Part shown: positions 1 to 36,321 of the stretch, in pieces
Numbering within the stretch: the stretch's first letter is position 1
How the letters are laid out: each line of letters begins with the position of its first letter
Source: a virus
IMG/VR virus record: IMGVR_UViG_3300008116_003782
Span: 1-36,321 of that record
Reading direction: 5' to 3' (one strand)
DNA: 36,321 nt
Translations under genes and position numbers: made by a program
Notes under the pieces: model-generated
What the model was told of the DNA's origin: nothing
What the model saw: only the letters and a program-made list of their open reading frames with translations
Database searches by the model: none

Positions 1-1
1 T

Positions 2-1987
2 AAAGAGGTTAAAGATTATTTAAAGAAGAAGTTTAAGCATGTTGCTTCTATTTCCACCTACACTTATTTTAAAGACAAGGGTGTAATTAGAGATGCTGCT
101 CGTGTATTTATGGTTCCACTTCAAGATGTAAATCGTGCAATGAAATCAATTGATACATTTGAAGATTTTATGGATTCTCCAAACACTAAAGAATTTAGAA
201 TGAAGTATCCAGAGGTGTTATGGCTTGCAGAAAGATTACGTGGAAAAATTAGAAGCGTTGGAGTCCACGCTGCAGGAGTAGTAGTTGCAAAAGATGATTT
301 AAGAAATTTTGCACCTATTGAATCTCGTGAAGATTCACAGGATAAAGTTTCAGGAAGAATCCCAGTAGTTGCATATGATATGGATACTGTAGCAGATATT
401 GGCTTAATTAAAGTAGATGCCCTAGGATTAAAAACGCTATCAGTAATTTCAGATACAATAAAAGCAATTAAAGAAAGACATGGCAAAGACATAGTGTTGT
501 CTAGCTTGCCATTTGATGACGCAGATGTTTATAAAACATTAAGTGAAGGCTATACAAAGGGAGTGTTTCAGGCAGAAGCAACCCCTTATACAAATTTATT
601 AATTAAAATGGGTGTAGATAAATTTGAAGACCTTGCTGCCTCAAATGCTCTAGTTCGGCCAGGAGCAATGAATACAGTAGGCGCTTCATATATTAATAGA
701 AAACATGGCGTAGAAAATGTTAGTTATGTCCATGAAATTATGAAGCCTTTTACAGAGAATACATATGGTGTTATTATATATCAAGAGCAAGTTATGCAAG
801 CTTGCGTCTACTTAGGTGGAATGTCTTGGTCAGAGGCTGACAAGGTCCGCAAGATTATTGGAAAGAAGAAAGATGCAAAAGAGTTCGACCAGTTCAAAGA
901 TCAATTTGTTAATGGGGCTTCAAAGCACATTTCTAAAAAGAAAGCGGAATCCCTATGGCATGATTTTGAAGCTCACGCAGGTTATTCTTTTAATCGTAGT
1001 CACGCTGTTGCTTATTCCATGCTTAGTTATTATACGGCTTGGCTTAAGCATTACTACCCACTTGAATTTATTTTTTCAATTCTTAAAAACGAAAATGATA
1101 AAGACAAAAGAACAGAATATTTAATTGAAGCTAAAAGATTAAATCTTAAAATACTACTACCACACATTAATGAATCAGATGTATATTTTTCATTAAAAGA
1201 AAATGCGATTCAGTTTGGTTTGGCTGAAATTAAATTTATTTCAGATAGCATTGCAAACAAAATTATAGAAAGAAGGCCATATGCCAATTATTCCGACTTC
1301 ATACAAAAAGCCTCTGCGAAAGGTAGTGGTATTAACAGTAGGGCTGTATCTGCTCTCAATGCTATTGGCGGTGCTGCTTTCGAGGACAATCTTAGAGGCG
1401 GTAAGGAAAAAGAAAGTTACTACGAATACTTAGGAATACCTACATTTAATTTAGAATCGATACCACCAAGAATTAAAGCTCAAGCAAAACCAATTCAAGA
1501 CTTTGATGATTTAGGCTCATTCCCAATGTTTGGAATGGTTAAAAGCATTAAACGTGGTACTGGTTGGGCAAGAGTAGAATTGGTAGATGAAACTGGATCA
1601 ATTGGATTATTTCATAATGAGCAGACACAAATTGAAACTGGCCAAATGTATTTTATTCTTGTGGGAGATAATAGAATTGCAAGATATATAAAAGTAAATG
1701 ACATAGATCCAAACGGACCAGATTTATTTGTAGATTATTTATATAGAAAAGAATATGATTTAGAAGATGATGAAAAACTTGTAATTAATTTTAGTCCATA
1801 TAAAACTAAAGCTGGCAAAACAATGGCGCATATTGTAATGACAGATAAAAATAAAGAGCTAACCAGAGCAATTGCTTTCCCAGCAATGTATGCAAAAGTT
1901 TTAGCAAAAATGCGTGAAGGAATGAAAAGCAAACCTGTTCTGTCAAAACTAGACGATGGAACCCTAATGATAAAGGAAATAAAATGA
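2..1987 (+). CDS. dnaE: DNA polymerase III alpha subunit (C-family), 5' truncated by window edge
   Basis: This is the replicative C-family DNA polymerase of the phage. The frame is open from base 2, so the N-terminal PHP domain and the first catalytic aspartates lie upstream of the window. What is present matches the palm, fingers and C-terminal region of bacterial DnaE. GVHAAGVVVA is followed by the palm segment IGLIKVDALGLKTLSVI, which holds the third catalytic Asp. Then come GVFQAEA, ALVRPGA, YGVIIYQEQVMQ and the finger motif KVRKIIGKKK, and then the AGYSFNRSHAVAYSMLSY block. The last ~200 residues resemble the helix-hairpin-helix and OB-fold tail. Its TGA stop overlaps the next ATG (ATGA), so it is translationally coupled to a small gene. 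Family assignment is very secure. Confidence 0.95.
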   Translation, partial: KEVKDYLKKKFKHVASISTYTYFKDKGVIRDAARVFMVPLQDVNRAMKSIDTFEDFMDSPNTKEFRMKYPEVLWLAERLRGKIRSVGVHAAGVVVAKDDLRNFAPIESREDSQDKVSGRIPVVAYDMDTVADIGLIKVDALGLKTLSVISDTIKAIKERHGKDIVLSSLPFDDADVYKTLSEGYTKGVFQAEATPYTNLLIKMGVDKFEDLAASNALVRPGAMNTVGASYINRKHGVENVSYVHEIMKPFTENTYGVIIYQEQVMQACVYLGGMSWSEADKVRKIIGKKKDAKEFDQFKDQFVNGASKHISKKKAESLWHDFEAHAGYSFNRSHAVAYSMLSYYTAWLKHYYPLEFIFSILKNENDKDKRTEYLIEAKRLNLKILLPHINESDVYFSLKENAIQFGLAEIKFISDSIANKIIERRPYANYSDFIQKASAKGSGINSRAVSALNAIGGAAFEDNLRGGKEKESYYEYLGIPTFNLESIPPRIKAQAKPIQDFDDLGSFPMFGMVKSIKRGTGWARVELVDETGSIGLFHNEQTQIETGQMYFILVGDNRIARYIKVNDIDPNGPDLFVDYLYRKEYDLEDDEKLVINFSPYKTKAGKTMAHIVMTDKNKELTRAIAFPAMYAKVLAKMREGMKSKPVLSKLDDGTLMIKEIK

Positions 1988-2214
1988 CTCAAACGCCAAA
2001 TGAAATATTTGAAGCTATGAATGCTACAAAAATTTTAGTAGCAATTTTAGATACTCAAAAAGTAGTAAACATACCGCTTGATGTATTTATTAGTTCAGGT
2101 GCTGAACAAAAAAACTTAAATGTTGAATATAATGAAGAGACAAAAGAATTTGTATTTCAATTAAAGGAGAACATTGAACAACCAGCTGATAATCAGGATG
2201 CTCCTACAGAATAA
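1984..2214 (+). CDS. small acidic hypothetical protein
   Basis: A 76-aa acidic protein whose ATG overlaps the stop of the polymerase gene. I do not recognise the family. The N-terminal two thirds could form a small alpha/beta fold, and the tail (rich in E, D, Q, P) looks disordered. It sits between the polymerase and RecA, so a replication-accessory role is possible, but nothing in the sequence proves it. Confidence 0.75.
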   Translation: MTQTPNEIFEAMNATKILVAILDTQKVVNIPLDVFISSGAEQKNLNVEYNEETKEFVFQLKENIEQPADNQDAPTE

Positions 2215-2344
2215 AATTGATGAGCCAGTTGCTCCTGTTTTAAATAAAAGATCAGATGATTTTTGTTATAAAGAAACAAAAATTTATTTTAATGATATAA
2301 TGAGAAGACATAGAAAGCAGATAAATGACAATTTTAATAGATGA
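2198..2344 (+). CDS. very small protein (48 aa) bridging to recA
   Basis: A 48-aa reading frame starting at ATG 2198. It overlaps the upstream gene by 17 nt and the RecA start by 20 nt. It fills the only gap in an otherwise gapless operon, and that is the main argument that it is real. The product has a basic C-terminal half (IMRRHRKQ) and no recognisable motif. Confidence 0.55.
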   Translation: MLLQNKIDEPVAPVLNKRSDDFCYKETKIYFNDIMRRHRKQINDNFNR

Positions 2345-3329
2345 TATATTATCAAAATTAGATCCAAAGACAAGAGCAAGAGTTCAATCAGCACAAGATG
2401 TAAAGGTAGAAAAACAACTTACCCCAAGTATTGGTCTTAATATGGCACTAAAGGGCGGACTAGGTTTTGGTAGACAGGTATTGGTTTGGGGAAATAAGTC
2501 TGCAGGTAAATCTTCATTTTGTTTGCAAATGATTGCAATGGCACAAAAAGAAGGAAAGACTTGTGCGTGGATAGATGCAGAAGCATCATACGATCAATCC
2601 TGGGCAGAACAGCTTTGCGTAGATTCATCTAAATTAATATATTCGTCTGCAAAAACAGTAAATGATATGGTAGATGTTGCAACAAAATTAATGGAAGCCG
2701 AAGTTGATATTATAGTTGTAGACTCTATTTCAGCGCTACTACCAGCAATTTATTTTGAAAAAGATGGCAATGAGTTAAAAGATTTGCAAGATACAAAACA
2801 AATAGGTGCTGAAGCAAAAGATATGACTCATGCGGTTAAAATGCTTAACTACGCAAATAAAAATACATTACTAGTTTTAATTTCTCAACAAAGAAATCAA
2901 TTTGGTTCAATGCATGCTTCTCATATTCCTACTGGCGGAATGGCTGTTAAATTCTTTTCTTCTACAGTAATTAAACTTTGGTCATCTGAAGCTGAGGCTA
3001 ATGCTATTAAAGCTGATGTAAAAGTTGGAGATAAACTTATTGAACAAAGAGTAGGTCGACCAGTTAATTGGATTATTGATTATAATAAACTTGGGCCACC
3101 AAATTTATCTGGACAATATGATTTTTATTATCAAGGAGAAGTTCTTGGTGTAGATCAAATAGGAGAGTCACTGGATGTTGCAGAAATGTGCGGTATTGTA
3201 GAAAAAGGTGGCGCTTGGTATACTGTTAATGGAGAAAGATTTCAAGGTCGTGCCAAAGCAGTTGCATATTTAAAAGAAAATCCAAAAGTTGTTAGCAAAT
3301 TAATTGAGGATATAAATGCCAAATCTTAA
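2325..3329 (+). CDS. recA: RecA-like recombinase
   Basis: This 334-aa protein is a RecA/UvsX-type strand-exchange ATPase that would act on ssDNA in phage recombination and repair. Walker A is GNKSAGKS at residues 56-63. The catalytic glutamate motif WIDAEASYD is near 82-90 (compare the RecA IDAEHALD motif). Walker B is DIIVVDS at 128-134, and ISQQRNQFG plus the downstream TGG-AVKFF stretch correspond to the region around DNA-binding loop L2. It lacks much of the long acidic C-terminal tail of cellular RecA and is divergent, so it is a phage version rather than a recent host copy. It is embedded in the replication operon and its end overlaps the next gene by 14 nt. Confidence 0.93.
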   Translation: MTILIDDILSKLDPKTRARVQSAQDVKVEKQLTPSIGLNMALKGGLGFGRQVLVWGNKSAGKSSFCLQMIAMAQKEGKTCAWIDAEASYDQSWAEQLCVDSSKLIYSSAKTVNDMVDVATKLMEAEVDIIVVDSISALLPAIYFEKDGNELKDLQDTKQIGAEAKDMTHAVKMLNYANKNTLLVLISQQRNQFGSMHASHIPTGGMAVKFFSSTVIKLWSSEAEANAIKADVKVGDKLIEQRVGRPVNWIIDYNKLGPPNLSGQYDFYYQGEVLGVDQIGESLDVAEMCGIVEKGGAWYTVNGERFQGRAKAVAYLKENPKVVSKLIEDINAKS

Positions 3330-3507
3330 AGAGTTTTTTAATAAGCCAGAAATTTTACAAAAGAATGGTGTTGAAGAAATACCTGGAACAAAGCCATGCT
3401 CTAAATGCGATAAAGATGCAGAAAAAGCATTTTGGGATCCATCAACATTTATTATTTCATGGAAATGCCCAGATGGACACGAAAATCAATATAAGGTTAA
3501 CGGATAA
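3316..3507 (+). CDS. small zinc-ribbon-like protein
   Basis: A 63-aa protein with a CSKCDKD knuckle followed about 25 residues later by CPDGH, a plausible C-C-C-H zinc site. The start overlaps the end of recA by 14 nt, and its last base is the first base of the next ATG. No specific family is recognised. Zinc ribbons of this size often mediate protein or nucleic-acid contacts, but that is inference. Confidence 0.8.
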   Translation: MPNLKEFFNKPEILQKNGVEEIPGTKPCSKCDKDAEKAFWDPSTFIISWKCPDGHENQYKVNG

Positions 3508-3818
3508 TGTCAGAAAGATCTGAAGTAAAACGTGACGGAGCTAAGGCTCAAAAAAATAGCGGGCGTGGTGACTATCAAAAGGGCGATGCTAAATGGAACC
3601 AGTTTGTAGTAGATTATAAAGAATCATCCAGATCATTTAATTTAAATAAAGATGTATGGGCTAAGATATGTACGGATACCTTTAAGGTAAGCAGGGACAT
3701 GCACCCAGCATTAAAAATTATTATTGGAGAAGATGCAAAAGTAAGATTAGGAATTATTGAGTGGTCTATATTAGAAGAATTAATTAACTGCTGGGAGGAG
3801 CATAATGGGAAGCAATAA
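3507..3818 (+). CDS. possible Holliday-junction resolvase / PD-(D/E)XK-type nuclease
   Basis: A 103-aa protein with a basic N-terminus (GAKAQKNSGRGDYQKGDA) followed by FVVDYKESSRSFNLNKDVWAK. The VDYKES segment looks like the acidic-x-Lys half of a small PD-(D/E)XK resolvase core, preceded by a G/S-rich loop. It sits between recA and other nucleases, which fits a recombination role. The assignment is by motif shape only. An acidic residue equivalent to the first catalytic Asp is not obvious, so a non-nuclease alternative is open. Confidence 0.5.
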   Translation: MSERSEVKRDGAKAQKNSGRGDYQKGDAKWNQFVVDYKESSRSFNLNKDVWAKICTDTFKVSRDMHPALKIIIGEDAKVRLGIIEWSILEELINCWEEHNGKQ

Positions 3819-3936
3819 TAAAATACCTTTTAATAAAACAATTATTAAAGACGGTAGAATTATAAGACTTAGAAAAGATGGCACTATAAAAGCTGATCTT
3901 GGTCCTTATAAAACAAACAGCAAAAAGGTTAAATAG
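3805..3936 (+). CDS. very small basic protein (43 aa)
   Basis: A 43-aa frame starting at ATG 3805 behind GGGAGG (3792-3797), overlapping the upstream gene by 14 nt. Its TAG shares its last base with the following GTG start. It is strongly basic (IIRLRKDGTIKAD) with a Lys-rich tail, compatible with nucleic-acid binding. Without it there would be an unexplained gap of about 115 nt inside a gapless operon. Function unknown. Confidence 0.65.
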   Translation: MGSNNKIPFNKTIIKDGRIIRLRKDGTIKADLGPYKTNSKKVK

Positions 3937-4268
3937 TGGAAGATAAAAATACCTTAGAGCTAATTAGTTCTATTACTGAATTTAATGATCTGCATGAATA
4001 CATGAATGATGATCAATTAGATAAAGCACTAGCAATTGTAGTTAAATTATTAATGAATCCAGATGTGCCATCTGCCAAAGCACCATATTTAATTATAGAG
4101 TTACAGGCCATGTCAACTAAATTTTCTATGATGGCATCAGTATATTCTACTATTGCTAAAGATAAAGCTGGTACTGTAAATAACAATAAGAAAAACATTT
4201 ACTATTCAGCAAAAGAGTCTATAGATAAACTTGTAGATGCACTTAAGTATGTAGTTAGGTATAGTTAA
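3936..4268 (+). CDS. helical hypothetical protein
   Basis: A 110-aa GTG-started protein that appears all-helical and carries no metal or nucleotide motif. It lies two bases upstream of the Cas4-like nuclease gene and downstream of recombination genes. I do not recognise the family. The genomic position suggests a replication or recombination accessory factor. Confidence 0.75.
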   Translation: MEDKNTLELISSITEFNDLHEYMNDDQLDKALAIVVKLLMNPDVPSAKAPYLIIELQAMSTKFSMMASVYSTIAKDKAGTVNNNKKNIYYSAKESIDKLVDALKYVVRYS

Positions 4269-4270
4269 TA

Positions 4271-5056
4271 GTGGGCAGAGATATTGTAAAAAATCTTAAA
4301 TTTAAAAAGCATACAGGAAAGCATTTTGATCCAGAACGCTTTGCACAATTACTTGATGAATCATATAGAAATACAAAACGTGCAGATGGAGAAGTTACTA
4401 AAACATCATTTAGTCCAAGTTCTTTAGGATATGGTCATGGCACATGCCCTAGATATTGGTATATGGCATTTAACGGTGCAATGTTTATTGATGACAACGA
4501 TGCAGTTGCAGTTGCCAATATGGCTCAAGGAACTCAAGCTCACGAAAGACTACAAAATTTAATTAAGTCAATGCCTGAGTGGAGAGCGGAAGAAGAGGAG
4601 ATAGTAAATGAATATCCTCCCATCCGTGGCTTTATAGATTTAATTATGGAGTATGATAACGAAACAGTAATTGGTGAAATTAAAACTGCTAAACAAGAAG
4701 TGTGGGATGCTCGACAATCAGAGATGAAACCAACTGCAAATCATTTGCTTCAGTTATTAACTTATATGAAATTAAAGAATGCCAAAGAAGGATTCTTTCT
4801 GTATGAAAATAAAAACACACAAGAACTTATAGTAATACCAGTTTCAATGAATGAAAAAAATACTCAAATTATTGAGGATACCTTTTTATGGATGTCTGAG
4901 GTATGGGATAACTTTAAAGAGGGGGATCTGCCAATGCGTCCAGAAGGATCCTCTAAATCAAAAATGCCATGTACTTATTGTCCAATTAAAAAAGAATGCT
5001 ATGCGGGGTTAATAGGAACAGTTCAAATAGATCAATACAAGGTTCCTAAAATATGA
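4271..5056 (+). CDS. Cas4/RecB-like PD-(D/E)XK exonuclease with Fe-S cysteines
   Basis: A 261-aa GTG-started protein of the RecB/Cas4 nuclease family. Cys59 lies in TCPRYWY, a His in QAHERL is at 91, motif II Asp123 is in RGFIDLI, and the E-x-K core is E136/K138 in IGEIKTA. QLLTY at 161-165 is the QxxxY motif. Cys234, Cys237 and Cys243 in PCTYCPIKKEC complete a four-Cys iron-sulfur site with Cys59. It is a stand-alone phage nuclease likely used in recombination or end processing. There is no Cas1/Cas2 or CRISPR array nearby, so a CRISPR role is not implied. Its end overlaps the next gene by 4 nt (ATGA). Confidence 0.88.
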   Translation: MGRDIVKNLKFKKHTGKHFDPERFAQLLDESYRNTKRADGEVTKTSFSPSSLGYGHGTCPRYWYMAFNGAMFIDDNDAVAVANMAQGTQAHERLQNLIKSMPEWRAEEEEIVNEYPPIRGFIDLIMEYDNETVIGEIKTAKQEVWDARQSEMKPTANHLLQLLTYMKLKNAKEGFFLYENKNTQELIVIPVSMNEKNTQIIEDTFLWMSEVWDNFKEGDLPMRPEGSSKSKMPCTYCPIKKECYAGLIGTVQIDQYKVPKI

Positions 5057-5331
5057 TTTGTTTAAATAAAGAATGTAAAAAAGAATTTAATCCAAAAACT
5101 CACAATCAAAAATACTGTACCGATGAGTGTTGTAGAATTGCAACTAATAAAAGAATTATGGAAAAGTATTATGAAAAAAAGAGTATAAAAAATGGAGCAG
5201 TTAGACATTGTAAGTCTTGTAAAACAAAACTAAGTAGATACAATCAAAACAATATTTGCTCTGTATGTGAAAAAAATATAACTTATGAAAGCAAAAAAGC
5301 GATATGGGGTATACTCGGTGAACTTAGCTAG
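5053..5331 (+). CDS. double zinc-finger small protein
   Basis: A 92-aa protein with an N-terminal CLNKECKKEF...YCTDEC module and a C-terminal CKSC...CSVC ribbon, so two likely zinc sites joined by a Lys-rich helix. The N-terminal module resembles the small Cys clusters of MYND/zf-like phage proteins that recognise nucleic acid. It is coupled to the nuclease upstream by an ATGA overlap, and its last bases overlap the RuvC-like gene. Confidence 0.78.
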   Translation: MICLNKECKKEFNPKTHNQKYCTDECCRIATNKRIMEKYYEKKSIKNGAVRHCKSCKTKLSRYNQNNICSVCEKNITYESKKAIWGILGELS

Positions 5332-5884
5332 TTTAGTTAAAACAAAAGCCCACAGAGTTTTAGGTATAGATGCTTCTACAAACTCTATTGCTTTTTGCTT
5401 AATGGAAAATGATATACCTTTAAAGTGGGGAAAGATAGATCTAGTTGGTCAAGATATTTATGAAAAAATATATAATGCTAAACTAAGAATGAATATGATG
5501 CTTAAAGAATTAAAAAGCGATTACATTGCGGTAGAAGGAGCAATCCTTGTCAGATCACCAGATGCTGTGATAAAATTGTCTTATGTCTATGGAGTTGTTA
5601 TTGCTGAGCTTATGTCTACTGGCGCTAAAGTTATTACAATTAGCCCATCCTCGTGGCAGGCGTTTATTGGTAACAAAAATCCAACAAAAGATGAAAAGTC
5701 TGCAATAAGATTAAAAAATCCAGGGTACGCAGACTCTTGGTATAAAAATCAATTAAGAAATATGCGTAAACAAAGAACTGTAGATTATTTTAATAATAAA
5801 TATAATTTATCATTAAATGATTTTGACGTAGCAGATTCATTTGGTATAGCTTATTATTCAAATCAGGTATTAACTAAAAGATGA
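5318..5884 (+). CDS. RuvC-like Holliday junction resolvase (RNase H fold)
   Basis: The RNase H-fold motifs are VLGIDASTNS (first catalytic Asp), YIAVEGA (Glu) and FDVADSFGIAYY (last Asp). Together they give the RuvC/poxvirus-A22 type acidic triad for cutting branched DNA before packaging. I prefer the GTG at 5318, which begins MNLASLVKTKAHRVLGID and leaves only a 14-nt overlap. An in-frame ATG at 5285 would add 11 residues but lies 47 nt inside the previous gene and has no visible ribosome binding site. It completes the recombination block with RecA and the Cas4-like nuclease. Confidence 0.83.
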   Translation: MNLASLVKTKAHRVLGIDASTNSIAFCLMENDIPLKWGKIDLVGQDIYEKIYNAKLRMNMMLKELKSDYIAVEGAILVRSPDAVIKLSYVYGVVIAELMSTGAKVITISPSSWQAFIGNKNPTKDEKSAIRLKNPGYADSWYKNQLRNMRKQRTVDYFNNKYNLSLNDFDVADSFGIAYYSNQVLTKR

Positions 5885-6027
5885 AACTATATCAAAGTAA
5901 AGATTGGCTGTATCGTAGATACATAATTCAAAAGAAAACAGTTACTGAAATTGCTATAGAGTGCAGTGTTTCCGCCATGACAATACAAAGGTACCTAGAT
6001 CAGTTTGGATTAATTAAAAAAAGATGA
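5881..6027 (+). CDS. mini helix-turn-helix protein (48 aa)
   Basis: A 48-aa frame from ATG 5881, overlapping the RuvC stop by 4 nt and ending in an ATGA overlap with the next gene. VTEIAIECSVSAMTIQRYLDQFGL reads as one homeodomain-like helix-turn-helix unit: helix, short turn, recognition helix TIQRYLDQFG. It could be a small DNA-binding regulator. The junctions on both sides strongly support it as a real gene. Confidence 0.75.
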   Translation: MKLYQSKDWLYRRYIIQKKTVTEIAIECSVSAMTIQRYLDQFGLIKKR

Positions 6028-6668
6028 GCATACCAGCACTGATAGTTCCAATATTAAATAGATACGATTTGCTAGAATCTATGCTGGAATCTATTAACTA
6101 TCCAATAGACAATATTTTAATTATTGATAACGGTGGAAAGTTTAAAACAGAAAAAGAAAACATTAAAGTTTTAAATATGCCAGCAAACCTAGGGCTATCA
6201 GCTGCATGGAATCTAGGAATTAAATGTTATCCTCATTTAAAATATTGGCTTTTTGCTTCCGCTGATACTACTTGGGATAATACTGCATTACAACAAATAG
6301 ATGAATTAAGTGGGCCTGATAAATTAATTCTTACAAATGATGCCTACGGCTGTTTTTCTGTTGGAGAAAATGTAATAGAAACAGTTGGCTTATTTGATGA
6401 ATACTACTATCCAATTTATTTTGAAGATAATGATTTTCATGAAAGAGTTGCAAGATTTTGCCCAGAAAATACTATAGTTTCAACAGCTATCAGCACAGCT
6501 CCTGAATTAGGAAGTCAAACAATTAACAGTGATGATAAATTAAAAAATATTAACCACGAAACATTTGTTAAAAATGAAGAGTATTATAAATATAAACAAT
6601 CTAATAATTTTGAAATTGCAAAACCTTGGTCTTTATCTAGAAGAAGGGATCATGAATGGCTACGATAG
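6024..6668 (+). CDS. family 2-type glycosyltransferase
   Basis: A 214-aa GT-A fold glycosyltransferase resembling GT2. It has the N-terminal nucleotide-binding strand VPILNRYDLLESML, then IIDNGG, the diagnostic NLGLSAAWNLGI, an acidic FASADTTWD metal-site region and a late EDNDFHERV acidic motif. It would transfer a sugar from a nucleotide donor to an unknown acceptor (phage DNA, virion protein or host glycan). The next gene is a nucleotidyltransferase that could make the donor, and the two overlap by 13 nt. At about 214 aa it is close to a minimal catalytic domain. Confidence 0.85.
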   Translation: MSIPALIVPILNRYDLLESMLESINYPIDNILIIDNGGKFKTEKENIKVLNMPANLGLSAAWNLGIKCYPHLKYWLFASADTTWDNTALQQIDELSGPDKLILTNDAYGCFSVGENVIETVGLFDEYYYPIYFEDNDFHERVARFCPENTIVSTAISTAPELGSQTINSDDKLKNINHETFVKNEEYYKYKQSNNFEIAKPWSLSRRRDHEWLR

Positions 6669-7309
6669 GTCTACTACCTGCTTCAGGCAAAGCGTCTAGA
6701 ATTGGAGGCATACCTAAATTTTGTCTCCCTATATCAGATGAAAGATCGTTACTTCAGTGGCATGTAGAGCAAATGCTAGAAGTATGTGATGAAGTGAGGG
6801 TGTCAACAAGATCTGCTTGGGTACCAATAGTTCAAAGCATGGACATGAATATTAAATTAATTGTAAAAGAGCCCTCCACCATGTCAGATGCCGTTAAATT
6901 TATGTCGAATAATAATGAAAATTTATTAATAGGAATGCCAGATACTTTTATTATAAATAGCACTAGTAATATTTATAAAGAAATGATAAAATCAGATGGC
7001 AACGTAGTACTTGGTGCATGGAAATGCCATGCTGGTATAAAAGGAAGGGTCGGACAAATTAAAATAGAAAATGACAATGTAATTTCTTCTATGGACAAAG
7101 ACCCAAATTGTGATTATGACTATATGTGGGGAACTATGTTGCTAAGGAATATGTATAATAGTATAGATATAGATAAAGATCATCCAGGAAAACAAATTCA
7201 AGACTGGATAAACTCTGGAATAAATGTAAAGGCGGTAAGGCCAACTGGAAATTATATGGATATTGGCACACTGAATGGATTAAAACAACTATATAAGGAA
7301 ATGGAGTAG
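6656..7309 (+). CDS. sugar-phosphate nucleotidyltransferase-like protein
   Basis: A 217-aa protein of the nucleotidyltransferase (RmlA/GlmU N-terminal) fold. The start motif LLPASGKASRIGGIPK corresponds to the NTP-binding GxGxR...PK loop, with Ala-Ser in place of the usual Ala-Gly. GMPDT carries the likely metal-binding Asp, and the C-terminal end has MDIGTLNGL, typical of NDP-sugar synthases. It presumably activates a sugar phosphate for the adjacent glycosyltransferase. The exact sugar cannot be read from sequence. Confidence 0.83.
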   Translation: MATIGLLPASGKASRIGGIPKFCLPISDERSLLQWHVEQMLEVCDEVRVSTRSAWVPIVQSMDMNIKLIVKEPSTMSDAVKFMSNNNENLLIGMPDTFIINSTSNIYKEMIKSDGNVVLGAWKCHAGIKGRVGQIKIENDNVISSMDKDPNCDYDYMWGTMLLRNMYNSIDIDKDHPGKQIQDWINSGINVKAVRPTGNYMDIGTLNGLKQLYKEME

Positions 7310-7311
7310 TA

Positions 7312-7635
7312 ATGCTAAAACCAGTGTATAAAGATGTTAAAAATTTTCATTACGACGATCTATATCTACATGCCGTATCAGCGCCAGCTGGACATAAAAT
7401 TTTAAATGCATGCTTAGAGGTTGCTCAAATGCTTATTGAAAAAAACATATCTTATGGAAATTCAGCATTAGATCCCATTAGAATATTTTCAACGGCGGAT
7501 TCAACAGAGCAATTAAAGGTTCGTATTGATGATAAATTAAATAGGGTTAAAAATAATCAAGGATTTGCAGGAGACAATGACATAGATGACCTAATTGGAT
7601 ATCTATTGTTGTATAAAATAGCCAAATCTAATTGA
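7312..7635 (+). CDS. DUF1599 / nucleotide-modification-associated-domain-like protein
   Basis: A 107-aa helical protein with the layout LIEKNISYGNS...RIDDKLNRVKN...DIDDLIGYLLLY. This matches what I recall of the DUF1599 (Nmad1, MazG-like) family of phages, in which acidic and Lys residues form a nucleotide-binding helical bundle. Such proteins have been linked by gene neighbourhood to modified-nucleotide pathways, which is interesting next to the glycosyltransferase pair. Its TGA stop is embedded in the -35 box of the terminase promoter. Confidence 0.65.
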   Translation: MLKPVYKDVKNFHYDDLYLHAVSAPAGHKILNACLEVAQMLIEKNISYGNSALDPIRIFSTADSTEQLKVRIDDKLNRVKNNQGFAGDNDIDDLIGYLLLYKIAKSN

Positions 7636-7660
7636 CTTTTTAGTCAACTAGAATTATAAT
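7632..7660 (+). promoter_or_regulatory. consensus promoter for the terminase genes, with overlapping inverted repeat
   Basis: TTGACT (7632-7637), a 17-nt spacer and TATAAT (7655-7660). Transcription would start about 7667, at the ATG of the next gene (7669), so the message is probably leaderless. TTGACT TTTT AGTCAA (7632-7647) is a perfect inverted repeat over the -35 box and could be an operator or a short hairpin. The upstream gene's stop codon lies inside the -35. Confidence 0.85.
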
Positions 7661-7668
7661 TCATATAT

Positions 7669-8205
7669 ATGGAAATTGAATTATCTGATCATTTTGATCG
7701 CATGAATAAAGTTGTTGCCGAACTTTTAAAGGGCAATAATCCGACCCAGATTGCCTCTCTAACGGGCTTTAAGCGGTCAGATGTAGTAGAACTCATAGAT
7801 GAGTGGAAAACTGTCGTATACAACGATACAAGCTCTAAGGAGAGGGCTAAAGAGGCCATCTCAGGAGCAGACCAACATTATTCTATGTTAATTAAAGAAG
7901 CGTGGAAAACTGTAGAGGATGCTGATCAGGCAGGTCAATTAAATGTAAAAGCCAATGCCCTTAAATTAATTTCAGATATTGAAACAAAAAGAATTACTAT
8001 GCTTAAAGAAGTTGGACTATTAGATAATGCCGAAATGGCAGCACAGATTGCAGAAACAGAACATAAACAAGATATATTAGTTAAGATATTAAAAGAGGTT
8101 ACTGCATCTTGTCCTAAATGTAAAATGGATGTGGCAAGAAGATTATCTCAAATTACAGGAGTCATAGAGCCAATTGAAATAATTCAGGAGGCAAATGGAT
8201 CTTAA
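7669..8205 (+). CDS. terS: putative terminase small subunit
   Basis: A 178-aa protein directly upstream of and overlapping the large terminase by 11 nt, the usual place for TerS. Residues ~20-45 (LLKGNNPTQIASLTGFKRSDVVELI) form a helix-turn-helix suited to recognising the packaging site. The middle is long helix, as in oligomerising terminase small subunits, and CPKC near residue 145 may bind metal. The assignment rests on position, HTH and size rather than on strong family motifs. It appears to be transcribed leaderless from its own promoter. Confidence 0.72.
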   Translation: MEIELSDHFDRMNKVVAELLKGNNPTQIASLTGFKRSDVVELIDEWKTVVYNDTSSKERAKEAISGADQHYSMLIKEAWKTVEDADQAGQLNVKANALKLISDIETKRITMLKEVGLLDNAEMAAQIAETEHKQDILVKILKEVTASCPKCKMDVARRLSQITGVIEPIEIIQEANGS

Positions 8206-9994
8206 TTTTAATGATTTAATTGATATTCTTGACGGAGAAGAGTTTGAAGAAAGACCAGTAAATTTACAAGAATTTGTTACAAGCCCAAACTACCTAGGTC
8301 TCCCACCATTATCAGAATATCAATATACTTTAATAGAAAAGTCTTCACAGATATACAAAGAGTCTACATTAATTAAATTATTTGGGGAAGAAGAAGGCTC
8401 TAGAATATTTAAACAAACAGCTAATGAAGTTATTGCTCAACTTGGCAAGGGTTCTGGAAAAGATTACTGTTCAACAATTGCAACTTCATATATTGTATAC
8501 CTATTATTATGCTTGAAGGACCCAGCATCATATTATGGTAAACCACCTGGAGATGCAATTGATATTTTAAATATTGCTATTAACGCTCAACAGGCTAATA
8601 ACGTTTTCTTTAAAGGATTTAAAACACGTATCGAAAAGTCTCCGTGGTTTACTGGGAAGTATACAGATAAGGCATCGGAAATGAAATTCGATAAATCAAT
8701 TACAGTTCACTCTGGTCACTCTGAGCGTGAAGCATGGGAAGGATATAACGTTATTGTTGTTATTCTTGATGAAATATCTGGCTTTGCTACAGAAAATACA
8801 ACAGGTCATGATCAGGCTAAAACCGCAGATGCCATATATGAAATGTATAGAGCGTCAGTAGACTCACGTTTTCCAGATTTTGGAAAGGTAATATTGCTTT
8901 CTTTCCCAAGATTTAAAAATGATCCAATTCAAAAATTTTATGAATCTGTTATTGCTGAAAAAGAAGTTATAGTAAGAAGCCATAATTTTAAAATGGACTT
9001 GGATCTACCAGACGGAACCGAAGGAAATGAGTTTGTAGTTGAATGGGAAGAGGACCATATAGTCTCTTATTCTATTCCAAAAGTATATGCATTAAAGAGA
9101 CCAACTTGGGAAATTAATCCAACTAGAAGTATTGATGATTTTAAAGTAGCATTTTATAAAAACTCAATGGATGCATTGGGAAGATTTGCTTGCATGCCAT
9201 CAGATGCAGTTGATGCATTTTTTAAATCAAGAGAAAAAATAGAAACTGCATTTAATAATACAGCGGTTGCTATAGATCAGTTTGGAAGATTTGAAAATTG
9301 GTTCACACCAGATCCAGATAAAGAATATTTTATACACGTAGACTTAGCTCAAAAACATGACCATTGTGCAGTTTCACTTGCACATGTTCAAAGATGGGTA
9401 AATGTAAAAGTTACAGATACTTACACACAGCCAGCCCCTATAGTAGAAGTAGATGCAGTAAGATTTTGGACGCCAACACCAGATAAATCAGTAGACTTTA
9501 CAGAAGTAAGAGATTATATTTTATCATTACGAACAAAGGGTTTTAAAATAAGGTTATGTACTTTTGATAGATGGAATTCGCACGATATGATGCAACAGTT
9601 AAAACAATATGGAATTAACACAGAAATTTTATCTGTTGCTAAAAAACATTATGATGATATGGCAATGATTGTTTTAGAAGAAAGATTAAAGGGTCCACAT
9701 ATACCGCTATTAATAGATGAATTATTGCAATTAAAAATTATGAGAGATAAAGTTGATCACCCAAGAAAAGGATCAAAAGACTTGGCTGACGCCGTTTGCG
9801 GTTCAATATTTAATGCAATAAGTGGAACTAGGTTTGATTCAAATGAAGAAATTAGAATACATACATATGAATCAATGTCTTATGATAATGATTTTAGTAA
9901 AGATAACCCAGAGGTATCTTCTGTAAATATGATAAGGGCACCAAGAATGCCAGATGATCTTAAAGAAGCAATGGATAGGATGATGATAATATGA
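8195..9994 (+). CDS. terL: terminase large subunit
   Basis: A 599-aa packaging motor and nuclease. Walker A is GKGSGKD at residues 84-90 and Walker B is VVILDEISGF with D192/E193. The C-terminal RNase H-like nuclease shows HVDLAQKHDH (first Asp), CTFDRWNS (middle acidic strand) and the terminal KDLADAVCGS Asp motif. Both domains are complete, so it should package and cut DNA. The RBS AGGAGG precedes ATG 8195. The next gene overlaps by 4 nt. Confidence 0.95.
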   Translation: MDLNFNDLIDILDGEEFEERPVNLQEFVTSPNYLGLPPLSEYQYTLIEKSSQIYKESTLIKLFGEEEGSRIFKQTANEVIAQLGKGSGKDYCSTIATSYIVYLLLCLKDPASYYGKPPGDAIDILNIAINAQQANNVFFKGFKTRIEKSPWFTGKYTDKASEMKFDKSITVHSGHSEREAWEGYNVIVVILDEISGFATENTTGHDQAKTADAIYEMYRASVDSRFPDFGKVILLSFPRFKNDPIQKFYESVIAEKEVIVRSHNFKMDLDLPDGTEGNEFVVEWEEDHIVSYSIPKVYALKRPTWEINPTRSIDDFKVAFYKNSMDALGRFACMPSDAVDAFFKSREKIETAFNNTAVAIDQFGRFENWFTPDPDKEYFIHVDLAQKHDHCAVSLAHVQRWVNVKVTDTYTQPAPIVEVDAVRFWTPTPDKSVDFTEVRDYILSLRTKGFKIRLCTFDRWNSHDMMQQLKQYGINTEILSVAKKHYDDMAMIVLEERLKGPHIPLLIDELLQLKIMRDKVDHPRKGSKDLADAVCGSIFNAISGTRFDSNEEIRIHTYESMSYDNDFSKDNPEVSSVNMIRAPRMPDDLKEAMDRMMII

Positions 9995-10236
9995 GTATAT
10001 ATCAAGAAAAAGCTAAAGAGTGCAAGTGTTGTGGTAAACATGTTCCCCTGCCCACAGTATTAAAAGAGTATAATGGTAACATGGTATGCCCAACAACATT
10101 TTCAAATATAGTAGAATATACAAGGATTTGGAATGCAATAGGGTCTAGGCCACCTGGAAACGTTAGAAAACATTTTTCTGAATACGTGCAAAATATTGTT
10201 GAAGTAAACATATCAAAGGAAAATAATGCTAACTAA
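9991..10236 (+). CDS. small Cys-containing hypothetical protein
   Basis: An 81-aa protein with ECKCCGKHVPLP and a later MVCP, which could together make a zinc site. It is coupled to the terminase by an ATGA overlap and overlaps the following oxygenase gene by 11 nt. Family not recognised. The position behind the terminase suggests a virion-assembly or accessory role, but this is inference. Confidence 0.75.
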   Translation: MSIYQEKAKECKCCGKHVPLPTVLKEYNGNMVCPTTFSNIVEYTRIWNAIGSRPPGNVRKHFSEYVQNIVEVNISKENNAN

Positions 10237-10870
10237 ATTTATTGAAAACGGATACAGCGCTAGATATGTAATTGACGAAGTTTTATTGGTTGATAATTTT
10301 TTAACCAAAGAGGAAATAAATACTTTAGTTAATGTTGCAGAGAACACTGATGAAGACGGCTGGAGAGTAGAATATACAGAAAATCTAAAAAGATTTTGTA
10401 TGCAAAAATTTGGAAGAGATGATGTTGATAATTTAGTTAAAGAAGGAAAATTTGAAATTACAGATAACTGGGCAGATAAAATAATAAGTACAAATAATTT
10501 GCCAGAAAGAACTCAAATTACAGAAAGATTAAAATCTGTTCTAAAAGATTTTCCAGACTTAGATGTACCTGGATTTGGAAGCATTCAAAGACAATATAAA
10601 GATGTTCCATTAAAAAGCCATGTAGATCAACACACAGACCCATCAATTAGATATGCCTCAATTATATATTTAAATGATAATTATAATGGGGGAGAATTTT
10701 ATTTTGTTAAAAAAGATTTTGAAATAAAACCAAAATCAGGATCATTATTAATATTTCCTGGAACAGAAGAATTTGAGCACGGAGTAAGGGCACCAAAAGA
10801 CGGACCTATGCGTTACGTTCTTCCTGGATTTATTCATACTAAAGATTTTTATAAGCATAATAAGTTTTAA
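10226..10870 (+). CDS. 2OG-Fe(II) oxygenase, prolyl-4-hydroxylase type (no. 1 of 8)
   Basis: A 214-aa double-stranded beta-helix dioxygenase. The iron ligands are His132 and Asp134 in KSHVDQHTD, with His185 in FEHGVR, and Arg196 in MRYVL would hold 2-oxoglutarate. YLNDNYNGGEFYF and IKPKSGSLLIFPG are the strand signatures of the P4H-like family. It would hydroxylate an unknown substrate, using O2 and 2-oxoglutarate. It is separated from the other seven oxygenases by about 16 kb and sits between the terminase and the tRNA. Confidence 0.88.
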   Translation: MLTKFIENGYSARYVIDEVLLVDNFLTKEEINTLVNVAENTDEDGWRVEYTENLKRFCMQKFGRDDVDNLVKEGKFEITDNWADKIISTNNLPERTQITERLKSVLKDFPDLDVPGFGSIQRQYKDVPLKSHVDQHTDPSIRYASIIYLNDNYNGGEFYFVKKDFEIKPKSGSLLIFPGTEEFEHGVRAPKDGPMRYVLPGFIHTKDFYKHNKF

Positions 10871-10874
10871 GCTA

Positions 10875-10903
10875 TTGACCGTTTTATAAATAATATATAT
10901 AAT
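10875..10903 (+). promoter_or_regulatory. consensus promoter for tRNA-Met and the following gene
   Basis: TTGACC (10875-10880), 17-nt spacer, TATAAT (10898-10903). The expected start is about 10910, five bases before the tRNA. The same transcript would run directly into the gene at 11001. Confidence 0.82.
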
Positions 10904-10914
10904 GTTATTTATAA

Positions 10915-10988
10915 GCAACAGTAGCTTAGTTGGTTAAAGCCCCGAACTCATAATTCGGTAATCGTAGGTTCAAGTCCTACCTGTTGCA
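10915..10988 (+). tRNA. tRNA-Met (anticodon CAT)
   Basis: A full cloverleaf can be drawn: acceptor GCAACAG (10915-10921) with CTGTTGC (10981-10987), D stem GCTT/AAGC, anticodon stem CCGAA/TTCGG around loop CTCATAA, and T stem GTAGG/CCTAC around TTCAAGT. The anticodon is CAT. A paired G1-C72 argues for elongator Met rather than initiator. A tRNA-Ile with modified C34 cannot be excluded by sequence alone. CCA is not encoded: after discriminator A the bases are CAA. Confidence 0.93.
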
Positions 10989-11000
10989 CAAGGAGATGCC

Positions 11001-11300
11001 ATGGAAGAGTCAGAGGATAACGATTTGTTTGATTATTATATAGAAATTGGTGCAATAGAATTATCTGGTATTGATGAATCTGGTGAAATAGTTTTTAAAG
11101 TTACAGATAAGGCAAAAGAAATAGCCCCAGAATTATGGAAAGCTCATGCCGATTATGTAGATGAAGCACTACTTGATCTATACAGTAAAGATTTGATATC
11201 AGTTGAATATAATGAAAATTTACAGGCAACTATTAGTTTAACAGAGGAAGCTAAAAGAATTATTGAAGAAAAAGGAATTATGCCTCTTGATGATGATTAA
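11001..11300 (+). CDS. acidic hypothetical protein downstream of tRNA
   Basis: A 99-aa acidic protein with a good ribosome binding site (AAGGAG, 10990-10995) that begins within the bases following the tRNA 3' end. Its helix-helix-strand pattern, with VTDKAKEIAPELW and SLTEEAKRIIEEKG, could be a winged-helix-like fold. I do not recognise a named family. It must be cotranscribed with the tRNA, so tRNA 3' processing would generate its mRNA 5' end. Confidence 0.78.
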   Translation: MEESEDNDLFDYYIEIGAIELSGIDESGEIVFKVTDKAKEIAPELWKAHADYVDEALLDLYSKDLISVEYNENLQATISLTEEAKRIIEEKGIMPLDDD

Positions 11301-11378
11301 ATATTACATTTATATATTTTTTTATAACATTAAAAAGATATTTAAAAAAAATAAAAACAATGATAGGTTTATATATTA

Positions 11379-12242
11379 ATGTTTAACTCTATCTATCCTC
11401 AATATGATAATTCAAAAATGTTTTATAGTTTTTTAAATAAATCTGAGCCCTCTGAAAGATATGGGTATCAAGAGCGTGGTCTAAATGAAATAACGGATCC
11501 AACAAGATATTATTATATAAATAGCCATGGTTTTAGAGGAAAAGAAATTTCTGGCAAAGCGGATATATTAATTGGTGGTTGCTCATTTACATTTGGTAGC
11601 GGAGTGCCAGAAGAAAAAATTTGGGGTGTTCAAGTTGCTAATAATATGTCGCTATCTTATACTAATTTAGGATACCCTGGAGCATCTGTACTATCTATAA
11701 TTAATTCTATATTTGCATATTTTAAAGAATATGGAAATCCTAAAAACTTAATATGTTTATTCCCAGACCTAGATAGAATACAATTGCCAGTAGATAATAA
11801 AATCTGGACCTCAAAGAGTGATAAACTAAATAAAGATTTAGCTAGAATATTTTTAGGAGAACACCATCATGATTTACCAAAATACTCTAAAGCCCCACAT
11901 TATATAGAAGACGTAATGCCCTTAATTGTTCCAAGATGGCTATCAATAAAGTATATACAAATTTTAGAGCAGTATTGTAAATCTTCAAATATTAAATTAG
12001 TTTGGTCAACTTGGGACAATAGATTTTTGCCTCCATTAATTGAGTCTAACGAATTTGATTTTTTAATTAATACAGAGCATATAGAAAAAGAAATTAACAA
12101 TGGTTGCCATATTAATTTAAAAAATGATTTTAATGAAATATTTGATCGTGGTAGCGATATAGAATATGGAATAGATAGAGCACATTGGGGCGTACATATG
12201 CATACTCATTACGCAGAGTATTTTCAGAAAGCTTTACAATGA
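11379..12242 (+). CDS. SGNH/GDSL-like hydrolase (paralogue A)
   Basis: A 287-aa protein with an SGNH-type fold. ILIGGCSFTFGSG carries the nucleophile Ser in a G-x-S context, NLGYPGAS gives the oxyanion Gly/Asn region, and DRAHWGVHMH near the C-terminus provides the Asp-x-x-His pair. Such enzymes remove or add acyl groups on sugars or lipids. It shares the core motifs with 13653-14618, and the pair flank a carbamoyltransferase, suggesting one modification cassette. Upstream (11301-11378) is a 78-nt AT-rich gap with no clear promoter. Confidence 0.75.
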   Translation: MFNSIYPQYDNSKMFYSFLNKSEPSERYGYQERGLNEITDPTRYYYINSHGFRGKEISGKADILIGGCSFTFGSGVPEEKIWGVQVANNMSLSYTNLGYPGASVLSIINSIFAYFKEYGNPKNLICLFPDLDRIQLPVDNKIWTSKSDKLNKDLARIFLGEHHHDLPKYSKAPHYIEDVMPLIVPRWLSIKYIQILEQYCKSSNIKLVWSTWDNRFLPPLIESNEFDFLINTEHIEKEINNGCHINLKNDFNEIFDRGSDIEYGIDRAHWGVHMHTHYAEYFQKALQ

Positions 12243-13672
12243 TCATTTTAGGAATTAATGAAACATCGCATGATGCATCTGTATCCTTAATTAAAGATGG
12301 GAATATACTTTTTGCTGGACATGCTGAAAGATATAGTAAAAAGAAAAATGACTGGTATACAAATAAGGATTTAATTGATGACGCCATACAACATGGCTTT
12401 CCAGATAAAATAGCTTATTATGAAAAACCATTATTAAAGGCCTCTAGGTTATTGTTAAAAGGTGGTAATGGCGATTGGCTTCCACAATATAAAATAACTA
12501 ATATGTTTAATAGAATAGTTCCAACAACATATTTCAAACATCATTATTCTCATGCCTGTGCTGGATACTATACTAGTAAATTTAATGATGCTGTAATAGT
12601 TGTGCTTGATTCTATTGGCGAATGGAATACATCAACTATTTGGATTGGTGAAGGATCTAAAATTAAACAAGTGTATAAAAAGAATTACCCGTTTAGTTTT
12701 GGGTTATTTTACTCAGCTTTTACACAATTAGTTGGCTTAAAGCCTAATGAAGAAGAGTATATTTTAATGGGAATGGCTGCATATGGTGATGCAAATAAAT
12801 ATCGTTTAAAAGTCAATAAATATTTTTCATCTATTAATAATCAAAAATATAATTTTCATAAAGGAATTAATGACTGGGGCTTGGTTACTGAGCAAGATAA
12901 ATTTGATATAGCAGCAGCAGTTCAAGAAGTGTATGAGTCTAGACTGTTTGAATTTATGAATATGGCAAAAGAGTTAACTGGAAAAAATAATTTAGTGTTT
13001 ATGGGTGGGTGTGCATTAAATTGCTCTGCTAACACAATTCTATGGAAAATATTTAAAGACATTTGGATTATGCCAAACCCTGGAGATGCTGGAAGTTCTT
13101 TAGGAGCAGCAGCAGCATTATACGGTAAACATTTAAATTGGGAAACTCCATATCTTGGACACAATATTAAAGGGGACTACCCAGTAGATAAAATTATAGA
13201 AAATTTAATAAAAAATAAAATTGTAGCCGTTGCCAATGGAAGAGCAGAATATGGTCCAAGAGCATTAGGCAACAGAAGCATATTGGCAGATGCAAGAGAT
13301 CCTGACATAAAGAACAAAGTTAATTTAATTAAACAAAGAGAAGAATTTAGACCGTTTGCACCAGTAGTTATGGAAGAGTTTGCCAAAGACTGGTTTGAAA
13401 TGAATTTTACATCGCCATATATGCAGTATGCAGTTAAATGTAAAAAACCAGAATTAATACCATCTGTAGTTCATGCAGATGGTACATCTAGAGTTCAAAC
13501 AGTAAATAGAGAACAGCATGAAGGTTTATGGAAAGTTTTAAATCAATTTTATTCAAGAACTGGTGTTCCAATATTACTTAATACTAGTTTAAATGTAAAA
13601 GGTCAACCTTTATTAAACGATAAAGGGGATACAATTATTTGGAAAGAATTATATGGTAAAGAAATTTCCTAA
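12239..13672 (+). CDS. NodU/CmcH-family O-carbamoyltransferase
   Basis: A 477-aa carbamoyltransferase that would move a carbamoyl group from carbamoyl phosphate, via a carbamoyl-adenylate, onto a hydroxyl. It has ILGINETSHDASVSLIKDG and AGHAERYSKKKND, the metal-binding HHYSHACAGYY, FMGGCALNCSAN, PNPGDAGSSLGAA and ANGRAEYGPRALGNRSI. The C-terminal domain includes REEFRPFAPVV and LLNTSLNVKGQP. The ATG at 12239 gives an ATGA overlap with the SGNH gene; an earlier in-frame start at 12185 would put 18 extra residues inside that gene. It is somewhat shorter than host NodU/CmcH proteins. The acceptor is unknown; a sugar, a virion glycan or a hydroxymethyl base are candidates. Confidence 0.93.
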   Translation: MIILGINETSHDASVSLIKDGNILFAGHAERYSKKKNDWYTNKDLIDDAIQHGFPDKIAYYEKPLLKASRLLLKGGNGDWLPQYKITNMFNRIVPTTYFKHHYSHACAGYYTSKFNDAVIVVLDSIGEWNTSTIWIGEGSKIKQVYKKNYPFSFGLFYSAFTQLVGLKPNEEEYILMGMAAYGDANKYRLKVNKYFSSINNQKYNFHKGINDWGLVTEQDKFDIAAAVQEVYESRLFEFMNMAKELTGKNNLVFMGGCALNCSANTILWKIFKDIWIMPNPGDAGSSLGAAAALYGKHLNWETPYLGHNIKGDYPVDKIIENLIKNKIVAVANGRAEYGPRALGNRSILADARDPDIKNKVNLIKQREEFRPFAPVVMEEFAKDWFEMNFTSPYMQYAVKCKKPELIPSVVHADGTSRVQTVNREQHEGLWKVLNQFYSRTGVPILLNTSLNVKGQPLLNDKGDTIIWKELYGKEIS

Positions 13673-14618
13673 ATCTTTTGTGCATAGTGAAAATTTAATA
13701 GACCTGTACCCAGATTTATTTTATAGGAACTTATCTTCTTTAAATTATAATGCTCCAAACGATAACTTAAAAAATCCTAAAGATGTTCCGCCTCCAATTT
13801 ACATGCAAAATGATAAAATATTAAAAATAGAATATAAAATAAATTCAGACTTCTATAGATCAGAAAACTTTATAGATCCAGCAGATATTCTTATACTTGG
13901 ATGCTCTCAAACTTATGGATATGGAATGATTGATGACTTTACTTGGCCACATATTTTATCAAAAAAATTAAATACTAATTTTGCTAGACTTGCTCTAGGC
14001 GGTGACTCATTACAAGGTCAAGTAATAAAGGCATTTGAATATTTTAATAAAATTGGAAAGCCAAAGTTAATAGTTGCAACATTTCCAATTTTTAGAGTAG
14101 AGTTTCCAAATATAGAAAATTATTTTGAACCTAATTTTAATAACATAAAAAAAGATACAAAAGAAACAATTCTTTCTGTTAACATAAGAAATAGAGAAAG
14201 ACCAAAATATGCAAAGTCACCATACAACGCAGAAAGCATTCTTCCAGGAGAATATGCAATTTTTATTAGTTTTATTTTTATTAAAATGTTAGAAGAATAT
14301 TGTAATTCAAATGATATAAAATTAATTTGGAATTTTTGGGAAGATAATAATAGCTTGATATATTCATATATTAAAAATAATAATACAATTAGTCATATTT
14401 TAAATAATTATTTTGCAGGAAGACCTGAAGATATAACAAAGTCATTTCAAAATCAATCAACTATTCATTTAAAATGCCACAAAGAGTATAGCGAACACCC
14501 TTTATTTAATAATGCTGCTGATTTTAGCGAAAATAGTTTTGGTCATTGGGGGATACATAAACATATACATATGGCTGAAGAATTCTATACAGAAATAATA
14601 AATAGACAACTATTTTAG
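13653..14618 (+). CDS. SGNH/GDSL-like hydrolase (paralogue B)
   Basis: A 321-aa relative of the SGNH protein at 11379. ILILGCSQTYGYGM replaces GGCSFTFG, ARLALGGDSLQG aligns with NLGYPGASVL, and FGHWGIHKHIHMAEEF matches AHWGVHMHTHYAEYF. The catalytic Ser and C-terminal His are retained, but the Asp before the His is not obvious (SFGHWG). The start overlaps the carbamoyltransferase end by 20 nt. The duplicated flanking genes suggest both act on the product of the carbamoyltransferase or on its acceptor. Confidence 0.72.
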   Translation: MVKKFPKSFVHSENLIDLYPDLFYRNLSSLNYNAPNDNLKNPKDVPPPIYMQNDKILKIEYKINSDFYRSENFIDPADILILGCSQTYGYGMIDDFTWPHILSKKLNTNFARLALGGDSLQGQVIKAFEYFNKIGKPKLIVATFPIFRVEFPNIENYFEPNFNNIKKDTKETILSVNIRNRERPKYAKSPYNAESILPGEYAIFISFIFIKMLEEYCNSNDIKLIWNFWEDNNSLIYSYIKNNNTISHILNNYFAGRPEDITKSFQNQSTIHLKCHKEYSEHPLFNNAADFSENSFGHWGIHKHIHMAEEFYTEIINRQLF

Positions 14619-14631
14619 CCTATGATATAAT
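14603..14631 (+). promoter_or_regulatory. promoter of hsp20
   Basis: TAGACA (14603-14608), 17-nt spacer and TATAAT (14626-14631) preceded by TG (14623-14624), making an extended -10. The expected start is about 14638. The -35 lies within the end of the upstream gene. Confidence 0.75.
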
Positions 14632-14637
14632 ATATAT

Positions 14638-14688
14638 AGGTCGCCGAATGGGACCTATATTAACTTATTCGCTTGAAGGAGGAATAAA
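14638..14688 (+). promoter_or_regulatory. ROSE-like RNA thermometer in the hsp20 leader (predicted)
   Basis: The ~51-nt leader folds by eye into two hairpins. The first is AGGTC/GACCT (extendable to 9 bp in DNA, 14634-14642 with 14652-14660). The second pairs TTATTC (14665-14670) with GAATAA (14682-14687), leaves G14671 bulged, and then pairs CTT (14672-14674) with GAG (14679-14681) around a GAAG loop. The whole Shine-Dalgarno AAGGAGG is buried. UCGCU opposite AGGA with an unpaired G is the signature of ROSE thermometers, which in proteobacteria control small heat-shock genes such as ibpA. Translation would be blocked until the weak stem melts. Confidence 0.7.
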
Positions 14689-15114
14689 ATGGTAAGTACA
14701 TTGTCTATGGATCTTTTTAAAGATCCATTTTTTATTGGTTGGGATTCTTTTTTTAAAGAAATTGAAAGCCTTCCAAAAAACACATCAAACTATCCACCAT
14801 ATAACTTAATCAAATTTACTGATGATACTTATATGATTGAACTAGCATTAGCTGGATTCTCTAAGGATGACATTGAAGTATCTCAAGAAAAAAATAATTT
14901 AACTATCAAAGGAAATATTGAAGAAGATGGTCAAGAAAAATATATCCATAAGGGTATAGCAACCAGAAACTTTACAAGAACTTTTTCTCTTGCAGAAAAT
15001 ATTGAGATTAAGCATGTTACATGGATGAATGGTATTTTGGCTGTTTCTTTATTTAAAAACACCCCAGAAGATCAAAAACCAAAAACATTTAAGATAAAAG
15101 ATATAAACGACTGA
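14689..15114 (+). CDS. hsp20: small heat-shock protein, IbpA/Hsp20 type
   Basis: A 141-aa ATP-independent holdase. The alpha-crystallin domain spans about residues 35-125: YPPYNLIKFTDDTYMIELAL, AGFSKDDIEV, LTIKG, GIATRNFTRTFSLAENIEI and GILAVSLF, followed by the C-terminal tail. The RNF...FSLAENI stretch is especially like IbpA and like the Hsp20s of T4-like cyanophages. It probably protects phage or host proteins during infection. The leader looks like a temperature-responsive riboregulator. Its stop TGA forms the TG of the next extended -10 promoter. Confidence 0.93.
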   Translation: MVSTLSMDLFKDPFFIGWDSFFKEIESLPKNTSNYPPYNLIKFTDDTYMIELALAGFSKDDIEVSQEKNNLTIKGNIEEDGQEKYIHKGIATRNFTRTFSLAENIEIKHVTWMNGILAVSLFKNTPEDQKPKTFKIKDIND

Positions 15115-15120
15115 TATAAT
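15112..15120 (+). promoter_or_regulatory. extended -10 promoter upstream of the structured leader
   Basis: TGATATAAT: TG at 15112-15113, TATAAT at 15115-15120. The TG comes from the stop codon of hsp20. No good -35 is seen at 17 nt. The expected start (about 15126-15127) coincides with the first base pair of the structured leader. Confidence 0.7.
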
Positions 15121-15125
15121 ATAAG

Positions 15126-15218
15126 TCTGCACCCCGTCACTGGGGAGTCGCAGATACCGTCGGGGGAGACAGCGACATTAAATAACTGGATGGACCTGAG
15201 CATGTCTAGAAACTGCTC
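15126..15218 (+). ncRNA. GC-rich structured leader RNA (riboswitch-like or stable 5' element), family unknown
   Basis: Three stems can be drawn. P1 is TCTGC (15126-15130) with GCAGA (15150-15154), enclosing CCCC (15132-15135) with GGGG (15142-15145). P2 is GTCG (15159-15162) with CGAC (15173-15176). P3 is GAGCA (15198-15202) with TGCTC (15214-15218). Bases 15126-15176 contain 34 G/C of 51, far above the AT-rich surroundings. A second G-run at 15162-15166 could pair with the same CCCC, giving two competing folds. It ends 20 nt before the ATG of the thermonuclease. I do not recognise a known riboswitch class. Confidence 0.6.
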
Positions 15219-15237
15219 TTTAAATTTAAGGAGAAAT

Positions 15238-15645
15238 ATGTTTGAGTACAGAGTTAAGCAAGTAACAAAAATAGTGGACGGAGATACTATTGATGTTGAC
15301 ATTGATCTTGGATTTAGTATTTCATATTCTCAAAGATTAAGATTAGCTGGCATAGATACCCCAGAATCTAGAACAACAGATAAGTTAGAAAAAACTTTAG
15401 GACTAGAATCTAAAGAGTATCTTAAATATAAATTTAAAGATGCTAAGAATATAGTTGTAAAAACAGAAAAGCCAGACAGTTCAGAAAAATATGGCAGAAT
15501 ACTTGGATGGGTTTATCTTGATGGTAATACAAAATCTGTAAATGAGCAGATGATTGAAGATGGATATGCTTGGGGATACATGGGAGAGACTAAGGTTAAA
15601 GATTTTGTTGCCTTAGCAGAAAAGAGAAAGAAAAGCGGTAAGTAA
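15238..15645 (+). CDS. thermonuclease (staphylococcal nuclease family)
   Basis: A 135-aa SNase-like Ca2+-dependent nuclease. VDGDTIDVDIDLG carries the metal Asps, RLRLAGIDTPES provides Arg35, Asp40 and Glu43, and EKYGRILGWVY provides Arg87, all the catalytic residues of the family. NEQMIEDGYAW is the usual C-terminal motif. There is no signal peptide, so it would act in the cytoplasm, perhaps on host nucleic acid. ATG 15238 is chosen because AAGGAG (15228-15233) stands just before it. An in-frame ATG at 15190 lies inside the structured leader and lacks an RBS. Confidence 0.92.
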   Translation: MFEYRVKQVTKIVDGDTIDVDIDLGFSISYSQRLRLAGIDTPESRTTDKLEKTLGLESKEYLKYKFKDAKNIVVKTEKPDSSEKYGRILGWVYLDGNTKSVNEQMIEDGYAWGYMGETKVKDFVALAEKRKKSGK

Positions 15646-15827
15646 TGCCAATATATGAATACAGTTGTATAACATGCGATAAGTCATTAGAAGTTACTCG
15701 TAAGTTTGATGAAACAGAAGTTGTACCACCTTGTCCTTCTTGCGGATACTCAATGACAAGATCATATGGAACAGTTGGTGTACAGTTTAAAGGAACTGGT
15801 TTTTACAAAACAGATAATCCTAAGTAA
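15645..15827 (+). CDS. FmdB-like CxxC zinc-ribbon protein
   Basis: A 60-aa protein of the FmdB putative regulatory family (CxxC_CxxC_SSSS type). MPIYEYSCITCDKSLEV at the start and PPCPSCGYSMTRSYG form one zinc ribbon, and the tail GTGFYKTD is typical. The length is normal for the family. Its ATG shares a base with the preceding stop. Cellular function of the family is poorly defined. Confidence 0.88.
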   Translation: MPIYEYSCITCDKSLEVTRKFDETEVVPPCPSCGYSMTRSYGTVGVQFKGTGFYKTDNPK

Positions 15828-15852
15828 CTAAGATAAATTAAATAAGTAAACA

Positions 15853-15893
15853 TGATATAATTCCAATGTAACAAAAATTTTGTTGCATTGGAG
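15853..15893 (+). promoter_or_regulatory. extended -10 promoter with 13-bp hairpin reaching into the ribosome binding site
   Basis: TGATATAAT (TG 15853-15854, TATAAT 15856-15861) is followed by a near-perfect inverted repeat: 15863-15875 pairs with 15879-15891 (13 bp, one T-G pair, 3-nt loop). The last two bases of the 3' arm are the first GG of the Shine-Dalgarno GGAG (15890-15893). It could act as a DNA operator over the start site or as an RNA stem modulating translation. Confidence 0.65.
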
Positions 15894-15899
15894 AACCAA

Positions 15900-18404
15900 T
15901 TGAGTAGAAAGTTAAAATACTTTTTAGCTAGCCTTTTTGTAACAGGTTGGCTATTTTTTATTGGGCCAAGTTATGCGTGGGCTACAGAGCAGGGCGGACA
16001 AGAACAGGTAATAGTAAGCCCAGCGCAACAAGCAGTAAATAATGCTCTTGGTATAGCTAACACAGAAGTTCAACAAGCTATTGCAGCAACGGACTCATCT
16101 ACAGCACTAGTATCAGTGGCACAAACAGAGTTGTCTCAAGCTCAAACAGCAGTAACACAAGTATCTCAAAGTATTTCAATGGCCCAAACAGCAATTAATT
16201 TAGTTGATACTGCAACTACTACGATAAATAATATTAATATAGTAGCAACACCAACAGATCAAAGCTCTCAAATAGTTCAAGATGCTAAATTAACTATTAC
16301 ATCTGCTCAAACATCAATAGATAGCATTACTGTTACCGCAGCACAGACTGAAATATCTCAAGTCACTGCAGCAAAAACAGCAGCCTCTACAGCACAGGCA
16401 ACTGCTCAAACAGAATTAACTCAGGCAAATATTGCTATTGATAATGCTCAAACAGCAGTAAATAATTTACAGGCAACTATTGGAACAACAACAAACGTTT
16501 TGGCTGGCGTAGATGACGCTGGAGTAAGAATGACTTTACCTTTTGGAATGCAAATGGGCGGAACAGTTTATAATGATGTTTATGTAGGATCAAATGCAAC
16601 AATAACATTTGGTGTCGATCAGGGATGGGTTTATTATCAAACTCCAGATGCCCCATCAGTTTCTATTGCTGGATGGGACTGGACAACTTGGAGTACAGGA
16701 ACTGGAATTACATATTCAACTACTGGAACAAGTTTAGACATTGCTTGGGATTTAAGGCCTTATCCACAACAAGATGCTTCTACACAAATGGTTCAAATTA
16801 GATTCAATGCAGATGTAAATCCAAATGATGGTGCATGGATGGCAAATGTAACAGCAGTTGGACCAATACCAGGCGGAGCAAGATTTAATTATAGAGAAAC
16901 AAATAATGGCACAATTACTGAAATTACAGACACTAATACTGGTACTGGATTTTCTGGACAAATTAGTCAGGGTCCATCATTTACTCCATATGTAGATCCA
17001 AATACATCAACCGTTCAAGCAGCAGTAGATGCAGCTAATGCCACTATTACACAATTAAACCAAAGCTTGAGTCCAGTTGTTTCACAAAATACTTTAAATA
17101 CTTCTGTAATAAATTCTATTAATACAAATTCTTTAACAAATACTTTAAATTCAGCACTATCAACAAAAACATCATTGCAATCAACACTAAATACTAAGTC
17201 TAATCAACTTATAACCGTTATTAATAATAATATACCAACTCCTGCGCCAATAATATCTCAAGCAGTAGTAGATGGCACAACAGTAACTGTTACACCAGAA
17301 TTGCCTTCTGGATATACTCCAAACACATGGTTTTATCAAGTAATTACTGACGACCCAACAGCAGAAAATCCTTATGCTGGTGGGACATATAATACAGACG
17401 GCGCACCAGAATCTATTCAATTAACTGGATTAACAGAAGGTGCTTCATATACAATTAGAATTGCAAACTGGTCTGGTCCAGTAAGCCAGTATGTTGAAAC
17501 TATTATTACAATTCCACAAGAAGAAATAATTAGTGTGCCGTCACAGCCATCTTACATAACACCAATAGAACCAATTATTGATGAACCAATTATTGATGAA
17601 CCAGTAGTTGATGAGCCAGTTATTGACGAACCTGTTATAGAAGAGCCAATAATAGAAGAACCAGTAGTTGATGAGCCAGTTATTGACGAACCAGCAGTAG
17701 AGGAGCAAGAATTAACTGTTGAAGAGGCTCAAGAGGTTGTTAGTGATTTAATTGAAGATGGAAATTTAACAGCTGAGGATGCCGATGCAATATTAGAATT
17801 AATTTCTGAAGGCGGAGAAGTTTCAGAAGAGGTTATTTCTGAGATATCTTCTACATTGTCTAAAGGCGGATTGTCTATAGAAGAATCTGAATTAATTACA
17901 GAAATACTTTTTGCAGATGGAGAAATTACTGTAAATGAAGTTGTTAATTTATCTGAAGCATTATCTGAAGATGGTGTTCTGACATTAGCAGAAAAAGATT
18001 TAGTTGCAGATGTTTTAGTTACATCAGCAGAAGGTGCTCCAGTAGAAGCAGCAGCAATTGAAGCAGCGGGCCTTGAATACCGAGACCTACCACCATCAAT
18101 TCCAGTAGAAGTTAGAGAAGATGCTAGCGGTAATCCAGTAGTTATTACAGCAGAAGTCGCCTCAGCATTACTCACGTTAGAATCTCCAGCAGCACTTGTT
18201 AATGCAATTGCTGGATGCTTTAATCCAGATGAAGCAATTGAAGGATTAACTGAAGAACAAAAGTGTGAGTTGAGTAAAGCATTAGCAAATATTGGAGCAG
18301 ATATGTCTCCACAAGAAAGACAAGATGCTAAAGAAGTTTTAGTTGCAGCAATTTTAGTTGGTCAAGTAATACTTGGTAGTACAATAATGAGAATAAGGGG
18401 GTAA
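15900..18404 (+). CDS. large exported protein with coiled coil, Fn3-like domain, EP-rich repeats and C-terminal hydrophobic segment
   Basis: An 834-aa protein starting at TTG 15900 (GGAG six bases upstream). The upstream in-frame TTG at 15888 lies in a hairpin arm. Residues ~1-30 form a Sec signal peptide (basic start, hydrophobic FLASLFVTGWLFFIG, then YAWA). Residues ~40-190 are Ala/Thr/Gln-rich and helical, with recurrent AQTA. Next comes a Gly/Trp-rich beta domain (~200-350), more helix, and a fibronectin type III-like domain (~455-540). The EP[IV][IV][DE] repeat tract (~555-605) leads into helical D/E-rich repeats. A hydrophobic stretch (VLVAAILVGQVILGST) ends the protein. It could be a host-surface protein or an adhesin. 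Family not recognised. Confidence 0.85.
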   Translation: MSRKLKYFLASLFVTGWLFFIGPSYAWATEQGGQEQVIVSPAQQAVNNALGIANTEVQQAIAATDSSTALVSVAQTELSQAQTAVTQVSQSISMAQTAINLVDTATTTINNINIVATPTDQSSQIVQDAKLTITSAQTSIDSITVTAAQTEISQVTAAKTAASTAQATAQTELTQANIAIDNAQTAVNNLQATIGTTTNVLAGVDDAGVRMTLPFGMQMGGTVYNDVYVGSNATITFGVDQGWVYYQTPDAPSVSIAGWDWTTWSTGTGITYSTTGTSLDIAWDLRPYPQQDASTQMVQIRFNADVNPNDGAWMANVTAVGPIPGGARFNYRETNNGTITEITDTNTGTGFSGQISQGPSFTPYVDPNTSTVQAAVDAANATITQLNQSLSPVVSQNTLNTSVINSINTNSLTNTLNSALSTKTSLQSTLNTKSNQLITVINNNIPTPAPIISQAVVDGTTVTVTPELPSGYTPNTWFYQVITDDPTAENPYAGGTYNTDGAPESIQLTGLTEGASYTIRIANWSGPVSQYVETIITIPQEEIISVPSQPSYITPIEPIIDEPIIDEPVVDEPVIDEPVIEEPIIEEPVVDEPVIDEPAVEEQELTVEEAQEVVSDLIEDGNLTAEDADAILELISEGGEVSEEVISEISSTLSKGGLSIEESELITEILFADGEITVNEVVNLSEALSEDGVLTLAEKDLVADVLVTSAEGAPVEAAAIEAAGLEYRDLPPSIPVEVREDASGNPVVITAEVASALLTLESPAALVNAIAGCFNPDEAIEGLTEEQKCELSKALANIGADMSPQERQDAKEVLVAAILVGQVILGSTIMRIRG
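17568..17706 (+). repeat. in-frame tandem 15-nt repeats encoding E-P-x-x-D/E
   Basis: About nine 15-nt units encode the pentapeptide pattern EP(I/V)(I/V)(D/E). A 35-nt stretch at 17598-17632 recurs identically at 17658-17692, exactly 60 nt later, indicating recent duplication of a four-unit block. The product would be an extended acidic Pro-rich spacer. Confidence 0.85.
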
Positions 18405-18406
18405 AT

Positions 18407-18592
18407 ATGAACTGGTTAAAAAAAAGAGCTATAGCTATTCTTAGCGAAAACTTTACATTTCTAGGATTTTTTGTAGCCTGGGTTGTTCTCGAGGGCAGCG
18501 CTAAAACAGTAGTAGGATATGTAACTTTAGCCTCTGTAGCTATATGGTTTATGACTATTGGAATTAGGGAAAAAGCAGAAAAAGAAGAGTAA
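18407..18592 (+). CDS. small two-helix membrane protein (holin candidate)
   Basis: A 61-aa protein with two hydrophobic segments (about 17-35 and 37-53), a basic N-terminus and a charged C-terminus (REKAEKEE), a common small-holin layout. It starts two bases after the large exported protein and begins the lysis-like region. It competes with the product of 18818 for the holin role. Confidence 0.7.
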   Translation: MNWLKKRAIAILSENFTFLGFFVAWVVLEGSAKTVVGYVTLASVAIWFMTIGIREKAEKEE

Positions 18593-18612
18593 TAGCATAC
18601 TAACCTTACATT

Positions 18613-18621
18613 TGCTATAAT
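18613..18621 (+). promoter_or_regulatory. extended -10 promoter giving a leaderless message
   Basis: TGCTATAAT (TATAAT 18616-18621). The expected start (about 18628) is the ATG itself. No clear -35 is seen. Confidence 0.65.
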
Positions 18622-18627
18622 AGACTT

Positions 18628-18825
18628 ATGAAAAAAATAAAGGTGTTTTTGGCTTCTAGCCTTTTAGTATTGTCTATTAGTGGATGTGGCTATGATGGTC
18701 ATTACAGATATCCATGTCAAGATCCTGCTAACTGGCAAAGTGCAGAATGCAAACCACCAATCTGTACGGCTAACGGAGCATGTCCAGAAGATTTAGCGGA
18801 CACAAAGGAAACAGTAAATGGCTAA
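18628..18825 (+). CDS. small lipoprotein
   Basis: A 65-aa protein with a type II signal peptide: MKKIKVF, a hydrophobic ASSLLVLSI and the lipobox ISGC, with Cys20 as the lipidated residue. The mature part is ~45 aa and holds four further Cys, suggesting disulfides outside the membrane. It probably sits on the outer face of the host cytoplasmic membrane. Phage lipoproteins of this kind can block superinfection or help lysis; neither is proven here. Confidence 0.82.
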   Translation: MKKIKVFLASSLLVLSISGCGYDGHYRYPCQDPANWQSAECKPPICTANGACPEDLADTKETVNG

Positions 18826-19228
18826 AGAAAGATTAACCCCAGCGGAATTAGATGCAAGATTAAAGTTTATTTTAGGAATTACATTAGGATCTATCCTATT
18901 TATTACTTCAGTTGGAATTATGTATGCATTAATATTTGTAACACAACCAATTACAGGTCAATCTGAAAATGATAAAATGTTCTTTAATGTTCTTGGATCA
19001 GTTGCAACATTTATTACAGGAACTCTTGCAGGTTTATTAATTGGGTCATCAGGCGCAAAAGATATAATGTCTGCACAAATTGCTAATAAAGAAATTGATG
19101 CCAAGAATACACAAGCAGATAAAAAATTAGAAGCAGAAATTGATGATGCAAAAGCACGTAGGCTAGCTAAGCCAGATGGTGCAATGCCAGCAGAACAACC
19201 AGTTGATACAAGCTGGGATAAAGAGTAA
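18818..19228 (+). CDS. holin-like membrane protein
   Basis: A 136-aa protein with two transmembrane helices (~17-42 FILGITLGSILFITSVGIMYALIF and ~57-78). These are followed by a charged helical tail rich in Ala, Lys and Asp. It sits just two bases upstream of the endolysin, the classic position for a holin. The start overlaps the lipoprotein gene by 8 nt. Confidence 0.72.
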   Translation: MAKERLTPAELDARLKFILGITLGSILFITSVGIMYALIFVTQPITGQSENDKMFFNVLGSVATFITGTLAGLLIGSSGAKDIMSAQIANKEIDAKNTQADKKLEAEIDDAKARRLAKPDGAMPAEQPVDTSWDKE

Positions 19229-19230
19229 GC

Positions 19231-19806
19231 ATGTCAACAGCACAAAAATTTGTTGAAGTTGCTACTGCTGAAATAGGAACTGTTGAGGGTCCTAAAGATA
19301 ATGAAACAAAATATGGTGCATTTACAAAAGCTAATTTCCAACCTTGGTGTGGATCATTTGTTATGTGGTGTGCAAACGAAGCAGGAGTAAAAGTTCCCAA
19401 TACAGTTTATACTCCAGGCGGAGCAGCAGCATTTAAAAAAGCTGGTCAATGGATTGATGGCGACATTGCAGATCCAGAGCCAGGCGATGTTGCATATTTT
19501 GATTTCCCATCAGATGGTGTAGATAGAATATCACACGTAGGAATAGTCGCAGTAGATAATGGTGACGGAACAGTTTGGTGCATTGAAGGTAATACTTCTG
19601 GAGATCCTAAAGGAAGCCAAAGAAATGGCGGAGAAGTTTGCAAAAAGCTTCGTGCATATAAAAAAAATAAAAAGAATATAATGGTTTCAATTGTTGGATT
19701 TGGAAGACCTAAATTTGGAGCAAGCGCTGTTGCAAAATCTGAACCTGCTGCAAAAACAACTAAAAAGGCAAAAACATGCTCAGAGTGTGGTCAAGCAATT
19801 AAGTAA
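19231..19806 (+). CDS. CHAP-domain endolysin
   Basis: A 191-aa peptidoglycan amidase or endopeptidase. The catalytic Cys40 is in PWCGSFVMWC, His102 in RISHVGIV, and the third polar residue is around Glu119-Asn121 in CIEGNT. There is no signal peptide, so it depends on a holin. The C-terminal ~45 residues are a Lys/Ala linker ending in CSECGQAIK, half a zinc ribbon that may help wall or self binding. It follows the holin-like gene. Confidence 0.9.
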   Translation: MSTAQKFVEVATAEIGTVEGPKDNETKYGAFTKANFQPWCGSFVMWCANEAGVKVPNTVYTPGGAAAFKKAGQWIDGDIADPEPGDVAYFDFPSDGVDRISHVGIVAVDNGDGTVWCIEGNTSGDPKGSQRNGGEVCKKLRAYKKNKKNIMVSIVGFGRPKFGASAVAKSEPAAKTTKKAKTCSECGQAIK

Positions 19807-19950
19807 ATGAATATTTATAAAGTAAAGTTAGAAGTAGAGGTAGAAGTAGAAGCATTTGACGAAAATGATGCTCTAGATTATGCTAATGATATATTTGGCG
19901 TAGATGACGAAATCAAAAACGTTAAAATAATTAACGTTAAGGAGAAATAA
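19807..19950 (+). CDS. small acidic protein (47 aa)
   Basis: A 47-aa frame whose ATG begins at the base after the endolysin stop; another gene starts one base after its own stop. The sequence KVKLEVEVEVEAFDENDALDYA suggests a beta-alpha unit, as in small phage proteins with an N-terminal strand and an amphipathic helix. Function unknown. Confidence 0.7.
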   Translation: MNIYKVKLEVEVEVEAFDENDALDYANDIFGVDDEIKNVKIINVKEK

Positions 19951-19951
19951 T

Positions 19952-20614
19952 ATGGCAAAAGAAGGATATAAGCCAACCTCTGGTATGCAATCAGCAGCAC
20001 GTCGTGCTATTAAATTAAAAGAGCAGGGTAAGGCTAAAGGCGCAGGAACAGCAGTAGGCTGGACTCGTGCAGGACAATTAGCTCGTGGAGAAACATTAAG
20101 TCTTTCTACAGTTAAGCGTATGTATTCATTTTTTTCACGTCATGAAGTTGATAAAAAAGGTAAAGATTTTAATAATGCTGAAAACCCATCTAATGGTAAA
20201 ATTATGTGGTTAGCGTGGGGTGGAGATGCAGGATTCTCTTGGTCCCGTAAAATAGTTAATAGGGAGAAAAATATGAAAAAATCAATAGAGGTACAAGAAG
20301 TAATAGAAGAAATTAAAGATATGCTAGAAGATGCAATTAATCCAATAGATACAGTTATTGAAATTCCAGAAGATACTTTAGTAAAATCTGTAGATCCTAA
20401 GCCAGAAAATGAAGAAGATGAAGAGGACGAGGATTATGAGTCAGATAATGAAGAAGAAGATAAATGGGATAATTTACAAAAAGCATGCTGGTCAGGATAT
20501 AAGCAAGTAGGAATGAAAAATAAAAATGGTCGACAAGTACCTAATTGTGTTCCAATTAAAAAATCCTTATTTGGTACAGAAGGCCCTCAAAAATTAATAC
20601 CAAAAAATAAGTAA
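19952..20614 (+). CDS. phage protein with N-terminal DNA-binding-like domain and acidic tail
   Basis: A 220-aa protein with a strong RBS (AAGGAG). The N-terminal ~100 residues (SGMQSAARRAIKLKEQGKAK, LSLSTVKRMYSFFSRHEVDK, MWLAWGGDAGFSWSRK) form a compact domain I recall from phage structural or prohead-protease-linked proteins. A central acidic run (EDEEDEDYESDNEEEDK) and a C-terminal GMKNKNGRQVPNCVP motif follow. Its precise role is unknown; a virion-assembly factor is plausible. Confidence 0.72.
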   Translation: MAKEGYKPTSGMQSAARRAIKLKEQGKAKGAGTAVGWTRAGQLARGETLSLSTVKRMYSFFSRHEVDKKGKDFNNAENPSNGKIMWLAWGGDAGFSWSRKIVNREKNMKKSIEVQEVIEEIKDMLEDAINPIDTVIEIPEDTLVKSVDPKPENEEDEEDEDYESDNEEEDKWDNLQKACWSGYKQVGMKNKNGRQVPNCVPIKKSLFGTEGPQKLIPKNK

Positions 20615-20623
20615 TAAAATCAG

Positions 20624-20653
20624 TTGACAAGGCTTTAAGAATCCCTGTATAAT
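20624..20653 (+). promoter_or_regulatory. consensus promoter flanked by an inverted repeat
   Basis: TTGACA (20624-20629), 18-nt spacer, TATAAT (20648-20653), expected start ~20660. AATCCCT (20640-20646) and AGGGATT (20661-20667) form a perfect 7-bp inverted repeat around the -10, a likely operator. AGGG (20661-20664) could also pair with CCCT (20670-20673) as a 5' hairpin in the RNA. It drives the whiB-containing group. Confidence 0.82.
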
Positions 20654-20689
20654 AGTATATAGGGATTTGCCCTTTATTTGTAAGGAAAT

Positions 20690-20920
20690 ATGATTCATTT
20701 AAATGAAACTGGTGTTGACGTATTTATTAATAGATACAACACAATTATAAATAAAGCATATTGGAATAATTACGATTTAATTATTTGGAAAAAGAATCAT
20801 AACGGATTTTTTAATATAAATGGATTATTTAATAAACACTGGGGAATAGCAGATAAAGTATCTGTAAACAATAAAGGAATGTGGGTTCTACCTAAACAAT
20901 ATGTCAAATATTTTAAATGA
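20690..20920 (+). CDS. hypothetical protein, first gene of the whiB operon
   Basis: A 76-aa protein rich in Asn, Trp and aromatic residues (WGIADKVSVNNKGMWVLP). The RBS AAGGA lies upstream of ATG 20690. It overlaps the whiB-like gene by 20 nt. Family not recognised. Confidence 0.72.
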   Translation: MIHLNETGVDVFINRYNTIINKAYWNNYDLIIWKKNHNGFFNINGLFNKHWGIADKVSVNNKGMWVLPKQYVKYFK

Positions 20921-21212
20921 TCTAGGGGTAGATAAAGACGATTTAGACTGGTGGCACCTTGCAGTTTGCAGAGGCATGGACACCAATTTATTTTATGATA
21001 AATATGAAAACGATTCTAAAATTGCAAAAAATATTGATGAAGCATGTTTAGCATGTCCTGTTATAGCAATGTGCTATAAATCTGGATCAGATAACAATGA
21101 GTATGGCGTATGGGGCGGAGTTTATTTAAACTCTGGGACAATTGATAAAACTAGAAATTTACATAAAACAAGTGACACATGGAAAAGATTGAAAAAGAAA
21201 AATGTTTATTGA
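20901..21212 (+). CDS. WhiB-like [4Fe-4S] transcription factor
   Basis: A 103-aa WhiB-family protein. The four cluster ligands are Cys23, Cys49, Cys52 and Cys58 (C-X25-C-X2-C-X5-C), followed by the family turn GVWGG at ~69-73 and a basic C-terminal tail (WKRLKKKN) for DNA contact. WhiB proteins bind RNA polymerase sigma factor region 4 and redirect transcription in actinobacteria; phage copies can displace the host protein. It is the best marker of the host group in this window. Confidence 0.93.
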   Translation: MSNILNDLGVDKDDLDWWHLAVCRGMDTNLFYDKYENDSKIAKNIDEACLACPVIAMCYKSGSDNNEYGVWGGVYLNSGTIDKTRNLHKTSDTWKRLKKKNVY

Positions 21213-21522
21213 TAAAAACAAAAATCATTTTAAACATGGAATTAATCAATGGACTGGCGAACCAAACAAGCCAGTATTTTATACACCAGAAATGTCAAAA
21301 GCAATAAGAGGAATTACAAAGCCAGTTAACAACTTACAGATGGATATAGTAAAATATCCAGAATTTTTAGCAATAAGATTATATGAAGATAACTTTATAC
21401 AGTTTGAAGGCGTTAAAAAAGAAATGGTCATAGACTATGTATTAAAAGTAAAAAAATTACTTGAGTCATATGGCGTAAGATGTGAGCTGGAAGGAGTTCC
21501 TAGTGAAAGAATATTACGATAG
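21202..21522 (+). CDS. hypothetical protein
   Basis: A 106-aa protein overlapping whiB by 11 nt. It seems to be alpha/beta with a C-terminal amphipathic helix (VIDYVLKVKKLLESYGVRCELEGVP), and no motif is recognised. It belongs to the whiB operon by spacing. Confidence 0.72.
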   Translation: MFIDKNKNHFKHGINQWTGEPNKPVFYTPEMSKAIRGITKPVNNLQMDIVKYPEFLAIRLYEDNFIQFEGVKKEMVIDYVLKVKKLLESYGVRCELEGVPSERILR

Positions 21523-21706
21523 AGTACTAATTGTATTTATTCATGATCTAGGAGTGTACGGATCTACAGAAAAACTTGGAGCGTTTGCTTCTATAGTAAA
21601 ATATAAAAAGGATGAAATGGAGTACGAAGAGTTGGTAGACAATTCAGATTTTTCAATTATGGATGAACTTGTGTTTACACATGTAGAAGAGGAATATAAT
21701 GGATAA
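21503..21706 (+). CDS. small acidic hypothetical protein
   Basis: A 67-aa protein starting at GTG 21503, chosen because AAGGAG (21491-21496) stands six bases before it. The earlier in-frame GTG at 21482 lacks an RBS. It overlaps the upstream gene by 20 nt and the next by 8 nt. Function not recognised. Confidence 0.65.
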   Translation: MKEYYDRVLIVFIHDLGVYGSTEKLGAFASIVKYKKDEMEYEELVDNSDFSIMDELVFTHVEEEYNG

Positions 21707-21935
21707 AGTTCTTTGTTATTCTTGCAATAAAACTAAAAATAAACTAAACCTTAAAAAGTCTACATTACTTCCAATTAATTTATTTATGTGTGAAGGATGT
21801 ATAGAATCAAAATTTGAACCAAGATGGCTAATTGTTATTACTGGCAGACAAAGTGGTCCAGAAAGTGTTAGAGAATTTGTTTTAAAAAAGAAATATGTTG
21901 GAGATGAAATCTCTGCTTCTGAATTATTAATTTAG
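21699..21935 (+). CDS. two-CxxC zinc-ribbon protein
   Basis: A 78-aa protein with CYSC near residues 6-9 and CEGC near 31-34, giving a four-Cys zinc site, then EPRWLIVITGRQ and a basic region. The pattern is frequent in actinophage genomes, but I cannot name a function. Confidence 0.78.
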   Translation: MDKVLCYSCNKTKNKLNLKKSTLLPINLFMCEGCIESKFEPRWLIVITGRQSGPESVREFVLKKKYVGDEISASELLI

Positions 21936-21954
21936 CAAACATTTGCTGTATAAT
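21934..21954 (+). promoter_or_regulatory. -10 element with adjacent palindrome
   Basis: AGCAAA CA TTTGCT (21934-21947) is a perfect palindrome with a 2-nt centre directly before TATAAT (21949-21954). The expected start (~21961) leaves only about 4 nt before ATG 21965. The palindrome would cover the spacer region and could be an operator. Confidence 0.65.
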
Positions 21955-21964
21955 ATGATATATA

Positions 21965-22276
21965 ATGAATCTAGATCTGAACTCTATAATTATTGCAATA
22001 TCTGCTGCGATATTGTCTGGCATGGGGACGGCAATTATTGCTGGTCTGAACGAAAGTAAAAAAGAAAAAAATAGACAAAAAGAGCGTGAGCAAGATCAAT
22101 TAAAATTAGAAGTAAAAGATCTTAAAATTGAATTGTATCAAATAGAAAAAGAATTAACTGAATGGAAAGACAAATATTACGAAGCCATTCAAGAATTAAT
22201 TTTAATTAAATCTGAGCTCGAAGATGCCCTCAGAAGCCTCTCAGAAATAGAAACAAACGAGGTTTTGGACAGATAA
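21965..22276 (+). CDS. membrane-anchored coiled-coil protein
   Basis: A 103-aa protein with an N-terminal transmembrane segment (~6-26, SIIIAISAAILSGMGTAIIAG) followed by a ~70-residue highly charged coiled coil. The shape resembles small phage membrane-tethered coiled-coil proteins such as Rz-type spanins or membrane adaptors, but orientation and role cannot be told from sequence. Confidence 0.75.
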   Translation: MNLDLNSIIIAISAAILSGMGTAIIAGLNESKKEKNRQKEREQDQLKLEVKDLKIELYQIEKELTEWKDKYYEAIQELILIKSELEDALRSLSEIETNEVLDR

Positions 22277-22294
22277 TTTTTAATTTAGTATACT
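22266..22294 (+). promoter_or_regulatory. promoter giving a leaderless message for the HslV-like gene
   Basis: TGGACA (22266-22271), 17-nt spacer, TATACT (22289-22294). The expected start (~22301) is next to ATG 22302. It lies across the end of the upstream gene. Confidence 0.72.
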
Positions 22295-22301
22295 AGTCTT
22301 T

Positions 22302-22871
22302 ATGACTGCAGTGGTAGCCCTTATTCATGAAAATAAAGTCCTCCTAGGAGGAGATTCTGCTGCATCCGACGATAAAACTGGATTAATATTTTCCAGAGTA
22401 GACCCAAAAGTTTTTAGAGTGGGGCAATTTGGAATAGCATTTGTTGATAGTTTTAGAATGGGACAAATACTTCAATATAATTGGACTCCACCAATTTATA
22501 AACCAACAGCAGGTTTCAAAAATTTAGATAAATTTATGCGTACTAAATTTGTTGAATCAATCAAAGAAGCATTTAAAGAACAAGGGTATGGAAATCAAAC
22601 CGCAGGCTCTACAGAAGATGGCGATGAAGGCGGAGTATTCTTAATAGCAGTTCAAGCTACTGGAAGAATATTTACCATGGATAGTGACTTCCATATAGGA
22701 GAAGCAGACATTCAATATATGGCAGAGGGTGCTGGACAAGAGTTAGCGCTAGGATCTTTGTTCTCTACTACATCTATTAAGACCCCCCGTAAACGTGTTA
22801 GAATGGCCCTAGAGGCTGCTGCAAAATTCAACATGTCAGTTAGACCACCCTTTACAATCATAGAAGTCTAG
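22302..22871 (+). CDS. proteasome beta / HslV-like NTN hydrolase
   Basis: A 189-aa N-terminal-nucleophile hydrolase. After Met removal, Thr becomes residue 1 (TAVVALIHENKVLLGGDS), giving Thr1, Asp17 in GGDS and a Lys in DPKVF near position 35 that matches the active-site Lys33. A central insert (YGNQTAGSTEDGDEGG) is unusual. HslV and proteasome beta rings degrade unfolded proteins with an ATPase partner; no ATPase gene is seen here, so it may use a host unfoldase or act alone. Leaderless translation starting at ATG would place the Thr correctly. Confidence 0.83.
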   Translation: MTAVVALIHENKVLLGGDSAASDDKTGLIFSRVDPKVFRVGQFGIAFVDSFRMGQILQYNWTPPIYKPTAGFKNLDKFMRTKFVESIKEAFKEQGYGNQTAGSTEDGDEGGVFLIAVQATGRIFTMDSDFHIGEADIQYMAEGAGQELALGSLFSTTSIKTPRKRVRMALEAAAKFNMSVRPPFTIIEV

Positions 22872-22879
22872 AGTATAAT
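22851..22879 (+). promoter_or_regulatory. promoter giving a leaderless message
   Basis: TTTACA (22851-22856), 17-nt spacer, TATAAT (22874-22879), expected start ~22886, one base before ATG 22887. The -35 lies inside the end of the HslV-like gene. Confidence 0.75.
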
Positions 22880-22886
22880 TAATTAT

Positions 22887-23090
22887 ATGGATATAAATAA
22901 TCTAAAGCCAGAAAATTATAATATGGCTATGGATTTAAGAGGAACCCCAACCCATGTTTGTCCTTGTGGTTGTTTTATTTGGAATCTAAAAGTAATTTTT
23001 GAAGATTTTGACATTGCAACTTATTTTTTAGACATGGAATGTGCAAATTGTGGTAGTTTGGCAACTGCTCCCACCCCAACAGATAGGTAA
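22887..23090 (+). CDS. zinc-ribbon hypothetical protein
   Basis: A 67-aa protein with VCPCGC (~24-29) and CANCGS (~52-57), a probable zinc ribbon. Family not recognised. It is apparently translated from a leaderless message. Confidence 0.75.
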   Translation: MDINNLKPENYNMAMDLRGTPTHVCPCGCFIWNLKVIFEDFDIATYFLDMECANCGSLATAPTPTDR

Positions 23091-23092
23091 AA

Positions 23093-23263
23093 ATGAGAAA
23101 GTCAGAAAGATTAAGACTGCTAGAGATGCAGATTGTTAGACTTGAATTTGAATTAGATTTATTAAATAATATGCTTGCTACATTGTTAGAGGCAAATAAC
23201 TTACCACAACCTCAATTAGACGCTGGTAAATGGTATCAAAGGCGCATAGACAAAAACCCTTGA
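23093..23263 (+). CDS. small coiled-coil protein (56 aa)
   Basis: A 56-aa frame starting two bases after the previous stop. Leu-rich heptads (LRLLEMQIVRLEFELDLLNNM) indicate a coiled coil, followed by LDAGKWYQRR. Its TGA stop is inside the -35 box of the protease promoter. Function unknown. Confidence 0.7.
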   Translation: MRKSERLRLLEMQIVRLEFELDLLNNMLATLLEANNLPQPQLDAGKWYQRRIDKNP

Positions 23264-23294
23264 CATATTTGGGTACATTTTAGTAGAATGTACC
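23260..23294 (+). promoter_or_regulatory. promoter and palindromic operator of the secreted protease
   Basis: TTGACA (23260-23265), 18-nt spacer, TAGAAT (23284-23289). The expected start coincides with ATG 23296 (leaderless). A perfect 8-bp inverted repeat, GGTACATT (23272-23279) and AATGTACC (23287-23294), spans the -10 and the start site, so a dimeric repressor could shut the promoter off. Confidence 0.8.
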
Positions 23295-23295
23295 T

Positions 23296-24429
23296 ATGAA
23301 TAAAAAACTAATAAGTGCAGTATCAGTAATATCACTACTATCTACTTTATTTCTTGCTGTAGAGGCTAAGGCGGAACAACAAGCCCCTACAGTAGCTATT
23401 TTAGACACAGCATTAGATACTTCATTACCAATTTTTAAAGATAAAATTGTATATGAGGTTTGTGTATTAGAATGGGCCTCATGTCCAAATGGACAAAAGT
23501 ATATGGAAGGAACAGGTTCTGCAGTTCTTCCTTCAAATATAATTTCTAAAAATGGGTTTGATCACGGAACTCAAATGGCATCTGTTGCTGTTAGAACTAA
23601 TCCGAATATTAAAATTGTTTTTATTAGAATTATTGGAAATACTCCTTCTGGTGCAAGACAATCTACTGGTGAAACTGGTGTATCTTTAGCGCTTAAATGG
23701 GTATTAGATAATCAATCTAAATTTAATATTCAAGCAGTTGCTATGTCTCAGGCAAATCACAATATACTAACTACTTTAACAGACTATTGTCCAGCAAGCA
23801 CAATGTTGCGTGGAGTAATTTCTTCTCTTGTATCTTCTGGTACTCCTGTATTTTTTGCAGCAGGAAACATGAGAGATCTTTTTAGATTATCTTGGCCAGC
23901 GTGCATTAATGATTCAATATCAATTGGTATGGCCGATCAATATGAACAAATAGATAATTATTCTAATTTTGATAAAGATAGATTAGATTTTTATGCTATA
24001 GGTAATATGCAAGTTGTCAATCCAGGAGGATCAATAAAATATGCTACAGGATCTTCTATCTCTACACAAGTTGCTGCTGCAATGTGGATTAATATGAAGT
24101 CACAGTTAAAGTCATATGATGAAGTTATTAATAAATTAAATGCTATCTCTAAACCAATTAAAGGTGCAAGAGGTCAATATGGTAAACTTATACCGTCATC
24201 TCAAACTCCAATTGAGGCTCAAGTGCCAGCAACAAGTACCGTAACAACAATACCAGCTCCTGTAACAAAAACTGCAGAGCAGATTGCTGCGGAGAAAAAA
24301 GCTGCTATAATAGCTGAAGCAAATAAAGCAATTGCTGCTGCTGAGGCTCAATATCAAGCAGAGGTTAAGGCTGCTGCTGATAAGCTTGCTGCTATTAAAT
24401 TAGAATGGGCTAAAAAAATAAATGGCTAA
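23296..24429 (+). CDS. secreted subtilisin-like serine protease (S8 family)
   Basis: A 377-aa protein with a Sec signal peptide (residues ~1-26, MNKKL then a hydrophobic core, ending AKA). The complete catalytic triad is Asp37 (VAILDTALD), His90 (FDHGTQMAS) and Ser254 (TGSSISTQ, a variant of GTSMA), with oxyanion Asn191 in FFAAGN. The last ~70 residues are a Thr/Pro linker and an Ala-rich coiled coil (AAEAQYQAEVKAAADKLAAIK). No separate pro-domain is evident. It would act outside the host cytoplasm, perhaps trimming surface proteins. Secreted proteases are rare in phages. Confidence 0.9.
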   Translation: MNKKLISAVSVISLLSTLFLAVEAKAEQQAPTVAILDTALDTSLPIFKDKIVYEVCVLEWASCPNGQKYMEGTGSAVLPSNIISKNGFDHGTQMASVAVRTNPNIKIVFIRIIGNTPSGARQSTGETGVSLALKWVLDNQSKFNIQAVAMSQANHNILTTLTDYCPASTMLRGVISSLVSSGTPVFFAAGNMRDLFRLSWPACINDSISIGMADQYEQIDNYSNFDKDRLDFYAIGNMQVVNPGGSIKYATGSSISTQVAAAMWINMKSQLKSYDEVINKLNAISKPIKGARGQYGKLIPSSQTPIEAQVPATSTVTTIPAPVTKTAEQIAAEKKAAIIAEANKAIAAAEAQYQAEVKAAADKLAAIKLEWAKKING

Positions 24430-24628
24430 TATTACCGTATTAGAAGAAATTATTAAAGAGGTTTCTGCAGAGTTGTACCAAAAGTGGTACAACTCTGTAC
24501 CAGAGACAGAAAAAAACGAAGAGGCCTCTCAGGCTATGGCTAAAAATGCTGGAGAGACTACATTTTTTGTAATACAAACATTTATGAACAAGTTTAATTC
24601 TGCAGCGGAGGAATTAAAAAACAAATAA
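24422..24628 (+). CDS. small helical hypothetical protein
   Basis: A 68-aa all-helical protein overlapping the protease end by 8 nt and the thioredoxin start by one base. It is unremarkable as protein, but its codons 16-26 encode a perfect long inverted repeat. Family not recognised. Confidence 0.72.
   Translation: MANITVLEEIIKEVSAELYQKWYNSVPETEKNEEASQAMAKNAGETTFFVIQTFMNKFNSAAEELKNK
24468..24497. repeat. perfect 13-bp inverted repeat inside a coding region
   Basis: CAGAGTTGTACCA (24468-24480), loop AAAG, TGGTACAACTCTG (24485-24497). It would form a very stable stem in mRNA about 46 nt after the start codon of the gene at 24422, or serve as a protein binding site. Confidence 0.85.
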
Positions 24629-24933
24629 TGCTAGAGGCAAATGAGTTAAATTTTGATAAATTATTGTCTTTACATAATGTTTTAGTAGTAGATTTTTGGG
24701 CTACATGGTGCAGACCATGCAAAATGTTTTCTCCAATTTTAGATGAAATATCTAAAGAAAATAATGTATGGATTGCAAAATTAGACATAGATGAAAATCC
24801 AAACACTGCTTACAAATATGATGTTTCATCAGTTCCAACAACAATAATATTTGAAAAAGGAAAACCAGTAAAAAGAATTATTGGTGCAAAACCAAAACAT
24901 CAAATGGTTGAGGAGCTAAAGCAATGGCTATAG
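24628..24933 (+). CDS. trxA: thioredoxin
   Basis: A 101-aa thioredoxin fold protein with active site WCRPC (Cys28, Cys31), preceding FWAT and the cis-Pro motif SVPTT. The length is normal for the family and there is no signal peptide, so it is cytoplasmic. It would reduce disulfides or support ribonucleotide reductase or a polymerase. It sits in the run from the secreted protease to the host-like secreted protein. Confidence 0.93.
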   Translation: MLEANELNFDKLLSLHNVLVVDFWATWCRPCKMFSPILDEISKENNVWIAKLDIDENPNTAYKYDVSSVPTTIIFEKGKPVKRIIGAKPKHQMVEELKQWL

Positions 24934-25100
24934 AATTCTTAGATGTTCAATCTTGGTACGAATATGGTCGAGAAAAAAATTGGGTATCTGAAGTATTTTG
25001 TGATACTCATGAGGGTCCTCCATTAACTGATGAAGAAATGCAAGATTGGGAAGACGGTGGAGATCCCTGTAGTTTTCACATAAAACTTTGGGATCAATAA
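24924..25100 (+). CDS. small acidic protein (58 aa)
   Basis: A 58-aa frame overlapping the thioredoxin end by 10 nt. It is rich in Trp, Asp and Glu (LTDEEMQDWEDGGDP) and not recognised. The overlap and the open reading to 25100 support it. Confidence 0.65.
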   Translation: MAIEFLDVQSWYEYGREKNWVSEVFCDTHEGPPLTDEEMQDWEDGGDPCSFHIKLWDQ

Positions 25101-25110
25101 AAGCGACAAC

Positions 25111-25195
25111 TAGACAAGTTAAACGTCTATATATATGGGAGTACACCCAAAAACAGAATTCCATTTTGTAAAAAAATGGATATAAAGGAGAAATA
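25111..25195 (+). promoter_or_regulatory. leader with inverted repeats before the host-like secreted protein
   Basis: TAGAC (25111) / GTCTA (25125) is an inverted repeat followed by an AT-rich -10-like stretch without a clear consensus. Within the leader, TGGG (25136-25139) pairs with CCCA (25146-25149), and CCATTTT (25161-25167) with AAAATGG (25173-25179). AAGGAG (25185-25190) is the RBS, 11 nt before ATG 25202. The exact promoter is uncertain. Confidence 0.45.
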
Positions 25196-25201
25196 AAAAA
25201 T

Positions 25202-26215
25202 ATGAAGTCATTAAAAAAGATTGCCGTTGCTTCGGCTGCAGCCCTAGCATTACTAGGCATTCAATCAATTAATGCATCAGCAGCACCACTTGTGGTAACC
25301 GTTGCTGGTTCAGCAAATGCTACAACATCTACAGCGCCTGCGACTGCGAACGTTCCAGCCGACAACACAGTAGATTCAGCAGATGCAGTTGCTTTAGCAG
25401 CGACAGCAGACACTGGAACTGTAGTTTCATTCACCGCAACAGGTGGAGTTAAGCTAGTCACAGCACTTAGTGCAACAAATGCAGTAGTTAACTCTTCTGC
25501 AGGTGCAACATCATACTCAGTAACCTCTACAGGTGCTGCAGTAACTGTGTATGCATTTACTACATCCACATCGACAGGTTCAGTTACAATTGTAAATGGA
25601 TCATACTCAACAGTTGTTTTCATTAAGGGAATTGCTGGTTCTGTATCAAATGTTGGAGTATCCGTACCAACTGCAGTAGCAGTAGGAACAATTCCTCAAA
25701 TTACAGTTAGCACGTCAGATGTATTTGGAAACCCAGTATCTGACACAGTAACTGCAACATTAATTGGTGGAGTATGGGCAGATGGCTCAATTTCAAAACA
25801 AATTGTGACGTCTACAGCAGCACAAGTTGCAGCAGACTCTACATTAGTTCTAGGATCAAAGAAAGAAAGCTTGGCAGTAGCAACAGTTGGAACAGTAACT
25901 ATTGCAGTAACTGGTGCCTCTTCAGCAACAGCAGTAACTGGATTAAATGTTCCAGTAAAGGCAGTTGTAGCATCATTTACAGTAACTGATTTGAATGGAA
26001 CAATTGCACAGTTGCAAGCACAAATTAATTCTTTGTCTAAGCAATTGGCAGATGCTAATTCAACAGTTGCTGCTAATAAAATTGCAGCAGATGCTGCAGC
26101 AGCAGCAAAAGTAATTGCCGATGCAGCAATTATTAAGGAAAAGGCTGATTACAATAAATTAGCTACAGCCTGGAATAAGGCATTTCCTAAAAAGAAGGTT
26201 GCTTTAAAGAAGTAA
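25202..26215 (+). CDS. secreted Ala/Thr/Val-rich surface protein with C-terminal coiled coil and basic tail (host-derived?)
   Basis: A 337-aa protein with a clear Sec signal peptide (KKIAVASAAALALLGIQSI, cleavage near ASA). A ~230-residue Ala/Thr/Val/Ser-rich beta region of low-complexity Ig-like repeats follows, then a coiled coil (LQAQINSLSKQLADANSTV) and the tail YNKLATAWNKAFPKKKVALKK. I recall this tail type from secreted proteins of aquatic actinobacteria. Base composition is unlike its neighbours: 32 of 60 bases are G/C at 25321-25380. It has its own leader and a strong terminator, so it may be a recently acquired host gene expressed at high level. A virion or S-layer-like protein are alternatives. 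Confidence 0.85.
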   Translation: MKSLKKIAVASAAALALLGIQSINASAAPLVVTVAGSANATTSTAPATANVPADNTVDSADAVALAATADTGTVVSFTATGGVKLVTALSATNAVVNSSAGATSYSVTSTGAAVTVYAFTTSTSTGSVTIVNGSYSTVVFIKGIAGSVSNVGVSVPTAVAVGTIPQITVSTSDVFGNPVSDTVTATLIGGVWADGSISKQIVTSTAAQVAADSTLVLGSKKESLAVATVGTVTIAVTGASSATAVTGLNVPVKAVVASFTVTDLNGTIAQLQAQINSLSKQLADANSTVAANKIAADAAAAAKVIADAAIIKEKADYNKLATAWNKAFPKKKVALKK

Positions 26216-26226
26216 ATTCTTTAAAT

Positions 26227-26257
26227 AAAGGGCAGGGGAAACCTTGCCCTTTTTTTA
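26227..26257 (+). terminator. intrinsic terminator after the surface protein gene
   Basis: The stem 26227-26237 pairs with 26242-26252 (AAAGGGCAGGG family, one G-T pair) around a GAAA tetraloop and is followed by a run of seven T. It is the only clear rho-independent terminator I see in the window. Confidence 0.9.
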
Positions 26258-26263
26258 TTTAAA

Positions 26264-26272
26264 TGATAGAAT
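26264..26272 (+). promoter_or_regulatory. extended -10 promoter behind the terminator
   Basis: TGATAGAAT (TAGAAT 26267-26272), with TTGCCC at 26244-26249 as a possible -35 lying in the terminator stem (17-nt spacer). The expected start (~26279) is the GTG of the next gene. Confidence 0.6.
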
Positions 26273-26278
26273 ATATAT

Positions 26279-26413
26279 GTGGATTATATAGAAGATCAAA
26301 TAAGAGAGAATATATTAAAAGAAATTAAATATTTAGAGTTACCATATGAGTGGAAGCCTAATGAAGTAATTAATTACATATATAATAAATTAAGTAGAGG
26401 AAACAATGGATAG
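26279..26413 (+). CDS. small protein (44 aa)
   Basis: A 44-aa frame from GTG 26279, the predicted leaderless start, overlapping the next gene by 8 nt. It is charged and helical (YIEDQIRENILKEIKYLEL) and not recognised. Support comes from the promoter position and coupling. Confidence 0.6.
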   Translation: MDYIEDQIRENILKEIKYLELPYEWKPNEVINYIYNKLSRGNNG

Positions 26414-26624
26414 CAAAAAAAGAAGTTTATATAAAGCACTAACATGGCCAGCAGTACATATTTTATTCGTTGGCACATTAGTATATTTATTTGAAAAAGC
26501 TATTACTGGTGAGGCACATTGGGAATATGCTGGAGCATTTGCAATAATTTATACACTATGCGAAATGCTAGGATTCTTTCTACATGAAAGAGCATGGGAT
26601 AAATTTGGGAAAAAGGTAAAGTGA
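26406..26624 (+). CDS. DUF2061-like membrane protein
   Basis: A 72-aa protein matching the small DUF2061 layout. RSLYKALTWPAVHIL begins helix one, ITGEAHWEYAGAFAIIYTLCEMLGFFLHERAWDKFG carries helix two, and the tail is the typical HERAWDK. It is predicted to be an inner-membrane protein of unknown function. RBS AGAGGA precedes ATG 26406. Confidence 0.82.
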   Translation: MDSKKRSLYKALTWPAVHILFVGTLVYLFEKAITGEAHWEYAGAFAIIYTLCEMLGFFLHERAWDKFGKKVK

Positions 26625-26767
26625 GTTCAGTAATAAAGTCAGAAAATCCATTAATTCATAGCATGTGTGAAAAAGACAATTGTGAAAATAAAGCAACAAA
26701 AATTATTAAAGATTTAAATGTTTACTCCTGGGTATGTAAAGAATGCTACGGAAAATATAGGAATTGA
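26621..26767 (+). CDS. zinc-binding mini-protein (48 aa)
   Basis: A 48-aa GTG-started frame in a GTGA overlap with the membrane protein and overlapping the next TTG start by 4 nt. MCEKDNCENKA and WVCKECYGKY give a C-x4-C...C-x2-C zinc site. Function unknown. Confidence 0.7.
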   Translation: MSSVIKSENPLIHSMCEKDNCENKATKIIKDLNVYSWVCKECYGKYRN

Positions 26768-27387
26768 TAAAAAATATAAACAATAAAATTTATATAATTG
26801 AAAATTATATATCTACTAGTAGTGCAAATCTTATTACAGAGGTATTTAATAAAGATTTATCAGATACACCTAATTTTCAAATTAAAGGTGGTCCATCATT
26901 AAAACCTGAAGATGGCTATACGTATCAATGTGGTAATCCTATAATAAAATACAAAAATGAAAATCAGCATGACTTAGCAGTCGATTTATTAACCATGGTT
27001 TGTAGCTCAATGTCTAATACTATATCTAATTTTACAAATAAACAAATGGATATAAAAACTATGTTTTATAGCCTAATGTTAAAAGGATCAGAAAATGATT
27101 TACATACTGATAATTATCATGAAATTGATAATATAGAAAGTATTAGAAAAAATTCAAAAGACGATTGGTCTGGGCTTCTTTATTTAAATGATGGATACGA
27201 AGGCGGTATATTAGAATTTCCAGAAGAAAATTTTTACATTAAGCCAAATCCTGGAACATTTATTTTTTTTCAGGGATCCCATGATTTACCACATAGGGTA
27301 TCTAAAGTAACTGAAGGTCAAAGAAATGTTATAGTTTCTTTCTTCTGGCCCTCAGAATATCGTGGCTTAGACACCGTTTTGGGGTAG
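26764..27387 (+). CDS. 2OG-Fe(II) oxygenase (no. 2 of 8)
   Basis: A 207-aa TTG-started dioxygenase. Iron ligands are His114 and Asp116 (LHTDNY) and His177 (DLPHRVS), with 2OG-binding Arg187 in GQRNVIVSF. YLNDGYEGGILEF and IKPNPGTFIFFQG are P4H-like strand motifs. The first 100 residues are specific to this protein. It opens the oxygenase-rich block, whose members are clearly related in the core yet divergent elsewhere. Confidence 0.87.
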   Translation: MIKNINNKIYIIENYISTSSANLITEVFNKDLSDTPNFQIKGGPSLKPEDGYTYQCGNPIIKYKNENQHDLAVDLLTMVCSSMSNTISNFTNKQMDIKTMFYSLMLKGSENDLHTDNYHEIDNIESIRKNSKDDWSGLLYLNDGYEGGILEFPEENFYIKPNPGTFIFFQGSHDLPHRVSKVTEGQRNVIVSFFWPSEYRGLDTVLG

Positions 27388-27399
27388 TAATTTCTTAAA

Positions 27400-27439
27400 T
27401 GCTATAATATATTCATAGATGGACTTCTAGACCCATCTA
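27400..27439 (+). promoter_or_regulatory. extended -10 promoter and 5'-terminal hairpin
   Basis: TGCTATAAT (TATAAT 27403-27408), expected start ~27415. TAGATGG (27416-27422) pairs perfectly with CCATCTA (27433-27439), so the RNA would begin with a 7-bp hairpin. RBS AGGAG and ATG 27464 follow. Confidence 0.68.
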
Positions 27440-27463
27440 AATACAACCTATAGGAGATATAAA

Positions 27464-27613
27464 ATGTCAGACGGAAAAAATTTAACAGGCTTTAACGAGA
27501 CTAAGCCAGCAGGATCTTCACCATGGCCAACAGAGTCATACACAGAAGCACCAAAGGCAGCATTCCCATCAACAGATGTTTCAAATCAAGCACAAGCACA
27601 AGGCCCTAAGTAA
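27464..27613 (+). CDS. small protein (49 aa), Pro/Ala/Gln-rich
   Basis: A 49-aa frame with RBS AGGAG before ATG 27464. The product (GFNETKPAGSSPWPTESYTE...) looks unstructured. It is the first gene after a promoter with a hairpin leader, so it is probably well expressed. Unknown function; a minor virion component is one possibility. Confidence 0.7.
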   Translation: MSDGKNLTGFNETKPAGSSPWPTESYTEAPKAAFPSTDVSNQAQAQGPK

Positions 27614-27616
27614 TTT

Positions 27617-27766
27617 ATGTGTTACGAATGTGGCTGCGAATCAGTAGGTAGCGAAACAGGAATTGTTTCTGCTCCTATGTTAGATGTAACAAGAGACGGA
27701 GAAGCTGGTTTAACATTAAACATGACAGCAACTCCACAACAAAGAACTTCATTCATCAATGAGTGA
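27617..27766 (+). CDS. small Cys-rich-start protein (49 aa)
   Basis: A 49-aa frame beginning CYECGCES, followed by a polar stretch (DVTRDGEAGLTLNMTATPQ). It starts three bases after the previous stop and overlaps the next start by 8 nt. Not recognised. Confidence 0.65.
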   Translation: MCYECGCESVGSETGIVSAPMLDVTRDGEAGLTLNMTATPQQRTSFINE

Positions 27767-27977
27767 TAACGGAACTGGAATGCAAACTCCACCAAATAAT
27801 GAGCCATCTGGTGCAGTAACTTCTCAAGAAGCTACTCGTAAAAATCCAAATCAAGGTAAGTTTAGATCTGGAATTGCAAATCAAAGATCAATGACAAGAG
27901 TTGATCGTAATAAACATGGCATCCGTAGAGAAACAAATATGGGTCCTAAAAAAACAGGTAGGCCAAAGAAAGTATAG
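27759..27977 (+). CDS. basic, probably disordered protein
   Basis: A 72-aa protein, polar at first and then strongly basic (RVDRNKHGIRRET, MGPKKTGRPKKV). The GRPKK tail resembles an AT-hook and fits minor-groove DNA binding. Lacks any folded-domain signature. Confidence 0.7.
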   Translation: MSDNGTGMQTPPNNEPSGAVTSQEATRKNPNQGKFRSGIANQRSMTRVDRNKHGIRRETNMGPKKTGRPKKV

Positions 27978-27980
27978 TTT

Positions 27981-28082
27981 ATGTGCACAAAGTCAATATC
28001 CAGTTCGTCAGATCTGGATATTGATATTTTAAATGACATAGATGATCAAATTGATCGATTTGAAAACATAGGAATTATTTAA
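27981..28082 (+). CDS. mini acidic protein (33 aa)
   Basis: A 33-aa frame (SISSSSDLDIDILNDIDDQIDRF) filling the gap between two genes. Its stop shares a base with the next ATG. It could be real or only a leader. Support is from junctions alone. Confidence 0.45.
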   Translation: MCTKSISSSSDLDIDILNDIDDQIDRFENIGII

Positions 28083-28594
28083 TGAATTATGATTTACAAT
28101 CTTTTAAACCAAAAATTATAAAAAATTTATTTAATAAAGAAGACTTTGATATCATATCTAATTCATTTACTGACTATAATACATTTCCAATAGAAAAAGA
28201 GTTTTCCAGATATTCTATAGACATGGTTGGAAGACCAATTTTAAAAGAGTGGTCTAACAAAATTTTACCTATTGCTAAAAATATATTTAGTAATCAAAAT
28301 ATACTCCCTACATATTCTTTATTTGTTCATTATGAAAACAATGCTAGTTTATTTAAACATAAAGATAAAAATGCTTGCACATATACAATAGATATGTGTG
28401 TATATCAAACCGAACCCTGGGACCTATGGATAGAAAACCAATCTTATACTCTGTATCCGAACGAAGCAATAGCTTATTGCGGAGAAGATCAAATGCATTG
28501 GAGAGAAAGTTTTCCAAATCCAGAAAATCAAAAAGTAGCAATGATATTTTTTCATTTTGCTGAGTCAGATCATTGGTGGTTTAATGATAAATAA
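28082..28594 (+). CDS. 2OG-Fe(II) oxygenase-like protein (no. 3 of 8)
   Basis: A 170-aa, compact member of the group. HxD is His93/Asp95 (FKHKDKN) and the distal His is His139 (DQMHWRES). Lys151 (QKVAMIFF) stands where others have Arg, as in prolyl-4-hydroxylases that use Lys for 2OG. LYPNEAIAYCGED replaces the usual KPK-G-LLVFP. It is the most divergent of the P4H-like set, but the metal triad is intact. Confidence 0.78.
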   Translation: MNYDLQSFKPKIIKNLFNKEDFDIISNSFTDYNTFPIEKEFSRYSIDMVGRPILKEWSNKILPIAKNIFSNQNILPTYSLFVHYENNASLFKHKDKNACTYTIDMCVYQTEPWDLWIENQSYTLYPNEAIAYCGEDQMHWRESFPNPENQKVAMIFFHFAESDHWWFNDK

Positions 28595-29183
28595 AAAGGA
28601 AATAGCTCCAGGTATTATGGTATATTCAAATGTTATGAAAACCCATGAACAGTTCATTCCAGCCATAGAACATTTTATGGACCTTAATAATCCAGAAATT
28701 TTTTGGGCCGATTCATATGTTTATAAAGATGGAGAATCAACAATTGATCAAAGCAGAAGCTCAAAAACATACTTTGTTGAGTACAATAAAATAAATAATG
28801 ATATATTCTCTCAAAAACATATGCTGGAATCTTATGTAAGAGATAAAGTGACAGAGTTTTCTGCACCATTAGAATTAGATTATCAAAATTATTATAATGT
28901 TGTAGTTCCAGAACACAGAGGATATTCTATTTTAAAATATTCCAAAGGATCTCAGTTTTCAGATCATATTGACCATAATATATTTGAACCAAGAACTATA
29001 TCTACAGTTTGGTATATAAATGATGATTATGAGGGTGGAGAAATTTGTTTTCCAAGATTTAATATTGAATATAAGCCAAAGGCAAATGAATTTCTTGTTT
29101 TCCCATCAACGTACGTATACAATCATTCAGTAAAACCAATAAAAAATGGAACTAGATATTCTATAGTTAGTTGGCTAAATTAA
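28584..29183 (+). CDS. 2OG-Fe(II) oxygenase (no. 4 of 8)
   Basis: A 199-aa dioxygenase with His128/Asp130 (SDHIDHN), His181 (YNHSVKP) and Arg191 (GTRYSIVSW). YINDDYEGGEICFPRF and YKPKANEFLVFPS are the strand signatures. I chose ATG 28584, which overlaps the preceding gene by 11 nt; an earlier in-frame start at 28557 would overlap by 38 nt. The next gene begins on its last stop base. Confidence 0.87.
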   Translation: MINKKEIAPGIMVYSNVMKTHEQFIPAIEHFMDLNNPEIFWADSYVYKDGESTIDQSRSSKTYFVEYNKINNDIFSQKHMLESYVRDKVTEFSAPLELDYQNYYNVVVPEHRGYSILKYSKGSQFSDHIDHNIFEPRTISTVWYINDDYEGGEICFPRFNIEYKPKANEFLVFPSTYVYNHSVKPIKNGTRYSIVSWLN

Positions 29184-29395
29184 TGAAACATAGAAAGTTA
29201 TTAAATGGTGATAAAGTTGAGGAGTTGGAAAATCCAGTTACAATTACAGTCTATACAAAATGTCCTGCAAAATGGATGCTAGTAGATATGGAAACTGGAG
29301 AGCGCTATCAAGGAACAAATAAAAAATTATCTATAGACCTATATAATAAAAGAAAAACTGAATCCACTTACGTTATTTGGGATAGGATGGTATAA
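29183..29395 (+). CDS. small basic hypothetical protein
   Basis: A 70-aa protein beginning at ATG 29183 (overlapping TAA-ATG). It appears beta-rich (VTITVYTKCPAKWMLVDMETGERYQG) and may be an OB- or SH3-like fold. Its TAA stop is part of the next promoter's TATAAT. Confidence 0.7.
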   Translation: MKHRKLLNGDKVEELENPVTITVYTKCPAKWMLVDMETGERYQGTNKKLSIDLYNKRKTESTYVIWDRMV

Positions 29396-29396
29396 T
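29388..29396 (+). promoter_or_regulatory. extended -10 promoter, leaderless
   Basis: TGGTATAAT (TATAAT 29391-29396). The expected start (~29403) abuts ATG 29404. The upstream gene's stop lies inside TATAAT. TTACGT at 29368-29373 is only a weak -35. Confidence 0.65.
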
Positions 29397-29403
29397 AGAC
29401 ATT

Positions 29404-30102
29404 ATGGAAAAAATAACTTACCCCTCAAATATGACAGAAATTATACATAAATCTGACATTGTTGAATATAAAAATGTTTTTACAAAAGAAGAGTGCAACT
29501 ATATAATTTCTTATTGGAAAGAACTTGATGACTGGATGCTGTCTTGCTTTTACAATATGTATACTATAGCTGGTAAAAAACCACATACTCCAGAGGGTGG
29601 ACAATCTTTAAGAAAATTTCAATTAGCTTCACAGGAATTAGCAGAAAAAGTATTTAATAGAAAATTAAAACAAATAAGTTTGAGTTCGCATAGGTGGGAG
29701 CCAGGAGCATTTGCAGCGGATCATTCAGATAATACTGAACTTGATGGCACTCCTAATGCTTGGCAGGAAAATAAATTAGTTACAATGATATATTTAAATG
29801 ATGACTTTGAAGGAGGACTTTTAACTTTTAGAGATCATAAGCTTGCTTTTAAACCAGAAATTGGATCAGTCATTGTTTTTGATGTAGGGATTAAAAATGT
29901 ACATGCAGTTACTGAAGTAACATCTGGTACTAGATACACAATGATGGGATCATATGACTACGCAGATAGCGTATACGATGTTGATTTAAAAAAAATAAAA
30001 GAAGATAGTAATCCTTTAAGAGAAAAATTACGAGAAGAGTGGGCTAAAGGACAAATTATGCCAAAGACTTCTGCAACTTCCTATAGGCCAGTTAATAAAT
30101 AA
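29404..30102 (+). CDS. 2OG-Fe(II) oxygenase (no. 5 of 8)
   Basis: A 232-aa dioxygenase with His107/Asp109 (AADHSDN), His167 (NVHAVTEV) and Arg177 (GTRYTMMG). YLNDDFEGGLLTF and FKPEIGSVIVFD are P4H-like strands. The 50-residue C-terminal tail (VDLKKIKEDSNPLREKLREEW) is extra and helical. It apparently has its own leaderless promoter. Confidence 0.88.
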   Translation: MEKITYPSNMTEIIHKSDIVEYKNVFTKEECNYIISYWKELDDWMLSCFYNMYTIAGKKPHTPEGGQSLRKFQLASQELAEKVFNRKLKQISLSSHRWEPGAFAADHSDNTELDGTPNAWQENKLVTMIYLNDDFEGGLLTFRDHKLAFKPEIGSVIVFDVGIKNVHAVTEVTSGTRYTMMGSYDYADSVYDVDLKKIKEDSNPLREKLREEWAKGQIMPKTSATSYRPVNK

Positions 30103-30104
30103 TA

Positions 30105-30923
30105 ATGAATACAATAAAAACTATAGAGTTTCCTGGATATGATGAGTTAAAAAATAATTTTAATATTTACAAGGATATTTTTTTAAATGAACAAATAATT
30201 GCATTTAGAAATGCAAATGTAGATTTTGAAACTCAAACAAAAATAATGCATTTGTTTGGGGATAATTTAAATTGGTATCCAAATTCACAGGATACTAAAC
30301 CTTCAGAGTATGTAGAAGATCATCATAAGCATATAACTGAAAAAAATATAAATAATAAAAATGAAATTATACTTGGTTGGCATCAAGAACATGTAGAAGA
30401 TAATGAAAATATATATGTAAGCGGTATGTGGAACATGGAATTGTTTAATTGTGAACCAGACACTGGTAAAACATATTTTATAGATATGTCAAAAATATAT
30501 AACTCATTCACAACAACAGATCAAGAATTTTTAAATTCATGTACTGTTTCAATAAAAAACTATTGGCAATCAGAAAATGAAAATAAAAATAGTGAAGATA
30601 CAATTTATAAATTAGTATTAAATCATTGGATTACAAATGATAAAACTATTAGAACATTTTATGGTAGAGGTGAAAAAGTAAATCTTCATTCTATTAACGG
30701 AATGCCTCCGACTGAGTTAGATAAAGATAAATTTAATTTATTGCACGATGAAATATTTACTAAAGTTTGGTTAGACAGCGATATAAAACTTGAACACATA
30801 TGGCAACAGGGGGACTTATTGGTGCCAGATTTATTTAAATTAGCTCATGCGGTTAATGGAGGATTTAATAAAGATCAAAGAAGACTTAGAGGAATATTTG
30901 GAACGATAGGAAATAATAATTGA
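30105..30923 (+). CDS. TauD/TfdA-like 2OG oxygenase (no. 6 of 8)
   Basis: A 272-aa protein of a different dioxygenase subfamily (TauD/clavaminate-synthase-like). The early segment (FLNEQIIAFRNANV) matches the TauD start. WHQEHV gives His93/Glu95 (HxE rather than HxD), and QQGDLLVPDLFKLAHAV gives His248, followed by Arg260/Arg262. Such enzymes hydroxylate or desulfurise small molecules or amino acids. It starts two bases after the preceding oxygenase. Confidence 0.82.
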   Translation: MNTIKTIEFPGYDELKNNFNIYKDIFLNEQIIAFRNANVDFETQTKIMHLFGDNLNWYPNSQDTKPSEYVEDHHKHITEKNINNKNEIILGWHQEHVEDNENIYVSGMWNMELFNCEPDTGKTYFIDMSKIYNSFTTTDQEFLNSCTVSIKNYWQSENENKNSEDTIYKLVLNHWITNDKTIRTFYGRGEKVNLHSINGMPPTELDKDKFNLLHDEIFTKVWLDSDIKLEHIWQQGDLLVPDLFKLAHAVNGGFNKDQRRLRGIFGTIGNNN

Positions 30924-31510
30924 ATAATTTACAAATAAAATCAGAAATTAATAATGCTAAAAATATAAATAAACCAGTTTTATTTAAAGGTATATTAAAA
31001 GATACACCAGACTGGAACTATGTTATGAAATATTTAGATAAAAAATTTAATGAAATTCCAAATTATGGTGAGTGGATAAATCATGATGAATTTTTAAAAA
31101 ATAAAAAAAATCAAACTGTTCCTTTATTTAAATATGGAGCACTTGATTTACAGGCATGGTTTATAAATTTACCAGAGTGTGATGAAATGTCCAATATTTT
31201 TTCTTTAGATAAAAAACACGTTAATCAAATGAATTTTAAAATATTAATAGATTTTTTAGGCTCTGGAGAAAATAATAGTATACATAAAGATTATTCAGAA
31301 GTATATTCTTGGACCTGGATAAACTCTGTAGAGTATAAAATTTATAAAGATAGTAGTGAATATCCATTTGAACAGCCGTTAAGTTTAGAAAATGAACCAT
31401 ATGAATCCTTTATAATAGAAGCTGGTGACGTATTGTATATGCCTAAAGGAATAATTCATCAATCTATAATAAATGAGCCTAGGGTTTCTTTAATAGCCTC
31501 AATTCAATAA
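30920..31510 (+). CDS. cupin/JmjC-like 2OG oxygenase (no. 7 of 8)
   Basis: A 196-aa TTG-started protein resembling the cupin-8/JmjC-type hydroxylases (FIH, YcfD-like). His122/Asp124 lie in SIHKDYS, then EAGDVLYMPKGIIHQSI gives the cupin strand and His180, and Arg188 follows. In cellular relatives the substrates are proteins such as ribosomal proteins. It overlaps the TauD-like gene by 4 nt. Confidence 0.8.
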   Translation: MNNLQIKSEINNAKNINKPVLFKGILKDTPDWNYVMKYLDKKFNEIPNYGEWINHDEFLKNKKNQTVPLFKYGALDLQAWFINLPECDEMSNIFSLDKKHVNQMNFKILIDFLGSGENNSIHKDYSEVYSWTWINSVEYKIYKDSSEYPFEQPLSLENEPYESFIIEAGDVLYMPKGIIHQSIINEPRVSLIASIQ

Positions 31511-31526
31511 ATAAAGGAGAATAATT

Positions 31527-32204
31527 GTGGAATATAATCTTGATTTAATTACAATTGAAGGAGATCTTCAATATATTGATAATTTTTTAACACAAGAAGA
31601 ATTAGATTTTTTTAAGCCATACATGGATGACCATCAAGGGTGGTACACAACTATGCGTTCTCCATATAAAAATATTTTAAATAAATTTATATCAGTTGAT
31701 TTACCAAGAAGACCTGACGGCAGTACTGGAGTTCCTGGAGATGAACCTGTAATAAATCATGAAGTTTTTCATAGACCTATGGGTATATATGATAGATTAT
31801 TTAAGGTAATGCCACCTATTTATAAACCTCATAATGCTCTTCAAACATTTAAGTATTGTACTAATGAAGAAATTGCGGAAGCTAAAAATATTACATTAGA
31901 AGAAGCATCAAAAATTGATTATGCAATGGACTGGCATTCAGAGTGGGCTGCAGGCAGCCCTATGCCCGCATTTAATAGATCGTTGTCTATTTATTTAAAT
32001 GATGATTTTGAAGGTGGAGAGTTAGAGTTTAAACATAAATCATATAAAATTAAACCTAAAGCTGGTATGCTTGTACTAGTCCCAGTAACAGAAGAATTTA
32101 CACATAGAGTAACTAGAATTACATCTGGAAATTGGAGGCATACTTTATACGGTGCTTCATGGAATGGCGAATTTCCTGCCCCAAGCACAGAAGAGACCTG
32201 TTAA
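31527..32204 (+). CDS. 2OG-Fe(II) oxygenase (no. 8 of 8)
   Basis: A 225-aa GTG-started protein with a strong RBS (AAGGAG). His137/Glu139 (DWHSEWAAGS) form an HxE variant, His193 (FTHRVTRI) is the distal His, and Arg204 (GNWRHTL) would hold 2OG. YLNDDFEGGELEF and KIKPKAGMLVLVP are the strongest P4H-like strands of the set. It ends seven bases before the katG promoter. Confidence 0.86.
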   Translation: MEYNLDLITIEGDLQYIDNFLTQEELDFFKPYMDDHQGWYTTMRSPYKNILNKFISVDLPRRPDGSTGVPGDEPVINHEVFHRPMGIYDRLFKVMPPIYKPHNALQTFKYCTNEEIAEAKNITLEEASKIDYAMDWHSEWAAGSPMPAFNRSLSIYLNDDFEGGELEFKHKSYKIKPKAGMLVLVPVTEEFTHRVTRITSGNWRHTLYGASWNGEFPAPSTEETC

Positions 32205-32210
32205 AACCTA

Positions 32211-32256
32211 TTGACTAAACTGTCAATTATATTGTATAATAAGTAACTACTAGTAG
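32211..32256 (+). promoter_or_regulatory. katG promoter with two palindromic elements
   Basis: TTGACT (32211-32216), 18-nt spacer, TATAAT (32235-32240), expected start ~32247. TTGAC (32211-32215) and GTCAA (32222-32226) form an inverted repeat over the -35 with the same 6-nt gap as at the terminase promoter. CTACTAGTAG (32247-32256) is a perfect palindrome at the start site. Either could bind an oxidative-stress regulator. Confidence 0.8.
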
Positions 32257-32267
32257 AAAGATAAATA

Positions 32268-34304
32268 ATGAGCGACGCAAAATGTCCATTTACAGGAAAT
32301 AGTTTAAATAATAACGGAACATATAATAATGATTGGTGGCCTAATCAATTAGATTTATCTGGATTAAGAAAGCATTCAGAAAAATCTAACCCAATGTCAG
32401 ATGATTTTAATTACGCTAAAGAGTTTGAAAGTTTAGATCTTGATACTATTAAAAATGATATTAATCAGCTACTAACAACTTCTCAGGATTGGTGGCCTGC
32501 AGATTACGGAAACTATGGACCATTTTTTATTCGTATGTCCTGGCATTCAGCAGGAACATACAGAATTGCTGATGGGCGTGGAGGTGCTGGAGAAGGACTG
32601 CATAGATTTGCTCCACAAAATTCATGGCCAGACAATGGAAACTTAGACAAAGCTCGTCGTTTATTATGGCCAATTAAACAAAAATATGGAAAACAAATTT
32701 CATGGGCAGACCTTATGATTCTTGCTGGTAATGTGGCTCTTGAAAATATGGGATTCAAAACATTTGGTTTTGCTGGTGGTCGAGAAGATGTCTGGGAGTC
32801 TGATGATACATACTGGGGAACAGAAAAGGAATGGCTTGCAGATAATCGTTATAGCGGAAATCGTGAATTAGAAAATCCACTTGCTGCTGTTCAAATGGGT
32901 CTTATATATGTAAATCCAGAAGGACCTAACGGAGAGCCAGACCCAATTCTTTCTGCAAGAGATATTCGTGAAACATTTGCTCGTATGGCAATGAATGATG
33001 AAGAAACAGTTGCTTTAATTGCAGGAGGTCACGCATTTGGAAAAGCTCATGGCGCTGGTGACCCGTCTCATGTCGGATCTAATCCAGAATCTTCTCCAAT
33101 TGAAGACTTAGGTTTAGGATGGAAAAATTCATTTGGAAAAGGAAATGCAGAGGACACAATTACAAGTGGTATTGAAGGCGCATGGACCCCAACTCCAACT
33201 AAATGGGATAACTCATATCTTAAATTATTATTTAAATATGAATGGACTCAAACAAAAAGCCCTGCAGGAGCAACACAATGGATACCTACAGATGACTCTG
33301 CATCTAATTTAGTTCCAGATGCTCACATTGAAGGAAAATTCCATGCTCCAGTAATGACTACAGCAGATTTAGCACTTAGATTTGATCCAGAATATGAAAA
33401 AATTTCTAAAAGATTTTTAGAAGATTTTGATTATTTTTCAGATGTATTTGCCCGTGCATGGTTTAAGCTAACACACAGAGACATGGGACCTATTGCAAGA
33501 TATCTTGGCAAAGAAGTTCCTACAGAGGAATTAATTTGGCAGGATCCAGTAGGCTCATCCAATACAAATATTGATACAGATAGTATTAAGAATAAAATTA
33601 AATATTCTGATATTCCTATGTCTTATTTTATAGAAACTGCTTGGGCTTCTGCTTCTACCTTCCGTAAAACAGATAAGCGTGGCGGAGCAAATGGTGCCCG
33701 TATAAGATTACAACCACAAAATACATGGAAAGTAAATAATCAAGAGGTAATATCAAAGGTTATTAATTTCTTAGAATCTATTAAAGATGAGTCTAATGCA
33801 TCTATTGCCGACTTAATTGTTTTAGCAGGATGTGCTGCAATTGAAAAAATTGCGGAGGATCAAATTAAAGTTCCATTTACCCCAGGACGTGGAGACGCAA
33901 CACAAGAACAGACTGATGTTGAATCATTTGCAGTTCTTGAGCCAAAATTTGATGGATTTAGAAACTATGTACACAAGGATATTAATATACCAGAAGAGGT
34001 ATTGTTGGTAGAAAAAGCTAATCTTCTTGGCCTAACTCCAGTAGAATTAGTAGTATTGCTATCTGGTTTAAGATCATTAAACAATAATAAATTAAATAAT
34101 GATTACTTAATTCAGCTATTATCGTATACCAATGCTAATCAAGCAAACGGCATTCCTCGTGTAGACCTTATACTTGCATCTAATTCAGAACTTCGTGCAA
34201 TTGCCGAGGTGTATGCATCGGATGATGCTAAAGATAAATTTATTAAAGACTTCGTTTCAGCGTGGGACAAGGTTATGATGCTAGACCGATTTGACGTAAA
34301 ATAA
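32268..34304 (+). CDS. katG: catalase-peroxidase
   Basis: A 678-aa bifunctional catalase-peroxidase, slightly shorter than the usual ~730. Distal-side residues are Arg89, Trp92 and His93 (IRMSWHS). The Met-Tyr-Trp adduct can form from Trp92, Tyr214 ([10 protein letters not shown]) and Met240 (FARMAMND), 26 residues apart as in characterised KatG. Proximal His255 is in [12 protein letters not shown] and Trp305 in [11 protein letters not shown]. The arginine-switch region [10 protein letters not shown] and the full C-terminal domain are also present. It should detoxify H2O2 in the host during infection. Codon use is AT-rich like its neighbours, arguing against very recent transfer from the host. 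Confidence 0.95.
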
Positions 34305-34312
34305 GGAGAGAT

Positions 34313-34417
34313 ATGTTCTATTTATTACATTCAGCAGCAATTGTATTACTGATGTTAGGTTCATATGGCTTGGGTTTTAAACAAGCTACGCAAAAGGTAA
34401 AATTAAAGAATAAATAG
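34313..34417 (+). CDS. single-helix membrane mini-protein (34 aa)
   Basis: A 34-aa frame with RBS AGGAGA before ATG 34313. It has one hydrophobic helix (LLHSAAIVLLMLGSYGLG) and a basic tail. It lies two bases before the HNH gene. Function unknown. Confidence 0.65.
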   Translation: MFYLLHSAAIVLLMLGSYGLGFKQATQKVKLKNK

Positions 34418-34419
34418 TC

Positions 34420-34974
34420 TTGGGCAAAAGACATAGAGTCAAGCCAGATTGCGGTACAAGGTCTGGCTATGACTGGCACAGAAGAGACGCTAAAGAGTTA
34501 GCGTGTGAAGAATGCAGAACTGCTGAAATAATGTATTGGCGTAATGAATTAAAAAGACGCCCAGATCAAATAAGATCCAATAGCCGTAAATCTCGTGCAA
34601 GAAGACTGGCAGCATTAAATAATCATACAATACTAGAAAAAGATATATTAGAAAAATATGGAACATCTTGCCATATATGCAAAAATCCAATAGACTTAGA
34701 TGCTCCAAGGCAGGTAGGAAAAGAGGGTTGGGAGGAAGGCCTACATATTGATCATGTAATACCATTATCTAGGGGCGGAGACAATACTATTGAAAATGTA
34801 AAGCCCTCCCATGGCTATTGCAATATAACTAAAAATGCTACAATTATAACTGAAAACAAATGGATTCAGGATAAACTATTGGACATATCAGAAGCTGGGT
34901 ATAGCACAGGCAAGTGGTCGGATGAGGATGACTATAGGGGTCCAATTACCACATTTAGAGGGAGGTTAATATGA
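34420..34974 (+). CDS. HNH endonuclease with N-terminal zinc module
   Basis: A 184-aa TTG-started protein. The first 35 residues (CGTRSGYDWHRRDAKELACEEC: Cys11, His20, Cys29, Cys32) form a zinc-binding unit seen in other actinophage proteins. The C-terminal HNH nuclease has CHIC (Cys84/Cys87), HIDHVIPLSRGG with His112, then VKPSHGYCN with Cys134. The middle is Arg-rich (NSRKSRARR). It may be a homing endonuclease or a packaging helper. HNH genes near terminases are common, but this one is far from terL. Confidence 0.88.
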   Translation: MGKRHRVKPDCGTRSGYDWHRRDAKELACEECRTAEIMYWRNELKRRPDQIRSNSRKSRARRLAALNNHTILEKDILEKYGTSCHICKNPIDLDAPRQVGKEGWEEGLHIDHVIPLSRGGDNTIENVKPSHGYCNITKNATIITENKWIQDKLLDISEAGYSTGKWSDEDDYRGPITTFRGRLI

Positions 34975-35129
34975 TTAAATTTAGAAGTTTGATATATTGG
35001 GAAAGTAGATTTAATGGTAAAGTAAATAAACTTTGTTATATTTGCGGGGTAAGATATGATACTACTTTTAAAAAGATAGAACAAAATAAAGATAAATGCC
35101 CTACCTGCATGTATAGAGAGGCTATATAG
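34971..35129 (+). CDS. small zinc-ribbon protein (52 aa)
   Basis: A 52-aa frame in an ATGA overlap with the HNH gene, ending at the next GTG. CYICG (~22-26) and CPTC (~43-46) make a four-Cys ribbon. Family not recognised. Confidence 0.7.
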   Translation: MIKFRSLIYWESRFNGKVNKLCYICGVRYDTTFKKIEQNKDKCPTCMYREAI

Positions 35130-35359
35130 TGAAAGAATTTGATGCCTATTGCAAGTATTGTGAGATAGTAGTAAGAGGCAGGACTACAGCTATAAATGCC
35201 CTTGAATCAGGTAATTACCTATATATAGGAGAATGCCTTATATGTCTATACGAGATCAGAAGAATAGTCCCCAAACTTAAACATATAGATTATCCAGAAT
35301 CCTGGTATAGACAGACTCCAAAAGGAATGAATATAGACTTAAATAAATCAGTTGACTAG
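35129..35359 (+). CDS. zinc-ribbon protein (76 aa)
   Basis: A 76-aa GTG-started protein with CKYC (~8-11) and CLIC (~36-39), a four-Cys zinc site, and a basic IRRIVPKLKHI helix. The end overlaps the next promoter: the last codons (GTT GAC TAG) carry its -35. Confidence 0.72.
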   Translation: MKEFDAYCKYCEIVVRGRTTAINALESGNYLYIGECLICLYEIRRIVPKLKHIDYPESWYRQTPKGMNIDLNKSVD

Positions 35360-35380
35360 AATATATATATAATATATAAT
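35352..35380 (+). promoter_or_regulatory. consensus promoter for the terminal small-gene cluster
   Basis: TTGACT (35352-35357), 17-nt spacer, TATAAT (35375-35380), expected start ~35387. A second TATAAT at 35368 is too close to the -35. Confidence 0.78.
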
Positions 35381-35435
35381 ATATAGATCCCAATTAGTGC
35401 AAGCGAAAAGTGAAGCGGAAAAGAGAGAAGGCATA

Positions 35436-35636
35436 ATGTCAGTACCTGACCTTAGAAATGAAACCCTTAATCTAATTGATGACTTTATATTGGACCATAT
35501 TGATGATTTTAGCCAAAATGAGATGATTTGGATTATCAATGAATTAGAAGAAATGTCCACAAGATTTTATGAGAAATTTAAAGCTTGGATTGATGATGAT
35601 ATTGAGGATCTACTAGATGAATTGGATGAAGAATGA
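35436..35636 (+). CDS. small acidic helical protein
   Basis: A 66-aa protein. ATG 35436 is preferred because AGAAGG (35426-35431) precedes it. An in-frame GTG at 35397 lies only ~10 nt after the predicted transcript start and has no RBS. It is highly acidic at the C-terminus (DDDIEDLLDELDEE). The overlap with the next gene is 4 nt. Function unknown. Confidence 0.7.
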   Translation: MSVPDLRNETLNLIDDFILDHIDDFSQNEMIWIINELEEMSTRFYEKFKAWIDDDIEDLLDELDEE

Positions 35637-35881
35637 TTAGATATTTTAAGTTTAGATGGGCACTTAAGGGGTTAATAAGAGATAATAGCGAATTGCTACA
35701 AATGCTTGCCGAACATGAAAAGAATGAAATACCTACTAATCTTACTTGGGATGAAGATGGTCTTTGGAAGGGCTGGAGCTTTAATATCAGCAAGAATAGG
35801 TATTACTTTGATGATATAGGCAATGAGTCTATTATGGGCTTATGGGAAGATCAATGGTTAAATGAGGCTAATGAGCGGTAG
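35633..35881 (+). CDS. hypothetical protein
   Basis: An 82-aa protein with a basic N-terminus (YFKFRWALKGL) and a Trp-rich middle and end (LTWDEDGLWKGWSF). No family recognised. It starts in an ATGA overlap. Confidence 0.68.
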   Translation: MIRYFKFRWALKGLIRDNSELLQMLAEHEKNEIPTNLTWDEDGLWKGWSFNISKNRYYFDDIGNESIMGLWEDQWLNEANER

Positions 35882-35898
35882 CGGGGAGGGGATATAAA

Positions 35899-35970
35899 AT
35901 GGGATTTTTAGATAATTTGGAAGCATGGCTGGACTTTGAAGAGCATATAGATATGGAGGAAGAGGAGTGA
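35899..35970 (+). CDS. mini acidic protein (23 aa)
   Basis: A 23-aa frame with a very strong RBS (GGGGAGGGG) before ATG 35899, ending in EEEEE. It overlaps the next GTG by 4 nt. The RBS and junctions suggest it is translated, at least as a coupling leader. Confidence 0.5.
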   Translation: MGFLDNLEAWLDFEEHIDMEEEE

Positions 35971-36107
35971 CAGATGACTGCTATACAGGAAATGTATGTT
36001 GGGAACCATATAGCCATTTAAGCAGATCCATATTAATAATATTAATTATTGTAGGTATATATGCTGGATATAAAGTATATAAAAAAATGAGGGTTAGATG
36101 GAAATAA
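35967..36107 (+). CDS. single-helix membrane protein (46 aa)
   Basis: A 46-aa GTG-started frame in a GTGA overlap. SILIILIIVGIYAGYKVY is one transmembrane helix with a basic tail (KKMRVRWK), so N-out/C-in is likely. It overlaps the next gene by 10 nt. Confidence 0.65.
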   Translation: MTDDCYTGNVCWEPYSHLSRSILIILIIVGIYAGYKVYKKMRVRWK

Positions 36108-36319
36108 CCATTAAAGAGGATAAGCCATATATATCTCGTAAAGAGAAAAGAGACAAAGCTCAAGATAAGGTGTTTAGAATACCTTATTTAAAATGGATGT
36201 GGACCCTAAGCTCAAATGGCAAAATTCTCACTTATGGCTATGCAAGAAGCCAAGATATGGCCATGAATATAGCCAATAATGAGCTGAGAAATAGGTCAAG
36301 ATTTACCTGCAACTCCTAG
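36098..36319 (+). CDS. hypothetical basic protein
   Basis: A 73-aa protein that ends one base before the last stop in the window. Basic N-terminal half (SRKEKRDKAQDK) and a beta-like WMWTLSSNGKILTYG stretch, then a helix. Family not recognised. Confidence 0.65.
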   Translation: MEITIKEDKPYISRKEKRDKAQDKVFRIPYLKWMWTLSSNGKILTYGYARSQDMAMNIANNELRNRSRFTCNS

Positions 36320-36321
36320 GT

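Follow-up and report, generated by a model that had tools for sequence, protein, structure and literature searches.

A ROSE-like two-hairpin leader on the hsp20 gene of a very likely actinophage recurs widely on phage hsp20 genes

The window, meaning the whole 36,321-base stretch of an IMG/VR virus record that was analyzed (32.8% GC; presumably of freshwater source), encodes an IbpA-like small heat-shock protein on its plus strand. This hsp20 gene (14689-15114, with its ATG at 14689) specifies 141 amino acids (PF00011, 1.5e-18; phrog_432, 1.8e-44), and in an alignment the product is 34% identical to E. coli IbpA, which bears out its previous description as IbpA-like. A WhiB domain (20949-21122, plus strand, within the open reading frame (ORF) 20901-21212; PF02467, 3.0e-12 and 1.2e-10) points to an actinobacterial host. 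Of the 16 records grouped with the window, itself among them, 15 have WhiB; in a second set, which takes in short contigs as well as phages of other groups, 6/11 records have it. Because it carries WhiB and shares 57% identity in its DNA polymerase with that of Streptomyces phages, the window virus is very likely an actinophage, as had been proposed.

Other genes of the window include a phage-encoded peroxidase (32268-34304; PF00141, 8.4e-69, in two stretches), perhaps of the catalase-peroxidase type, and a subtilase-family protease (23296-24429; PF00082, 1.2e-12). This one phage fragment also encodes three or more 2OG-Fe(II) oxygenases (PF13640; 10226-10870, 28557-29183 and 29404-30102). Tandem repeats of 15 bases (17553-17717) lie inside an 838-aa ORF (15888-18404) for which neither Pfam nor PHROG gives a match at E 0.001.

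Directly 5' of the hsp20 ATG, two hairpins, and two in total, span 14634-14687 on the plus strand. Hairpin 1 (14634-14660) has a bulged G at 14643 and an apical CC/GG; it is predicted by folding, and its stem covaries among relatives while the bulged G is kept. Hairpin 2 (14665-14687; UUAUUC [G] CUU gaag GAGGAAUAA, the bulged G in brackets) is of ROSE type and, in the predicted fold, masks the Shine-Dalgarno (SD) sequence AGGAGG (14677-14682). Its anti-SD core UCGCU (14669-14673; UYGCU in general form) lies opposite AGGA at 14680-14683, with G14671 bulged. Upstream of the hairpins, also on the plus strand, is a predicted extended -10 promoter element, TGATATAAT (14623-14631), and the transcription start site is likewise predicted. 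Both hairpins have in common a bulged G (14643, 14671) followed by C and a pyrimidine, and hairpin 1 retains this bulged G despite not masking the SD.

An earlier note on this DNA had placed a ROSE-type thermometer at 14638-14688, with the entire SD buried and a second hairpin upstream. The two-hairpin feature is present there, but it begins slightly upstream, at 14634; the second hairpin is hairpin 1; and UCGCU does face AGGA with one bulged G, but only four of the six SD bases are paired in the predicted fold, A14677 and G14678 being in the apical loop. ROSE elements are defined by U(U/C)GCU imperfectly paired with the SD in a 3' proximal hairpin (excerpts of PMC11182007 and PMC3669281). The window leader has this pairing, with G14671 unpaired; it has two hairpins (two to four are required), of which the last holds the SD; and by position it precedes a small heat-shock gene, which it would control. 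The ROSE-like element is real as an observation, and the label ROSE-type is sound as to anatomy, both for the core and for the second hairpin. The note described ROSE as established for proteobacterial small heat-shock genes; ROSE-like control has also been reported outside Proteobacteria, in Anabaena variabilis (PMC4166951, in excerpt).

The folding energy of a single leader is only modestly better than chance and is suggestive only. For the 63-nt leader the folding energy is -15.8 kcal/mol (z -1.99), with 6 of 200 shuffles as good; for an 85-nt stretch z is -2.60 (3/200 shuffles as good), and for a 36-nt stretch with hairpin 2 it is -1.73 (14/200). With shuffles doing this well, folding energy alone was rejected as proof of the element for being too weak. 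The question of chance was settled by conservation across relatives.

A viral scan with the window Hsp20 gave 458 relatives, of which the best 80 were kept; inspection by eye showed the two-hairpin layout in every one of the 80 as well as in the window. We aligned 41 distinct leaders with MAFFT. Five of the eight pairs of hairpin 1 change on both sides in this alignment, and the whole structure has 59 cells with both-side changes versus 19.6 in shuffles (0/500 shuffles as high). The covariation score is 0.469, which none of 500 shuffles reached, and controls with slid partners gave at most 0.161. Hairpin 2 shows one-sided changes only in the MAFFT alignment, in our opinion partly because its loop length varies and MAFFT loses register; RNAalifold, run on the same 41 leaders, predicted hairpin 1 and not hairpin 2. 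When 3' arms are swapped between leaders, the mean number of flanking pairs in hairpin 2 falls from 2.81 to 1.90 (largest value 2.08 of 200). As read from these sequences, covariation is strong for hairpin 1 and moderate for hairpin 2.

A strict descriptor (UYGCU plus all four core pairs, with the bulged G built in) was applied to 264 loci collected by protein similarity. These yielded 262 hsp20 ORFs (none passed the search at L142 and L147) and 155 distinct 60-nt leaders; for hsp20 and other ORFs alike, the best of several ATG starts was taken. The descriptor is found in 150 of the 155 distinct hsp20 leaders versus 43 of 985 distinct other ORFs at the same loci (21/985 when a flanking pair is added), the controls being six-frame ORFs of at least 100 aa that are not all real genes. 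The 150 include L508, which is DNA of E. coli ibpB; without it the count is 149/154. Among the 150, the core is UCGCU in 131 and UUGCU in 19, and its SD partner is AGGA in 99 and GGGA in 51. The pair adjoining the core is U-A in 79, C-G in 67, U-G in 2, G-C in 1 and A-U in 1. Hairpin 1 with its bulged G is present in 147/150 leaders versus 55/3000 mononucleotide shuffles. The leaders that lack the strict core are those of two Vibrio phages, in which no element was seen, PA5oct (UUGCG), SCTP-2 (CUGCC) and Syn10, for which the script used the wrong start and the covariance model described below matches the element at 35.5 bits. It had been asked whether relatives might keep the gene and lose the UCGCU/AGGA pairing; at 150 of 155 leaders, the pairing is conserved.

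The covariance model, R1, was built from 41 leaders of the window's kin. On its training loci it found the leader in 81/81 sources (40.5-81.6 bits; next best 14.3), and on further loci in 73/73 (42.7-72.8 bits; best off-target 18.1). A set of 68 others, left from 93 loci when near-duplicates were removed, gave 59 matches at E <= 0.01 and 5 weaker ones; a few contigs or leaders in the 73- and 68-locus sets overlap the R1 training material, for example L188 with L015. Ten of 13 further isolate leaders matched, eight of them at E <= 0.01 and up to 35.5 bits, and those of P-RSM1, S-CAM1 and SCTP-2 were missed. Patterns made from the RNA only, one of the window type and one of the cyanophage type, matched at least 240 loci. 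An hsp20 ORF lies 3' of the RNA in 232 of the 240 matches listed, and in the remaining 8 the contig ends within 12-76 bases. The leader alone is, in this sense, a sequence handle on the gene.

Across 61 genomes of the phylum of a Chitinophagaceae MAG, R1 matched two. One match, on contig CANGYR010000020.1 of that MAG (genome G017, locus L086), is an hsp20 with a phage leader; a bacterial origin was rejected for this single genome-contig match because the contig also carries WhiB, and it looks like a misbinned actinophage contig. The other (L511 in G031, 37.3 bits) adjoins a terminator-like hairpin, has no hsp20 among ORFs of at least 80 aa in its 3,059 bases and sits in a neighborhood that reads like an exbB/exbD cluster, and we took it as a false positive.

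In the phages collection, the window Hsp20 matches 506 records, of which 25 hsp20 regions were chosen. The strict descriptor is found in 20 of these, or 19 after removal of L508, an unverified record named Campylobacter phage A11a that was set aside as a phage example because its hsp20 and leader are E. coli ibpB, a contamination. The 19 are cyanophages, Pelagibacter phages and one Methylophilales phage; among the other records, one (Syn10) has the element by R1, two have variants and two are without it. Restriction of the element to actinophages was rejected, as isolate phages of other groups carry it, and the suggestion in the earlier note of a new host range in an actinophage proved too narrow for an element that is widespread on phage hsp20 (19 of 25 chosen records).

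A search with the Rfam ROSE models, which had been recommended as a check, returned no match in the window. At the gathering cut-off only a tRNA family scores there, and among 12 matches in 14500-14800 at E <= 10 none is ROSE, so that Rfam offers no proof of ROSE in the window even at E 10; one of these matches, freshwater-2 RNA (RF02980, 15.6 bits, E 4.8), was dropped as chance. The ROSE families RF00435, RF01832 and RF02523 stay below their gathering scores in the window and in every relative scanned. ROSE_3 (RF02523, cut-off 43 bits) matches at full length with E <= 1 in 5 of 37 relatives (Melnitz-2, 34.1 bits; L009, 32.5; S-SKS1, 27.9; P-RSM6, 23.7; P-RSM1, 21.8), and the other 32 have no ROSE match at this threshold; L020 (17.0 bits) and P-SSM3 (17.7 bits) score still lower. 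At E <= 10, ROSE_3 also matches 14/14 control genomes, none above the cut-off, and weak matches from that search therefore carry no meaning. As a positive control, E. coli ibpA was recognized by ROSE_2 at 100.4 bits.

ROSE_3, which we take to derive from short two-hairpin elements of the Pseudomonas ibpA type, resembles the phage leaders in its two hairpins with a bulged G in both and gives 17-34 bits in some related phages, but no phage leader reaches 43 bits and the window is unmatched. In the E. coli ibpA leader (ROSE_2, RF01832), too, a UCGCU/AGGA hairpin covers the SD of an IbpA gene, but R1 does not match it. In Pseudomonas, ibpA thermometers are 61-62-nt leaders of two hairpins with U(U/C)GCU over the SD, proven thermometers in which hairpin II melts and hairpin I stays closed, with 4.0- and 6.1-fold induction (excerpts of PMC3669281). 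The phage leaders share the approximate length, the two hairpins, the U(U/C)GCU facing the SD in the second, the stable first hairpin and the small heat-shock gene downstream. They differ from the Pseudomonas leaders described there in belonging to phage rather than bacterial chromosome genes, in their predicted sigma70-like extended -10 and in the GGGA partner of 51/150 leaders. We read the phage leaders as a branch of the short two-hairpin ROSE elements.

PMC11182007, in excerpt, gives only two or three RNA thermometers in phages, namely those of lambda cIII and SP-beta blyA and a sigma70 element of a Caudoviricetes. These are likewise temperature-sensing RNAs, proposed or shown, in phage genomes, but they act on other genes and are not described in that excerpt as ROSE on hsp20. 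In the open-licence literature searched we found no report of a ROSE element on phage hsp20, and neither 'thermometer' nor 'untranslated' occurs in the main text of PMC5028025 or PMC3827213 (in part), which deal with the small heat-shock proteins of cyanophages.

How might the leader work? Of the 138 distinct IMG/VR leaders that bear the strict hairpin (L148-L164 and the isolates not counted), 131 have the motif TGNTAYAAT 5' of the hairpins at a near-fixed distance, and 69 of the 131 also have a TTGN -35-like site. Because the extended -10 is at a near-fixed distance, control is probably exerted at translation, with the messenger made by a host-type polymerase. We consider it likely that the hsp20 leader is a cis-acting ROSE-type RNA switch that represses hsp20 translation until hairpin 2 opens. 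The predicted sigma70-like promoter (extended -10 at 14623) would start a leader of ~55-60 nt, in which hairpin 1 would be a stable scaffold and hairpin 2 would keep the SD in an imperfect helix (UYGCU plus the bulged G against AGGA), so that ribosomes load poorly. Heat, folding stress or some other loosening of the helix would open hairpin 2, and the Hsp20 chaperone could be made at once from existing messenger. By analogy with Pseudomonas ibpA (PMC3669281, in excerpt), translation would be off at low and on at high temperature. For the phage, the product may help virion proteins to fold, or may act as a chaperone for a host under stress from infection.

An alternative that we regard as quite possible, if somewhat short of probable, is that the leader is chiefly an operator for the phage Hsp20, which would bind it and repress its own translation until proteins that aggregate during infection titrate the Hsp20 away. 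The switch would then sense folding stress rather than temperature, and the two modes may act together. The precedent is E. coli IbpA, which represses its own translation via the 5' UTR and for which Arg93 is essential, even lysine being no substitute (excerpts of PMC10474464). In the window Hsp20, Arg93 aligns with Arg93 of E. coli IbpA and has the identical residue number, and Arg is present in 164/164 of the distinct phage proteins that could be read and whose leader has the strict hairpin (171 distinct proteins, 166 with the strict hairpin, less the truncated L164 and the E. coli IbpB contaminant, which has Gln). Five proteins come from leaders without the strict hairpin: Arg is found in Syn10 and SCTP-2 and Lys in PA5oct, and two Vibrio phages misfit the motif, PWH3a-P1 aligning Ser at this position. 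Those that depart from Arg are the two Vibrio phages without the element and PA5oct with its degenerate core UUGCG, which speaks for self-repression. So do hairpin 1, whose bulged G is kept while its stem covaries, something SD masking does not call for, and the element's retention in phages of marine hosts, where heat shock is, we infer, rare.

Against this, Hsp20 proteins of this class may simply all keep the Arg. There are few exceptions, two of which share 92% identity, and Arg also occurs in Syn10 and SCTP-2, where the strict descriptor fails (Syn10 having the element by R1). Binding of the phage Hsp20 to its leader is argued from analogy with E. coli IbpA. The gamma-proteobacterial and phage systems are alike in that a small heat-shock protein bearing Arg93 goes with a structured 5' UTR, but protein-RNA binding has been shown for IbpA (PMC10474464, in excerpt) and is proposed for the phage Hsp20. 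The Arg93 pattern is consistent with a cassette that regulates itself and senses aggregation, but kinship confounds it.

Calculated stabilities bear on the temperature range of the proposed switch. In two-state estimates, the free energy of hairpin 2 reaches zero at 63 °C in the window, 44 °C in L020 and 40 °C in HTVC103P, at 14 °C in L071, of the UUGCU type, and at 45 °C for the E. coli ibpA hairpin; hairpin 2 computes as weak in UUGCU-type leaders. Hairpin 2 of the window has -4.8 kcal/mol at 35 °C and hairpin 1 reaches zero at 86 °C, again as two-state estimates. The computed stability of the window's hairpin 2 (63 °C), greater than that of the E. coli ibpA hairpin, counts against a pure thermometer in the window. 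Leaders of the L020 type have as their minimum-energy fold a different hairpin, GCUU/GAGC, which competes with hairpin 2 and also covers part of the SD. A ViennaRNA temperature scan of SD accessibility showed no opening for the window (0.34 to 0.38) and a rise with temperature in L071 and PA5oct and not in most others; the scan was dropped because the E. coli ibpA control likewise failed to open.

A hairpin that stays closed over natural temperatures, as the window's is computed to do, could also be a static attenuator, the two hairpins setting a constant low level of translation with no signal involved. We think this unlikely: a static role does not need this particular imperfect helix, yet the bulged-G core is kept in 150/155 leaders, and the same core is heat-responsive in Pseudomonas (PMC3669281, in excerpt). 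That a chance hairpin happens to lie over an ordinary ribosome-binding site, as the modest lead of one leader's fold energy over shuffles would allow, we deem refuted by the covariation, the R1 matches and the contrast of 150/155 with 43/985.

If the ROSE-type switch works as we infer, nearly every phage hsp20 sampled comes with a ready-made switch. ROSE would then reach from bacterial genes to viruses of Actinobacteria, Cyanobacteria and SAR11, and it would become testable why phages carry chaperones and what a chaperone switch senses during infection. With slightly more doubt than belief, we go further and suggest that phages share a mobile cassette of hsp20 and ROSE leader under a host-type promoter, in which Hsp20 binds the leader via Arg93, and which measures misfolding in the infected cell (and heat) and releases chaperone for virion assembly as needed. 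Spread over actino-, cyano-, pelagi- and methylophages, such a cassette would be more widely distributed than any other known RNA thermometer or aggregation sensor of phages.

Two further RNA observations were made at these loci. In the interval between hsp20 and an SNase-like nuclease gene (15112-15236 of the window), a second TGATATAATATA precedes a leader that is structured and conserved (GTCTGCACCCCGTCACTGGGGAGTCGCAGA, then GGACCTGAGCAT...CTGCTC). Both arms of one of its stems change in L005 and L006 with pairing kept, no Rfam family matches the stretch at gathering, and it is possibly a new cis-acting RNA. Separately, the Rfam family Plastid-ycf2 (RF04354, cut-off 65.7) matches at 31-55 bits in L009, L011, L126, L134 and L171; because these matches fall antisense to phage tRNA genes, they suggest that the family overlaps tRNA antisense sequence.
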